Source: an uncultured Pelagibacteraceae bacterium (GTDB taxonomy: Bacteria; Pseudomonadota; Alphaproteobacteria; Pelagibacterales; Pelagibacteraceae). Taken from it: a stretch of DNA of 64,000 bases. Made by a program: the position numbers and the translations under genes. How positions within the stretch are numbered: position 1 is the first letter of the stretch; each line of letters starts with the position of its first letter. This document shows positions 1 to 64,000 of the stretch, one piece after another. Under the pieces are notes generated by a model, which saw nothing but the letters and a program-made list of their open reading frames with translations, was not told the origin of the DNA and made no database searches. Location of the stretch: contig CACEFF010000005.1 in assembly GCA_902558815.1 (NCBI GenBank), positions 1 through 64,000 of the forward strand, in the 5' to 3' direction.

Positions 1-1
1 T

Positions 2-451
2 ATACTATCAAATAATTTAGTAGAAAAATATTCAGTTTTTAAAATTTACCCGTCAAAACTTTATATTAAAATTGACAAAACAGAATTTTTAGCACGTTTA
101 AAAAGAAATGGTGAAGATTTTTTTTTAGGATCAAACGGTAAGTTAATAGAAATCAAAGAGCAACAAGATGGTTTGCCTTTTATATTTGGTAATTTTAAAA
201 AAGAAAATTTTTTTGAATTAAAGAGAGCAATTGATGAGACTAATTTCAATTATAGTAGAATTAAAGAATTATTTTTTTTTAAATTAGGGAGATGGGATAT
301 TAAAACTGATACAGGAATTATTATAAAACTACCAAAGTATAATTTGAAAAAATCTTTAGAATTGTCTATTAAGATATTACTTGAAGATGATAAAAAAAAA
401 ATAAACGAAATTGATTTACGTCAAAACAACCAGATAATAATAAATGGATAA
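2..451 (+). CDS. ftsQ: Cell division protein FtsQ, C-terminal part (truncated by window start)
   Basis: Open frame runs from base 2 through the listed 173..451 ORF (ILSNNLVEKYSVFKIYPSKLYIKI...LPFIFGNF...); POTRA/FtsQ-like sequence, directly upstream of an ftsA-like gene and lpxC. Confidence 0.8.
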   Translation: MLSNNLVEKYSVFKIYPSKLYIKIDKTEFLARLKRNGEDFFLGSNGKLIEIKEQQDGLPFIFGNFKKENFFELKRAIDETNFNYSRIKELFFFKLGRWDIKTDTGIIIKLPKYNLKKSLELSIKILLEDDKKKINEIDLRQNNQIIING

Positions 452-1145
452 TGATCTAAATTTTGAAACTTATCTATTTATAAGTGAAAACAAATTAATT
501 ATTTACGTTAATTCAGAAAGAAATATTCAACTTTACAAAAAAGAATTAATGATACCGAAAAATTCTTCGGAATCAATTTTAAATAAAGTAGATTATTTTT
601 TAAATGAGAATATTTTTAAGATTGAGAGAGTTTTAAAAGGTTTTGTTAAAAAAATGATTTTAATATTAGACTCTGAAGATTTTTTTTCTGTTGATATATC
701 GATAAAAAAAAAAAATTATGAAAATATTTTAAGTTTTAAAAGTTTAAATCACCTTTTATATGAATTAAAAGATTATTGTAAAGATAGCACTCAAGGCGCA
801 AAAATTATTCATATGGTCATACAAAATTATTTGATTAATGAAAAAAATTACACTTCTTTTCCAGAAAACACTAAATGTAACAGTTTAGCATTAGATGTAA
901 AATTTATTTGCATTTCAAATGATTTAATTAAAAATGTTGAAGTAATTTTGAAAAAATATCAAATTTCTCTAAAAAAAGTCGTGAATGCGAATTATATAAA
1001 TAATTTTTTAGATGAAGATGAGGATAATATATTTTTAATGAGTAAAAAAATAATCGTCGGTCATAACGCTAATGAAGTGTTATTGGTGGACAAAATCCCT
1101 AAAAATAGGGGATTTTTTGAAAAATTTTTCAGTTTTTTTAGTTAA
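444..1145 (+). CDS. ftsA: Shortened FtsA-like protein (233 aa): 1C/SHS2-like region and C-terminal amphipathic tail, no second ATPase lobe
   Basis: Segment GAKIIHMVIQNYLINEKNY...LDVKFICISNDLIKNVEVILKKYQISLKKVV matches the FtsA 1C region by eye (E. coli VLHVIPQEYAIDYQ...[29 protein letters not shown]); C-terminus GFFEKFFSFFS resembles the FtsA membrane-targeting helix; start overlaps ftsQ stop. Confidence 0.7.
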   Translation: MDNDLNFETYLFISENKLIIYVNSERNIQLYKKELMIPKNSSESILNKVDYFLNENIFKIERVLKGFVKKMILILDSEDFFSVDISIKKKNYENILSFKSLNHLLYELKDYCKDSTQGAKIIHMVIQNYLINEKNYTSFPENTKCNSLALDVKFICISNDLIKNVEVILKKYQISLKKVVNANYINNFLDEDEDNIFLMSKKIIVGHNANEVLLVDKIPKNRGFFEKFFSFFS

Positions 1146-1209
1146 TTTTGTATTTTCTAGTAACATTTGTTGTTTTTATATGTGACTGGTTCCGTACTAA
1201 AACTTCCTC

Positions 1210-2130
1210 GTGTCGGTATTAAATCAAAAAACTGTAAAAGCAAAAGTCCAATTTAGTGGAATTGGCCTACATAGTGGAAAATTAGTAAATATTTCAATTT
1301 TACCAGCAAATCCTAATTCAGGTATAATTTTTAAAAGAGTTGATTTGGCTAACAACAATATTGTTATACCAAGTTTTGAAAATGTTTGTAATACATCCTT
1401 AAATACCACAATATCAAATGAATTTGGAGCTAAAGTTTCAACAATCGAACATTTAATGGGAGCTTTATTTGGTCTTGGAATAGATAACGCCGTAGTTGAA
1501 GTCGACAATGAAGAAATTCCAATTCTTGATGGTTCTGCAAAAAACTTTATAGAAAAAATTGTTGCAGTAGGTTTTAAACTAAATGAATTGCCGATTAAGA
1601 TCATTAAGATTAATAAAAAAGTTGAATACAAAGATGGTGAAAGATCAATTTCAATTGAGCCATCAAAGCTCAGTTTAGATATTGAGTTTGAATTGAAATA
1701 CAAGAATAATTTAATTGGTAATCAAAAAAATAAAGTTAATGTTTATAAAGATGATCTTAAAGATATTTTTAATTCAAGAACTTTTTGTCTGTATGAGGAT
1801 ATTGAAGCTATAAAAAATAATGGTCTTGCAAAAGGTGGAAGCTTAGAAAATGCAATAGTAGTGAATGAAAATGAAATATTGAATGAAGGTGGACTGAGAA
1901 ATTCAAAAGAATTTGTTAATCACAAAATTCTAGATTGTATTGGTGACCTTTACACATGTGGATACAGATTGTTGGCTAACGTAAAATGTGCTCAAGGTGG
2001 GCACTATTTAACAAATCAGCTTTTAAGAAAAGTATTTGAAAATAAGGAAAATTTTTCTATTGTAGAGATTAGAGAGAAAAATTTACCTCATTCAGTAATA
2101 AACAAGACTTTACTAAGATCTATAGCATAA
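1210..2130 (+). CDS. lpxC: UDP-3-O-acyl-N-acetylglucosamine deacetylase
   Basis: GTG start; FSGIGLHSGKLVNI, STIEHLMGALFGLGIDNAVVEVDNEEIPILDGSA, HKILDCIGDLY motifs. Confidence 0.97.
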   Translation: MSVLNQKTVKAKVQFSGIGLHSGKLVNISILPANPNSGIIFKRVDLANNNIVIPSFENVCNTSLNTTISNEFGAKVSTIEHLMGALFGLGIDNAVVEVDNEEIPILDGSAKNFIEKIVAVGFKLNELPIKIIKINKKVEYKDGERSISIEPSKLSLDIEFELKYKNNLIGNQKNKVNVYKDDLKDIFNSRTFCLYEDIEAIKNNGLAKGGSLENAIVVNENEILNEGGLRNSKEFVNHKILDCIGDLYTCGYRLLANVKCAQGGHYLTNQLLRKVFENKENFSIVEIREKNLPHSVINKTLLRSIA

Positions 2131-2177
2131 TTTATATAGATCTTTATTATCTTACCTTTACATATTATAAAAACCCT

Positions 2178-3017
2178 ATGAATAAATTAAAGTTAATATT
2201 TTCAATTTTATTATTAATTTTTTTAAACAACTGTTCAAAAGAGACTAAAGATATTTCACTTATTAAAGAAACTAAACAAGACTTAGAAATGGTTGCAGCT
2301 TATAGAGAGGCATATAAAGCCATTGAGGAGGGTGATCCTTATTTTGCAGCCAGAAAATTTTTAGAGGCTGAACTTTTATTCCCCCAATCAATTTGGGCAC
2401 CAAGGTCAGCTTTGATGGCATCTTACTCTTTTTATCTTCAGAATTTTTTTTCAGAAGCATTAGCTAATCTTGAAAGATATTTAAAAACTTATCCAAAACA
2501 TGAAAACGTAGCCTATGCACATTATTTAATTGCAATGTGTTATTATGAAATGATTGAAGATGAAAAAAGAGATTCGGGTCCTTTAGTAAAGGCTAAGGAT
2601 AAATTTAATTTTATAATAAAAAATTATCCAAATACTGATTTCTCTTTAGACGCAAAATTTAAATTAGGATTGATTGAAGATATTTTAGCATCTAAGGAAA
2701 TGTATTTAGGTAGACATTATTTAAAGAAAAATAAATGGATTGCTGCTATTAATAGATTTAAGTATGTAATAGATAATTACGACCAAACAGTTTTTGTTGA
2801 AGAAGCTCTCCACAGATTAGTAGAAATAAACTATAAATTGGGTCTTTTAGAAGAGTCTCAAAAATTTGCAAGTTTATTAGGTTACAATTATCAATCAAGT
2901 AAATGGTATGAAAGATCTTATATAGTTTTTAATAAAGACTATAAAATAAAAAGAAAAAAAGAAATTAAAAAAGAAAAAAAAGGTGTAATTAAAAAATTTA
3001 AAGGTCTTTTTGATTAA
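2178..3017 (+). CDS. bamD: Outer membrane assembly lipoprotein BamD
   Basis: Lipobox-like FLNNCSK, TPR-like YfiO sequence (AYREAYKAIEEGDPYFAARKFLEAELLFPQS), position after lpxC. Confidence 0.9.
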   Translation: MNKLKLIFSILLLIFLNNCSKETKDISLIKETKQDLEMVAAYREAYKAIEEGDPYFAARKFLEAELLFPQSIWAPRSALMASYSFYLQNFFSEALANLERYLKTYPKHENVAYAHYLIAMCYYEMIEDEKRDSGPLVKAKDKFNFIIKNYPNTDFSLDAKFKLGLIEDILASKEMYLGRHYLKKNKWIAAINRFKYVIDNYDQTVFVEEALHRLVEINYKLGLLEESQKFASLLGYNYQSSKWYERSYIVFNKDYKIKRKKEIKKEKKGVIKKFKGLFD

Positions 3018-3018
3018 T

Positions 3019-5049
3019 ATGAATGAAAGTTCAGTCAAAAAAAAATATCAAAAAAAAATTAAATTATTAAATTATTATAATAAGAAATATTACAACGAAA
3101 ATACCTCTGAAATATCAGATTTAAAATTTGATGAACTTAAAAAAGAAATTATTAATCTAGAAAAAAAATATTATTTTTTAAAAAGTAAAGAGTCTCCTCA
3201 ATTACAAGTAGGATATAGACCATCCAGAAATTTTAAAAAGGTAACTCATAAAGTTCCAATGTTATCTTTAGGAAATGCTTTTACTGAAGAAGATTTAAAA
3301 AATTTTGAAAAAAAAGTAATTAACTATTTAGATAAAAATAATGATTTTGAAATTGAATATAGTGTAGAGCCAAAAATTGATGGAATCTCTGCTTCTTTAA
3401 TATACAAAAACAAAAAATTTGTTATAGGTTTGTCAAGAGGTGATGGAAAAGAAGGAGAAGATATTACTTCAAATTTAAAAACTATAAGTGATATTCCTAA
3501 ATTTATCTCAAGCAAAGATTTTCCAGATGAAATTGATATTAGAGGTGAGGTTTTTATTGAAAAAAATGATTTTAATAAATTTAAAGAAAAATTTGCAAAT
3601 CCTAGAAACGCTGCCTCTGGTTCTCTGAGACAGAAAAATCCCAATGATACTAAAAAAATTCCATTAAAATTTATTGCTTATACATTTGGTCATGAAAAAG
3701 GAATGGATATAAATTTTCAAAATGATTTTTTGAAAAAATTAAAAGATTGGGGTTTTAATATCAATCCATTAAATAAAGTGATAACAGGAACAAAAAATTT
3801 AATGTCTCATTACTACGAACTTGAAAAAAAAAGAGAAGATTTAAATTTTGATATTGATGGAATTGTTTATAAAATAAATAGTTTTAAAATCCAAAAAAGA
3901 TTAGGTAATGTTGCTAATGCTCCTAGATGGGCTATAGCTCACAAATTTTCTGCCAATAAAGGTAAATCAAAAATAGTTAATATAGAAATTCAAATTGGAA
4001 GGACTGGTGCTTTAACCCCAGTCGCAAAAATAAAACCAATTAATATAGGTGGTGTGGTTGTTTCAAATGCAACTCTTCACAACGAAGATGAAATAAATAG
4101 AAAAGATATTAGAATTAATGATGAAGTAATTGTAGAAAGAGCGGGAGACGTGATTCCCCATGTTATTTCTGTTGATTTTAGCAAGAGAAATAAAGATTCA
4201 AAAAAATTTTCTTTCCCAACGAAATGTCCTTTCTGTGGATCAAAAACATTTAAAGAATTCAACCTTACAACGAAAAAAGAAGATGCAGTTAGACGTTGTT
4301 CAAGTGAAGGATTTGAATGTGAAAAAGTTTCAATAGAAAAAATAAAACATTTTGTATCAAAGGAGGCTTTGAATATAGATGGTTTTGGAAAAAAAATAGT
4401 CGAAAAATTTTGGGATTTGAAATTTGTTAGATTACCGCAAGATATATTCAATTTAGATTATAATAAAATCAAATTTCTAGATGGATGGGGCCAACAATCT
4501 ACAAATAATCTTAAATATTCAATCGATAAAAAAAGAAATATTTCTCTTGAACGTTTTATTTATTCATTGGGCATAAGACATATCGGCTTAGAAAATGCAA
4601 AGTTAATTGCAAAATATCTAAAAACTTCTTTAAATTTTTCCTCACTTTCTAAAAATAAAAAATTCGATGAATTGTTAAATATAGATGGAATTGGGGAAAC
4701 TCAAATTAACTCAATTAAAGAATTTTTTAAAAATGATATTAATTTAAAAGTAATTAACGAGCTAAATAAGTGTCTTAAGGTAAATGAAGTTAAGTTCATT
4801 AAAAAGACTGGCTCTTTAGCAAACAAAACCTTTATGCTTACAGGAAAATTGGAGGGCATAAGCAGAGCTGAAGCAAAATCTTTGATAGAGTCAAACTCTG
4901 GTTCTATAGTAAGCAATGTCTCTAAAAAACTTAATTATTTAATAATCGGAGATAAGCCAACTAAAAGAAAAATAGATAGTGCCCAAGAACTAAAAGTAAA
5001 AATTTTAAATCAAAAAGAATGGATTAAAATGTTAAATAAAAGAGGCTAA
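3019..5049 (+). CDS. ligA: NAD-dependent DNA ligase
   Basis: EPKIDGISASLIYKNK adenylation motif, Cys4 zinc-finger (CPFCGS...CSSEGFECEK), C-terminal BRCT. ATG at 3019 preferred over TTG at 3010. Confidence 0.96.
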   Translation: MNESSVKKKYQKKIKLLNYYNKKYYNENTSEISDLKFDELKKEIINLEKKYYFLKSKESPQLQVGYRPSRNFKKVTHKVPMLSLGNAFTEEDLKNFEKKVINYLDKNNDFEIEYSVEPKIDGISASLIYKNKKFVIGLSRGDGKEGEDITSNLKTISDIPKFISSKDFPDEIDIRGEVFIEKNDFNKFKEKFANPRNAASGSLRQKNPNDTKKIPLKFIAYTFGHEKGMDINFQNDFLKKLKDWGFNINPLNKVITGTKNLMSHYYELEKKREDLNFDIDGIVYKINSFKIQKRLGNVANAPRWAIAHKFSANKGKSKIVNIEIQIGRTGALTPVAKIKPINIGGVVVSNATLHNEDEINRKDIRINDEVIVERAGDVIPHVISVDFSKRNKDSKKFSFPTKCPFCGSKTFKEFNLTTKKEDAVRRCSSEGFECEKVSIEKIKHFVSKEALNIDGFGKKIVEKFWDLKFVRLPQDIFNLDYNKIKFLDGWGQQSTNNLKYSIDKKRNISLERFIYSLGIRHIGLENAKLIAKYLKTSLNFSSLSKNKKFDELLNIDGIGETQINSIKEFFKNDINLKVINELNKCLKVNEVKFIKKTGSLANKTFMLTGKLEGISRAEAKSLIESNSGSIVSNVSKKLNYLIIGDKPTKRKIDSAQELKVKILNQKEWIKMLNKRG

Positions 5050-6729
5050 CCATTTTTTCTCATTGCTGTTTAAAAAAGGACTTAATTTTGAATAAATATT
5101 CATATTATATTGAAATAAATAATCTTTTTCTTTTTTAGAAAGCTGTCCATAATCTATAAGATCTTTGTCTATAGGCACAAGCGTTAAGTTTTCAAAAAAC
5201 AACTTTTTGTTTAATCTTTTTACATAGACTAAATTTTCAATACGGATACCAAATTTCCCTTTTTTATAAAAACCTGGCTCATTACTTAAGATCATTCCTT
5301 CAGAAATTTTGACATTATTATTTTTTGAAATTGCCTGGGGGCCTTCATGCACATTTGAAAAAAATCCAACACCGTGTCCAGTACCATGTTCATAATCTAA
5401 ATTAATCATTTTTAAAAATTTACGAGCCTTAGTATCAATCGATTTGCCGGTTCTGTCTTTATTGAGATCTGTTCTTGCTACTGCAATATGTCCTTTAAGC
5501 ACTCTAGTAAAAATATTTTTAATATCTTTCTTTGGTTTCGAAAAACATATTGTACGAGTAACATCCGTAGTGCCATATTTATATTGACCACCTGAGTCAC
5601 AAAGGAAAATATCATTTTGATTTATAATCTTAGATTTTTTTTTTACAGCTCTATAGTGAACAATGGCCCCATTACTTCCGCATCCAGCAATAGTGTTAAA
5701 GCTTGGATATAAATAATTTTTATTCATCTTTCTAAATTTTTCCAATTTACTTTGCGCATCATACTCGGTAATCTTTTTTTTATTAATAATCTTCATCCAA
5801 TAAATAAATTTTGTTAACGCAACACCATCGCGAATATGGCTTTTAATCATATTTTGAATTTCAACTTTATTCTTAATAGATTTTAAAAAATATATAGGAT
5901 CTTCTTTTTTAATAATTTTAAATTTTTTTTTAAATATATTTTCGTAATATAAAGAGCAGGATTTTGAATCTATCAAAATTTCTCCACTTTTTTTATCATC
6001 TATAAATTTTCGAAAACTTTGAGGCTCTATTATTTGATCTAAAGTTATCTTTTTTTCTTTTATCAATTTTTTTGCATTAGTTTTTTTTGTAATTAATCTT
6101 AATTTTTTTTTGTTATCAAAAAATAAATGACAATTAGGTATTGGACTATTAGGGTTGTCATTACCTCTTATATTAAGAAGCCAGGCAACATTTTCTGGTG
6201 CAGAAATAAATATATAATTTAACTTTCTTTTTAATAGATAATTTCTAAGCTTGCTAATTTTTCTTTTATAATTTTCACCAACAGCATTTTGTTTAAGTGA
6301 AAAAAATTTTTTGTAAGAAGAAACTTTATATCTCCAAATTTCATCAATTAAATTTTTCTCAATAATTTTGATTTTATTATTTTTTAGAAAAAACTTTTCA
6401 ATTTGTATTGATGTAAAAATTTTTGGGTCAATACCTAGAGTCAAATTTTTAAATAAATTACAATTAACTATCTTTTGGTAATCAACAATTTTAAAATTTT
6501 TACCAGATTCTTTTTGAGCTTGAATAGTATATCTTCCATCCACAAAGAGAAATTTTTTTTTTTTTAAAATGATTGCATAACCCGCTGAACCACTAAAATT
6601 TGAAATAAATTTTAATCTATCTTTTTGTGTATATTCTGAGAAAAATTGATCATTTTTTGGAACGACGTACCCATCAATATCAAACTTTTTGAAATAAGAT
6701 CTTAAAGTATTTACTCTTTCATTAATCAT
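5032..6729 (-). CDS. pepP: Xaa-Pro aminopeptidase (M24 family)
   Basis: Creatinase-like N-domain plus M24 domain: CDSGGQYKYGTTDVTRT, EHGTGHGVG, NEPGFYKKGKFGIRIENL. Start placed at MINERVNTL (6729); ORF extends to 6756. Confidence 0.9.
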   Translation of the reverse strand: MINERVNTLRSYFKKFDIDGYVVPKNDQFFSEYTQKDRLKFISNFSGSAGYAIILKKKKFLFVDGRYTIQAQKESGKNFKIVDYQKIVNCNLFKNLTLGIDPKIFTSIQIEKFFLKNNKIKIIEKNLIDEIWRYKVSSYKKFFSLKQNAVGENYKRKISKLRNYLLKRKLNYIFISAPENVAWLLNIRGNDNPNSPIPNCHLFFDNKKKLRLITKKTNAKKLIKEKKITLDQIIEPQSFRKFIDDKKSGEILIDSKSCSLYYENIFKKKFKIIKKEDPIYFLKSIKNKVEIQNMIKSHIRDGVALTKFIYWMKIINKKKITEYDAQSKLEKFRKMNKNYLYPSFNTIAGCGSNGAIVHYRAVKKKSKIINQNDIFLCDSGGQYKYGTTDVTRTICFSKPKKDIKNIFTRVLKGHIAVARTDLNKDRTGKSIDTKARKFLKMINLDYEHGTGHGVGFFSNVHEGPQAISKNNNVKISEGMILSNEPGFYKKGKFGIRIENLVYVKRLNKKLFFENLTLVPIDKDLIDYGQLSKKEKDYLFQYNMNIYSKLSPFLNSNEKKWLASFI

Positions 6730-8753
6730 TTTATTCTTTTTTGATACCTTATCCATCCAGGGCTTCTAGTAATATCTTCACTCTCAAAATCCTGATTAAA
6801 TTCAAAATCTTCTTCTTTATTTTCATCAAAAAAAGAATTTTTATCTAAAAATTTTTCTGGTAGTTCATCAATAAAACGTGAGGCCATACTATCAATCCAA
6901 TCACCTTGATAAAATCTATTCATAGAAAATGAGATGTATACTTTTTTTTTTGCTCTAGTAATTCCTACATAAGCCAATCTTCTTTCCTCCTCTAAACCAT
7001 TTTGGCCTTTTTCTTCTATTGATTTTTGATGAGGAAAAAGACCCTCTTCCCATCCAGGTAAAAAAATAGACTCAAATTCCAAACCTTTTGCAGCATGCAT
7101 GGTCATCATATTTACTTTTTCACCTTCCCAATCTTGATCTACAGATGTTGCTAAAGATACGTGTTCTAAGAAACTTTCCAAATTATCAAATTCTTTCATT
7201 GCACTTAAAAGTTCTTTGATATTTTCAAGCCTATTTTCATTTTCAATATCTTTTTTATTTTTAAGCATCGCTGAATAACCAGATTCATCTAAAATAATTT
7301 GTAAAAGTTTTACATGATTGATCTTTTTTATATTAAAATCATTTCTCCATTTTGACATAAGATTTAAGAAAATTGTTAAACCGGTCTTTGTTTTCGGTTT
7401 GATTAAATTTTCCTCTAACATTTTTTTTGATGCAGTTTCTAAATTCAATCTATTTTTTTTTGAGTACTCATGAATGAGTTTAACTGAATTCTCTCCTATT
7501 GATCTCTTTGGATTGTTAACAATTCTTTCAAATGCTAAATCATCTTTGCTTTGATAAACAAGTCTTAAATATGCAACACAATCTTTAATTTCTGCTCTTT
7601 CATAAAATTTAGTGCCACCAAGAATTCTGTATGGAATTCCAGTTTTTAAAAATCTTTCCTCGAATTCTCTTGTTTGGAAGATAGCTCTTACAAGAATAGC
7701 AATATTATTAAAAGAAAAATTCTTTTTAATTTTTTCTATTTCATCAGAGACTCCAATTGCTTCATCTTTACCATTTTTGAAACAATTTAATTTTATTAAG
7801 TCTCCCTCATCGAGAGTCGCTTTTAAAGTTTTACCAACTCTATTTTGATTATTGGATATTAAACTGGATGCTACAGATAAAATATTTTGAGTAGATCTAT
7901 AATTTTCCTCAAGTCTTATAACTTTCGTATCTTTATATACTTTATCAAATTCAAGAAAATTCTTTATTTCTGCACCTCTCCAACTATAAATTGATTGATC
8001 ATCATCACCCACACAACAAATATTATTATTTTTCTCCGAAAGTAAGTTTAGCCATTTACTTTGAATAAAATTTGTATCTTGATATTCATCAACTAGAATA
8101 TATTTAAAGTTTTTTGAATAAATATTTCTTATATCTTGATTTTTTTCTAAAATTTTTACAGCGTGCAAAATAAGATCACCAAAATCACAAGAGTTGAGTT
8201 CTATTAATTTTTGTTGGTAGATTTTGTAAATTGGAAGTATCTTTTTCTCGTAGATGTCTTTAGGATTAATATTTATTTCATCAGGGTAACATCCTTTATT
8301 TTTCCAACGATCTATTATTGCAAGAATGTATCTAGGAGCTAAATATTTAATATCTATATTTTCTGCTTTACAAATATTTTTGACAAGTCTGATTTGGTCA
8401 TCAGTATCAATTATAGTAAAATTAGAATTGAGGTTGACTGCTGAAGCATGTTTTCTTAAAAGTTTTGCGCATATAGAATGAAAAGTACCAAGCCAAGAGA
8501 GACCTGTGGCATCAGCACCTAAAATTTTGCTCACTCTAGTTTGCATTTCTCTTGCTGCTTTATTTGTAAAAGTCACAGCTAAAATTTGATTTGGAAAAGC
8601 TTTTTTTTGTTGGATTATATTTGCAATTCTAGTTGTTAAAACTTTAGTTTTACCTGAACCAGCTCCAGCTACGATTAATAAAGGTCCATCAAGGTGGATT
8701 ACAGCTTCTTTTTGGGCTTTATTTAGACTTTTTAAAATTTCAGAGTTTACCAT
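6726..8753 (-). CDS. uvrD: ATP-dependent DNA helicase UvrD/PcrA (Rep family)
   Basis: GPLLIVAGAGSGKTKVLTTRIA (Walker A), VDEYQDTN, GDDDQSIYSWRGA, ITRAKKKVYISF. Confidence 0.95.
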   Translation of the reverse strand: MVNSEILKSLNKAQKEAVIHLDGPLLIVAGAGSGKTKVLTTRIANIIQQKKAFPNQILAVTFTNKAAREMQTRVSKILGADATGLSWLGTFHSICAKLLRKHASAVNLNSNFTIIDTDDQIRLVKNICKAENIDIKYLAPRYILAIIDRWKNKGCYPDEININPKDIYEKKILPIYKIYQQKLIELNSCDFGDLILHAVKILEKNQDIRNIYSKNFKYILVDEYQDTNFIQSKWLNLLSEKNNNICCVGDDDQSIYSWRGAEIKNFLEFDKVYKDTKVIRLEENYRSTQNILSVASSLISNNQNRVGKTLKATLDEGDLIKLNCFKNGKDEAIGVSDEIEKIKKNFSFNNIAILVRAIFQTREFEERFLKTGIPYRILGGTKFYERAEIKDCVAYLRLVYQSKDDLAFERIVNNPKRSIGENSVKLIHEYSKKNRLNLETASKKMLEENLIKPKTKTGLTIFLNLMSKWRNDFNIKKINHVKLLQIILDESGYSAMLKNKKDIENENRLENIKELLSAMKEFDNLESFLEHVSLATSVDQDWEGEKVNMMTMHAAKGLEFESIFLPGWEEGLFPHQKSIEEKGQNGLEEERRLAYVGITRAKKKVYISFSMNRFYQGDWIDSMASRFIDELPEKFLDKNSFFDENKEEDFEFNQDFESEDITRSPGWIRYQKRIK

Positions 8754-8787
8754 TTAATATATTTTTATATAAGCATATTAATTATTC

Positions 8788-10281
8788 ATGTTTAATCTTA
8801 ACTTATTATTTAAAAAGCTAAAAAAACAATTTCTATCAATAAATGATTTAATAGAAAGCTATTTCGATAATTTTAGATCATTTATAATTACTCTTAAGAA
8901 AAATAAAATTAATAAGGATAATAAGGTAATTTTAGTTATAGGAACATTAATCATTTTGACACTGGGATATTTCTTGCTCCCCACAATTTATGATAGAAAT
9001 ATATTAGAATCGCAAATTAAAAATCAATTGTTAGAAAAATTTGATATTAAAATTCAATTTAAGGAAAAAATTTCTTATGGCTTGTTACCAAGGCCTCACT
9101 TTAATTCTAAAAATTTGACAATTTTAAAAGATGATGAAGAAATTGCAAAAATTAAAAATTTCAAAGTTTTTATTAATTTTGATAAATTTTTGTCTATTAA
9201 TAAAGTTAAAGTAAAAAATGTAGTATTTAGAAAAGCAGATTTTAACATTAATAAAGATGACTTTTCATTTTTCAAAAAGCTTTTATTTCTTGATAAAATA
9301 GATGATAAAATTAGTTTTCAGGAAAGTAATATTTTTTTTCTAAATAAAGATAAAAGTGAAATGTTATTTATTAATAAGATAAAAAGTAGTGATTATTTTT
9401 ATGATGAAAAAAAATTCGAAAATGTAATGTCTTCAAAAAATGAAATCTTTAATATTCCATATAAAGTTATATTTGAGAATAACCAAAAAAATAAAAATTT
9501 AGTTACTAAATTTAATTCCAGAAAAATTAGATTAAATGTTAAAAATGAGATTGATTATAGTGATAAAAATAATAATGGTATTTTAGATATCACATTTATA
9601 AATAAAAGTACCTCTATAGACTATAATATTGAAAAAGGTTTTATAGAATTTTCATCTGCAAATAAAAAAGATAATTATAAAGGTCAAATTGATTTTAAAC
9701 CTTTTTATCTAAAAGCAAGCTTTAATTATAACCAGTTAAACCCAAAGAATTTTGTTAATCATAATTCGGTTTTTTTTGAAATAATTAAATCCCAACTTTT
9801 AAATAACAAAAATTTAAATCTAGATATAGACTTGAATATAAATAAATTAACAAATATTAATCATTTGAATAATTTGATACTTAAAATAGGTATTCAAGAG
9901 GGTGATATAATTTTGTCAAATTCTAACTTAATGTGGAAAGAAGATTTAAAAATTTCCTTGAGAGAAACTTTTTTAAATTATGATGATAATGGAGTCAGAT
10001 TGATTGGAAAAATGAATTTAGATTATAAGGATATTAATAGCTTTTACAGATCTTTTCAGGTGAACAAAAAAGATAGAAAAGATATTAAACAAATTGAAAT
10101 GGATTTTGTTTACGGCTTAACATCAAAAAACGTTAGTTTTGATAATGTTAAAATTGATAATTCATCTAATAAAAATTTAGAAAAGTTCATAAATAAATTT
10201 AATTCAAAAAATTCAAAACTGAATAATAAAGTAGTTTTCAAAAATTTTATCAGTAATTTTTTTAATGCTTACGATGGATAA
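8788..10281 (+). CDS. Membrane-anchored AsmA-like protein
   Basis: Single N-terminal TM segment (VILVIGTLIILTLGYFLLP) then FDIKIQFKEKISYGLLPRPHFNSKNLTI, typical of AsmA N-termini; long beta-rich remainder. Confidence 0.55.
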   Translation: MFNLNLLFKKLKKQFLSINDLIESYFDNFRSFIITLKKNKINKDNKVILVIGTLIILTLGYFLLPTIYDRNILESQIKNQLLEKFDIKIQFKEKISYGLLPRPHFNSKNLTILKDDEEIAKIKNFKVFINFDKFLSINKVKVKNVVFRKADFNINKDDFSFFKKLLFLDKIDDKISFQESNIFFLNKDKSEMLFINKIKSSDYFYDEKKFENVMSSKNEIFNIPYKVIFENNQKNKNLVTKFNSRKIRLNVKNEIDYSDKNNNGILDITFINKSTSIDYNIEKGFIEFSSANKKDNYKGQIDFKPFYLKASFNYNQLNPKNFVNHNSVFFEIIKSQLLNNKNLNLDIDLNINKLTNINHLNNLILKIGIQEGDIILSNSNLMWKEDLKISLRETFLNYDDNGVRLIGKMNLDYKDINSFYRSFQVNKKDRKDIKQIEMDFVYGLTSKNVSFDNVKIDNSSNKNLEKFINKFNSKNSKLNNKVVFKNFISNFFNAYDG

Positions 10282-11657
10282 ATCATTTTTTTTGGGTCTA
10301 CGATTTTTTTATAATCTTTTTCACTAATTAAACCTGATTTTAAAGCTTCTTCCTTAAGAGTAGTTTTATTTCTTAACGCTGCTTTAGCAATTTTTGCAGA
10401 ATTGTCGTAACCAATATGTGGAGCCAAAGCAGTTACCAACATTAATGAATTATCCAAATACTCTTTTATTTTATTTTTATCTGCTTTAACTCCTTTAATA
10501 CAATAAAGTGAAAAATTTTTAGTACTGTCGGCTAGTAAATCTATGGACTGTAAAACATTATGTGCAATTAAAGGTTTGAAAACATTTAATTCAAAATGTC
10601 CATGAGAACCTGCCATTGTAATTCCATTATGATTCCCAATGACTTTAACACATACCATTGTTACTGCCTCTGATTGAGTGGGATTTACTTTGCCAGGCAT
10701 AATAGATGATCCAGGTTCATTAGAAGGTAAAATAATTTCACCATATCCTGCTCTTGGACCAGATCCGAGAAATCTAACATCATTTGCAATCTTCATTAAA
10801 CAAACTGCCGTTGTATTTAATGTGCCTGAAAAGTTTACTATTTCATCATGAGCAGCTAATGCTGCAAATTTATTTTTAGCTGGTTTAAACGGTAATTTAG
10901 TAATCTTTTTAATTTCAGTTATAATTTTTTTATCAAAACCTTTTTTACTATTTATTCCAGTTCCTACAGCTGTTCCACCTTGTGCTAAATAATAGATTTC
11001 ATTTAATGCATTTTTAATTCTAAAAATACAATTTTCTAATTGTGATTGATAACCTGAAAATTCCTGACCCAAAGAAAGAGGAGTCGCATCTTGAAGATGC
11101 GTCCTTCCTACTTTAACTATATTTCTAAATTGAGAAATTTTTTTTTTTAATTCTTTATTTAATAGTTCAAGCGAAGGTAATAATTTATTTTTGGTTTCAA
11201 TAGCTATCGCAATATGCATTGCAGTCGGAAATACATCATTTGTAGATTGAGATTTATTTACATGATCGTTTGGATGAACTGGCTTTTTAGTACCTTTTTT
11301 TCCTCCTAAAATTTCAATCGCCCTATTAGCAATTACCTCGTTAACATTCATATTTGTTTGAGTACCGGAACCTGTTTGCCAAACTTTTAATGGAAAGTGA
11401 TCATCTAGTTTACCAGATATTACTTCATTGGAGGCTTTAATAATTGCATTAGATATTTTGGGTAAAATTTGTTTTTCTTTACCATGAACTTTAGCTGCAG
11501 CTTTTTTAATTATTGCGATAGATCTAATTAAAATTGGTCTTACTAAAAATTCACCTATATCAAAATACTTTTTAGATCTTTGTGTTGAAGCACCCCAATA
11601 TTTATCTTTTGGGACATTAATGGATCCAATACTATCAAATTCTTTTCTTAATTTCAT
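10269..11657 (-). CDS. fumC: Fumarate hydratase class II
   Basis: GSIMPGKVNPTQSEA signature, KVWQTGSGTQTNMNVNEVIANRA, GRTHLQDATPLSLGQEFSGY. Confidence 0.97.
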   Translation of the reverse strand: MKLRKEFDSIGSINVPKDKYWGASTQRSKKYFDIGEFLVRPILIRSIAIIKKAAAKVHGKEKQILPKISNAIIKASNEVISGKLDDHFPLKVWQTGSGTQTNMNVNEVIANRAIEILGGKKGTKKPVHPNDHVNKSQSTNDVFPTAMHIAIAIETKNKLLPSLELLNKELKKKISQFRNIVKVGRTHLQDATPLSLGQEFSGYQSQLENCIFRIKNALNEIYYLAQGGTAVGTGINSKKGFDKKIITEIKKITKLPFKPAKNKFAALAAHDEIVNFSGTLNTTAVCLMKIANDVRFLGSGPRAGYGEIILPSNEPGSSIMPGKVNPTQSEAVTMVCVKVIGNHNGITMAGSHGHFELNVFKPLIAHNVLQSIDLLADSTKNFSLYCIKGVKADKNKIKEYLDNSLMLVTALAPHIGYDNSAKIAKAALRNKTTLKEEALKSGLISEKDYKKIVDPKKMIYPS

Positions 11658-11723
11658 TGATTAATAACTAATTAATAAATTATTATTAATATACATTAAA
11701 TTTATAAAACTTACAGGAGCAAT

Positions 11724-12095
11724 ATGTCAAATTTTAGTAAGGTCGGAATTTTTATGAAAAATTTTGGTCAAGAAGTTAAAAATAAACCTTCTTTTAGTAC
11801 TGATAAAATCAACAAACTAAGAATTGATCTCATAAAGGAGGAATTAGAGGAGTTAACAGAAGCAATGAATAATAAAAATTTATTAGAGGTTGCAGATGCA
11901 TTAACTGATATCTTATATGTTACTTATGGCGCTGGTCATGCATTTGGTATTGATTTAGACAAGTGTTTCGAAGAAGTCCAGAATTCAAACATGAGCAAAT
12001 TAGATGTAAATGGAAAACCAATCTATAATGAGTCTGGTAAAGTAATGAAAGGACCTAAATATTTCAAACCTGACCTCTCAAAATTTGTTAATTAG
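11724..12095 (+). CDS. MazG-like / phosphoribosyl-ATP pyrophosphohydrolase-like NTP-PPase
   Basis: IKEELEELTEAMNNKNLLEVADALTDILYVTYGAGHAFGID matches the MazG/HisE-like EExxE...ExxD helix pattern. Confidence 0.8.
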   Translation: MSNFSKVGIFMKNFGQEVKNKPSFSTDKINKLRIDLIKEELEELTEAMNNKNLLEVADALTDILYVTYGAGHAFGIDLDKCFEEVQNSNMSKLDVNGKPIYNESGKVMKGPKYFKPDLSKFVN

Positions 12096-12925
12096 ATTTC
12101 AAGTTTCAGGTCTACTGCTGGAGCACTATGAGTAATACTTCCAACAGAAACTCTATCCACACCAGTTGCCGCAATTAATTTAATTTTTTTAAGAGTAATA
12201 TTTCCTGATGCTTCGGTTTCATAGAATTTTTTAACTAACTTAACCCCAGTTTTAAGATTTCTAATGCTCATATTGTCAAACAATATAGTATTGAATTTAA
12301 GGCCAATTATTTTTTTTACTTGTCTTAAATTATCAACTTCTACAGTTATTTTTCTTCCTTTTTTATTTTTGATAGCTGAAGAAACAAGACTTTTAATATC
12401 TGATGAGCCAATATGATTATCTTTAATTAAATATTCATCACTTAAATTGAATCTATGATTTGTACCTCCACCTAATTTAACGGCATATTTTTGAATCACT
12501 CTTAAGTTTGGAATTGTTTTACGTGTACAACAAATTTTACATTTTTTACCAGCCAATTTTACAAACTGGTTAGTTTTAGTTGCTATTCCAGAAATATGAG
12601 AAAGAAAATTTAAAGCCACTCTTTCAGCTATAAGTATGTTTTTTGCTTTGCCTTCAATTGTTGCTATTAAAGATCCTTTCTTTACTTTTGAACCATCTTT
12701 CTTTTTAACAATAAATTTAATTTTATTATCAATTAATTTAAAAGTATGTTTTGCAAATAATAAACCACCAATAATAGCCTCTTGATTTGAAATTAATTTG
12801 ATTTTTATAACTTTTTTATTTTGTACTAAATTTGAAGTTATATCTCCAGATGGGTAGAGATCTTCATTTAGAGCAAGCTTAACAATATTTTTGATAAAAT
12901 TTTCACTTAGTTTAATTTTTGACAC
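12092..12925 (-). CDS. nadC: Nicotinate-nucleotide pyrophosphorylase
   Basis: NEDLYPSGDITSNLV, ERVALNFLSHISGIAT, TRKTIPNLRVIQKYAVKLGGGTNHRFNLSDEYLIKDNHI. Confidence 0.97.
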   Translation of the reverse strand: MSKIKLSENFIKNIVKLALNEDLYPSGDITSNLVQNKKVIKIKLISNQEAIIGGLLFAKHTFKLIDNKIKFIVKKKDGSKVKKGSLIATIEGKAKNILIAERVALNFLSHISGIATKTNQFVKLAGKKCKICCTRKTIPNLRVIQKYAVKLGGGTNHRFNLSDEYLIKDNHIGSSDIKSLVSSAIKNKKGRKITVEVDNLRQVKKIIGLKFNTILFDNMSIRNLKTGVKLVKKFYETEASGNITLKKIKLIAATGVDRVSVGSITHSAPAVDLKLEI

Positions 12926-12931
12926 AAAAGA

Positions 12932-13936
12932 TTATCTACCGATAGCAACCATTTTTTCAACTGATAATCTAGCTTTATTTATCGTATCCTTGTCCATTAC
13001 AATTTCACCAGTTTCATTTTCTAAACAGTCTAGGATTTTTGGCAAAGTTATTCTTTTCATATGTGGGCAGAGATTGCACGGTCTAATAAATTCTACATTT
13101 GGATTTTCTACTTGAATATTATCACTCATTGAACATTCTGTAACCATCATAACTTTTTTTGGTTGATTGTCTTTTACATAATTAATCATTCCTGAAGTTG
13201 AACCAGCAAAATCACTTGCTTTGATAACTTCAGGTGGACATTCTGGATGAGCTATAATTTTAATTCCTGGATTTTTTTTTCTAATATCATTAATTTCTTT
13301 TTCATCAAATTGATCATGAACCATACAAATCCCTTTCCATGAAATAATCTCTACATCTGTTTGAGAAGCAACATATTTTGCCAAATAATCATCAGGTAAA
13401 AAAATTACCTTTTTAACTCCTAATGATTTTACAATTTTTACCGCATTTGCAGAAGTACAACATATATCAGTTTCTGCCTTCACATCTGCCGATGTATTCA
13501 CATATGAAACTACAGGAACTCCTGGGTACTTTTCTTTTAAAAGTTTTACATCTTTACCTGTAATTGATGATGATAAAGAACAACCTGCTTTCATATCTGG
13601 TAGTAAAACTTTTTTATTAGGGCTCATTAGTTTTGCTGTCTCAGCCATGAAATGAACACCAGCCATCACAATTATGTCTGCTGAGGTTTTTGATGCTTCA
13701 ACTGCAAGAGCTAATGAGTCTGCAGAAAAATCTGCTATACCATGATAAATTTCTGGTGTTTGATAGTTATGAGCTAGAATAACTGCATTTTTCTCTTTTT
13801 TTAATTTATTAATTTTATGTATGTAAGGAGCATGTATTGACCACTCAATCTCAGGCATAACCTTTGATATCTTTTGATAAATTGGATCAGTAGCTTTTTT
13901 AACCTCTTGATTAAATTCCATATGAAAATTTATCAA
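12932..13936 (-). CDS. nadA: Quinolinate synthase A
   Basis: AVILAHNYQTPEIYHGIADFSADSLALA, conserved cysteines in AGCSLS, HPECPPEV, CNLCPHMKRITL. Confidence 0.97.
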   Translation of the reverse strand: MINFHMEFNQEVKKATDPIYQKISKVMPEIEWSIHAPYIHKINKLKKEKNAVILAHNYQTPEIYHGIADFSADSLALAVEASKTSADIIVMAGVHFMAETAKLMSPNKKVLLPDMKAGCSLSSSITGKDVKLLKEKYPGVPVVSYVNTSADVKAETDICCTSANAVKIVKSLGVKKVIFLPDDYLAKYVASQTDVEIISWKGICMVHDQFDEKEINDIRKKNPGIKIIAHPECPPEVIKASDFAGSTSGMINYVKDNQPKKVMMVTECSMSDNIQVENPNVEFIRPCNLCPHMKRITLPKILDCLENETGEIVMDKDTINKARLSVEKMVAIGR

Positions 13937-13976
13937 TTTGAAACCTACTTGTCATTGATTTAATGTGGGTCATATT

Positions 13977-14062
13977 GCGGCCATGCTGAAATTGGTAGAC
14001 AGGCACGGTTGAGGGCCGTGTGGACCTAGTCCATGAGAGTTCGAGTCTCTCTGGCCGCACCA
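13977..14062 (+). tRNA. tRNA-Leu (anticodon GAG), CCA encoded
   Basis: Acceptor arms gcggcca/tggccgc, anticodon arm cacgg-TTGAGGG-ccgtg, variable arm tggacctagtcca, T-arm gagagTTCGAGTctctc, 3' ACCA. Confidence 0.95.
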
Positions 14063-14067
14063 AAAAC

Positions 14068-14955
14068 TCAAATTTTAAGCCATTCGGGTATAAAAATTTT
14101 AAAAGAAGCGTTATCACTTTTAAAAGTTTGATCTTTATCAAAATTCTCATCAAGATATTTTATTAAACCAAAAGGATAATCATCACTTATTAAAATTTTT
14201 CCAATTTCGATATCATTATTATAAATTTTTTCATTTTTAGTGAGTTTTCCATCAATAATCTCTATTGGAAGTAATCTTTTTGAAAGTTTATTTTTTAACT
14301 TTATTCTTGCAGTATTTTCTTGACCAACGTAACAACCTTTTTTGAAATCAATGCCATTTAGCTCCTCATAATTACACTCAATACCAAATAATTGGTTTTG
14401 TAATTGATTTAAGTTTTTTGGAACAATCCCCAGTTTGTGACTTTGAATGTAATAATTTTCAATTTTATCATCCTTGAGATCTAATTTTTTTAAGGATAAA
14501 TAAAGTTTTTCTAAATTGATAATTAGTCTAGCTCCTAAATTTTTATTTCTTGGATCTAAAACAATTGGGTCTTCTCTATATTTGAAGGTGAAACCTAAAA
14601 TATCCTTTGAACCTTCAATCGAGAGGTATTTTTCGTACCCAAAACTTGCAACAACAAATTCGTTACTTAAATTTAAAATTTCTACTTTTGATCTAATTTT
14701 ATATAGATTCAGTTGCTTAAATATTTCATCAGATTGATTTTTTTCACAATCAATGAAGAAGCCCGACTTATGCTTAACTACTATAAATTCAAATAGAAAT
14801 TTACCTTGTGGTGTAAGCAAAGAGGCAAAACAGCTTGAATTTTCTGTAACTTTATTAATGTCATTACTTATAAGATTTTGTAAAAAATCTTTAGCATCTG
14901 CACCATTCACATAGATTATGGCCCGATCCTGTAATATAAAAACACTATTATTCAT
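14068..14955 (-). CDS. ygfZ: YgfZ/GcvT-like folate-binding protein (Fe-S cluster maintenance)
   Basis: YgfZ signature KKGCYVGQENTAR; N-terminal YVNGADAKDFLQNLISNDI. Confidence 0.9.
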   Translation of the reverse strand: MNNSVFILQDRAIIYVNGADAKDFLQNLISNDINKVTENSSCFASLLTPQGKFLFEFIVVKHKSGFFIDCEKNQSDEIFKQLNLYKIRSKVEILNLSNEFVVASFGYEKYLSIEGSKDILGFTFKYREDPIVLDPRNKNLGARLIINLEKLYLSLKKLDLKDDKIENYYIQSHKLGIVPKNLNQLQNQLFGIECNYEELNGIDFKKGCYVGQENTARIKLKNKLSKRLLPIEIIDGKLTKNEKIYNNDIEIGKILISDDYPFGLIKYLDENFDKDQTFKSDNASFKIFIPEWLKI

Positions 14956-14998
14956 ATTTGCATCAAATGAGCTTTTAATATAATTACTTTTTTAACAA

Positions 14999-16306
14999 AT
15001 GTTAGATCTTATAATCAAAAATGGTCAGTGTTATATTGATGGGGAGCTCAAAGATGCTGATGTTTCAGTCAAAGATGGCAAAATTCAAAACATAGGCAAA
15101 TTTACTGAAGATGCTAAAGATACTATAGATGCTAAAGGTCTAACTATTTTACCAGGATGTATAGATACCCAAACTCATTTTAGAGAGCCCGGATCTACCG
15201 ATACAGAAGATCTTCATTCAGGAAGCAGAGCAGCTATTGCTGGAGGGATTACAGCAGTATTTGAAATGCCAAATACAAATCCTCCAACATCTAATAAAAA
15301 AGAATTTCAAAGAAAATTAGATCTCGCAAAAAATAGGATGTATTGTAATTATGCTTTTTATTTTGGTGCAACAGCAGATAATGCTAATGATTTAGCAGAC
15401 TTAAAAAATTTAGAAGGTTGTTGTGGGATCAAACTTTTTGCAGGTTCTTCAACAGGAAACCTTTTAGTTGCTGATGAAAAAGATATTGAAACGGTATTTC
15501 AAAATAGCTCTAAAGTTGTAGCTGTTCATTCTGAAGATGAGGCAATTTTAAATATTAATAAAAAATTGATTAAAAAAGGTGATGTTCACTCTCACCCAAT
15601 TTGGAGAAGTGATGAATGTGCAATTTCATCTACAAGAAGGATAGTGCGAATTGCTGAGCGTTATAATAAAAAAGCGCACGTGCTACATATAACTACAAAG
15701 CAAGAGATTGATTTCTTGTCTCAACATAAAGGAAATATTACTTTTGAAATTACTCCACAGCATTTAACAATTTATGCACCAGACTGTTATGACAAACTTG
15801 GTACATATGCTCAGATGAACCCTCCAATAAGAGATAAGTCTCATTATGATAGATTATGGTATGCGGTGAAAAATAATTTCAACGATACCATAGGCTCTGA
15901 TCACGCACCTCATTTAAAAATAAATAAAGACAAAGAATATCCCAATTCACCATCTGGTATGCCTGGTGTTCAAACTTTAATGCCAGTAATGTTAAATCAT
16001 ATTAATGATGGAAAGTTATCTCTAAATCAATTAATGAATTTTGTTTGTGAAAATCCAGTTAAAATTTTTGGCATAAAGAATAAAGGATTTATTAAAGAGG
16101 GATTTGACGCAGATTTCACAATAGTGGATATGAATAAAAAAATTGTCATTAAAAATGAAAATATAGAGAGTAAGTGTGGATGGTCTCCTTTTAATGGTGT
16201 TGAATTTAAAGGGACACCTGTAGCAACTATTATTGCGGGAAAAATAAAGATGAGAGATGGTAAAATTTTGGGAGAACCTGACGGAACTCCTTTAAAATTT
16301 AATTAA
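14999..16306 (+). CDS. pyrC: Dihydroorotase (class I, amidohydrolase superfamily)
   Basis: GCIDTQTHFREPGSTDTEDLHSGSRAAIAGGITAVFEMPNT; IGSDHAPH. Confidence 0.88.
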   Translation: MLDLIIKNGQCYIDGELKDADVSVKDGKIQNIGKFTEDAKDTIDAKGLTILPGCIDTQTHFREPGSTDTEDLHSGSRAAIAGGITAVFEMPNTNPPTSNKKEFQRKLDLAKNRMYCNYAFYFGATADNANDLADLKNLEGCCGIKLFAGSSTGNLLVADEKDIETVFQNSSKVVAVHSEDEAILNINKKLIKKGDVHSHPIWRSDECAISSTRRIVRIAERYNKKAHVLHITTKQEIDFLSQHKGNITFEITPQHLTIYAPDCYDKLGTYAQMNPPIRDKSHYDRLWYAVKNNFNDTIGSDHAPHLKINKDKEYPNSPSGMPGVQTLMPVMLNHINDGKLSLNQLMNFVCENPVKIFGIKNKGFIKEGFDADFTIVDMNKKIVIKNENIESKCGWSPFNGVEFKGTPVATIIAGKIKMRDGKILGEPDGTPLKFN

Positions 16307-16664
16307 GTTTTACTGTAAAAGTATTTACTAGCACAACTCCAATTACAATTAGAAACATTCCTAAAATTGCTTGCCAGGCTAAAGTTTGTTTAAAGAATAT
16401 GTAACCTAGTATCGCTATTGTAAAAATTCCAAGTCCGCTCCATGTTGCATAAACAATTGCAATGGGAAGCTTATTAACTACAAAAGTTAACAAATAAAAT
16501 GCGGTTAAATAAAAGATTGTTAATAAAGTTGTTGGTATTAACTTTGTGAAGTTTTGTGACACAGGAAGAAGCATTGTGCCTGCTACCTCACAAAAAATTG
16601 CACCTACAAGAAATAAATATGTTTTAAACACTGATTTAATATTTAATTTTAGGCACAACACCAA
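16299..16664 (-). CDS. Small multidrug resistance (SMR/EmrE-like) transporter
   Basis: Four TM segments; FCEVAGT with conserved Glu, IVYATWSGLGIFTIAILGYIFFKQ signature. Start uncertain; overlaps end of the AIPR gene. Confidence 0.85.
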   Translation of the reverse strand: MVLCLKLNIKSVFKTYLFLVGAIFCEVAGTMLLPVSQNFTKLIPTTLLTIFYLTAFYLLTFVVNKLPIAIVYATWSGLGIFTIAILGYIFFKQTLAWQAILGMFLIVIGVVLVNTFTVKLN

Positions 16665-18384
16665 GAATTTTATCTTCCAAAGGTTCCAAATGGTCCTTAT
16701 TTATCGTCATATCTCTTATAGGAGCATTTTTATATTTATTCTTTTTTTCCTCAGTAACATAAAGGTCATTTATCTTGTCTTTAATCCTTTCAAACATAGG
16801 ATTTGTTAAATTTTCAAGATATTCTTGATCGTTTAAAAGCTTCTTTAAAGTAAAATCTTTTTTATTCTTTTCTTCAATTTTTTTTTTTAATTTTTTATAA
16901 AAATATAAAAAGTGGTATCTAAAACGTTTAAGATACATAAATTTTTTGTCATCTTTTTTTTCCTCACTACATTTATCAATTATATCATTATAAAAAAGCA
17001 CTGGTAAGATATAGTTTTTATCAAAGTCAGGGTCAGTCAACATTTTTTTATTTCCAAAAGTATCATAGTATTTTCCGTCACCTCCTATTCTCCATAAACT
17101 TTTGGCTTTTGAAATTACTGTGCAAGGTTCATAAAGAAATGCATACCTAATTTTTGCCAGATCTTCCATTTTGAGATTTTGAACGTTTCGACCCTTAGTT
17201 TTTTGCCTTCTTTTTCTTAAGTAATTTATTTTTCCCAGGTTAGTATAAATTGCTGCCTTGAATTTTTGTTCAAGAAATAATTGGATATCATCGTTTGATC
17301 TAAAATCGGCATCAGTAATTTGATTTTGACTATTATTAAATCTAATTATTTTTTCATTAATTCCGCTATCTGTTTCAACACTGTTAGTTTCAGTAACTCT
17401 TATTAAAAATTCAACATCTGAAGAATTAATATGTCTAAGGGCACCTACGGTTTGCGCACCATTTATAATTTGAAATTTATGAGCCTTAATTAAGTTATTT
17501 TTCAGTTCTAATTTTGTACAGACTGCTGAAATTCCATTATTGTAATAAAAAAAATTTTCTGGTTCAGTTTCGGCTGTATTTTTCATGTCTTTATTAATAG
17601 GTCCTTTTTCACCTAAGAATTCTCTAATATTATAGGAGAAAAGACTTTCTCCTAGACTTGATCTATATAAGTTTTCTATCTCATTAGCTTTAATTGATGC
17701 TATCAGGGTTTTAAAAGGATTTTTTTTTATAAAAAACTTATTCTCGGGCACCTTAAAATTTACAAAATCAGGGATAGAGTTTTCCAAACTTCTTGCTTGA
17801 TCACAATATTCTTTGAATTTTGAGAAATCTAATAATCTACATTGAATTGCAAGATTACTTCTTTCATATTTTTTATTATACTCCTCTTCTTTCTCCATTA
17901 CTCTTGCAGATGCTGATCCAGTTGAAATAAAATAATATTTAAATTGATATCCCTTTTGTATTCTTTCGGGATAATCTAAAAATTTCGTAATGGCTTGTTC
18001 ATTTCCATGTTTTTTGACCCAATCTGTTTTTATTAAATTTTTGTGAAGATCAAAAAAAGAATTTACTTTCGACTCTTTTATATTTTGATTTTTTGATTTA
18101 GAGTCTGTACCAGTAAACTCAGTTTGAATTATGTAAAAAATTTGATTTGTATCATCCTCTAAATATAGATCTACTCCGAGATCATCTTTTGCACCAATAC
18201 TAGCATCATCATAATCTTCATCTAAAAAAGAATTTGTATCGTTGAAGAAATTAACAATCCATCTATCAAAACCCTCAGTTCTTTGAGTATCGTTTTCATA
18301 ATCTAAAAAATTTTCTGAACAAATTTTAACAACTTCTTGCCTCAAGAAGCTCCTGAAATCATCGACTGAAAATTTTTTACTCAT
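16636..18384 (-). CDS. AIPR-family (abortive phage infection-like) protein
   Basis: AIPR core by eye: FFYYNNGISAVC, QIINGAQTVGALR, RVTETNSVETDSGINEKIIRFNNSQNQITDADFRSND; N-terminal nuclease-like DDLGVDLYLEDDTNQIFYIIQTEF. Confidence 0.8.
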   Translation of the reverse strand: MSKKFSVDDFRSFLRQEVVKICSENFLDYENDTQRTEGFDRWIVNFFNDTNSFLDEDYDDASIGAKDDLGVDLYLEDDTNQIFYIIQTEFTGTDSKSKNQNIKESKVNSFFDLHKNLIKTDWVKKHGNEQAITKFLDYPERIQKGYQFKYYFISTGSASARVMEKEEEYNKKYERSNLAIQCRLLDFSKFKEYCDQARSLENSIPDFVNFKVPENKFFIKKNPFKTLIASIKANEIENLYRSSLGESLFSYNIREFLGEKGPINKDMKNTAETEPENFFYYNNGISAVCTKLELKNNLIKAHKFQIINGAQTVGALRHINSSDVEFLIRVTETNSVETDSGINEKIIRFNNSQNQITDADFRSNDDIQLFLEQKFKAAIYTNLGKINYLRKRRQKTKGRNVQNLKMEDLAKIRYAFLYEPCTVISKAKSLWRIGGDGKYYDTFGNKKMLTDPDFDKNYILPVLFYNDIIDKCSEEKKDDKKFMYLKRFRYHFLYFYKKLKKKIEEKNKKDFTLKKLLNDQEYLENLTNPMFERIKDKINDLYVTEEKKNKYKNAPIRDMTINKDHLEPLEDKILGVVPKIKY

Positions 18385-20275
18385 GCAAAATGTTACTTTT
18401 TATTAAATCTTCTTTAATTTCATCCAGAATAGCTGGATCATCTATTGTTGGTGGCATCTTATATTCAATATTATCAGCAATTTTTCTTATAGTACCTCTT
18501 AATATTTTCCCTGATCTTGTTTTTGGAAGTCTTTTAATCACTATTGCAACTTTAAATGCAGCCACAGGACCAATTTTATCTCTTACCATTTGAATACATT
18601 CTTTTGAAATTGTTTCATTATCTTTCTCAACACCTGCTTTCAATACAATAAGGCCTATAGGCAATTGACCTTTTAATTTATCTGCAATTCCAAGAACTGC
18701 GCACTCAGCTACAGATTGATGTTCAGATAAAACTTCTTCTATTGCGCCTGTAGACAATCTATGACCAGCTACATTTATGATGTCATCTGTTCGTGACATA
18801 ATCCAAATATATCCATCCTCATCAATGTGTCCTGCATCATAGGTTTGATAATAACCATCATAGTTTGACATATAATTTTCTTTATATCTTTTATCAGCAT
18901 TCCAAAGAGTTGGAAAAGTTCCAGGAGGTAAGGGTAGTTTTACAACTATATCTCCCATTTCGTTTGGTTTAGCTAAAGTTTGATCTGATTTAATAATTTG
19001 CACATCATAACCAGGAACAGCTTTGCACGCTGAACCATATTTAGTTTGCATCATTTCAATTCCAGTACAATTTGAGCTGATCGCCCAACTAGTTTCAGTC
19101 TGCCACCAGTGATCAATCACAGGAACTTTTAATAAATTTTCTGCCCACTTGATTGTATCTGGATCTGCTCTTTCCCCAGCAAGAAATAGACTTTCAAATT
19201 TAGATAGATCATACTTAGAAAAAAATTTTCCTTCAGGGTCTTCTTTCTTAATTGCCCTAAATGCAGTAGGAGCAGTAAATAAAGATTTTACTTTATAATC
19301 AGAAATGATTTTCCAAAATGCACCAGCATCTGGAGTACCTACTGGTTTACCTTCAAATAAAACAGTAGTGCATCCTTTAAACAAAGGAGCATAAACAATA
19401 TACGAATGCCCAACAATCCAACCAATGTCACTTGCTGACCACCAAATATCTCCTGCATCTATGTTGTAAATATTTTTCATGGTCCATTTTAATGCAACTA
19501 TATGACCACCAATATCTCTTACTATTCCTTTAGGAGTGCCCGTGGTCCCAGATGTATATAGAATATAGGCGAATTCATTTGAATTCATTTCAACACAATC
19601 AACTTCATTTGCTTTTGAAACCACTTCTTCCCAACTTACCTCTTTTGGAGCATTTAATTTTACTTCATGACCTGATCTTTGAAATAAAATCATTTTATCA
19701 ATTTTGTGATTAGCAAATTTAATTGCTTCATCTACTAACGGTTTGTATTCTACAGTCCTTCCAGGCTCAAAACCACATGAAGCAGTAACCAATACTTTTG
19801 CTTTACTATCATCAATTCTACTTGCAAGTTCGTTAGAGGCAAATCCACCAAAGACCACAGAATGAATTGCTCCTATCCTTGCACAAGCAAGCATAGCCAC
19901 TACGGCCTCTGGTATCATAGGCATATAAATGATAACTCTATCTCCTTTATTAACTCCTTGATCTTTCAATGCTCCTGAAAATTTTGAAACTTTTGATCTT
20001 AATTCTTCATAAGTGAATTTACTTTTGTTACCAGTGATAGGACTATCATATATTAGTGCAGTTCTTTTACCATTACCCTGATCGATGTGAATATCTAGTG
20101 CATTATAACAAGTGTTTGTTACGCCATCTTCGTACCATTTGTAGAAAGGAGGGTTTGATTTATTTAAAATTTTAGTTGGTTTTCTAAACCAAAAAATGTC
20201 ATTTGCTGCTTCACTCCAAAATTTTTCTGGATTATTAATCGATTGTTCGTAAATTTTGTTGAATTTGTCAGACAT
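18377..20275 (-). CDS. prpE: Propionyl-/acetyl-CoA synthetase (PrpE-like)
   Basis: AMP-binding motif YILYTSGTTGTPKGIVRD, ACARIGAIHSVVFGGFAS; N-terminus SINNPEKFW...NPPFYKWYEDGVTNTCYNALD resembles PrpE more than Acs; KTRSGKILR. Confidence 0.85.
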   Translation of the reverse strand: MSDKFNKIYEQSINNPEKFWSEAANDIFWFRKPTKILNKSNPPFYKWYEDGVTNTCYNALDIHIDQGNGKRTALIYDSPITGNKSKFTYEELRSKVSKFSGALKDQGVNKGDRVIIYMPMIPEAVVAMLACARIGAIHSVVFGGFASNELASRIDDSKAKVLVTASCGFEPGRTVEYKPLVDEAIKFANHKIDKMILFQRSGHEVKLNAPKEVSWEEVVSKANEVDCVEMNSNEFAYILYTSGTTGTPKGIVRDIGGHIVALKWTMKNIYNIDAGDIWWSASDIGWIVGHSYIVYAPLFKGCTTVLFEGKPVGTPDAGAFWKIISDYKVKSLFTAPTAFRAIKKEDPEGKFFSKYDLSKFESLFLAGERADPDTIKWAENLLKVPVIDHWWQTETSWAISSNCTGIEMMQTKYGSACKAVPGYDVQIIKSDQTLAKPNEMGDIVVKLPLPPGTFPTLWNADKRYKENYMSNYDGYYQTYDAGHIDEDGYIWIMSRTDDIINVAGHRLSTGAIEEVLSEHQSVAECAVLGIADKLKGQLPIGLIVLKAGVEKDNETISKECIQMVRDKIGPVAAFKVAIVIKRLPKTRSGKILRGTIRKIADNIEYKMPPTIDDPAILDEIKEDLIKSNILHE

Positions 20276-20420
20276 TTAAAATTTGATTCGTTATTGCTCT
20301 TTTTTAGATTTTTAACTTTAAAAGTGTATTTAATTTTAAAAAGTAAGTAAAATCAATGCTTATTAATGGTAATTTTGTCTTCTATTAACTGCTTTAATTT
20401 GGTATTTAACGCACAACTTT

Positions 20421-20456
20421 GGCTTAGGGAAGCCTAAGCCTAGTTTATATAAACTA
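20421..20456 (+). promoter_or_regulatory. Two adjacent symmetric elements upstream of the opsin gene
   Basis: GGCTTAGG-GAAG-CCTAAGCC (20421-20440) immediately followed by the 16-bp palindrome TAGTTTATATAAACTA (20441-20456), 35 bp before the opsin ATG. Confidence 0.6.
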
Positions 20457-20490
20457 ACAAAGTAAAAACTAACTAAAGAGGGAGTTTTTT

Positions 20491-21264
20491 ATGAAAAAAC
20501 TTAAACTGTTTGCTTTTACAGCTGTTGCCCTAATGGGTGTTACAACTGTGGCAAACGCTGCGACCGCTATGTTAGCGCAAGATGACTTCGTTGGAATATC
20601 TTTTTGGATAATTTCAATGGGTATGTTGGCTGCAACAGCTTTTTTCTTTATGGAAAGAAGTTCTGTTAATCCAGCATGGAAAACATCTGTGACAGTAGCT
20701 GGTCTAGTAACTGGTATTGCTTTTATCCATTACATGTACATGAGAGATGTTTGGGTAAGTACTGGTGATTCACCAACAGTATACAGATATATTGACTGGT
20801 TAATTACTGTGCCATTACAGATGATAGAATTCTACTTAATTCTAGTAGCTGTAAGAAAAGCAAACTCTGGAATTTTCTGGAGATTGTTAATTGGTTCATT
20901 AGTAATGTTAATCGGAGGATATCTAGGAGAAGCTGGATACATCAACGCTACACTTGGTTTCGTTATCGGTATGGCAGGTTGGGTATACATACTCTATGAA
21001 ATATTCTCAGGTGAAGCTGGAAAAGCTGCTTCAAAAAGTGGAAACAAAGCTCTTGTTACCGCGTTTGGTGCAATGAGAATGATTGTTACAGTAGGTTGGG
21101 CGATTTACCCATTAGGTTACGTATTTGGTTACCTAACTGGTGGAGTAGATGCTAACTCACTTAACGTTGTTTACAACTTAGCTGACTTTATTAATAAAAT
21201 TGCATTTGGTCTAGTAATCTGGGCTGCTGCAGTTTCAGGTGGAGCTGGCGCAAGAAGCAGATAA
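20491..21264 (+). CDS. Proteorhodopsin, blue-type (Gln at position equivalent to 105)
   Basis: YRYIDWLITVPLQMIEFYLIL (Asp97, Gln105, Glu108 equivalents), FIHYMYMRD, retinal Lys in NLADFINKIAFGLVIW; SD AGAGGGAG upstream. Confidence 0.98.
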   Translation: MKKLKLFAFTAVALMGVTTVANAATAMLAQDDFVGISFWIISMGMLAATAFFFMERSSVNPAWKTSVTVAGLVTGIAFIHYMYMRDVWVSTGDSPTVYRYIDWLITVPLQMIEFYLILVAVRKANSGIFWRLLIGSLVMLIGGYLGEAGYINATLGFVIGMAGWVYILYEIFSGEAGKAASKSGNKALVTAFGAMRMIVTVGWAIYPLGYVFGYLTGGVDANSLNVVYNLADFINKIAFGLVIWAAAVSGGAGARSR

Positions 21265-21286
21265 TAACTGTTTAAATTAAATTTAT

Positions 21287-21322
21287 AGGGCGAGTATGTT
21301 TTGCATACTTGCCCTATTTTTT
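21287..21322 (+). terminator. Intrinsic-terminator-like hairpin between proteorhodopsin and ferredoxin
   Basis: AGGGCGAGTATG-TTTT-GCATACTTGCCCT (12-bp stem with one G-T), then ATTTTTTTT. Confidence 0.85.
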
Positions 21323-21343
21323 TTAACCTCTATAAAGATTTTA

Positions 21344-21664
21344 ATGCCTAAAATAACTTATATAACTTCAGATGCTAAAAATTATACTATTGATGTAGAT
21401 AATGGTTTAACGGTTATGGAGGGAGCGGTTCAAAATGATATTCCTGGCATTGATGCAGATTGTGGTGGCGGTATGGCATGTGCAACTTGCCATGTTTATG
21501 TCACAGAAGATTGGTTTGATAAGCTCCCAAAAAAAGAAGATGGTGAAGAGGATATGATTGATATGGCTTTTGAACCAAAATCAAATAGCAGACTAAGTTG
21601 CCAACTTATAGTCTCAGATGAACTTGATGGTCTGGTTGTAAATATTCCGTCTAAGCAAGGGTAA
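21344..21664 (+). CDS. 2Fe-2S ferredoxin
   Basis: [17 protein letters not shown] with downstream SCQL. ATG at 21344 (MPKITY) preferred; the 21296 start lies in the terminator hairpin. Confidence 0.93.
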
Positions 21665-22681
21665 ATGAATAAAACTGATGCATTAATAATTGGAGCTGGT
21701 CCAACAGGGTTATTTACTGCTCATCAATTAAAATTGATTGGTCTTAATTGTGAAGTAGTTGACAATCTAGATAAAATTGGTGGTCAATGCATTGAGCTGT
21801 ATCCAGATAAACCAATTTATGACATTCCAGCAGTTCCTGAATGTACTGGTGAAGAATTAACAAATAATTTGATAAATCAATTAAAGCCTTTTGGTATCAA
21901 ATTTCATTTAAGTGAAAGAGTAGAAGAGGTAAAAAAAGAAAATAATAACTGGATTGTTAAAACGAATAATGGAAAGTCTTTTTCTACCCCAAATGTTATA
22001 ATTGCTGGCGGAGTAGGCTCTTTTGAACCAAGGAAATTTCCACCAAAAGAGTGTGAAAAATTTGAGAATAAATCAATTTTTTACTCTGTAAAAGACAAAA
22101 AAATATTTGATGGAAAAACAGTTTCAATTTTTGGAGGTGGAGACAGTGCTTTAGATTGGGCTGTTGAACTATCAAAAATTTCAAATGTAAACTTAGTACA
22201 TAGAAGAGAAGAATTTAGGGGAGCACAAGCCACATTAGATAAGGTTAAAGAATTAACAAAATCTGGAAAAATTAATCTATTAACAAAATACCAATTGGTT
22301 AATGTTAATGGATCTAATAAATTAGAAAGTATTGATATCAAAAATGATGATGGAGAGATCAAAAACCTAAAAACTGACTATGCTTTAGGTTTTTTTGGTT
22401 TAATAATGCAACTTGGACCAATAGCCAATTGGGGACTTAATATTGATAAAAAAACTATTGAAGTAGATACAGAAAAGTTTGAAACAAATCAAAAAGGTAT
22501 TTATGCAGTTGGGGATATTTGTACTTATCCAGGAAAATTAAAACTTATCTTATCAGGTTTTCATGAAGGAGCTTTGGCTGCTCGAGCATGCTTTAAATTA
22601 GCAAGACCAAATGAAAAATACAGATTTGAATTTACCACTACTTCTTCAAATTTATTAAAAAGACTTGGTAAAAAGGAGTGA
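21665..22681 (+). CDS. Thioredoxin-reductase-like ferredoxin-NAD(P)+ reductase
   Basis: LIIGAGPTGLFTAHQL, VSIFGGGDSALDWAVEL, GIYAVGDICTYPGKLKLILSGFHEGALAA; YumC-type FNR lacking the CxxC redox motif. Confidence 0.9.
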   Translation: MNKTDALIIGAGPTGLFTAHQLKLIGLNCEVVDNLDKIGGQCIELYPDKPIYDIPAVPECTGEELTNNLINQLKPFGIKFHLSERVEEVKKENNNWIVKTNNGKSFSTPNVIIAGGVGSFEPRKFPPKECEKFENKSIFYSVKDKKIFDGKTVSIFGGGDSALDWAVELSKISNVNLVHRREEFRGAQATLDKVKELTKSGKINLLTKYQLVNVNGSNKLESIDIKNDDGEIKNLKTDYALGFFGLIMQLGPIANWGLNIDKKTIEVDTEKFETNQKGIYAVGDICTYPGKLKLILSGFHEGALAARACFKLARPNEKYRFEFTTTSSNLLKRLGKKE

Positions 22682-23304
22682 TAGAACTTTTTTCAGCAAA
22701 TACACCTAATGGAAAAAAGATTAGTATTATGCTTGAGGAAATTGGTTATGAATATAAAACCATTAAGATAGATCTTGATAAAGGCGAACAATTTAAACCT
22801 GAGTTTAAAAAGATTAGTCCATTAAGCAAAATCCCAGTAATTATTGATAAAAATAAAAATAAAACAATTTTTGAGTCTGGTGCAATTTTAATGTATTTGG
22901 CGGAGGAAAGTGGAAAATTTTATGATCAAGAAAACAGACTAAAGATAAATCAGTGGTTAATGGCTCAGATGGGATATGTAGGACCAATGTTAGGTCAACA
23001 CCATCAATTTCATCATTACAATCCAGGAAAAAGTAAATTTGGAGAAGAAAGATATTTCAAAATTGCAGAAAGAATTTACGCTGAACTAGATGAAAGATTA
23101 TCAAATTCAAAATTTTTATCAGGTAATGATTATACAATAGCAGATATTGGAACCTTCCCATGGATTGCTAGGCATGAATGGCATGATATAGGGCTCTCTA
23201 ATTATAAAAACTTGACAAGATGGTACAATGATATTTCTAAAAGAGAGGCTGTAATAAAAGGTTTTTCTTTTATGAATAAAAATGAAGTTATACCAAAACC
23301 TTAA
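22678..23304 (+). CDS. Glutathione S-transferase family protein
   Basis: GTG start overlapping upstream stop; TPNGKKISIMLEEIGYEY, KIPVIIDKN, ESGAILMYLAE, YTIADIGTFPWIARHEWHDI. Confidence 0.92.
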   Translation: MIELFSANTPNGKKISIMLEEIGYEYKTIKIDLDKGEQFKPEFKKISPLSKIPVIIDKNKNKTIFESGAILMYLAEESGKFYDQENRLKINQWLMAQMGYVGPMLGQHHQFHHYNPGKSKFGEERYFKIAERIYAELDERLSNSKFLSGNDYTIADIGTFPWIARHEWHDIGLSNYKNLTRWYNDISKREAVIKGFSFMNKNEVIPKP

Positions 23305-23405
23305 TTTACTGAATTTAATAATCTAAATAAAGAAGCAAAAATTCCATATCCAGACAATTCAATTAACAAAACTACTATAATTATAAATACTAATTTTTTA
23401 TTCAT
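23301..23405 (-). CDS. Small predicted membrane protein (34 aa, not in ORF track)
   Basis: My own translation: MNKKLVFIIIVVLLIELSGYGIFASLFRLLNSVN*. Start overlaps the preceding ORF stop as ATGA. Confidence 0.5.
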   Translation of the reverse strand: MNKKLVFIIIVVLLIELSGYGIFASLFRLLNSVN

Positions 23406-23530
23406 CTAGTAAACACAAATAATAATAATAGAATCCAAAAAAAACCATAATAAAAGTAAATGTATTTTTTAGTAAAATTGTAAGTGATTGGATTATGAGC
23501 TTGTTTATTTTTTCTCTTTTTTTTAGTCAT
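23402..23530 (-). CDS. Small basic single-pass membrane protein (42 aa)
   Basis: Internal start in ORF 23402..23590: MTKKKRKNKQAHNPITYNFTKKYIYFYYGFFWILLLLFVFTR*. ATGACTAA overlaps dksA stop by 8 nt. Confidence 0.5.
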   Translation of the reverse strand: MTKKKRKNKQAHNPITYNFTKKYIYFYYGFFWILLLLFVFTR

Positions 23531-24047
23531 CTGCATGAACCTTTTCATTTTTTTCGTGCTTCTCCTGTGCCGCAATTGTATATTTTGCAACAGGTCTTGC
23601 CATTAGTCTTTTTAACCCAATTGGTTCAGCTGTATCTAAACAAAAACCGTAGGTTTCATCTTTAATTCTTAGCAAAGCCTTATCAATTTCTGAAATTAGT
23701 TTGATTTGTCTATTAATAGCTTTCATCTCAACGTTCTTGTCAGTGTAAGAACTGGCTTGATCTACAATATCAGCAGAGATACTATTATCATCCATACTTC
23801 CGTTGTAAAGTGCCTCATTATTTGCTTTAACAAGTTCTTTTTTCCACTCTTGTAATTTCATTCTAAAAAACACTTTATGTTTTTCACACATGTACTTCTC
23901 AGTATCTTTTGGAGTATATGTCTTAGAAATTTTTATGGGGCCTTTATTTGCCTCTTTTTGCTTAACAACAACTTTTGTTTTTGGTTTACTTGGAGATTTA
24001 GTCTTGGCTTTTGTAACCTTTTTTTTTACTTTACTGGTTTTAGGCAT
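23523..24047 (-). CDS. dksA: DksA/TraR-type transcription factor
   Basis: Coiled-coil and degenerate Zn-finger YGFCLDTAEPIGLKRLMARPVAKYTIAAQEKHE; Lys-rich N-terminal extension. Confidence 0.88.
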   Translation of the reverse strand: MPKTSKVKKKVTKAKTKSPSKPKTKVVVKQKEANKGPIKISKTYTPKDTEKYMCEKHKVFFRMKLQEWKKELVKANNEALYNGSMDDNSISADIVDQASSYTDKNVEMKAINRQIKLISEIDKALLRIKDETYGFCLDTAEPIGLKRLMARPVAKYTIAAQEKHEKNEKVHADD

Positions 24048-24120
24048 TTTTTAAATTTGAATTCGAGGGAGTATATTCAGCAAAATAGGGGTGTCAAGCA
24101 AGGTTAATTATTGTAAATAA

Positions 24121-25518
24121 TTGATTATGAATGTTTTAAATAGAAATATTAATAATACTTTTTTTATTTTTGCTTTATCACATTTAGTTATTTGGACGGT
24201 TGTCCCTTCTTTAACAAATAAAAATTTACCTCTAGATACAATTGAAGCACTTGCTTGGGGAAGTAATTTAGACTGGGGTTTTAATAAACACCCTCCAATT
24301 AGTGCCTTTTTTCCAGAAGTAATTTATCAAATTTTTGGTCCACAGGACTGGGCTTACTATTTGTTAAGCCAATTATTTGTTTTAGTTGCTTTCTATTTTG
24401 TATTTAAATTCTCATCAGAATTTTTGGGTAATGTCAAATTAAGCTTAATTTCAGTATTATTATTAGAGGCTATATATTTTTATAATTTTACTACTCCAGA
24501 ATTTAATGTGAATGTTTGCCAATTACCTTTTTGGTCTTTAGTTGTTTATTATTCTTGGAAAATTTATGAAACAAATAAAATCAAATTCATAGACTGCTTT
24601 TTAGTTGGATTATTTGCTGCTTTAGGATTTTTATCTAAATATTTATTTATATATTTATTGATATCTATTGATCTACTTTTTGTTTGGTTAATTTTTATTA
24701 AAAAAACTAAAAAGTTTGATTTTAAATACTTAATTACCTTAGAGGTGTTTATCGTTTTATTAATTCCACACTTAATTTGGCTTTTCAATAATGATTTTAT
24801 AACTATTACTTACGGTTTGAAGAGAACAGGTTTAGAGGGCTCAGGGATTTTAGACCATCTAAAATACCCATCAATTTTTTTGTTCAAACAAATAGGAATA
24901 CTAATCCCGTTTTTCTTTTTAATTTTTCTATTAATAAAAAAGTTTAAAACTAAAATTAATTTTAAAGATAAAAAGTTAATTTTTTTAATTTTTATAACTA
25001 TCTTACCAATTCTTTTGATGTTTATTACTTCATTTGTCACAGGATCAAAAATTAGAACAATGTGGATGACCCCATTTTATTTATTTTTTGGAGTGTTTTT
25101 TGTTTATATCTTTAAATTACAAATTAATTTTAAAAAAATTAATTCTTTTTTATATGGTTTTATTTTTTTATTCTTTTTGTCTCCAGGGATATATTCTTAT
25201 ATTTCAATCAAACAGACAGATAAAAGAACAGATTATTTTGGGAGGGATATAGCGAATCTTGTTGAGAGAAGATGGAATAAAAATTTTTCAAACGAAATAA
25301 AGTATGTAGTAGGTGATGAATGGTATGCAGGTAATTTATCTTACCACATTTCTTCAAGACCTAAATGGTTTTTAGATTTAAAAGACAAAACAAATAAATT
25401 GGATCCAAATGGTGGAGTTATTTATGTTGGTAACCCTGAAATATTAAAAGACATATGTCCAGGAGATTTTGGAAAAATTAACAAACACGGTTATTGTATG
25501 ATTGGTTCCAGATATTAA
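24121..25518 (+). CDS. GT39/ArnT-like integral membrane glycosyltransferase
   Basis: Multi-TM protein with LPLDTIEALAWGSNLDWGFNKHPPISAFF (luminal-loop Asp motif typical of GT-C enzymes). Confidence 0.75.
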   Translation: MIMNVLNRNINNTFFIFALSHLVIWTVVPSLTNKNLPLDTIEALAWGSNLDWGFNKHPPISAFFPEVIYQIFGPQDWAYYLLSQLFVLVAFYFVFKFSSEFLGNVKLSLISVLLLEAIYFYNFTTPEFNVNVCQLPFWSLVVYYSWKIYETNKIKFIDCFLVGLFAALGFLSKYLFIYLLISIDLLFVWLIFIKKTKKFDFKYLITLEVFIVLLIPHLIWLFNNDFITITYGLKRTGLEGSGILDHLKYPSIFLFKQIGILIPFFFLIFLLIKKFKTKINFKDKKLIFLIFITILPILLMFITSFVTGSKIRTMWMTPFYLFFGVFFVYIFKLQINFKKINSFLYGFIFLFFLSPGIYSYISIKQTDKRTDYFGRDIANLVERRWNKNFSNEIKYVVGDEWYAGNLSYHISSRPKWFLDLKDKTNKLDPNGGVIYVGNPEILKDICPGDFGKINKHGYCMIGSRY

Positions 25519-25521
25519 ATT

Positions 25522-26391
25522 ATGAAAATAAAAATTTTGATACCCATTTATAACGATTGGCAGTCTATTTCCAAATTATTAGACGAGATCAATTTAAACA
25601 TATTAAATTTAGATTATGAAGTTTCAGTTGTTATTGTTAATGATGCGTCAAATCATGATCGACAAGATGAAGAAAAAAATTTAGAAAATATTAGATCAAT
25701 TAAAATTTTAAACATGAAGATTAATCAAGGTCACGCAAGATGTATTGCTACAGGATTAAAATATATCTATGAAAAAGAAGATTTTGATTATGTTATTCCT
25801 ATGGACGGAGATGGTGAAGACAGACCTGAAGAAATTAAGGAATTTTTAAATAAAATTAAAGACTCTAATAATAAAGCTTTAGTAGGAGAAAGAATTAAAA
25901 GATCTGAAAATTTAATTTTTCAAACTTGTTATCAATTACATAAGTTAATTACTCTAACGTTTACTGGCAAATCTATTAAATTTGGTAATTTTACTTGTTT
26001 ACCAAAAGCAACTGTAGAAAAGTTGATTAATGATAAATCTACTTGGAATAGTTTTTCAGGCTCATTGATGAAAGTAGAAAATGATTTAATTTCATTACCT
26101 TCAACTAGAGGCACAAGATATTTTGGTCCTTCTAAGATGAGTTTCTATAATTTAATTAAACATTCACTTTCTATTATTAGTGTTTTCAAAAAAACATTTT
26201 TAATACGATCAGCTATTTTTATAATTTTTTATATTTTATTAATCAAAAGCAATGCCTCAATAATAACTAGTATTCCTCTAGTTTTTTTACTAATAGCTGT
26301 ATATTCAATTTCCAATTTAGCCTTAAGAGAAAATATGGATGAATTTGATAAGGCTTTATTAAATATAAATAATATTGAAAATATTAAATAG
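25522..26391 (+). CDS. GT2 family glycosyltransferase (DPM/ArnC-like)
   Basis: ILIPIYNDWQSISKLLDEIN, VVIVNDASND-like motif, VIPMDGDGEDRPEEI, C-terminal TM helices. Confidence 0.85.
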   Translation: MKIKILIPIYNDWQSISKLLDEINLNILNLDYEVSVVIVNDASNHDRQDEEKNLENIRSIKILNMKINQGHARCIATGLKYIYEKEDFDYVIPMDGDGEDRPEEIKEFLNKIKDSNNKALVGERIKRSENLIFQTCYQLHKLITLTFTGKSIKFGNFTCLPKATVEKLINDKSTWNSFSGSLMKVENDLISLPSTRGTRYFGPSKMSFYNLIKHSLSIISVFKKTFLIRSAIFIIFYILLIKSNASIITSIPLVFLLIAVYSISNLALRENMDEFDKALLNINNIENIK

Positions 26392-27664
26392 CTTTAATTT
26401 TTGGTAAAGAATAAAAGTCAGCTGTATCTATTTTAGAAGAATATTGTCTTCGCATATTCCATTTTTTTTGAATACCAGCACTTGCGAGACTTAAAGTTGA
26501 TCTACCATATCTATAATTGGTATTATCAATTGATTGCATTAAATTATTTATCTTTTCATCTTTTTCAGATGAAAATAAATTTTTTCTACCATCATCGTTA
26601 CGTAATCCTGTTAGCATGACACCTGCTTTTTGATACTGATAACCATTTTTAAAAATATTTTCTAAAATAGAAACAGCAGTTTTAACAATTTCAATACTAT
26701 TGTTTGTTGCAATTGGAAAATCAATTGTCTTTGCATTTGAATAATAACCAAAGTTTCTTTGAAAAGGACTAGTTCTAACAAAAATAGTAATTGCTTTAGC
26801 AACTAAAGATTCTGATCTAATTTTTTCAGATGCATTCAAACAATAATTTGCAACAGCTTCTTTTAATTCTTGAAATTTTTCAATTCTTTTTCCAAATGAT
26901 CTCGAGACAACACAACTCTTTCTTTTTGTTTGTGTAGTTTCTAAATTAATACAAGGAATGCCTCTAAGCTCCATTGCAGTTCTTGAGCCTAAAACATTGG
27001 AAGATTTTTTAATCCAAGTGTTAGATTTATTTTTAAGTTGTTTAGCATTATAAATTCCATTTTTTTGATAAAATTTTGTAAGCTGTCTACCAACACCCCA
27101 TACATCATTTATTTCTACTTTTTCGAGAATAGGATCTAAATTTTCTATTCCAATTAAACTGGTAACACCTGATTGTTTTTTCTTTGCAATATGATTTGCA
27201 ACTTTACTTAAAGTTTTTGTTTTAGCAATTCCAATACTAGTTGGGATCCCAGTCCATTGTAAAATTGTTTCTCTAATTTCTTTTCCAACTTTTTCTACTT
27301 CGCTATCAGGAAAATTTGATAAATCTAAAAATGCCTCATCAATTGAATAAACTTCTATTTCTGAATTAAATCTTTTAAGTGTTCTCATTACTCTTCTGGA
27401 TAAGTCTCCATATAAAGAATAATTTGATGAAAAGACTTCAACTTTATTTTTAAGAATAATATCTTTTGCTTTAAAGTAAGGTTCGCCCATTTTAATTCCC
27501 AAAGCCTTTGCTTCATTTGATCTTGATATAATACAACCATCATTATTGGATAAAACAACAACGGGTTTTCTTCTTATTCTAGGATTGAATAATCTTTCAC
27601 AAGAAACATAAAAAGAATTACAATCAACTAAAGCTAATTTTCTAGTACGTTGAATGGATAACAT
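26384..27664 (-). CDS. umuC: Y-family DNA polymerase V catalytic subunit UmuC
   Basis: ALVDCNSFYVSCERLFNPRIRRKPVVVLSNNDGCIISRSNEAKALGI, YSIDEAFLDLS, GIPTSIGIAKTKTLSKVANHIAKK. Confidence 0.97.
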   Translation of the reverse strand: MLSIQRTRKLALVDCNSFYVSCERLFNPRIRRKPVVVLSNNDGCIISRSNEAKALGIKMGEPYFKAKDIILKNKVEVFSSNYSLYGDLSRRVMRTLKRFNSEIEVYSIDEAFLDLSNFPDSEVEKVGKEIRETILQWTGIPTSIGIAKTKTLSKVANHIAKKKQSGVTSLIGIENLDPILEKVEINDVWGVGRQLTKFYQKNGIYNAKQLKNKSNTWIKKSSNVLGSRTAMELRGIPCINLETTQTKRKSCVVSRSFGKRIEKFQELKEAVANYCLNASEKIRSESLVAKAITIFVRTSPFQRNFGYYSNAKTIDFPIATNNSIEIVKTAVSILENIFKNGYQYQKAGVMLTGLRNDDGRKNLFSSEKDEKINNLMQSIDNTNYRYGRSTLSLASAGIQKKWNMRRQYSSKIDTADFYSLPKIKAI

Positions 27665-28037
27665 AAGTCACAACCCCCCAAATAAAAATATCTTGTTCTT
27701 CATTAATTAAAATTCTATTAGAAAACTCTTTAGAGCCTGATGTTAGGAATTTCTTATCTCTTTCTTGAACTAAAGTTTTAACTACAAGCTCATCATGAAC
27801 ATTTGCAATCACTGTTGAAAAATTTTTTGGTTTCAAGCTCTTATCGACAACTAATAAATCTCCATCATTAATTCCAACATTCACCATGGATTTACCTTGA
27901 ACTCTGATAATAAAAGTAGCTGGAACGTTTCTGATTAAATGCATGTTCAGATCGATATCTTCTTCGATATAATCAGTGGCAGGTGAGGGAAAACCAGCAC
28001 CAGCTTTATGCAGATAATATGGGATAGTTAGTTTCAT
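27642..28037 (-). CDS. umuD: SOS mutagenesis protein UmuD
   Basis: AGFPSPATDYIEEDIDLN (Ala-Gly self-cleavage site), GKSMVNVGINDGDLLVVDKSL; overlaps umuC. Confidence 0.95.
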   Translation of the reverse strand: MKLTIPYYLHKAGAGFPSPATDYIEEDIDLNMHLIRNVPATFIIRVQGKSMVNVGINDGDLLVVDKSLKPKNFSTVIANVHDELVVKTLVQERDKKFLTSGSKEFSNRILINEEQDIFIWGVVTYVIHSTY

Positions 28038-28052
28038 GTTCTTGTTTTGTTC
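28038..28052 (-). promoter_or_regulatory. Putative alphaproteobacterial LexA box (GTTC-N7-GTTC) abutting umuD
   Basis: GTTC TTGTTTT GTTC on + strand (GAAC-N7-GAAC in umuD sense), immediately 5' of the umuD ATG. Confidence 0.65.
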
Positions 28053-28195
28053 TTATTTATAGACCATTTATACAATGCACGCAAGAAGTTGTATTTTGAG
28101 TCTGTAACTGAATCAAAAGTGAATCAAAACGTGAACATCAAAACTACATTTTGTATGCTTGTGGATAACTTCAACCAGAGATAGTTTGTTCAAAC

Positions 28196-28945
28196 ATGAT
28201 GAGAAATATCTTAATCCTAATTTACTTAAGTTTTTTTTGTTTTCTGAAAGTGAATGCAGATGAATGGAAAATTAAAAATAAATGGAAAATTTCTTGTGGG
28301 ATAGTTGATAAAGAGTCTCTAGTGATAAATGGAAAACCAAAAACTAGATATAATAAAAATGAATTCAAATTAGAGAGCGTTGTTTTTAAATTAGATAAGG
28401 GAGATGTTGGTAGTTGTCCAACAGATAAAAAACCAGTTTATAAATTTAATTACTCTGGAAGGCAAGAAATTACTCACAGATTACCAGTAGGTAAAACTAT
28501 ATTTGAAACAGATATTTATATTGAGGGAGCGCCGCAATACAGGTCAACAGTTTTTCAAATACATGACGGAAGGAACAAAGGTGCACCACCTAGTTGGATA
28601 GGTATTGGTATGGACTGGAAACTTAAATATAAATTTCCAAAAGGAGAGTGCTCACCAGAAAAGTGTAAAAAGATAAAAACTGCTTATTTAAAACCTGAAG
28701 AAAAAAATAGATTTAAGGCAAGTATTGACTATCAAAAAAAATCAAAATCATTAACTGTTTTTTATTATCTAAATAATGAGATGATAGCCAAACATGTAGA
28801 TGTACCATTGTCCAAGAAGATGACAGATGGACCCTATGGACCAAGTAAACCATATATAAAAATTGGTATTTACAGAATTGGAGAAACAGGTACAACAAGC
28901 TTTGCTTACAATAATTTAATTATAAAAAATAAAAAAACTAAATAA
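28196..28945 (+). CDS. Secreted polysaccharide-lyase-like / ConA-fold protein
   Basis: Signal peptide (MMRNILILIYLSFFCFLKVNA), STVFQIHDGRNKGAPPSWIGIGMDW, YGPSKPYIKIGIYRIGETGTTSFAYNNLII; resembles heparin-lyase-I-like proteins. Family tentative. Confidence 0.45.
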   Translation: MMRNILILIYLSFFCFLKVNADEWKIKNKWKISCGIVDKESLVINGKPKTRYNKNEFKLESVVFKLDKGDVGSCPTDKKPVYKFNYSGRQEITHRLPVGKTIFETDIYIEGAPQYRSTVFQIHDGRNKGAPPSWIGIGMDWKLKYKFPKGECSPEKCKKIKTAYLKPEEKNRFKASIDYQKKSKSLTVFYYLNNEMIAKHVDVPLSKKMTDGPYGPSKPYIKIGIYRIGETGTTSFAYNNLIIKNKKTK

Positions 28946-28948
28946 TCT

Positions 28949-29311
28949 ATGAAAAAATTAACATGTCATTGTGGAGCTATTGAAGCAGAAATTAATTTAG
29001 ATGGAGATTTAGCTAAAGTAATTAAATGCAATTGTTCTATCTGCAAAAGAAAAGGAGCAATTATGTCAATGGTAAAAAATGAAGATTTTAAAATTGTTAA
29101 AGGTGAGGATAAATTAAAACTTTATCAATTTCATTCAAAAGTTGCAAAACATTACTTTTGCTCTGACTGTGGAATTTATACCCATCATAACCCAAGAATT
29201 AATCCTGCAATGACAGGATTTAATGTTGGATGTATTGATGAAATAAATACTTTCGATATTAAAGAAGTTCCAGTAAATGATGGTCAAAATCATCCATTAG
29301 ATAAAAAATAA
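28949..29311 (+). CDS. GFA family protein (glutathione-dependent formaldehyde-activating-like)
   Basis: TCHCGAIEAEI, KCNCSICKRKGAI, HYFCSDCGIYTHH zinc-binding motifs. Confidence 0.9.
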   Translation: MKKLTCHCGAIEAEINLDGDLAKVIKCNCSICKRKGAIMSMVKNEDFKIVKGEDKLKLYQFHSKVAKHYFCSDCGIYTHHNPRINPAMTGFNVGCIDEINTFDIKEVPVNDGQNHPLDKK

Positions 29312-29316
29312 TTTTC

Positions 29317-30240
29317 ATGCAACAATTTAGTTTATGTTTTAGCAAAGTAAAAAAAGATTGCTTAAAGTTTATTAAATCTCAAGAGACAAAAGCTGACAAA
29401 TTTAAGAATAAAGAAAAGATGATAAAATCTTTTTTAATTCCCCTATGTTTTTGGATTAGCAAAAAGGCCAATAAGAAAAGACCATATTTTGTAGGTTTAG
29501 CAGGAGGCCAAGGAACTGGCAAAACTACAATTAGTTCTCTAATCAGAATCATCTTAACTAAATACTTTAAATTAAATGTTTTTAGGATTTCAATAGATGA
29601 CTTTTATAAAACAAGAAAAGAGCGAATAGATTTATCAAAAAGAATTCATCCTATGCTTTTAACTAGAGGCGTACCTGGAACTCATGACATTAATATGATG
29701 ATGAATTTTTTTAGAAAATCAAAAAGTAAGAAATTCAAAAGATTGAAATTACCAACATTTAATAAAGCTATCGATGACAGGTTTAATAAAAAAAAATGGT
29801 ATGATTTAAAAAGGAGACCAGATGTTGTTATTTTTGAAGGATGGTGTGTTGGCGCAAAATCAGAGAAAAATACTACTTTAAAGAAAACAATAAATTCGTT
29901 GGAAAAGGCAAAAGACCAAAAACAGATTTGGAGAAAATATGTCAACCAGCAGTTAAAATCGAAATATAAAAACTTATATTCGCAATTAAATTGTTTAGTT
30001 TATCTAAAAGCAAAAAATTTTAGTTTGTTACAAAAATGGAGATTAAAACAAGAAAGGAAACTTTGGGTTAAAAGTGAGGTGAAATCAAAAATAATGAGTA
30101 GAGAAGATGTATTAAATTTCATGCAAACTTATCAAAGAATTACTCAAAATATGTTCAGAAATATGCCAAAATATGCATCTGTTATATTCAATTTAAATAG
30201 TAACCATCAAATTAAATCTGCTGTATATAAAAAGAAATGA
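29317..30240 (+). CDS. D-glycerate 3-kinase-like P-loop kinase
   Basis: FVGLAGGQGTGKTTISSLI P-loop, RISIDDFYKT, LTRGVPGTHD, VVIFEGWCVGA. Confidence 0.8.
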   Translation: MQQFSLCFSKVKKDCLKFIKSQETKADKFKNKEKMIKSFLIPLCFWISKKANKKRPYFVGLAGGQGTGKTTISSLIRIILTKYFKLNVFRISIDDFYKTRKERIDLSKRIHPMLLTRGVPGTHDINMMMNFFRKSKSKKFKRLKLPTFNKAIDDRFNKKKWYDLKRRPDVVIFEGWCVGAKSEKNTTLKKTINSLEKAKDQKQIWRKYVNQQLKSKYKNLYSQLNCLVYLKAKNFSLLQKWRLKQERKLWVKSEVKSKIMSREDVLNFMQTYQRITQNMFRNMPKYASVIFNLNSNHQIKSAVYKKK

Positions 30241-31532
30241 TTAAAATTTTAATTATAATTACAAGTTTTTTATTTTTACTAAATAATGCTATTGCTGAAA
30301 CTTTTTCTGCAGCATTGAAAAAAGCTTATCAATCTAATCCTGAATTAAATGCTGAAAGAGAAAGTTTGAATATTTCAGAACAGGAACTAAAAATTTCAAT
30401 AAGTTCTTACCTGCCCTCTGTTACATTGAGTGGTAGCAAGAGTGAAGAGGATACAGAAAAATTAACTAATCGAAATGGGTCAAATGCAAGTATTACAGAT
30501 GTAGATCCTACAGTAAAATCATTAACAGTTACTCAAACATTAATTGATTTTGGAAGAGGTGCGGATTTAGCAAAAAGCAAGATAGGAATAGATTTAGCTA
30601 AAGCAAAGCTTATGAAGAAAGAACAAGATATTTTATATAAATCAATTGAGGCATACACAGGTTTAATTGCAGCAAATGAAAAACTTAAGATAAATAAATC
30701 TAATGTAAATTTATTAGATCGACAAGTCGAAACTGATAGAATTAGACTAGAAAGAGGTAACATATCTTTAGCAGATGTTGCTCAATCTGAATCTTCTTTG
30801 GCAGGGGCTCAAGCAAAATTGATACAAGCAGAAAATGATTTTTTAACAAATAAACTTAATTATGAGAATATTATTGGGAAATTAAATGATCCAGGTTTAT
30901 TAGATAAGTCCTCTATTATAAAAGTAAATTTGCCAAATGAATTAAACTCAGCAATTGAAACATCAAAAAAAAATAATCCAGATTTAATAATAGCTCAATT
31001 AGAGTATGAACAATCTAAGAAAGATACTACGACTGCTAGAGCTGATTTAGCTCCATCTGCAACTTTATCATTTGATAGATCTGAAACTGATGATTTTAGT
31101 GCAACTTATGATGAAAGAGAAAAAGATACACTTAAAGCAACTGTAACTTGGCCATTTTTCTCAGGTGGAAAAAATTACGCAAATTTAAGTAAAAATAAAA
31201 GTTTAGAATTACAAAAAAATTTACTTCTAGATAATATGAAGAAAAAGAACCGAACGAATGTAGCAAGTGCTTGGTCAAATTATCAATCTAACCAAAGTTT
31301 GTTAAATTCAGTTCGTGCTCAAGTTAATGCTGCAGAGATTGCAAATGAGGGAATAGTAGCTGAATATAACAGTGGCTCAGATAGAACTACATTAGAAGTT
31401 ATCCAATCCAACTCACTATTATTAAATGCTCAAATTTCATTAGCCGATTCTGAAAGAAACTACATTCTCTCTCAATTTAACCTCTTAAAATCTGTAGGTT
31501 TGCTCAATAGCGAATATCTAAAAGTCAGATAA
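30237..31532 (+). CDS. tolC: TolC-family outer membrane efflux protein
   Basis: Signal peptide; SAALKKAYQSNPELNAERESLNISEQELKISISSYLPSV; TVTQTLIDFGRG; VTWPFFSGGKNYANL. Confidence 0.92.
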   Translation: MIKILIIITSFLFLLNNAIAETFSAALKKAYQSNPELNAERESLNISEQELKISISSYLPSVTLSGSKSEEDTEKLTNRNGSNASITDVDPTVKSLTVTQTLIDFGRGADLAKSKIGIDLAKAKLMKKEQDILYKSIEAYTGLIAANEKLKINKSNVNLLDRQVETDRIRLERGNISLADVAQSESSLAGAQAKLIQAENDFLTNKLNYENIIGKLNDPGLLDKSSIIKVNLPNELNSAIETSKKNNPDLIIAQLEYEQSKKDTTTARADLAPSATLSFDRSETDDFSATYDEREKDTLKATVTWPFFSGGKNYANLSKNKSLELQKNLLLDNMKKKNRTNVASAWSNYQSNQSLLNSVRAQVNAAEIANEGIVAEYNSGSDRTTLEVIQSNSLLLNAQISLADSERNYILSQFNLLKSVGLLNSEYLKVR

Positions 31533-31575
31533 TAATTAGCTTTTTTAGCTTTAAATAAATAAATCTTGCTAATGA

Positions 31576-31590
31576 GAACAAAATGTGTAC
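31576..31590 (+). promoter_or_regulatory. Possible degenerate LexA-box-like site upstream of recA
   Basis: GAAC AAAATGT GTAC, one mismatch from GAAC-N7-GAAC, about 50 bp before recA ATG. Confidence 0.35.
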
Positions 31591-31639
31591 ATTTAAAACA
31601 TGATTCGAGTGTTAAAAAAATTAAAAAAAGAGGTAAAAA

Positions 31640-32788
31640 ATGACTAAAAATAACCTAAAAGTGGTTAAATCTACTAAAGATCAAGAATTGGACAGCAAAG
31701 AAAAAAATAAAGCATTAGATGCTGCTATCAGCCAAATAACGGACAATTTCGGAAAAGGTTCAGTTATGAAGCTAGGTGAAAAAAGAGCCATGGATATTGA
31801 GTCGATATCTACAGGATCTCTAAGTTTAGACTTAGCTTTAGGAATAGGTGGATTACCAAAAGGAAGAATTGTAGAAGTTTACGGACCAGAGTCATCTGGA
31901 AAAACAACATTAGCATTACAAGTTGTTGCTGAAGCTCAAAAGGCTGGTGGCATTTGTGCATTTGTTGATGCAGAGCATGCTTTGGACCCAGTTTATGCAA
32001 AAAAATTAGGAGTGAACACTGAAGAGCTTTTAATTTCACAACCAGATGCAGGTGAACAAGCTTTAGAAATAGCAGATACACTAGTAAAATCAGGCTCTAT
32101 TTCAGTGATCGTGATTGACTCTGTTGCAGCATTAACTCCAAGAGCTGAAATTGAAGGTGAAATGGGTGATCATCACGTTGGCCTTCAATCAAGACTAATG
32201 AGTCAGGCTTTAAGAAAATTAACTGGTTCAATTTCTAACACAAACACAATGATGATTTTCATTAACCAAATTAGAATGAAAATTGGAGTTATGTTTGGAA
32301 GTCCAGAAACAACATCAGGTGGAAATGCACTTAAATTTTATTCATCTGTAAGAATGGACATTAGAAGAATTGGTGCCATCAAAGATAAAGATGAAATTAT
32401 TGGTAATTCTACGAGAGTTAAAGTAGTTAAAAATAAAGTAGCGCCTCCATTTAAAGTTGTTGAGTTTGATTTAATGTATGGAAAAGGAATTAGCAAAATG
32501 GGTGAATTAGTAGACCTTGGTGCTAAAGCTGACATTATTGAAAAATCAGGAGCATGGTATGCTTATAAAGGAGAGAAAATTGGACAAGGAAGAGAAAACG
32601 CCAAAGTCTATTTAGCTCAAAATCCGCAAGTTGCTGCAGAAATTGAAATGGCAATTAGGGAAAAAGCTGGTGTGATTTCTAAAAAAATTGAAGGAAATCC
32701 ATTAAGTCCTGAAAAAATTGAAAAAGAGAAGAAAGTAGCTGAAAAAGAAGAAGCAGATAAAGAAGCTACTCCTCCTAAAAAGAACTAG
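31640..32788 (+). CDS. recA: Recombinase A
   Basis: [77 protein letters not shown]-like sequence. Confidence 0.99.
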
Positions 32789-32812
32789 AATTAAAGGTTA
32801 TCTTTAAATTAT

Positions 32813-32837
32813 AAAGGCGCTTATTTTAAGCGCCTTT
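32813..32837 (+). terminator. Hairpin downstream of recA, terminator-like
   Basis: AAAGGCGCTTA-TTT-TAAGCGCCTTT, perfect 11-bp stem; T-tract only within the stem end. Confidence 0.65.
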
Positions 32838-32888
32838 ACCCCCTTAACGCTATCTAGACATAGAACAAAAAAGCTGTATTTTAAAAGT

Positions 32889-35555
32889 ATGGCTCAGAAA
32901 TCGTTAAATCAAATAAGAGAAACATTCTTAAAATATTTTGAAAAGAATGATCATAAGATAGTAGAGTCTAGTAATTTGGTCCCAAATAATGATCCAACAT
33001 TAATGTTTGCCAATTCAGGAATGGTCCAGTTTAAAAATGTATTTACTGGTCTAGAAAAAAGAGATTATCAAAGGGCAACCACCTCACAAAAATGTGTTAG
33101 AGCAGGTGGTAAACATAATGATTTGGAGAATGTTGGTTATACACCAAGACACCATACTTTCTTTGAAATGCTTGGAAACTTTTCTTTTGGAGATTATTTT
33201 AAAGAAAGAGGAATTGAGCTTGCATGGAATTTAATTACTAAAGATTTTGGTCTAGATAAAAATAGAATTTATGTAACTGTTTTTCATGAAGATGATGAAG
33301 CCTTTAATTTTTGGAAGAAAATAGCGGGTTTTAAAGATGACAGAATTATCAGGATTTCAACATCAGACAATTTTTGGTCAATGGGTGAAACAGGGCCTTG
33401 TGGACCTTGTTCAGAAATATTTTATGATCATGGAGATCATTTAAAAGGTGGTTTGCCAGGGACTAAAGATCAAGATGGAGATCGTTTTATTGAAATTTGG
33501 AATTTAGTATTTATGCAATACGAGCAAATTTCAAAAGATAAAAGAATAGATTTACCAAAACCTTCTGTAGATACAGGAATGGGATTGGAGAGAATTGCAG
33601 CTCTTTTGCAAGGTACTCACGATAATTATCAAACCGATCACTTTAAGAAACTAATAAGTTCAATATCTGAGGTAACAAAAGTCAAACAAGCAGACAATAA
33701 TATATCGAGTTTTAGAGTGATTGCTGATCATTTAAGAGCAAGTTCATTTCTTTTAGCAGAGGGTGTTTTGCCATCAAATGAAGGTCGTGGGTATGTTTTG
33801 AGAAGAATTATGAGAAGGGGAATGAGACATTCTCATTTGTTAGGATCCAAGGAGCCAATTTTTTACAAAATTTTTGACTCGTTAAAAAAAGAAATGTCAG
33901 GAAACTATCCAGAGCTTGAAAGGTCTGAGTCCTTGATAAAGGAAACTTTAAGAATGGAAGAAGAAAAGTTTTTAGTTTTACTCGATAGAGGTATCAAAAT
34001 TTTAAATGACGAAATTTCAAAAATAGATAAAGTTTTACCTGGTGATGTCGCTTTCAAATTATATGACACCTATGGTTTTCCATTAGATCTTACAGAAGAT
34101 ATTTTAAAGAATAAATCATTGAAAGTTGATCATAAGAAATTTGATGAATTAATGAAAAAAAGCAAAGAACTTGCAAAAAAGAACTGGAAAGGTTCTGGAG
34201 ATAGTTCTGAAGAAGCAATTTGGTTTTCAATAAAAGACAAAATTGGTCCTACAGAATTTTTAGGTTACGAGACTAATCAATCTGAAGGTGTTGTATTAAG
34301 TCTAATAAAAAATAATAAAGAAACAAAATCTTTATCTACTGGTGAAGAGGGAATGATCATTACAAATCAAACTCCGTTTTATGGAGAGTCAGGAGGACAA
34401 CTTGGAGACAAAGGAAGAATTGTTTCTGGCAATTCTGTTTTTGAAGTAGAGGATACACAAAAAAAACTTGGAGATTTATTTGTTCATTACGGATCCTTGA
34501 AAACTGGTGAAATTAAAATTACTGATGTAGTAGAGATGAAAATAGATGTGGAAAGAAGAGATAATTTAAAAGCTTATCATTCTGCAACACACTTACTCCA
34601 TGAGTCTTTGAGAAGAACCTTAGGCAAACATGTTATGCAAAAAGGATCATTAGTTGCTCCAGATAGATTAAGGTTTGACTTTAGTCATATGAAACCAATT
34701 ACCAATGAAGAGTTAGAAACTATTGATAAATTAGTTAATGAATATGTTTCAAATAGTTCTGAAGTAACAACAAGAATTATGACGCCAAAAGCTGCTATCG
34801 AAAAAGGCGCGTTAGCTTTCTTTGGAGAAAAATATGGTGAAGAAGTTCGTGTAGTATCTATGGGTAAAGAAAAAGAAGCATATTTTTCAACAGAATTATG
34901 TGGAGGAACTCATGTTAAAAATACTGGAGATATTGGAAAATTCAAAACTGTAAGCCAATCGTCTATTGCTGCAGGTGTTAGAAGAATTGAGGCTCTAAGA
35001 GATAAACAACTTGAGGAATTTATTAAGAATAAAGAAAAATTATCAACTTTATCTACTCAAAAAGATGAAGAAACTATTAAAGATTTGTCATCTCGAATAA
35101 TTAAACTTGGAGGCAAGCCAAACATTGATAACAAAGATTTGAAAGAAATCATAAAAAATCTTTCGAGACAACTTGAACAGCTTAATGTTAGCTCAGTTCT
35201 TCAGGATAAAACAAAAAACATTATTAAAGATGATAAGATAAATAATATAAAAGTTAGATTTCAAAAGGTAATAGATTTACCACCTAAAGATTTAAGAAAA
35301 CTTGTTGATAACGGAAAAAAAGAATTAGGAGATGGAATAGTTATTGTTTTTGCAAGTAGTGAAGATAAAGTTGGGCTTGCTGTCGGTATTACTGAGAATT
35401 TAATTAATCAATATGATGCAGTTAAATTTGCCAAAATAGGTTCAGAAATTATTGGTGGTAAGGGCGGAGGTGGAAGAAAAGACTTTGCTCAAGCTGGAGG
35501 TCAGGACTGGAATAAAATTAACGAAGCTTTTGATAAAATTAAGTCTTTAATTTAA
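32889..35555 (+). CDS. alaS: Alanyl-tRNA synthetase
   Basis: [71 protein letters not shown]. Confidence 0.99.
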
Positions 35556-36761
35556 TTTTTTTTTCAAATTTCTATCAATTACATCTAAAAACTGATTAGT
35601 AGTAAGATATTTGCTTGATGGTCCAATTAATATTGCAAGGTCTTTAGTCATTGATCCACTCTCAACACATTCAATACAAACTTGTTCAATTGACTTTGCA
35701 AATTGAATAAGCTCATCGTTCCCATCCAATTTACCTCTATGAGCTAAACCCCTAGTCCATGCGAATATAGAGGCTATTGGATTAGTTGATGTCTCTTTAC
35801 CTTCTTGGTGCATTCGATAGTGTCTGGTTACTGTTCCATGGGCTGCTTCAGCTTCCATTATTTTTCCATCTGGAGTTAGTAATGTACTAGTCATTAAACC
35901 AAGAGAACCATAACCTTGAGCCATAGTATCTGATTGGACATCACCATCATAATTTTTACAAGCCCATATATATTTACCACTCCATTTCATAGCACAAGCA
36001 ACCATGTCATCAATGAGTCTATGTTCATAAGTTATTTTAGCATCTTCAAATTTTTTCTTAAATTCTTTGATAAATACTTCTTCAAATATATCTTTAAATC
36101 TTCCATCATATTTTTTTAAAATAGTATTTTTTGTTGAGAGATAAACTGGCCATTTTTTTATTAGACCATAGCTAAAACAAGATCTTGCAAAGTCTTCAAT
36201 TGATTTATCTAAATTATACATCGAAAGTGCTATACCAGGACCAGTAAAATTAAACACTTCGTATTTGATTTCATCTTTACCATCTTCAGAAGTCCATTTA
36301 ACCTCCATCTTGCCTTTACCAGGAACTTTAAAATCAGTTGCCCTGTACTGATCACCAAAAGCATGTCTTCCAATTACAACTGGGTCTGTCCAAGAGGGAA
36401 CCAATTTTGGTATATTAGAACAAATAATAGGTTCTCTAAAAACAGTCCCCCCAATAATATTTCTTATAGTTCCATTAGGTGATCTCCACATTTTTTTTAA
36501 TTTGAATTCTTCTACTCTAGCTTCGTCAGGAGTAATGGTTGCACACTTTATTCCTACACCAAATTTTTTAATAGCATTTGCAGAGTCTATTGTAATCTGA
36601 TCATCAGTATTATCTCTGCTTTTCATCCCTAAATCGTAGTACTCAATACCAAGATCCAGATAAGGCATGATCAATTTATTTTTAATAAATTCCCAGATTA
36701 TTCTGGTCATTTCATCACCATCTAACTCTACTATTGGGTTTTTTACGCTAATTTTGCTCAC
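35547..36761 (-). CDS. icd: NADP-dependent isocitrate dehydrogenase
   Basis: [38 protein letters not shown]-type C-terminal region, [22 protein letters not shown]. Confidence 0.97.
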
Positions 36762-36834
36762 TTATATTTTATCTTATTAATTGAATTTCGCGATTTTATA
36801 TACATATTAATGAAAAATTATCAAATAGAAGAAT

Positions 36835-37482
36835 ATGTTTAGCAAGATATTTCCAAAAATTCACGCTGAGGGATACAAGTTTTTAGTAATTGCAGGAATA
36901 ATCACTATAGTACTTTATAGTTTCAGTGATTTTTTTGGTTTAATAGGTTTCGTAATAACTATTTGGGTTTATTATTTTTTTAGAGATCCTGATAGAGTAA
37001 TTATAGAAGATGACAACTACCTTGTAAGCCCTGCAGATGGAGAGGTTATAAAAGTTGAAGAAATTGATGGTCCCAAAGAACTCGGTTTAGAAAATAAAAG
37101 ATTTAAAAAAATTAGTATTTTTATGAATGTTTTTGACTGTCATGTAAATAGAACACCTTGTGGTGGCAAAATAGAGGAAATTTTATATAAGCCTGGTAAA
37201 TTTTTTAATGCGTCTCTTGATAAAGCAAGTGAGGATAATGAGAGAAATTATTATAAGATTAAAGATCCTCAAAATAATGACATAATTGTAGTTCAAATTG
37301 CTGGTCTTATTGCTCGAAGAATAGTTTGTGAGTCAAACAAAGATCAAGAATTACAGCAAGGTGATAGAATTGGAATGATAAGATTTGGAAGTCGGGCTGA
37401 TATATATTATGAAAATTATGAGCCTTTAGTTAAAGTTGGCCAGAAAGCTATTTCTGGAGAAACATTGTTAGCTAAAAAATAG
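36835..37482 (+). CDS. psd: Phosphatidylserine decarboxylase
   Basis: YFFRDPDRVI, VSPADGEVIKVEE, MNVFDCHVNRTP, MIRFGSRADIY (GS processing site). Confidence 0.96.
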   Translation: MFSKIFPKIHAEGYKFLVIAGIITIVLYSFSDFFGLIGFVITIWVYYFFRDPDRVIIEDDNYLVSPADGEVIKVEEIDGPKELGLENKRFKKISIFMNVFDCHVNRTPCGGKIEEILYKPGKFFNASLDKASEDNERNYYKIKDPQNNDIIVVQIAGLIARRIVCESNKDQELQQGDRIGMIRFGSRADIYYENYEPLVKVGQKAISGETLLAKK

Positions 37483-37483
37483 A

Positions 37484-38287
37484 ATGGAACAAAAGAAAAA
37501 TAATTTTAAAATTGTCTCAGATAAAAAAGCAAGAATGATTTTGCCTAATGCAATTACTTTAATAGGTGTTTGCATAGGTTTAAGTTCAATTAAGTTCGCT
37601 ATAGATGGAAAATTTGCAATAGCCATTATTGCAATATTGTTTGCAGGTTTAATGGATGCTTTAGATGGTCGAATAGCTAGATTAATTAAGGGAACTTCAA
37701 AAATGGGTAAAGAACTAGACTCGCTTGGAGATGTAATTAGCTTTGGTGTTGCTCCCGCACTTATAATGTATTTTTGGAATTTGCAATATCTAGATAAATT
37801 GGGATGGTTTGTTTGCTTAACGTACGTAGTATGTGTTGCTTTAAGACTTGCAAGATTTAATGTCAATTCTGAAGAAGAACCATCATGGAAGGATAATTTT
37901 TTTGAAGGAATGCCATCACCCGCTGGGGGAATAATTGTTCTAATGCCATTAATTCTTAGCTTTAGTGGTTTAGGAGAATCTTTTTTTAAAATTAATTATG
38001 ATTTATTCGTACCAATTTTTTTTATTATAGTTTCAATATTATTAATAAGTACAATTCCTACATATTCTTTTAAAAAGATAATAATACCAAGAGCTATGAC
38101 AAAATTTTTATTATTTGGAATAGTCTTATTTTTTGGTGCCCTACTAGTTTATACTTTTAAAGTTATAGCCATTAGTTCTATGATTTATATTTTCTTGATT
38201 CCAGTAAGTTATTTTCATTATAAAAAGATTAAAAAAGAAAAAAATATTACTTCAGATAAAGATGAAGGATTAGAAGATATATTGTAG
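37484..38287 (+). CDS. pssA: CDP-diacylglycerol-serine O-phosphatidyltransferase
   Basis: CDP-alcohol phosphotransferase motif LMDALDGRIARLIKGTSKMGKELDSLGD; directly after psd. Confidence 0.95.
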   Translation: MEQKKNNFKIVSDKKARMILPNAITLIGVCIGLSSIKFAIDGKFAIAIIAILFAGLMDALDGRIARLIKGTSKMGKELDSLGDVISFGVAPALIMYFWNLQYLDKLGWFVCLTYVVCVALRLARFNVNSEEEPSWKDNFFEGMPSPAGGIIVLMPLILSFSGLGESFFKINYDLFVPIFFIIVSILLISTIPTYSFKKIIIPRAMTKFLLFGIVLFFGALLVYTFKVIAISSMIYIFLIPVSYFHYKKIKKEKNITSDKDEGLEDIL

Positions 38288-39199
38288 ATGAAAAAAAATG
38301 TAATTGTTTCACTAGCAGATGCTAATTATTTCCCTTTATTAGATGAATTGATAAGCTCTATAAAAAGATTTGATGAGAGCAGAAATGTTGCTATTTGCAT
38401 TTTAGATGCAGGATTAACTCAAGAACAAAAAGAAAAGTTATCAAGTAAAGTAGATGAAATAAAATCTGCTGAATGGGATATAGATGTACCTGAGTATAAA
38501 GTTAAAGATAAAGAATGGTTAAAAAGTCAGGTATCTAGGGCATTCTTACCAAAGTATTTTCCAAAATATGAAAAGTATTTATGGATAGATTGTGATGCAT
38601 GGGTAAATGATTGGAATTGTGTAGAGCTATATTTTAAAGCTTGTAATGATGGAAAACTAGGTATTACACAAACGATTGGTCCTGGATATAAAATAACATC
38701 AAAAGTAAATTGGTTAGTTGGGAAGCTAGCAATAATAAAGTCACAAAATTTTAAACACGCGGTAAAGTCAAAAATTGGATATGATAAAGCTAGAAAATTA
38801 GCTTTTGCACCTCATATTAATATTGGAGTTTTTTCATTAGAAAAGAACTCTAAAGGATGGAGTTCTTGGCAAAATAATTTGTCAAAAACATTAAAAGCAG
38901 GAAATATTTTTGGTTCAGAGGGTCTTGCAATTAATATGTCTGTATATATTGATGATTTAGAAACAGAATTTTTACCTTTAAATTGTAATTGGATTACTAG
39001 TAATTTGCTGCCAAAATTTAATCAAACAACAAATACATTTGTCGAGCCTTATTTACCAAATTATAAAATAGGAATAATGCACCTTGCAGCAGGAATTTGG
39101 CAAAATGGTAAAGATATGAGAGTAGATAAAGATATTCAAATTGAAATTGAAACTTTGGATAATAAAAAAATAGCTAAGAGTCTCAGATTTAGAGGCTAA
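38288..39199 (+). CDS. Glycosyltransferase (GT8-like)
   Basis: VIVSLADANYFPLLDELISSIKRF, YEKYLWIDCDAWV (DxD-like). Confidence 0.65.
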   Translation: MKKNVIVSLADANYFPLLDELISSIKRFDESRNVAICILDAGLTQEQKEKLSSKVDEIKSAEWDIDVPEYKVKDKEWLKSQVSRAFLPKYFPKYEKYLWIDCDAWVNDWNCVELYFKACNDGKLGITQTIGPGYKITSKVNWLVGKLAIIKSQNFKHAVKSKIGYDKARKLAFAPHINIGVFSLEKNSKGWSSWQNNLSKTLKAGNIFGSEGLAINMSVYIDDLETEFLPLNCNWITSNLLPKFNQTTNTFVEPYLPNYKIGIMHLAAGIWQNGKDMRVDKDIQIEIETLDNKKIAKSLRFRG

Positions 39200-39811
39200 T
39201 TGAAAAAAAATAAAATTTCAAAAAATTGGATTAATAAACAAAAAAGAGACATTTATGTACGTCAATCTAAAGTTGATGGATATAGGGCTAGATCAGCCTA
39301 CAAACTAATTGAAATAGATGAAAAGTTTAAAATTTTTAAAGGGGGTATGAGCGTTATTGATATAGGTGCTGCACCTGGTAGTTGGTCACAGTATGCTTCT
39401 AAAAAGATTAAAAATGGGAAAGTAATTTCAATTGACCTAAAAAAAATGGAAGAAATTAAAAATACCATTCAAATTAAAGGAGATTTTACTGAAATAGATG
39501 TTCAACAAAAGATCAAAAGTTTTCTTAATAAAAAAACAGATGTAATAATGTCAGATATGGCTGTGAATACTACAGGAATAAAAGATATAGACTCAATTCA
39601 AACAGGTGAATTATGTAAAGAAGCAATGATTTTTTCGAAAGATTTGATTTTGGATAAGGGTTTTTTTATATCAAAAATATTTATGGGAGGCTCATTTAAT
39701 GAAATTGTCGCACTAGCAAAAAAAATTTTTAAAGAAGTAAAGGTTTTTAAACCCAAATCTAGCCGCAAAGACTCTAAAGAAAGTTTTATAATCTGCAAAA
39801 ATATTAGATAG
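39200..39811 (+). CDS. rlmE: 23S rRNA 2'-O-ribose methyltransferase RlmE (FtsJ/RrmJ)
   Basis: TTG start; RSAYKLIEIDEKFKIF, VIDIGAAPGSWSQYASKKI, VIMSDMAVNTTG. Confidence 0.93.
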   Translation: MKKNKISKNWINKQKRDIYVRQSKVDGYRARSAYKLIEIDEKFKIFKGGMSVIDIGAAPGSWSQYASKKIKNGKVISIDLKKMEEIKNTIQIKGDFTEIDVQQKIKSFLNKKTDVIMSDMAVNTTGIKDIDSIQTGELCKEAMIFSKDLILDKGFFISKIFMGGSFNEIVALAKKIFKEVKVFKPKSSRKDSKESFIICKNIR

Positions 39812-39848
39812 TCTCTTTAAATTTAAAAGGAATCATATATAAAAGATT

Positions 39849-40925
39849 ATGGTTCCTATAAAAGAAGCTCTAACCTTTGATGATGTAACTCTCACACCCA
39901 AGTATTCAGAGATACTTCCCACTGATGTTGATACCAGCATAAAGTTAACAGAAAATTTGAAGCTTAAAATTCCTCTTTTGTCTGCTGCAATGGACACTAT
40001 CACTGAAAGTAAAATGGCAATATCGATAGCGAAAGCTGGTGGAATAGGAATTATTCATAGAAATCTTGATATAAAAAAACAAATTTTAGAAATTAAAAAG
40101 GTAAAAATACAGAAATTGCTAGTGGGTGCTGCGGTAGGTGCTGGACCAAGTGAATATAAAAGAGCTGAAGCCATTTTAAAAGAAAATATAAACATGATCG
40201 TAGTCGATACTGCTCATGGTCATACTAAAAAAGTTTCAGATATTATTAGATTTATTAAAAAGAAAAAAAACAAAAAAACTGCCTTATGTGCAGGCAATAT
40301 AGCAACACCAGAGGCTGCTAAATTTTTACTAAAATTGGGTGTAGATATTATTAAAGTTGGTATAGGACCAGGTTCAATTTGCACAACAAGACTAGTAGCT
40401 GGTATTGGTGTTCCTCAACTAAGTGCAATTTTAAGTGTAAGAAATGGAGTTAAAAACAAAAATGTTAAGATTATTTCTGATGGTGGTATAAAATATTCTG
40501 GTGATTTAGCAAAAGCTTTTGCTGCCGGAGCAGACGCTGTTATGATAGGTTCATTATTTTCTGGCACCGATGAAACACCAGGTAAATTAATTAGAAGAAA
40601 TGGAAAATTATTTAAGAGCTTTAGAGGAATGGGTTCAGTAGGCGCTATGAACAAAGGATCAGCAGATAGATACTTCCAATCAAAACAAAAAGACACATCT
40701 AAATACGTTCCAGAGGGTGTTGAGGGATTTGCCAAATATAAAGGTAAGGTAAATGATATAATTTATAAATTAATTGGTGGCTTAAGATCATCCATGGGAT
40801 ATCTTGGTTCTAAACAAATAAAATATTTAAGAGATAAACCAAAGTTTGTTAAAATCACAAAAGCTGGATTTTATGAAAGTATGGTTCATAACGTCGATAT
40901 AGTTAAGAGTGATAATAAATACTAA
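39849..40925 (+). CDS. guaB: Inosine-5'-monophosphate dehydrogenase without CBS (Bateman) module
   Basis: [60 protein letters not shown]; 358 aa with [28 protein letters not shown] joining the flanks of the usual CBS insertion. Confidence 0.96.
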
Positions 40926-41365
40926 TGAGTAAAAAATTTAAATTTATAATATTTTTCTATCTATTGATAAATATTTTTAATATTTCAAAAGGGAATGAAA
41001 ATTTTTTCAATAAAGGATTAGAACTATATAAAGATAAAAAATATGAAGATGCACGTTTTATGTTTGAAAGAAGCATTGTATTTAACCCAAAAGACTCAAA
41101 TTCATATCTATATTTGGCTAAAATCTATAATGTTGAAGAAGATCAAAAAAAAGAAGAAAAAAACTTAGAGGCAGCATTATTAATTGAACCAAGTAACGAA
41201 GAGGCAATATTGATGTCTATGAAGATAGCTCTAGATAAATCTAATTATTCAAAAGTTAAAGATTTATCAAAAACTTTTGCTAAAGTTTGTAAAAATTTAT
41301 GTGAAGAGAATAAAGGTATTTTAGAAACTCTAGCCAATATAGAGCCAAAAAATAATGAATCTTGA
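40925..41365 (+). CDS. TPR-repeat protein
   Basis: [45 protein letters not shown]-terminal hydrophobic segment. Confidence 0.7.
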
Positions 41366-42917
41366 TATAAGCTTAAATAAAATCTTAATTATAGATTTTG
41401 GTTCACAATTTACTCAACTAATAGCAAGAAGAATACGTGAACTAGGTGTTTATTGTGAAATAGTAAGTCATAAAAGAATTAAGAATCAAGATATTGATAA
41501 TTCTATAAAAGGTATAATTTTATCTGGCGGTCCTTTAAATGTTTATGAAATAAGTAAATATTCTTTTGATAAAAAAATAATTGAAAATGGAACACCGGTT
41601 TTGGGTATTTGTTTTGGGCATCAGATTCTTTCCAAACTAAATGGTGGTACAGTGAAACAATCCAAACATAGGGAGTTTGGTTTAGCAAATATTAACAAAA
41701 AAAAAGATAGTCCTTTAATTAAAAATATTTTTAATAAGAAAAAAACAATCAAAGTTTGGATGAGCCATGCCGATCAAGTTTCTAAACTACCTAAAAATTT
41801 TAAAGTAGTCGCTTCAAGTCAAAACTCAAAATTTTCTATTATCGAGAATAAATTCAAAAAATTTTATGGGGTACAATTTCATCCAGAGGTGACTCACACA
41901 GAAAATGGAAAAAAATTTATTAGTAATTTTATTTTTTTAATATGTCGAATTAAAAGAAATTGGTCCTCAAAAGATCAAAAAAAGAAATTAATAAAAGATG
42001 TAAAAAAACAAGTAGGGGAAAACAAGGTTATATGTGCACTTTCTGGAGGAGTAGATAGTAGTGTAGTTGCCCAACTATTAAATAAGGCAATTGGTAAAAA
42101 ACTTTATTGCATTTTTGTAAATACTGGCCTTCTAAGAAAAAATGAGGAGAAACAAGTGGTAGAAACTTTTAAAAAAAGATTAAAGATTAATTTAATTTAT
42201 GTAAATGCTGAAAACGAATTCATTAAAAGATTAACTAACATTTCTGATCCAGAAAAAAAAAGGAAAATAATTGGAAATCTATTTATTGAAATTTTTGAAC
42301 GATATGCAAAAAAAATTAAAAATGTTAAATATTTGGCGCAAGGAACACTTTATCCAGATCTGATAGAAAGCAAATCTGTTACTGGCAGTCAAACTTCAAA
42401 AATTAAGTCTCATCATAATGTTGGTGGTTTACCAAAAAAAATGAAACTTAAACTTGTAGAGCCATTAAAGTTTTTATTTAAGGATGAAGTTAGAAAATTA
42501 GGATTAGAGTTAAATTTAAGTAAAGAAATCATTTCACGACATCCTTTTCCAGGTCCTGGTTTGGCGATTAGAATGCCAGGTATAATCACAAAAGAAAAAA
42601 TAGATATTCTAAAGGATGCAGATCACTATTTTATCCAAGCTTTGAAAAAAAATAATCTTTATCATAAAATTTGGCAAGCTTACGCAGCATTGCTTCCTGT
42701 AAAAACAGTAGGGGTTATGGGTGATAATAGAACATATGAATATTTATGTTTACTAAGGGCAATAACTTCTGAAGATGGTATGACAGCTGACTTTTTTGAA
42801 TTTAAAAAATCATTTTTACAAATGATTTCAAATAAAATTGTGAATAGCATTAGAGGAATTAATAGAGTAGTTTATGATGTTACATCAAAACCTCCTAGTA
42901 CTATTGAGCTAGAATAA
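41355..42917 (+). CDS. guaA: GMP synthase (glutamine-hydrolysing)
   Basis: GAT domain [31 protein letters not shown]-PPase [27 protein letters not shown]. Confidence 0.98.
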
Positions 42918-42918
42918 A

Positions 42919-43698
42919 ATGAATAGAAATATTAAAAATATTTTAAATAAAAAAAATAAATCTAAACTAGTTTGTCTCACAGCTTATTCAAAAAATATTG
43001 CTTCTATTTTGGATAATCATTGTGATATAATTTTAGTAGGTGATTCACTTGGTTCTGTTCTTTACAATTATAAATCAACGAAGGAAGTTACCCTTGATAC
43101 AATGATTAATCATTCAAAAAGCGTAAGGCTTGGAGTGAAGAAGTCTTTAATGGTTGTTGACATGCCATTTAATACGTACCGTAATCCAAAAGAAGCTCTT
43201 AAAAATGCAAAATTAGTAATTAAAAAAACTAAATGTGATGCAGTGAAATTAGAAGGCGGGAAAAAAATTATATCTATAGTTAAAAAATTAGTTAAGAATA
43301 AAATTCCAGTAATGGGACACCTTGGTATTTTACCACAAACAGACAAGAAATTTACTTTTAAAGGAAAAAAATCATTTGAAAGAAATAGAATTTTAAAGGA
43401 GGCTAAATTACTAGAGGCAGCAGGAATTTTTTCAATTGTATTAGAATGTATTGAACTCAAACTATCAAAAGTGATAACAAACAAATTAACTATACCAACT
43501 ATTGGCATTGGCTCTTCTGCAAATTGTGATGGTCAAGTATTAGTAATTGATGATCTAATTGGCTTAAGTGAAAGTAAATTTAGGTTTGTTAAAAAATACG
43601 TTAATATGAGTAAGATTATTAATGGAGCAGTTAGAAAATATAAACATGAAGTATTAAGAAAACAATTTCCTAAATCTAAACATTCTTTTAAAAATTAG
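42919..43698 (+). CDS. panB: 3-methyl-2-oxobutanoate hydroxymethyltransferase
   Basis: CLTAYSKNIASILDNHCDIILVGDSLGSVLY, VDMPFNTY, VKLEGGK, GHLGILPQ, TIGIGSSANCDGQVLVIDDLIGL. Confidence 0.95.
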   Translation: MNRNIKNILNKKNKSKLVCLTAYSKNIASILDNHCDIILVGDSLGSVLYNYKSTKEVTLDTMINHSKSVRLGVKKSLMVVDMPFNTYRNPKEALKNAKLVIKKTKCDAVKLEGGKKIISIVKKLVKNKIPVMGHLGILPQTDKKFTFKGKKSFERNRILKEAKLLEAAGIFSIVLECIELKLSKVITNKLTIPTIGIGSSANCDGQVLVIDDLIGLSESKFRFVKKYVNMSKIINGAVRKYKHEVLRKQFPKSKHSFKN

Positions 43699-43703
43699 AT
43701 TTA

Positions 43704-45185
43704 TTAACCCATAGTAAATGGATCAGACATCGGTTTATCAGACGAATTGTACCATGTAGTTTTTATTCTGGTATATTCTTTAATAGACTCTATGCCCGCC
43801 TCTTTTCCAAAGCCACTATCTTTTATTCCTCCAAAGGGCGCCATAGGTGATATAAGTCTATAAGTGTTTATGAATACAATTCCTGCTCTTATAGCTTTTG
43901 AAACTCTAAGCCCTCTTGCGAAATTAGAGGTGTAAACTCCTGATGATAATCCATATTTATTATCATTCATTTTCTCTATAACCTCATCTTCTTTATCAAA
44001 TTTCATAACTGATAAAATTGGACCAAACAATTCATTTTCTGCAACTGGTAGATTATGATTCTCACATTCAATAATTGTTGCTGGAAAATAATAACCTTTA
44101 TTTGAAACAGAAGATCTTTTCCCCCCACATCTAATTTTTCCACCTTGTTCAATTGTAGCCTTAATATTTTTTTCTATATTTTCTAACTGTTTAAAACTAT
44201 TTAGAGGTCCCATCTGTGTATCTCTATCCATAGGGGCTCCTAATTTGATTTTTTCAGCTTTAGTAATTAATTTATTGAGAAATTGATCATAAATTTTAGA
44301 CTGAAGATAAAGTCTTGAACCTGCAATACAACTTTGACCACTAGCACCAAATATTCCTGCAGTGATACCATTTAAAGCATTTTCTTGATCAGCATCGTCA
44401 AAAACCACAACAGGACTTTTTCCTCCAAGCTCTAAACTTACTTGAGATAAGTTTTCAGCAGAATTTTTTAAAATATGTTTTGCTGTCTCTGGCCCACCTG
44501 TAAAGGCGATTCTTTCTATAAGATGATGAGTAGTTAGTGCCTTACCACATGGTTCACCAAGTCCAGTAATTATATTAATCACTCCTTTTGGTAATCCAGC
44601 TTTTTCAATTAATTTTGCAAACTCTAATAAAGTAACAGGTGCAAGTTCTGATGCTTTTATTACAACAGTATTACCCATTGCAAGAGCTGGTGCCAGTTTA
44701 ACAGCAGTTAAAAGCATTTGAGAGTTCCAAGGAATTATTGCTGCAACAACACCTATTGGAATTCTTGTTGTGGTAACTTGCATATCAGGTTTATCAATTG
44801 GGACAACAGTACCTTCAACTTTATCAGCTAGACCTGCAAAGTAATCATAATATTCCGCGATGTAATTTGCTTGAGTTTTTGTTTCTCTATAAAGTTTTCC
44901 AGTATCAATAGTTTCAATTTTTCCTAAATGCTCAGCATTTTCTCTTAGTTGATCAGCAATTAATCTTAAATATTTTGCTCTATCTTTTGGATGAAGTTTA
45001 GACCAATTATTTTCAAAAGCTTTTTGAGCTGACTGGACAGCTCTATCAACATCTTTTTCATTAGCCTCTGGAACCGTAGCCCAAACTTCATTGTTTTCTG
45101 GATTTAAGGTTTCAATTTTTTTTCCTGAAGATGAATCTACCCATTCACCATCAATATACATTCTAAAATTTTCAATTTTTGACAT
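43704..45185 (-). CDS. NAD(P)-dependent aldehyde dehydrogenase
   Basis: IIPWNSQMLLTAVKLAPALAMGNTVVIKASE, VSLELGGKSPVVVFDDAD, FGASGQSCIAGSRLY. Confidence 0.93.
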   Translation of the reverse strand: MSKIENFRMYIDGEWVDSSSGKKIETLNPENNEVWATVPEANEKDVDRAVQSAQKAFENNWSKLHPKDRAKYLRLIADQLRENAEHLGKIETIDTGKLYRETKTQANYIAEYYDYFAGLADKVEGTVVPIDKPDMQVTTTRIPIGVVAAIIPWNSQMLLTAVKLAPALAMGNTVVIKASELAPVTLLEFAKLIEKAGLPKGVINIITGLGEPCGKALTTHHLIERIAFTGGPETAKHILKNSAENLSQVSLELGGKSPVVVFDDADQENALNGITAGIFGASGQSCIAGSRLYLQSKIYDQFLNKLITKAEKIKLGAPMDRDTQMGPLNSFKQLENIEKNIKATIEQGGKIRCGGKRSSVSNKGYYFPATIIECENHNLPVAENELFGPILSVMKFDKEDEVIEKMNDNKYGLSSGVYTSNFARGLRVSKAIRAGIVFINTYRLISPMAPFGGIKDSGFGKEAGIESIKEYTRIKTTWYNSSDKPMSDPFTMG

Positions 45186-45968
45186 TTAATTACTAATAAA
45201 TTTTTTAATATTCATATTAACATCATCTGAACATTCTATACTACAAAGATGTTTTCCATTTTTAATTTCAATATAAGTAGAATTAACAAGGTCTTTAACC
45301 AATTCTTTCGACATTGCTGGAGTCGAACCAATATCGTCAGAGCCAGTCATCACTAAAGTTTTTCTATCTATTTTTTTGATAGCTTCCAAATCATCATAAT
45401 GATTAGCAAATAACTCATACGCTTTTAAAAAATTTTTATGATCCTCTGGTTTTTTATTTAAAATATTCATGAATAAATCGTAAGTTTTTGGATTATCATC
45501 AAGATATTCATCACTAAACCACCTTTTTAAAGCCTGTTTAGATATAGGTTTATTCAATTTGGCTTGATTGTATCTATCCAATACAAGAGCTCTTTCTTGA
45601 GCTGATCTTTTATAAGTTGTCCCGATTAGTATAAGTTTTTCAACTTTATTTTGAAAATGAGAGGAAAAATCCAATGCAATTAAAGAGCCCAAAGAAAAAC
45701 CTACAAGATTTATTTTTTCTATTTTTAAATGATCTAGAAGTCCTAGAAGCTGATCAGAAAAATCTTTAAGGCTTAATTTGTCTTTATTGTTAGGAGTTTT
45801 TCCGTGACCTAATAAGTCATAAGTCAAAATTGAAAATTCATTTAAGTAATTTACTTGATCACCCCACATTTGATGATCTAGACCTACTCCATGAATAAAT
45901 ACAACAGGTATTGAGTCTTTTTTATTTAAAAAGTAATAATTTTGATTTGGATCAAAATTTTGAGGCAT
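45186..45968 (-). CDS. Alpha/beta hydrolase
   Basis: VVFIHGVGLDHQMWGDQV, NLVGFSLGSLIALDFS nucleophile elbow, VMTGSDD, GKHLCSIECSDDV. Confidence 0.88.
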   Translation of the reverse strand: MPQNFDPNQNYYFLNKKDSIPVVFIHGVGLDHQMWGDQVNYLNEFSILTYDLLGHGKTPNNKDKLSLKDFSDQLLGLLDHLKIEKINLVGFSLGSLIALDFSSHFQNKVEKLILIGTTYKRSAQERALVLDRYNQAKLNKPISKQALKRWFSDEYLDDNPKTYDLFMNILNKKPEDHKNFLKAYELFANHYDDLEAIKKIDRKTLVMTGSDDIGSTPAMSKELVKDLVNSTYIEIKNGKHLCSIECSDDVNMNIKKFISN

Positions 45969-45972
45969 GAAA

Positions 45973-46560
45973 TTATTTAGGATCTAATCCCATTTCTTTC
46001 ATATCTTGATATCGATCTCCAGTCCTAGCATGAGCTCGACCACTTGATGCTCCACCTATTGCAATTACAATTTCATTATCAAAAGGCGCATCGTGAATAG
46101 TAAACTCATGAGTTAAATAATATGGTCTTAAACCTGAATCTGTTTTATGCATCATAGGTATCGACATCTTAGAACCCGCAGGACCTCTAGTGTTTGTAAA
46201 ACTTAAATATGAGGTACCCCCAACTGCATCTCTAAATTTATTTCCAAATCTTAAAGTATGAATAAAAGCCGAAGCATGTTCTATTTCACCATTTAGCCCT
46301 ACAGTTCCTGCTTTTCCATAGGCTAAAATTTTTTCAGGTGAACCTATTTCTTTTATTAATTCTGGAACTAAAATATCACCAAGCTTCGGAGCTAAATCTA
46401 AAATGATAGGTTTTAAGTCTTCTACAAATCCTTTTTCTGCCCAAGGATTTTTAAATACTGCAGCCACAGAAACTAATAGGACAGGCTCTTTAGCTTTCTT
46501 TCCACCTTCGATGAAAGTTTTATCAACAAATTTTGTAAACTTTCTAAGCTCTAAATCCAT
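45973..46560 (-). CDS. DUF1185 / 'amino acid synthesis' family protein
   Basis: EPVLLVSVAAVFKNPWA, AYGKAGTVGLNGEIEHASAFIH, IAIGGASSGRAHARTGD; recognised from memory. Confidence 0.75.
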   Translation of the reverse strand: MDLELRKFTKFVDKTFIEGGKKAKEPVLLVSVAAVFKNPWAEKGFVEDLKPIILDLAPKLGDILVPELIKEIGSPEKILAYGKAGTVGLNGEIEHASAFIHTLRFGNKFRDAVGGTSYLSFTNTRGPAGSKMSIPMMHKTDSGLRPYYLTHEFTIHDAPFDNEIVIAIGGASSGRAHARTGDRYQDMKEMGLDPK

Positions 46561-47726
46561 TAACCTGCTTTTTCTATATTAGAAGAATCGAAATTAATTT
46601 TTGGAATTACTTCATCATTAAATAATTTAATACTTCTCATACAAGCTTTGTGGTCTATACCAGGAAAGTTAGACCAAACCTGAAGATTTTGTAAGTTTAA
46701 TTCAGATTTTAACTCATTAATTTTATTAACAACATATTCAGGAGTACCAAATAATAAATTTCTTTTGTGAAGAAAATCATAATTCAATAAGTCTAATTTA
46801 TGTTTTGTCTCAGGTAATTCTTCACCAGGATCCATATGATTTCCTAAGCCTCTCCAGTGACAAACCCATTTCATATAATTAATGATATGTTCGCCTGCTA
46901 ATTTTTCTGCCTCTTCCATAGTTTCAGCAACAAACATATCTCTTACTAAAGATATACCTTCTCCTAATGGAACGTCTCTATTCTCAGCTTTTGATTTTGC
47001 ATCTCTGTATATCTCAAACCTTTTCTTAAGAGCTTTAACAGTTGGTATCCACATAATTGTATTTAAACCATTTTGTGCAGCCCACTCAATTGATCTAGCA
47101 CCATCAACAACTTGCCATATAGGAGGATGTGGTGATTGTTTGGGTTTTGGTACAATACTTATTTTTTTTATTTCATTTGTTTTTGTGTCTAAAAATTTTT
47201 CATTTGGAGGACTCATGTCGTGTTGCCAAACAAAATTTGGCGATGGATAAGTGTAAAACTCTCCTTTATGACTAAAAAACTCTTCAGTCCAAGCTTTTTT
47301 CATAATTGTTAAAGACTCCTCAAATAACCTGAAGTTTTTTGCTTGGTCTTTAAGATCGGCTTCTTTATTCATATTAATAGCTTCTCTTCCATAAATTCCT
47401 CTACCAATACCAACTTCGACTCTGCCACCAGATAATTGATCAAGTAGTGCTATGTCTTCAGCTAGACGAATTGGGTTGTGAAACGTAATTACATTACAAG
47501 CTTGGCCAATTCTAATTTGTTTAGTTCGAGCTGCAGCATCAACACCCATCATCAAAGGGTTTGTACAAGATTCCATTCCCTCATGATTAAAATGATGTTC
47601 AGTATACCAAATTGAATTCCAATTATTTTCATCACAATAAGTTGTGATTTCTTTAGTTTCATCTAACAGTTGATTGTAGGGTTTATGATCCCAGTTTGTA
47701 GTGTTGCAAAAATATCCAAATTTCAT
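46560..47726 (-). CDS. LLM-class flavin-dependent oxidoreductase (luciferase-like monooxygenase)
   Basis: WNSIWYTEHHFNHEGMESCTNPLMMGVDAAARTKQIRIGQACNVITFHNPIRLAEDIALLDQLSGGRVEVGIGRG. Confidence 0.93.
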   Translation of the reverse strand: MKFGYFCNTTNWDHKPYNQLLDETKEITTYCDENNWNSIWYTEHHFNHEGMESCTNPLMMGVDAAARTKQIRIGQACNVITFHNPIRLAEDIALLDQLSGGRVEVGIGRGIYGREAINMNKEADLKDQAKNFRLFEESLTIMKKAWTEEFFSHKGEFYTYPSPNFVWQHDMSPPNEKFLDTKTNEIKKISIVPKPKQSPHPPIWQVVDGARSIEWAAQNGLNTIMWIPTVKALKKRFEIYRDAKSKAENRDVPLGEGISLVRDMFVAETMEEAEKLAGEHIINYMKWVCHWRGLGNHMDPGEELPETKHKLDLLNYDFLHKRNLLFGTPEYVVNKINELKSELNLQNLQVWSNFPGIDHKACMRSIKLFNDEVIPKINFDSSNIEKAG

Positions 47727-47866
47727 TCGAACCTCCTTAAATAATTAAATCTAAGACGATTGATCCCACTTTCGTATTTTGTAAATATCGACGAGTTATA
47801 TATCGCTCAATCAATACTGTAATTTAACTAGACTATTTAATCAATATATATTTAATCAAGCTTTAG

Positions 47867-48610
47867 ATGAAACTGACTAAAATAGAACCAAAATTTATTA
47901 ATAAACATAATCCAAGAGTAGGTCTAATAACCTTGGCTAGTGATTTTAGAATCGAAAAAGATTTCAATAATGTAATTTACGGAAAAGAGATAGATTTATA
48001 TTGTAATAGAATCCAATGTTACAATCCTTTAACAAACGAAATGTTAAAAAAGATGGCTGATGATATTCCTAAAGTTACAAAAGATATTTTACCTGACCAA
48101 AAACTTGATTGTGTAGCATATGGTTGTACATCAGGGACAATTGCTGCGGGTTATTCATCTATCTTTGAAAAAGTTAATTTAGTTAAGCCTAACACTAAAG
48201 TCACAACACCAATAACATCAGCGATAAATGCGTTTAAAGTTCTTAAGATAAAAAAAATATCAATCTTTACTCCTTATACAGACGAAATAAACCAATCAGT
48301 AATTAATTATTTCAAAAAAGAAAATATAGAAATTTCTGAATTAACTTATTTTGATATAGCCTCTGATTTAGAAATAGGAAAAGTTAATCAAGAATATTTA
48401 TTTGATATCCTTAGTAAAATAGATTTATCAAAAAGTGATGCATTGTTTGTGTCTTGTACTGCTTTACCCGTATTATCAATTATAAAGGATTTGGAAAAAA
48501 AAATGGGAAAAGTTATTTTATCAAGTAATCAAACGTTGATTTGGGATACACTTAAACAGATTAATTTTAATAATGAAGTATCAGGTTATGGTGAATTATT
48601 TAATAATTAG
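47867..48610 (+). CDS. Maleate isomerase / Asp-Glu racemase superfamily protein (EutA-like)
   Basis: Two Cys motifs VAYGCTSGTIAAG and LFVSCTALPVLSII; N-terminus RVGLITLASDFRIEKDF. Confidence 0.75.
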   Translation: MKLTKIEPKFINKHNPRVGLITLASDFRIEKDFNNVIYGKEIDLYCNRIQCYNPLTNEMLKKMADDIPKVTKDILPDQKLDCVAYGCTSGTIAAGYSSIFEKVNLVKPNTKVTTPITSAINAFKVLKIKKISIFTPYTDEINQSVINYFKKENIEISELTYFDIASDLEIGKVNQEYLFDILSKIDLSKSDALFVSCTALPVLSIIKDLEKKMGKVILSSNQTLIWDTLKQINFNNEVSGYGELFNN

Positions 48611-48613
48611 ATT

Positions 48614-49783
48614 ATGAATTTTACTAACGAGGAATATAAATTAAGATTAAAAAAAGTTCAAGTTTCAATGCAAGAAAAAGGTATTGAGCTTTTAATCTCA
48701 CAAGATCCATCTAACATGAATTACTTGACAGGTTATGATGCTTGGTCATTTTATTACGCTCAATGTGTAATAGTACATGTTAATGCAGATGAGCCAATTT
48801 GTTTTGTTAGAAATCAAGATGCAGGAGGTGCATATATTAAAACTTACTTAAAAAATGAAAATATAATTAAGTATCATGAGAAATATATTCATACTTGGCC
48901 ATTACACCCATATGATGCACTTGTAGATCTTATTAAGGACAGAAAGTGGGACAAACTTTCAGTCGGATTGGAAATGGATAGTCATTATTTCACAGCTTAT
49001 TGTTATGAGAAAATTAAACAAGGTTTACCAAATGCAAAAATTCTAGATTGTGAACGATTAGTCAATTGGGTAAGGGTTATAAAATCTGATGCAGAAATAA
49101 AGTTTATGAAAGCTGCAGCTGAAATTTCTCAATTAGGAATGAAAAAAGCTTTTGAAGTTATTAGTCCTGGGATAAGACAATGCGATGCAGTTTCAGAAAT
49201 TTATACTACATTAATAAAAGGAACTCCTGATTTTGGGGGAGACTATTCATCAATAGTTCCAATGATACCAACTGGAATAGGCACATCTGCTTCACACTTG
49301 ACCTGGTCAGAAGATAAATTTGTTGAGGGAGAAGCTACAATTATTGAATTATCAGGGGTTAATAAAAAGTATCATTGTCCAATGGCTCGAACAGTTTTAC
49401 TAGGAAAACCAGATCAAAAAAAGATAGATACAATGAAAAAAACAAATGAAGCACTTCAAGCTGGAATAGATTTAGTAAAAGTGGGAAATACAGCAGATGA
49501 TGTGGCACAAGCATTTTGGAAAATATTAGATAAATATGGAATAGAAAAAACTTCAAGAACAGGATATTCAATTGGCATTGGTTACCCACCTGATTGGGGA
49601 GAACATACTTTAAATATATCAAAGGGCGATATGACAGTATTGCAACCTAATTTTACCTTTCATATGATAGCTGTTATGCAATTTGGAAAATGGGGTGTAG
49701 AAGCTTCAGAAGCTATAAGAGTTACAGATAAAGGATCTGAATTATTTTGTAATTTTTCTAAGGATCTTCATATTAAAAGCTAG
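48614..49783 (+). CDS. M24 family peptidase/hydrolase, ectoine hydrolase (DoeA/EutD)-like
   Basis: QDPSNMNYLTGYDAWSFYYAQCVIV, AEISQLGMKKAFEVISPGIRQCDAVSEIY, GIGYPPDWGEHTLNI. Confidence 0.75.
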   Translation: MNFTNEEYKLRLKKVQVSMQEKGIELLISQDPSNMNYLTGYDAWSFYYAQCVIVHVNADEPICFVRNQDAGGAYIKTYLKNENIIKYHEKYIHTWPLHPYDALVDLIKDRKWDKLSVGLEMDSHYFTAYCYEKIKQGLPNAKILDCERLVNWVRVIKSDAEIKFMKAAAEISQLGMKKAFEVISPGIRQCDAVSEIYTTLIKGTPDFGGDYSSIVPMIPTGIGTSASHLTWSEDKFVEGEATIIELSGVNKKYHCPMARTVLLGKPDQKKIDTMKKTNEALQAGIDLVKVGNTADDVAQAFWKILDKYGIEKTSRTGYSIGIGYPPDWGEHTLNISKGDMTVLQPNFTFHMIAVMQFGKWGVEASEAIRVTDKGSELFCNFSKDLHIKS

Positions 49784-49839
49784 TTATTAGGGGTTGATAT
49801 TTACACCTACAAATGTTTTAAATTCATTAATTTAATTCA

Positions 49840-50919
49840 ATGAATAAAGAATTCGTCAAATTTGATAAAGTTGATAAAAGTTACGACGGTAAGGTATTAG
49901 TCGTAAAAGATCTTCAATTAGATATTGAAGAAGGTGAGTTTGTTACAATGTTAGGACCCTCAGGTTCTGGTAAAACTACCTGTCTAATGATGTTAGCAGG
50001 ATTTGAAACACCAACGCATGGTGAAATTTACTTAGATGGAAAAGCAATCTCTAGTATTCCACCTCATAAAAGAGGAATTGGAATGGTATTCCAAAATTAT
50101 GCTTTGTTTCCACACATGACAGTTTATGAAAATTTAGCTTTTCCATTAAGAGTTAGAAAAATTCCAAAAGATGAAGCAGATAAAAAAATTGATAAAGCAT
50201 TATCAATGGTATCACTACAAGGTTTTGCTGAAAGAATGCCAGGTCAACTATCTGGGGGACAACAACAAAGGGTAGCAGTTGCAAGATCCTTGGTATTTGA
50301 TCCACAATTAGTTTTAATGGATGAACCATTAGGAGCTTTAGATAAAAATTTGAGAGAGAGCATGCAATATGAAATTAAACATATTCATGAAAGTATTGGT
50401 GTTACAGTTGTTTATGTTACCCATGACCAAAGTGAAGCTCTAACTATGTCAAATCGTATTGCAGTATTTAATGATGGAAAAGTTCAGCAGCTTTCAAGCC
50501 CGGATGAGCTTTATGAAAAGCCAGTTAATTCGTTTGTGGCAGAATTTATTGGAGAGAATAATACTTTTGCTGGTGAGATTTCAGATATTTCAGGAGGAAA
50601 ATGTAAAGTAAAGGTAGCTAATACAGAAATATTAGCAAACCCTATCTCTGTAAAAGGAAAAGGTGAAAAAACAAAAATTTCTTTAAGACCTGAAAGAGCA
50701 TTGATTAATCCAAGTGATAAAATGGACAACATTCATTCAGGCAAGATTAAAGAGATAATATATCATGGGGATCATACAAGAGTTCGTATTAATGTGTTGG
50801 GTAATGATCAATTTATTCTGAAAGTTCCAAATAGTTCAGCCAATATGGATATCAAACTTGGTAAAGATATCAAAATTGGTTGGAACAGTGATGATGCAAG
50901 AGCATTAGACCCAAAATAG
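49840..50919 (+). CDS. ABC transporter ATP-binding protein (PotA-like)
   Basis: LGPSGSGKTTCLMMLAGFETP, LSGGQQQRVAVARSLVFDPQLVLMDEPLGALD, C-terminal TOBE region. Confidence 0.95.
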   Translation: MNKEFVKFDKVDKSYDGKVLVVKDLQLDIEEGEFVTMLGPSGSGKTTCLMMLAGFETPTHGEIYLDGKAISSIPPHKRGIGMVFQNYALFPHMTVYENLAFPLRVRKIPKDEADKKIDKALSMVSLQGFAERMPGQLSGGQQQRVAVARSLVFDPQLVLMDEPLGALDKNLRESMQYEIKHIHESIGVTVVYVTHDQSEALTMSNRIAVFNDGKVQQLSSPDELYEKPVNSFVAEFIGENNTFAGEISDISGGKCKVKVANTEILANPISVKGKGEKTKISLRPERALINPSDKMDNIHSGKIKEIIYHGDHTRVRINVLGNDQFILKVPNSSANMDIKLGKDIKIGWNSDDARALDPK

Positions 50920-51021
50920 ACAACCTTAAATGTTCATATAATATAGCCAAATGGGCTGTTGACTCTCTTAGTCGATCTTGTTGTAATAACTTTTTTAAAA
51001 AAACGTTTAAACGGAGGAAAA

Positions 51022-52143
51022 ATGAAAACAATTAGTAAATTATTACTAGCCATTTCTTTTGCTATCTCTGTAACTACTTCAGCATTTGCAGTAACTGCAG
51101 TGTCTTGGGGTGGAGCCTACACAGAGTCTCAAAAGTTAGGGTATGGTGATCCTACTGGTAAAGCCCTTGGTATAACTATCAACTGGGTTGATTATTCAGG
51201 TGGATTATCTGAGATCAAAGCACAAAAAGAAGCTGGCAAAATTACGTGGGATATTATTGACGTGTTTGCTATGGATACTATCAATGGATGTGACGAAGGA
51301 TTATTTGTTGAATTCGATTTTGACAAAGATTTCCCACCTGCACCAGATGGAACTCCTGCAAGTAAAGACTTCTTTACTGCAATGCCAAGTAAATGTGCTG
51401 TAGGGAATATTTTATATTCTTGGAACTACGCTTATAACAAAGATAATGTTAAAGGCACTCCAAAGACTATCAAAGATTTCTTTAACACTAAAAAATTCCC
51501 TGGAAAAAGAGCTATCTACAAAGGCGCTTTAACTAATTTAGAGATCGCTTTAGCTGCAGATGGTATTAAACCAGGAAAAGGTGGAGCAAAAATCTATAAA
51601 GCTTTAAACACTGATAAAGGTGTCGACAGAGCTATGAACAAGATCAAAGAATTATGTACAGATCCACAAGGTGGATGTGTATTTTGGTCTGCAGGTGCTC
51701 AACCACCAGAACTATTAATGAGTGGTGAAGTTGTTATGGCAACTGGTTGGAATGGAAGATTCTTTAACGCTATCGTTGGAGAAGGTGCACCACTAGTTCA
51801 AGTATGGGATGGACAAGGTCTTGACTACGAGTACTTCGTACAAGTTAAGGGTGGACCAAACGATGCTAATGGTATGGCTAAAAAAGCTTTAGCTATGATG
51901 ACTAGCACAGAAATGTTAGCAGGAAGTGCAAAATATATTGCATACGCTCCTTGGAGAAAATCTTCTATAGCTATTATGGAAGCAGGAGAGCCATGGTATA
52001 AAGATGGTAAGACTAATATGGTACCACAAATGCCAACTGCACCAGCTAACACTAAAAACTACTTCTTAGTAGATCCACTTTACTGGGCTGACAATGGTAC
52101 AGAGCTTGGTGAAAAATGGGAAGCTATGAAAGCTGGTCTATAA
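51022..52143 (+). CDS. Periplasmic substrate-binding protein (PotD/PotF-like)
   Basis: SD GGAGG before ATG 51022; signal peptide KLLLAISFAISVTTSAFA; VSWGGAYTESQK; located between ATPase and permeases. Confidence 0.92.
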   Translation: MKTISKLLLAISFAISVTTSAFAVTAVSWGGAYTESQKLGYGDPTGKALGITINWVDYSGGLSEIKAQKEAGKITWDIIDVFAMDTINGCDEGLFVEFDFDKDFPPAPDGTPASKDFFTAMPSKCAVGNILYSWNYAYNKDNVKGTPKTIKDFFNTKKFPGKRAIYKGALTNLEIALAADGIKPGKGGAKIYKALNTDKGVDRAMNKIKELCTDPQGGCVFWSAGAQPPELLMSGEVVMATGWNGRFFNAIVGEGAPLVQVWDGQGLDYEYFVQVKGGPNDANGMAKKALAMMTSTEMLAGSAKYIAYAPWRKSSIAIMEAGEPWYKDGKTNMVPQMPTAPANTKNYFLVDPLYWADNGTELGEKWEAMKAGL

Positions 52144-52180
52144 TTTAAGTTTTATTAAACTTAATTATATATTATAATTC

Positions 52181-52211
52181 AAGGGCGGTTATTTGATAAC
52201 CGCCCTTTTTT
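52181..52211 (+). terminator. Strong terminator-like hairpin between binding-protein and first permease genes
   Basis: AAGGGCGGTTAT-TTG-ATAACCGCCCTT then TTTT; preceded by a weaker hairpin TAAGTTT-TATT-AAACTTA at 52146-52163. Confidence 0.85.
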
Positions 52212-52215
52212 ATTT

Positions 52216-53469
52216 ATGAGCTCAGAAACAAAACAAATTTTAACAACAGATGGAATTCCTTTAGAGGTAAGCCTTAAGAAAGCTGAAAGAAGAAATAAGA
52301 TTAAAGCTTTCTTACTCGTTGTGCCTTTACTATTCTTTATAATTATCACTTATGTTTTTCCTATTGGAGACATGCTTATGAGAAGTGTGGATGATAAGAT
52401 GGTTACTGAAATGCTTCCCAAAACTTTTAAAGCGATGGAAAAGTGGGATGGAAAAGAATTACCAGAGGAAGAAGTTTTTGCAGCTTTTCATTCCGATTTT
52501 ATAAAGTTAGTAGAAGAAAAACGTGAGGGAAAATTATCTACACAACTGAATTATACAAAAAATGGATTTAAAAGTATTATTAAAAAATTAAGAAGAAAAT
52601 CCAAATCTTTTGAAGAAGGAAACTACAAAGAACAAATAATGGCCGTTCACAAAAGATGGGCCAATGTTGAATATTGGCAGGCGATTAAAAGAAGGGCTCC
52701 AGCATATACTGGTCAAAAATATCTTAAGGGTATAGATATGTTTAAAAATGAAAATGGAGAAATAGTGAGCGTTCCTGAAGATAGACGGATCCATAGAGTT
52801 CTATGGTTAAGAACTTTAGAAATTGCATTTTTCGTTACAGTATTTTGTTTTTTAATGGCTTATCCAATTGCTCATTTGTTAGCCACTTTACCTATGAAGT
52901 ATAGTAACCTACTGATGATCTGTGTGCTTCTTCCATTTTGGACATCATTACTTGTAAGAACTGCTAGTTGGATGATTTTGTTACAACAACAGGGTTTGGT
53001 TAATGATTTCTTTGTTGGGATAGGATTAGTAGCCGATGATAATAGGCCTGAAATGATGTTTAATAAAACAGGTAGCTATGTTGCGATGACACAGATTTTG
53101 TTACCTTTTATGGTTTTGCCACTTTATAGTGTGATGAAAACTATTTCCCCGAGCTTGATGAGAGCTGGAAAGTCATTAGGCGGAACGCCTTTTGTAGCCT
53201 TTTGGAAAGTTTATTTTCCATTAACTATTCCAGGTATTGGAGCAGGTTGTTTATTAGTTTTCATATTAGCCATAGGTTATTATATAACCCCTGCTTTAGT
53301 TGGAGGAGCTTCTGGTACTCTAATCAGTAATCAAATTGCATTTCATATGAAAAGTACGCTTGATTGGAGCTTTGCGTCGGCAATGGGCTTAATGTTATTG
53401 ACCGGAGTTTTAGCAATTTACTGGGTGTATAATAAATTAGTTGGAATAGATAATATTAAATTAGGATAA
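52216..53469 (+). CDS. ABC transporter permease (PotB-like) with large insertion after TM1
   Basis: TM1 FLLVVPLLFFIIITYVFPIGDMLMRS, about 120-residue hydrophilic insertion, then typical permease core with SPSLMRAGKSLGGTPFVAFWKVYFPLTIPG. Confidence 0.9.
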   Translation: MSSETKQILTTDGIPLEVSLKKAERRNKIKAFLLVVPLLFFIIITYVFPIGDMLMRSVDDKMVTEMLPKTFKAMEKWDGKELPEEEVFAAFHSDFIKLVEEKREGKLSTQLNYTKNGFKSIIKKLRRKSKSFEEGNYKEQIMAVHKRWANVEYWQAIKRRAPAYTGQKYLKGIDMFKNENGEIVSVPEDRRIHRVLWLRTLEIAFFVTVFCFLMAYPIAHLLATLPMKYSNLLMICVLLPFWTSLLVRTASWMILLQQQGLVNDFFVGIGLVADDNRPEMMFNKTGSYVAMTQILLPFMVLPLYSVMKTISPSLMRAGKSLGGTPFVAFWKVYFPLTIPGIGAGCLLVFILAIGYYITPALVGGASGTLISNQIAFHMKSTLDWSFASAMGLMLLTGVLAIYWVYNKLVGIDNIKLG

Positions 53470-53473
53470 AAGA

Positions 53474-54328
53474 ATGGCCTTACCAAAATATACAGAACCA
53501 CATTATAGAATTTGGCATTATGTTTATTTGACTATTTGTGCAGCAGTTTTCTTTTTTCTGATTGCTCCACTATTTGTAATTTTTCCATTATCTTTTAATG
53601 CTGAAGAATTTTTAGTTTTTTCTGATGGAATGAAAAGTTTAGACCCTGATGCCTTTTCATTAAGATGGTATAAAGATATGATTTATGGAACTAAAAATCC
53701 TTGGGGTTTAGCAACAAAAAACAGTTTTATCATTGCAATTTTTGCAACAATTGGTTCAGTTATTTTGGGAACTGTTGCTGCTTTAGGCTTAAGCAGTAGA
53801 CACATGCCATACAAAGGTTTAATCATGGCAGTCTTAATATCTCCTATGATTGTTCCATTAATTATTTCAGGTGTAGCAATTTTCTTTTTTATGGCTAAGG
53901 CAGGTCTAGCCGCAACCCATTTAGGTATAATCCTTGCACATATTATATTAGGTACACCATTTGTAGTAATAACTGTCACTGCTACTTTGTCAGGATTTGA
54001 TCATAGTGTGACAAGAGCTGCTGCAAGTCTTGGTAGTAATCCGGTTAACACATTTATGAAAATTACTTTACCGTTAATTTTACCAGGTGTTATCTCTGGG
54101 GGACTATTTGCATTTGTAACATCATTTGATGAAGTTGTAGTAGTCTTATTCCTGGCTGGGTTAGAAAATACAACAATACCAATTCAAATGTGGACAGGTC
54201 TAAGAGAACAATTAAGTCCAACTATTCTTGCAGTTGCAACTTGTCTAATTATTTTATCAACATTAATACTAGTTACAGCTGAACTCCTAAGAAGAAGATC
54301 TGAGAGACTCAGAGGTATAAATAGATAG
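53474..54328 (+). CDS. ABC transporter permease (PotC-like)
   Basis: Multi-TM; EAA-loop-like RAAASLGSNPVNTFMKITLPLILPGVISG. Confidence 0.93.
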   Translation: MALPKYTEPHYRIWHYVYLTICAAVFFFLIAPLFVIFPLSFNAEEFLVFSDGMKSLDPDAFSLRWYKDMIYGTKNPWGLATKNSFIIAIFATIGSVILGTVAALGLSSRHMPYKGLIMAVLISPMIVPLIISGVAIFFFMAKAGLAATHLGIILAHIILGTPFVVITVTATLSGFDHSVTRAAASLGSNPVNTFMKITLPLILPGVISGGLFAFVTSFDEVVVVLFLAGLENTTIPIQMWTGLREQLSPTILAVATCLIILSTLILVTAELLRRRSERLRGINR

Positions 54329-54341
54329 TAAAGATCATTAC

Positions 54342-56564
54342 ATGAAGATTAAGAACGTAGTAGTGATTGGTTCAGGAACAATGGGAAGTGGGATAGCTGC
54401 CCATTTGTGTAATGCAAATGTGCCAGTTACTTTACTAGATCTAAAAACAGAAATTAGTGAAAAAGCTAGAGAAAGAATTCATAAGTCTAGACCTCCATTA
54501 CTGATTGATAAATCAAAAATTAATAACATTAAAGTCGGAAATATAAATGATAATTTTGATGTAGTTAAAGATGCTGATTGGGTAGTTGAAGCTGTTGTTG
54601 AAAGAATTGATATTAAACATCAAATTTATGAAAAAATATTTAAAGCAAGAAAAGATGGGGCAATTGTCTCTTCAAATACATCATCTATTCCAATTAAAGT
54701 TTTATCTGAACATTTAACGGATGTAGAAAAAAAAGATTTCTGTATTACACATTTTTTTAACCCTGTCAGATATATGGGGCTTTTAGAAATTGTTAAAAAT
54801 GAAAATAATGATCTTAATAAAATCAATCAATTAAAAGAATTTTGTGAAGTTGAATTGGGCAAAGGAGCAATAGTTTGTAATGATACGCCAGGTTTTCTAG
54901 GAAATAGAGTTGGTGTCTACGCAATGCAAATAGCGATGACAGAAGCTTTTAAAATGAAACTTTCTGTAGAAGAAGCTGATGCAATATTTGGAAGACCGAT
55001 GGGTATTCCTAAAACAGGTGTATTTGGATTATATGACTTAATTGGCATTGATTTAATGGCTGATGTGCTCAAAAGCTTTATTAAAGAATTGCCCAAAACA
55101 GATGAGTTTCATGAGGTTGCAAAAGAAATTCCATTAGTAAAAAAATTAATTGAGACAGGCTATACAGGAAGGAAAGGTAAAGGTGGATTTTATCGAATGA
55201 ACAAAACCGGAGCTACAAAAATTATGGAGGCTATCAACCTCGAGTCTGGAGAATACTCACCAAGCAAAAAGATTGATGTTAAGTCAGATAAGGTAGATTT
55301 AAAGGCATTAATTAATAGAAAAGATAAGTATGGTGAATATGCTTGGTCAGTTTTATCAAAAATAATTAAATATACTTCCTCATTAGTTCCGGGAATTACT
55401 AAAGAATTTAACGATATAGACGAAGCAATGAGACTAGGTTTTAACTGGGCCAAAGGTCCCTTCGAGATGCTTGAAGAGATAGGTGTTAAAAATTTTTTTG
55501 ATAAAGTTGATGATTTTGCTGGAAATAGTTTTTTAGAAAATTTATCAAAAAATAAAAATGAAGATTTTTATGGTGAGAGACAAAAATATACAAATATAGA
55601 AACTTTAGGGAAAGTTAAAAAAATAGCATCAAGTTTAGATGGAAATGACTCTGCAAAAATTTACAGATTTAATGATTATAATATTGTCGAATTTACCACT
55701 AAAGCTAATGCTTTAGATTATGACTCAATGGATGCTTTAAAAAAGGCAACTGACAAACCTTTAATAATAATTAATGAAAGTATGCAGTTTTCTGCAGGAG
55801 TAAACTTAACTTATACGATGCAGTTTGCAGACAAAAAAGATTTTAAATCAATTGAAAAATTTATTAAATATTTTCAAGAAACATGTAAGCACTTAAAATA
55901 TTCAAAATATCCAGTTGTTTCAGCTCCATCAGGGTTAACTTTAGGTGGCGGATTTGAGGTAATGGTCCAAAGTAACTTTGTTGCATCTCACACAAATATT
56001 GTTGTTGGATTAGTTGAAACTATTGTTGGCTTAATTCCAGCAGGAGGTGGGTGCAAAGAAATGTTAGCAAGATGGCTTGATACTGATGAAGCAAAAAAAG
56101 ATCCCAATTATGCGCCTCTAAAAGTTTTTGATATTATTGGATATGGAAAGACAGCTACATCACCAGTTGAAGCAGAACCAATGAAATATTTAAGAGCAAG
56201 TGACAAAAGGATTATGAATAGAAATAGTTTACTAGAAGTTTCTAAAAAGATTCTTTTAGATAATAAAGATTTTAAAGCTCCGAATGAACTTAAATTTAAA
56301 CTTCCAGGAAAAGTTGTAAGAGAAGAGATGGATAAAATATTAGTTAAACTTTACAATAACAAAGTTATTTTAGATCATGGAGTAGATGTTGCAAAAGAAC
56401 TGGCTTATGTTTTAAGTGGAGGTGATACTACTATCGATAAAACTTTAACAGAAGATGATTTATTTAAATTAGAATTAGATGCTTTTATGAGACTAATTGA
56501 GACTCAAAAAACTCAAGAGAGAATTAAGCATACCTTAGCAACTGGTAAGCCACTAGTAAATTAA
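54342..56564 (+). CDS. 3-hydroxyacyl-CoA dehydrogenase / enoyl-CoA hydratase fusion (FadB/FadN-like)
   Basis: NAD motif VVVIGSGTMGSGIAAHLCNANVPVTLLD, THFFNPVRYMGLLEIV, GFLGNRVG; C-terminal crotonase-like SAPSGLTLGGGFEVMVQSNFVAS. Confidence 0.9.
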   Translation: MKIKNVVVIGSGTMGSGIAAHLCNANVPVTLLDLKTEISEKARERIHKSRPPLLIDKSKINNIKVGNINDNFDVVKDADWVVEAVVERIDIKHQIYEKIFKARKDGAIVSSNTSSIPIKVLSEHLTDVEKKDFCITHFFNPVRYMGLLEIVKNENNDLNKINQLKEFCEVELGKGAIVCNDTPGFLGNRVGVYAMQIAMTEAFKMKLSVEEADAIFGRPMGIPKTGVFGLYDLIGIDLMADVLKSFIKELPKTDEFHEVAKEIPLVKKLIETGYTGRKGKGGFYRMNKTGATKIMEAINLESGEYSPSKKIDVKSDKVDLKALINRKDKYGEYAWSVLSKIIKYTSSLVPGITKEFNDIDEAMRLGFNWAKGPFEMLEEIGVKNFFDKVDDFAGNSFLENLSKNKNEDFYGERQKYTNIETLGKVKKIASSLDGNDSAKIYRFNDYNIVEFTTKANALDYDSMDALKKATDKPLIIINESMQFSAGVNLTYTMQFADKKDFKSIEKFIKYFQETCKHLKYSKYPVVSAPSGLTLGGGFEVMVQSNFVASHTNIVVGLVETIVGLIPAGGGCKEMLARWLDTDEAKKDPNYAPLKVFDIIGYGKTATSPVEAEPMKYLRASDKRIMNRNSLLEVSKKILLDNKDFKAPNELKFKLPGKVVREEMDKILVKLYNNKVILDHGVDVAKELAYVLSGGDTTIDKTLTEDDLFKLELDAFMRLIETQKTQERIKHTLATGKPLVN

Positions 56565-57422
56565 ATGAAGTTAATCGAAAGGACCAATTGTCCTGTTTGT
56601 CTTAGTAAAAAATATAAAACTTTGTATAATATCTCATATAATGATGAAAAAATATTGGCGTTTTTGAATGAGTATTATAAAAAAAGAATGCCAATTAATT
56701 TGCTCAAAAATTTTGACTATCAATTAGTAGAATGTTTAGAGTGTAAATTAATTTTTCAAAAGTATATACCTGATGATGAACTATCGAATGAACTTTACGA
56801 TAAAATTATTTCTTCTGAGGAAAGTTTAAAAAAGAAATTAGAAAAAAAAGACTTAAATCTTAAGTATGATAATGAGATAAGTCTTATAAAGAATATCTTT
56901 AAAAATAAAAAAATTAAAGTACTCGAATTTGGTTCAGGCTGGGGTTTTTGGGCTTCTAGAGCTATAGAAAATGGTTTAGATGTTGACGCTTTTGAACTAT
57001 CAGATACTAGGATTAATTATATGAAAGAAAAAGGAATTAATGTAATTGACGATTTGACAAAAAATCAAAATCAATATGATTTTATATACTCTGATCAAAC
57101 TATTGAGCACATATCTGATCCACATCAAATATTCAGAACATTTATTCCAAATTTAAAAAAAGGAGGATTTGTATTACTTAATTATCCATCAACATTTAAT
57201 TTCAAAAAAAAATTATCCAAAAATTATTCACCCCAAAAAGATGCAGCACATCCTTTAGAACATATTAATTCATTTAATAGGAGTTCATTAAACTATTTAG
57301 TTAAGGAATATGGTCTTGAAATGATTAACTTTAAATTTAGGTTTAAACCTAGCTTGAGAAATTTATTGAAAGATATTAAAAATCTTTTTTATTTTGATAA
57401 TATTTTGATTAAAAAAAAATAA
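56565..57422 (+). CDS. Class I SAM-dependent methyltransferase with N-terminal zinc-ribbon-like segment
   Basis: NCPVCLSKKY...LVECLECKLIFQ, VLEFGSGWGFWASRAIENGLDVDAFELS, SDQTIEHISDP. Confidence 0.85.
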   Translation: MKLIERTNCPVCLSKKYKTLYNISYNDEKILAFLNEYYKKRMPINLLKNFDYQLVECLECKLIFQKYIPDDELSNELYDKIISSEESLKKKLEKKDLNLKYDNEISLIKNIFKNKKIKVLEFGSGWGFWASRAIENGLDVDAFELSDTRINYMKEKGINVIDDLTKNQNQYDFIYSDQTIEHISDPHQIFRTFIPNLKKGGFVLLNYPSTFNFKKKLSKNYSPQKDAAHPLEHINSFNRSSLNYLVKEYGLEMINFKFRFKPSLRNLLKDIKNLFYFDNILIKKK

Positions 57423-57423
57423 T

Positions 57424-58068
57424 CTATTTCAGCAAAGTTAATGAATTAATAAAATCTGGTCTTAAAACATACTGAGACTTATCTAAAAATTTAATTTTTT
57501 CTAAAGCTTCTAATCCGTAAATAACTTTTCCTATAGGTGTATATTCTGTCTCATATAAAGGTTCATCTCTTAATAATATAAAGAATTGACTATCTTCGGT
57601 ATTATATTTTTGAGCTCTGGCTAAACCCACACTACCTCTGATAAAATCAAAAGGAGCGTCTATCTCTGAATTGATAGTTCCTAATCCTGATTTTCCAGTT
57701 CCTATTTTTGCGTAGTTTAAATTTCCTTTTTTGCCAAATTGCAAATCTCCAGCTTGTACAAGTACATTTTTAATTACTCTATGAAATGCAATTTTATCAT
57801 ATGCTCTTGCCTCTACCAATGTTTTAAATCTCTTTACAGAATTAGGAGATATTTCAGGATAAAGTTCAATTATAACATTTCCACAAGGCACATTAAGTAT
57901 TGCAATATTTTTAGGATTATCAAATTTAATTTTTTTGGGGTTGTAATCTTTAACAAATAAACATTTGTCTTTTATTAAAAAGAAAGAGCCAAAAGATAAT
58001 ACAGATAAAATAATAATAAAAATAAAGATTATCTTTTCTGATCTAGAGGCTTTAATCTTTTTAATCAT
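57424..58068 (-). CDS. Membrane-anchored cyclophilin-type peptidylprolyl isomerase
   Basis: N-terminal TM; VIIELYPEISPNSVKRFKTLVEARAYDKIAFHRVIKNVLVQAGD, GSVGLARAQKYNTEDSQFFI. Confidence 0.9.
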   Translation of the reverse strand: MIKKIKASRSEKIIFIFIIILSVLSFGSFFLIKDKCLFVKDYNPKKIKFDNPKNIAILNVPCGNVIIELYPEISPNSVKRFKTLVEARAYDKIAFHRVIKNVLVQAGDLQFGKKGNLNYAKIGTGKSGLGTINSEIDAPFDFIRGSVGLARAQKYNTEDSQFFILLRDEPLYETEYTPIGKVIYGLEALEKIKFLDKSQYVLRPDFINSLTLLK

Positions 58069-58799
58069 AAAATAAAACTTTGATCAATTTTTAATAAGTT
58101 TGTTTTTATAAATTGTATTTTTTGCTGTAAAATCGGGTCAATATCTTTAAGATTTGATCCGACCATTAAGTGAGAAAATACTTCAGCCATATCTTCAGAG
58201 GCAGTTGATTGTGAATATTCAGTAAAAAAACCATTAGTATTTGAGTAAGTATCCAGGCCTAATTTATCTGTACAAGTTGAACACTTGGCATATTTAAATT
58301 CTTTAATATTAAAATTAGCCCATATTTTTTCATCAAATAATTCTTTGTAACTATCATTTATAATATGAAATACTTCATGATGAATTACTCTTTCAAAATA
58401 GTTTTCATTAAATTTTACATCTAGTATTAAAGTTTTCATTATATTATTTGGTATTCCTGCAGTATTAATCTTTGAAATGGACAAATCTTCACATAGAACA
58501 ATATATTTCAAATTTATTTTTTGAAGAAATTTTTGATCATATTTATCTAAGTTTTTTTTAATTATTTTATATTTTTCATTTAAAACTTTTTTTTCTGGAT
58601 TATAGCAATTAATATTATTATCCACCCCGATTGTGAATGGTTGTTTGGCATATAAGTATCTAAGTTTATTTGAAGAGTTTATCTCATAAATATCAAGGTT
58701 AGGAATTTTAATAAGATTATAAATAGTATCAGCTTGTGATTGGGTAAAAATAAAAAAAGATAATATAATTAATCTAATAACGTTCATAAATTTACACAT
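58065..58799 (-). CDS. Secreted putative zinc metallopeptidase
   Basis: Signal peptide; HHEVFHIIND (HExxH) and downstream TASEDMAEVFSHLM with candidate third-ligand Glu. Confidence 0.65.
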   Translation of the reverse strand: MCKFMNVIRLIILSFFIFTQSQADTIYNLIKIPNLDIYEINSSNKLRYLYAKQPFTIGVDNNINCYNPEKKVLNEKYKIIKKNLDKYDQKFLQKINLKYIVLCEDLSISKINTAGIPNNIMKTLILDVKFNENYFERVIHHEVFHIINDSYKELFDEKIWANFNIKEFKYAKCSTCTDKLGLDTYSNTNGFFTEYSQSTASEDMAEVFSHLMVGSNLKDIDPILQQKIQFIKTNLLKIDQSFIL

Positions 58800-58840
58800 A
58801 GAAGATATTCCAATTTAAAAGAATGTGATACAATTTTACT

Positions 58841-59800
58841 GTGAAAAAAATAAGAAATAAAGATCCAATCCAGCCAGTAAGTGGAACTAAAGTGCCACGG
58901 TTTGCAGGCCCTTCAACATTTGCAAGATTGCCCGAGTTGAGAGATGTTGAAAGTTGTGATGTTGCAATTGTTGGTATACCATTTGATGCAGGTACAAGTT
59001 ATAGACCAGGTGCAAGATTTGGACCTCAAAGCATCAGACAAGCCTCAAGACATTTAAGAACAAATTATCATCCAAGCTATGATGTGGAACCTTTTAAGGT
59101 TCAACAAGTTGCTGATGCAGGAGATATCACTTGTAATCCATTTAATATAAATGAAGCAATCAAACAGATAGAAGTTGGTGCTGAAGAGTTATTAAATAAA
59201 GTTGGAGGAATTATAAGCCTTGGTGGAGACCACACAATTGCATTTCCTTTATTAAAAGCAATCAATAAAATCAACAAAGGTCCTGTAGCTCTAGTTCATT
59301 TCGATGCTCATCTAGATACATGGGATACTTATTTTGGAGCACCATATACACACGGAACTCCTTTTAGAAGAGCTAGGGAAGAAAATTTATTTTTAGATGA
59401 CGCCTCAATGCACGTAGGTATAAGAGGCCCTCTGTACAGTAGGGATGATATTAAAAATGATGAAAGCTTTGGATTTAAAATAATTCATTGTGATGAGTTT
59501 CAAACTCAGGGTATAGATAAAATTGTAGGAAGAATAAAAAAAAGAGTAGGAAATAATCCACTATATTTATCAATTGATATAGATGTACTAGACCCTGCCT
59601 TTGCTCCTGGCACAGGTACACCAGAGATAGCAGGAATGACTACTAGAGAAATGGTTAATGTTATAAGAGGTCTATCTGGTTTAAATCTTATTTCTGCAGA
59701 TGTAGTTGAAGTTTCACCAGCTTATGATCATGCAGAAGTTACTTCACTTGCGGCTGCAACAATAGTTTATGAGTTAACTAATTTGTTTGCAAAAAAATAA
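58841..59800 (+). CDS. speB: Agmatinase / ureohydrolase family
   Basis: GTG start; ISLGGDHTIAFPLL, VHFDAHLDTWD, SIDIDVLDPAFAPGTGTPEIAGMT. Confidence 0.9.
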   Translation: MKKIRNKDPIQPVSGTKVPRFAGPSTFARLPELRDVESCDVAIVGIPFDAGTSYRPGARFGPQSIRQASRHLRTNYHPSYDVEPFKVQQVADAGDITCNPFNINEAIKQIEVGAEELLNKVGGIISLGGDHTIAFPLLKAINKINKGPVALVHFDAHLDTWDTYFGAPYTHGTPFRRAREENLFLDDASMHVGIRGPLYSRDDIKNDESFGFKIIHCDEFQTQGIDKIVGRIKKRVGNNPLYLSIDIDVLDPAFAPGTGTPEIAGMTTREMVNVIRGLSGLNLISADVVEVSPAYDHAEVTSLAAATIVYELTNLFAKK

Positions 59801-59820
59801 AGAAAGGTTAGGAGTCTGCT

Positions 59821-61257
59821 ATGGAAAATAAAAAGAATTTTTATATTGATGGAAAATGGGTTGCTCCCCAAGGTAAAGAGGAGATTCAAGTAATTAATCC
59901 AGCAACTGAGGAAAATTGTGCAGTAATTTCTTTAGGAAATAAAGAGGATGTTGATCTAGCGGTAAGCTCAGCAAAAAAAGCATATAGTTCTTGGTCATTT
60001 TCAACAAAAGAGGAAAGAATAAAACTATTAGAAAAACTATACGAAAATTATAAAAAAAGGTGGGCAGATATTGCAGATGCCATTACTACTGAAATGGGTG
60101 CTCCAAAAGATTTTGCAACAAAACTTCAAGCTGGTACAGGAGCCGCACATTTAAAATCATTTATTAGATATTTAAAAAATTTTGAATTTGAAAAACCTTT
60201 AGGAGAACATGCGCCTAACCAAAGATTAATCTATGAACCAAAAGGAGTTTGTGCTTTAATTACACCATGGAACTGGCCAATGAACCAAGTTTGTTTGAAG
60301 GTAATGCCCGCAATAGCGTCTGGTTGTACAATGGTTCTAAAACCATCTGAACTTGCCCCATTATCTTCAATGATTTTAGCAGAACTTATAGATGAAACTA
60401 AGTTTCCTGCAGGAGTTTTTAATTTAATTAATGGAGATGGAGCAACAACTGGAGATGCATTAACCAGTCATCCGGATGTAAATATGATTTCATTTACTGG
60501 TTCTACTAGAGCTGGTGCTTTAATTTCACAAAATGCTGCGAAAGATTTTAAGAGAGTTAGTTTAGAATTAGGTGGTAAAGGAGCAAATATAATATTTAAA
60601 GATGCGGACCCCGAAGCAATTGAGAGAGGTGCTTTAAGATGTTTTAGAAATTCAGGACAATCATGTAATGCACCAACAAGAATGCTTGTGGAAAAATCAA
60701 TTTATAAGGAAGCAGTTGAAAGATTAAAAAAATATACAGAAAATTTTGAGGTGGGTGATCCTGAAAAAGGGGGAGAACATATAGGCCCAGTGATATCAGA
60801 GACACAATATAACAAAATTCAAACTTTAATTAAAAAAGGAATAGACGAAGGTGCAACACTAGTTGCAGGAGGTCCTGGTAAACCTGAAGGTTTAGAAAAA
60901 GGATATTTTGTAAAGCCTACAGTATTTACTGATGTTAATAATGACATGGATATTGCTAGAACAGAAATTTTTGGACCAGTACTATCTGTTATGCCATTTG
61001 AGACTGAAGAGGAAGCAATTGAAATTGCTAATGACACCCCATATGGATTAACAAACTATATTCAAACTCAAGATAAAGAAAAAGTTAAGAGAGTTGCAAG
61101 AAAATTAAGATCAGGAATGGTAGATGTTAATGGTGCTGGTATTGCAGTTGATGCACCTTTTGGGGGCTTTAAACATTCTGGAATTGGTCGAGAAGCTGGG
61201 CAACACGGTCTTGATGAATTTTTAGAAGTCAAAGCCGTTGGTGGCTGGAATAACTAA
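59821..61257 (+). CDS. NAD(P)-dependent aldehyde dehydrogenase
   Basis: ITPWNWPMNQVCLKVMPAIASGCTMVLKPSE, VSLELGGKGANIIFKDAD, FRNSGQSCNAPTRMLV. Confidence 0.93.
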   Translation: MENKKNFYIDGKWVAPQGKEEIQVINPATEENCAVISLGNKEDVDLAVSSAKKAYSSWSFSTKEERIKLLEKLYENYKKRWADIADAITTEMGAPKDFATKLQAGTGAAHLKSFIRYLKNFEFEKPLGEHAPNQRLIYEPKGVCALITPWNWPMNQVCLKVMPAIASGCTMVLKPSELAPLSSMILAELIDETKFPAGVFNLINGDGATTGDALTSHPDVNMISFTGSTRAGALISQNAAKDFKRVSLELGGKGANIIFKDADPEAIERGALRCFRNSGQSCNAPTRMLVEKSIYKEAVERLKKYTENFEVGDPEKGGEHIGPVISETQYNKIQTLIKKGIDEGATLVAGGPGKPEGLEKGYFVKPTVFTDVNNDMDIARTEIFGPVLSVMPFETEEEAIEIANDTPYGLTNYIQTQDKEKVKRVARKLRSGMVDVNGAGIAVDAPFGGFKHSGIGREAGQHGLDEFLEVKAVGGWNN

Positions 61258-61314
61258 AAAAATTATTAATATTATATTTTTGACAATATTTTTATTCCTT
61301 ATTAGTCTTGGATA

Positions 61315-62211
61315 ATGAAAGATATAACTATTCTTGGAATATTTGTTGCTGACATAAGTTTCTCAGGAGACAAAATCCCTATAACTGGTGAAACTATTCT
61401 TGGTGATAGTTACAATATAGGTCCTGGAGGAAAGGGATGCAATCAGGCTATAGCAATTTCAAGACTAGGAGGAAAAGTTAGTTTTATTTCTAAATTAGGT
61501 GATGATGAATATGGCAAACTAGCTATCAAAAGTCTTGAAAAAGATAATATAGATACATCTAATATTATTATTTCAAAAATAGATAAAACTGGTGTAGCCG
61601 GAATACACATTGATAAAAATACTGGAAAGAATGCTATAACAGTAATTAGAGGAGCTCCCTCAAATTTAACTATAGAGGAAATAGACACTAATATAATTAA
61701 AGGATCTAAAATTTTCTTAACACAATTAGAAGTGCCTTTAGATGTAACTTTACATTGTTTAAAAATTGCTAAAGAAAATGATTTAATTAACATACTAAAT
61801 CCAGCTCCAGCATGTAAGTTAAGTGACGATTTTTTTAATTTAGTTGATTATTTTACTCCAAATGAAACTGAAGCAGAATTTTATTCTGGAATAAGAATTA
61901 AAAATGAGAATGACGCAAAAGAAAGTGCAAGAAAAATTGTTAAAATGGGAATTAAGAATGTAATAATTACTTTAGGAGAAAAAGGATTATTGTATTCTAA
62001 CGGTAAAGAAGAAATTTATATTAAAGCAAGTCAAGTAAAAGCAATTGATACAACTGGGGCAGGAGATGCTTTTAATGGAAGTTTCTCATTAGCCCTGTCT
62101 CAAGGAAAAAAAATTAAGGAATGCTTAGATTTAGCTAATAAAGTTGCTGGTTTATCAACTACTAAGTTGGGAGCAGGGGACTCAATGCCAACTTTAAAAG
62201 ATATTTTCTAA
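61315..62211 (+). CDS. rbsK: Ribokinase (PfkB family)
   Basis: NIGPGGKGCNQAIAISRLGG, DTTGAGDAFNGSFSLALSQG. Confidence 0.9.
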   Translation: MKDITILGIFVADISFSGDKIPITGETILGDSYNIGPGGKGCNQAIAISRLGGKVSFISKLGDDEYGKLAIKSLEKDNIDTSNIIISKIDKTGVAGIHIDKNTGKNAITVIRGAPSNLTIEEIDTNIIKGSKIFLTQLEVPLDVTLHCLKIAKENDLINILNPAPACKLSDDFFNLVDYFTPNETEAEFYSGIRIKNENDAKESARKIVKMGIKNVIITLGEKGLLYSNGKEEIYIKASQVKAIDTTGAGDAFNGSFSLALSQGKKIKECLDLANKVAGLSTTKLGAGDSMPTLKDIF

Positions 62212-62225
62212 ATTTTCAAAAAATT

Positions 62226-63416
62226 TTAATTTAAGGTAGATCTTTTTTTTAAACCATCAAGAAATTTTAAACATTTTTTTAATTCATTGAGTTCAATAAA
62301 TTCATCTACTTTGTGAGCTTGCTCAATTGAACCAGGGCCACAAACTACTGTACTAATCCCAATTTCTTGAAATAATCCAGCTTCGGTTCCAAATGACACT
62401 ACTTCTCTAGAATTATCACCTGTTAAACTTGAGACTAATTCACACGCTTCTGATTTTATAACACGGTCAAACCCTGTGACTTCACCAATAATTTCTTTTT
62501 TTATGCTAGATTTATTAAAAACTTTTTTCATTTCAGGCAAAAGAATTTCATTTGCATATTTATCAATTGCGTTATTTAAAAAAATTCCATCCTCTTTTAC
62601 GACTGGTCTTGTTTCCCAATTAATATGACACTTATCAGCAATTACATTATGAGCTATTCCTCCAAAAATTCCTCCAACTTGTAAAGTAGAATAAGGAGGA
62701 TCAAAAATAGAATCTTTCGGAACTCTTTTTTTAAGTTCTTCTCTTAGTTCAATTAATTTATTTACATATCTGGCTGCGAACTCGACTGCACTCACACCTT
62801 TATGTGGTGCAGAACTGTGTCCTGCTAAACCCTCAAAATATGTTGTATATTCATAACAGCCTTTATGAGCGTCTATAATTTTCATTTTAGTTGGTTCACC
62901 TATTATACAAATACCATCTTGAATCTTTCTTTTTTTTAATTCCTCAATTAATATCGGAGCTCCTAAACAGGCTGTTTCTTCATCAAAAGTAAAACAAAAA
63001 TGAATATCTCTATTTAAATTCGTTTTAGCATAAATAGGGGCGTAAGCTAAAGTACAAGCTATAAACCCTTTCATATCACACGAGCCTCGACCATAAAGTT
63101 TGTCACCTTTCACAGTAGCTGTAAATGGATCAGTACTCCAACTTTTTGAAACTGGAACAGTGTCAGTATGTCCAGATAAAATTATCGGTTTTACACCATT
63201 AGTTTTTTTTGCTTTAAGAGTTGCAAAAAGATTTACCCTTTTTTTTTCTTTATCAAATGTTTTAAAAGAAGAGGCTCCTAACTTATGAAGGTGTTGTTCA
63301 CAATAATTTATTAAAGCACTATTATCTTCACCAGAAATTGTTCTAAAACCTATTAGATCAGTCAAAATCTTAACTGAATTGTTATATAATTCCTCTAAAT
63401 TAATTTCTGTACTCAT
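62226..63416 (-). CDS. argE: Acetylornithine deacetylase (M20 family)
   Basis: ILSGHTDTVPVSKSWSTDPFTATVKGDKLYGRGSCDMKGFIAC, FTFDEETACLGA, CHINWETRPV. Confidence 0.92.
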   Translation of the reverse strand: MSTEINLEELYNNSVKILTDLIGFRTISGEDNSALINYCEQHLHKLGASSFKTFDKEKKRVNLFATLKAKKTNGVKPIILSGHTDTVPVSKSWSTDPFTATVKGDKLYGRGSCDMKGFIACTLAYAPIYAKTNLNRDIHFCFTFDEETACLGAPILIEELKKRKIQDGICIIGEPTKMKIIDAHKGCYEYTTYFEGLAGHSSAPHKGVSAVEFAARYVNKLIELREELKKRVPKDSIFDPPYSTLQVGGIFGGIAHNVIADKCHINWETRPVVKEDGIFLNNAIDKYANEILLPEMKKVFNKSSIKKEIIGEVTGFDRVIKSEACELVSSLTGDNSREVVSFGTEAGLFQEIGISTVVCGPGSIEQAHKVDEFIELNELKKCLKFLDGLKKRSTLN

Positions 63417-63445
63417 AACTAATAATTAATATAAATACTGCATTT

Positions 63446-63787
63446 ATGAAAGAACAAATAACATACGATATTTTTGATAAAGTTGATATTAGAGTTGGAA
63501 CTGTAATTTCTGTCAAAAAAAATGAGAAAGCAAGAAAACCCTCATTAGTTGTTGAAGTTGATTTTGGTGATGAAATTGGAATTAAGCAATCTTCTGCTCA
63601 AATTACCCATTATTACAATGAAGAAAATTTAAAAGGTAAACAGGTTATAGGTGTATGCAACTTTGCAGAAAAGAATATTGCTGGAGTTGTTTCTCAAGTA
63701 TTAATTTTAGGTTCTATTGATAAACAAGGTAAAGTAATTTTGGTACATCCTTCACAAAAGTCAGTAAATGGATTGCCAATAGCATAA
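63446..63787 (+). CDS. CsaA-like tRNA-binding domain protein
   Basis: FDKVDIRVGTVISVKKNEKARKPSLVVEVDFGDEIGIKQSSAQIT, IGVCNFAEKNIAGVVSQVLILG. Confidence 0.92.
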   Translation: MKEQITYDIFDKVDIRVGTVISVKKNEKARKPSLVVEVDFGDEIGIKQSSAQITHYYNEENLKGKQVIGVCNFAEKNIAGVVSQVLILGSIDKQGKVILVHPSQKSVNGLPIA

Positions 63788-63788
63788 T

Positions 63789-64000
63789 ATGCATCCTGAA
63801 ATATTATCCATAGCTTTATTTTGGTTTGTAACTGCTTATACCCCTGGGCCAAATAATGTAGTTGCTTCTTATTCAGGTTTTAATTTTGGTATTGCCAAAA
63901 CTGTTCCACATATTCTTGGAGTAACTTTAGGCTTTACTTCATTGGTCATTTTCTTGACGATTGGATTAGTTAATGTATTTAAGTTATTTCCAATAATACA
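63789..64000 (+). CDS. LysE/RhtB family transporter, N-terminal part (truncated by window end)
   Basis: Own translation: MHPEILSIALFWFVTAYTPGPNNVVASYSGFNFGIAKTVPHILGVTLGFTSLVIFLTIGL...; TPGPNN motif. Confidence 0.85.
   Translation, partial: MHPEILSIALFWFVTAYTPGPNNVVASYSGFNFGIAKTVPHILGVTLGFTSLVIFLTIGLVNVFKLFPII

Follow-up and report, generated by a model that had tools for sequence, protein, structure and literature searches.

The window, by which we mean the whole 64,000-nucleotide stretch analysed here, forms the start of contig C5 in a 1.1-Mb draft genome (G000; 88% complete, 25 contigs). Reading inwards from the contig end, we see the gene order ftsQ, mini-ftsA, lpxC, bamD, ligA, with the ATG start of mini-ftsA overlapping the ftsQ stop by 8 nt (ORF coordinates). 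The 233-residue reading frame is present as first described and occupies the ftsQ–lpxC slot that, in relatives, holds a full-length FtsA. The features discussed below, all on the forward (+) strand, are:

2–451 (+): C-terminal part of ftsQ, its 5' end lying beyond the window (PF03799 FtsQ_DivIB_C, E 2.5e-8)
444–1145 (+): mini-ftsA coding sequence, 233 amino acids; FtsA lobe I (subdomains IA and IC) plus membrane helix, without lobe II
444–671 (+): first part of IA, residues 1–76, boundary approximate (AlphaFold2 pLDDT mostly >85; alignment)
480–497 (+): former phosphate-1 turn, ISENKL as against IDFGSSKIR in full-length relatives; ATP motif lost (column counts)
672–917 (+): IC (SHS2-like), residues 77–158, boundaries approximate (TIGR01174, PDB profile, model)
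918–1007 (+): second part of IA, residues 159–188 (alignments)
1008–1028 (+): junction at which ~150 residues of lobe II (IIA and IIB, with the phosphate-2 and adenosine motifs) are missing (profile, alignment)
1029–1055 (+): C-terminal helix of IA, residues 196–204 (alignment, model, profile positions 345–391)
1110–1142 (+): predicted amphipathic membrane-targeting helix, GFFEKFFSFFS (sequence pattern, conservation)
1210–2130 (+): lpxC, the conserved 3' neighbour that marks the slot (PF03331, E 4.3e-93)
2178–3017 (+): bamD, a conserved neighbour (PF13525 YfiO, E 4e-50)

FtsA is usually viewed as a two-lobed, ATP-binding actin, the polymer state of which controls septum building and subdomain IIB of which ties FtsZ to the membrane. 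Taken as a single sequence, the 233-residue protein resembles this family weakly: residues 115–195 match the NCBIfam ftsA model TIGR01174 at E 5e-5 (22.5 bits, against a curated cut-off of 175.85), and Pfam SHS2_FTSA is reached at E 0.07 only; a match to DUF3612, as weak as that to SHS2_FTSA, we judge to be chance, and neither Pfam nor NCBIfam yields a match to PilM. At the profile level the relationship becomes clear. In our alignment of 68 mini homologues (A1), which forms the basis of the profile and structure work, 49 sequences match TIGR01174 (best E 1.9e-13), and the A1 profile retrieves from the PDB E. coli FtsA 7q6d (E 8.7e-5) along with 7q6g, 7q6f and, weakly, 1e4f—and no chains other than those of FtsA. 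Compared by hhalign with 37 full-length relatives, the mini profile aligns over lobe I with a probability of 100% (E 3e-40), at ~24% identity to full-length FtsA of the same genus. Profile searching thus bears out the FtsA similarity that the preliminary description had noted by eye; by descent and by its ftsQ-linked position, the gene is an ftsA orthologue. As the curated models score it so far below their cut-offs, automatic annotation probably leaves the gene unnamed, and genomes bearing it may seem to lack ftsA.

The ftsQ-X-lpxC slot, located by means of lpxC, was taken from ~140 genomes and is shared by about 110 congeners. The length of X is bimodal: 67 distinct sequences fall at 220–246 amino acids and 49 at 368–402, with 44 of these full-length forms lying in the same Pelagibacterales genus as the minis and five in another family (f2). 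An assembly or sequencing artefact might be suspected from the position of the window, at a contig start in a draft genome that is 88% complete; it is scarcely credible, however, since homologues built alike occur in over 60 independent genomes, the single-contig G440 and G082 among them. Nor do we see a mutation local to this genome, since the truncation is conserved, though some congeners have full-length FtsA at the locus. Outside the genus, no short FtsA could be established among the class-wide matches listed, which include a few frames of 204–345 amino acids, several of them near contig starts.

A gene that diverges as fast as mini-ftsA, and that is frameshifted in two lineages (L157, at a homopolymer, and L115), could in principle be a functionless, decaying relic of ftsA. 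We think this very improbable: frame, length (220–246 amino acids) and membrane helix are intact in 67 distinct sequences, the predicted fold is a confident one, Y184 (across 68 minis), F225 and F229 are invariant, and dN/dS is 0.13–0.31 in ten close mini pairs, as compared with 0.13–0.27 in full-length pairs. The truncation is conserved, its frame intact, under purifying selection in dozens of species. The two frameshifted copies belong to sister lineages, and that of L157 (G012:C1, a complete genome) is broken at a T7A8 run, whether by sequencing error, slippage or real decay. Separately, the full-length ftsA of L222 (G010:C2) is interrupted by a single in-frame TAA, placed exactly at the boundary of lobes I and II (...NYCNQF, stop, KKKILFFLDIG...).

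In our AlphaFold2 model, built on A1 (mean pLDDT 87, pTM 0.81), IA and IC, with their strands and helices in place, form a compact lobe, followed by the C-terminal IA helix (196–204) and the membrane helix (224–232). The first part of IA consists of three strands, a helix (45–64) and a further strand (70–75); the second ends at the Y184 motif, which in full-length FtsA precedes lobe II; and helix 196–204 is homologous to the last helix of the full-length relatives (ICESGLK...). The '1C-like domain' and tail originally proposed are both there, but a bare IC domain is too modest a description, since IA is kept whole as well, in its two N-terminal parts and its C-terminal helix alike. Foldseek searches of the PDB with this model return 19 FtsA chains (best 1e4g, E 7e-13; FtsN-bound 7q6i_B, E 1e-12, TM-score 0.65 over the query) ahead of any PilM chain, with GspL/EpsL following PilM; a closer affinity to PilM than to FtsA was considered and rejected on this ranking. 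The full-length relative L192 (378 amino acids) models as a two-lobed FtsA (pLDDT 85; Foldseek match to 1e4g, E 1e-20).

When the whole of the window's own genome is searched with a profile of the full-length relatives (392 positions; E up to 1), the locus is matched in two blocks: positions 13–183 with window 483–1001, and positions 345–391 with window 1002–1142. The intervening positions 184–344, corresponding to lobe II, are matched nowhere in this 88%-complete genome; the earlier reading of a missing lobe 2 stands. In the alignment, the end of IA (...SxYxxS...) reaches the last helix (...ICxxGxxL...) within about seven residues. Removal of lobe II is precise: IIA and IIB have been excised and the chain returns to the C-terminal helix of IA. 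A split gene, with lobe II encoded elsewhere, was looked for and rejected, both in the window's own genome and in three others, namely the mini-bearing G440 and G082 (single-contig, 99% complete) and G012, the mini gene of which is frameshifted. Actin-like matches to TIGR01174 in the same genomes (~positions 160–346, from frames of 343–384 amino acids) look like MreB and not a second FtsA.

With lobe II go the phosphate-2 and adenosine columns, in which no mini has a residue and the full-length proteins are conserved (DIG and GxGS, respectively). The third nucleotide motif has been lost within the part that remains; the phosphate-1 glycine is found in 43 of 43 full-length sequences (those of the genus, with the divergent L232 left out) as against 4 of 67 minis, in keeping with the altered strand already remarked upon in the preliminary description. 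The FtsZ peptide site in FtsA lies in IIB, as seen in the Thermotoga complex 4a2a. Features that would define FtsA as an actin-like ATPase—lobe II, the three ATP motifs and the IIB site for the FtsZ peptide—are absent: the mini protein is unable to form the FtsA nucleotide pocket, and has lost docking at IIB along with the surfaces of IIA/IIB used longitudinally. The lateral surface of IC is still there. Because all three nucleotide motifs are lost, it is probably ATP-independent, as had been proposed.

The C-terminal GFFEKFFSFFS segment is conserved and, as previously suggested, amphipathic (hydrophobic moment 0.66, shuffle p 0.02); phenylalanine occupies positions -5 and -9 in 67 of 67 minis, and the helix is common to mini and full-length forms. 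Pattern and conservation together point to a membrane-targeting role.

The sister genus of the same family carries a 407-residue FtsA in the slot (G342, a complete genome) with canonical motifs (LDLGSYKIK, DFGFDKTS and TGGGS); full length is therefore ancestral. We compared this with a tree built from ten dcw-cluster proteins, concatenated; the window's own genome is absent from it, as its contig begins within ftsQ. There, short and full-length forms are intermingled, requiring at least five changes, or 11 if losses only are allowed. The tree of lobe I itself shows far less interleaving (two changes); in it, a single mini clade is not rejected (p-AU 0.73), and grouping the full-length proteins of L173, L176 and L187 with the window's group, as in the dcw tree, is rejected (p-AU 0.005). 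In the dcw tree, the full-length ftsA of these three lineages lies inside a clade whose other members carry minis; the rejection of vertical descent with the window's group suggests that there a short allele was laterally replaced by a long one. More generally, exchange of ftsA alleles between lineages would best explain the discord between the trees; repeated loss of lobe II with convergent evolution of lobe I may be an alternative. In family f2, the full-length FtsA proteins of L236, L238 and L241 have an altered phosphate-1 (AIDIRADK, ALQIDHNS) and phosphate-2 (DIQKNKT), so that there, too, nucleotide binding may have started to be lost without any truncation.

Among the expected partners, FtsZ is present in the window's own genome (G000:C1). 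Its C-terminal peptide, LEIPAFLRRQKN, is kept in every mini genome examined and is identical in nearly all of those with full-length FtsA; a test for co-variation of the peptide with FtsA type finds no difference between mini and full-length genomes. In the dcw cluster (L140 and related loci), ftsZ sits at the upstream end, ~15 kb before ftsA, and not directly 3' of it; the same L140 locus (10211–13051, - strand) contains a 947-residue reading frame in which the middle and C-terminal domains of Mur ligases each occur twice, an apparent MurE-MurF fusion. ZapA was found in 10 of 10 genomes, and ZipA and SepF in none of the ten searched. FtsN was not found, the sole SPOR-domain protein detected being an RlpA-like lipoprotein (L255, L256, L258, L259) encoded between mltB-like and dacA-like genes. 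A search for FtsE matched every ABC ATPase, none of them above cut-off.

In E. coli and Vibrio FtsA, the FtsN tail occupies the cleft between IA and IC, and IC makes the lateral contacts of a double filament, with IIA and IIB involved in the longitudinal ones (PMC7613929). FtsA binds the conserved FtsZ tail, and E. coli FtsA mutants with reduced self-interaction often display enhanced activity (PMC5832921). Set against these data, the reading we favour, and consider reasonably probable, is that a lobe-I-only FtsA serves as a nucleotide-free, non-polymerising, membrane-anchored adaptor of the divisome. Such a protein would work at the membrane with no need of nucleotide and would not polymerise longitudinally as actins do; it would recruit or activate later division proteins through the IA–IC cleft and/or pair by IC–IC contacts, and would be, in effect, an active FtsA that is permanently non-polymerised. 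FtsZ would then have to be linked to the membrane, or to mini-FtsA, through some contact outside the canonical IIB site. That less self-interacting FtsA mutants are often more active (PMC5832921) makes a non-filamentous adaptor plausible.

Two observations sit less comfortably with an adaptor: the failure to find FtsN, its presumed partner in the IA–IC cleft, and the conservation of the FtsZ C-terminal peptide, which could mean that the mini protein binds FtsZ at a new site. The latter leads to the main rival, in which mini-FtsA is a minimal membrane tether for FtsZ, again without filaments, and the peptide docks on lobe I at a remodelled surface, such as the one laid bare when lobe II was lost. 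Retention of LEIPAFLRRQKN, the strongly conserved membrane helix and the need for another tether where ZipA and SepF are not found all speak for such an arrangement; we nonetheless hold it to be unlikely, as the structurally known peptide site is absent, the peptide has many other binders, and it does not differ between mini and full-length genomes. An adaptor is favoured over a tether because IIB, the known FtsZ-docking subdomain, is missing; 'adaptor' is thus the better supported term and our best inference, with its partners being putative. Alternatively, lobe I could have been co-opted for work unrelated to the recruitment of late divisome proteins, such as stabilising FtsQ or regulating the adjacent envelope operon; the ftsQ overlap and adjacent lpxC make coupled expression probable, and FtsN is again missing from the picture. 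This we regard as improbable, in that the slot holds full-length FtsA in congeners and both the membrane helix and IC conservation are retained.

On the most far-reaching interpretation, much of this species-rich Pelagibacterales genus would divide without any actin-like FtsA filament, without control of FtsA by ATP and without the canonical link between FtsA and the FtsZ tail, a lobe-I-only adaptor doing the essential work of FtsA and short and full-length alleles being swapped between lineages; we put this broader picture forward tentatively, as a good possibility that falls a little short of an even chance. A natural, conserved FtsA without its ATPase lobe separates the polymer/ATP role from that of tying FtsZ, and suggests that IA and IC with a membrane helix can suffice in a streamlined cell. 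That many species of an abundant marine group have a half-size FtsA challenges the need for FtsA as an ATP-dependent filament, prompts the question of which protein binds the conserved FtsZ tail in such cells, and offers a small model for what the IC region really does. Among the papers searched, we found none on such a protein.

Compared with the FtsA proteins of E. coli, Vibrio and Thermotoga (7q6d, 7q6i, 1e4f/4a2a), mini-FtsA has the same order of IA and IC, the same C-terminal amphipathic helix and the same position after ftsQ, but lacks IIA and IIB, the phosphate-1, phosphate-2 and adenosine motifs, the known FtsZ-peptide site and the IIA/IIB longitudinal contact. It shares both slot and GFFEKFF-type tail with the full-length FtsA of its own genus (368–402 amino acids) and sister genus (407), which, unlike it, keep lobe II with DIG (phosphate-2) and GxGS (adenosine) as well as the phosphate-1 motif. 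PilM (5eou, 2ych) likewise has an FtsA-like fold with an IC-type subdomain, and its IA–IC cleft takes the PilN tail (PMC7613929), but it is complete, with both lobes and ATP binding, and belongs to type IV pili. The cytoplasmic domain of GspL/EpsL (1w97, 4pht; Foldseek E 5e-6 to 1e-5) offers another actin-like-derived, membrane-linked assembly adaptor, albeit one from type II secretion that forms part of a membrane-spanning protein and superposes with a low TM-score of 0.39. We class mini-FtsA as an FtsA-derived lobe-I adaptor: ftsA by descent and position, yet no FtsA if that name is reserved for an actin-like ATPase.
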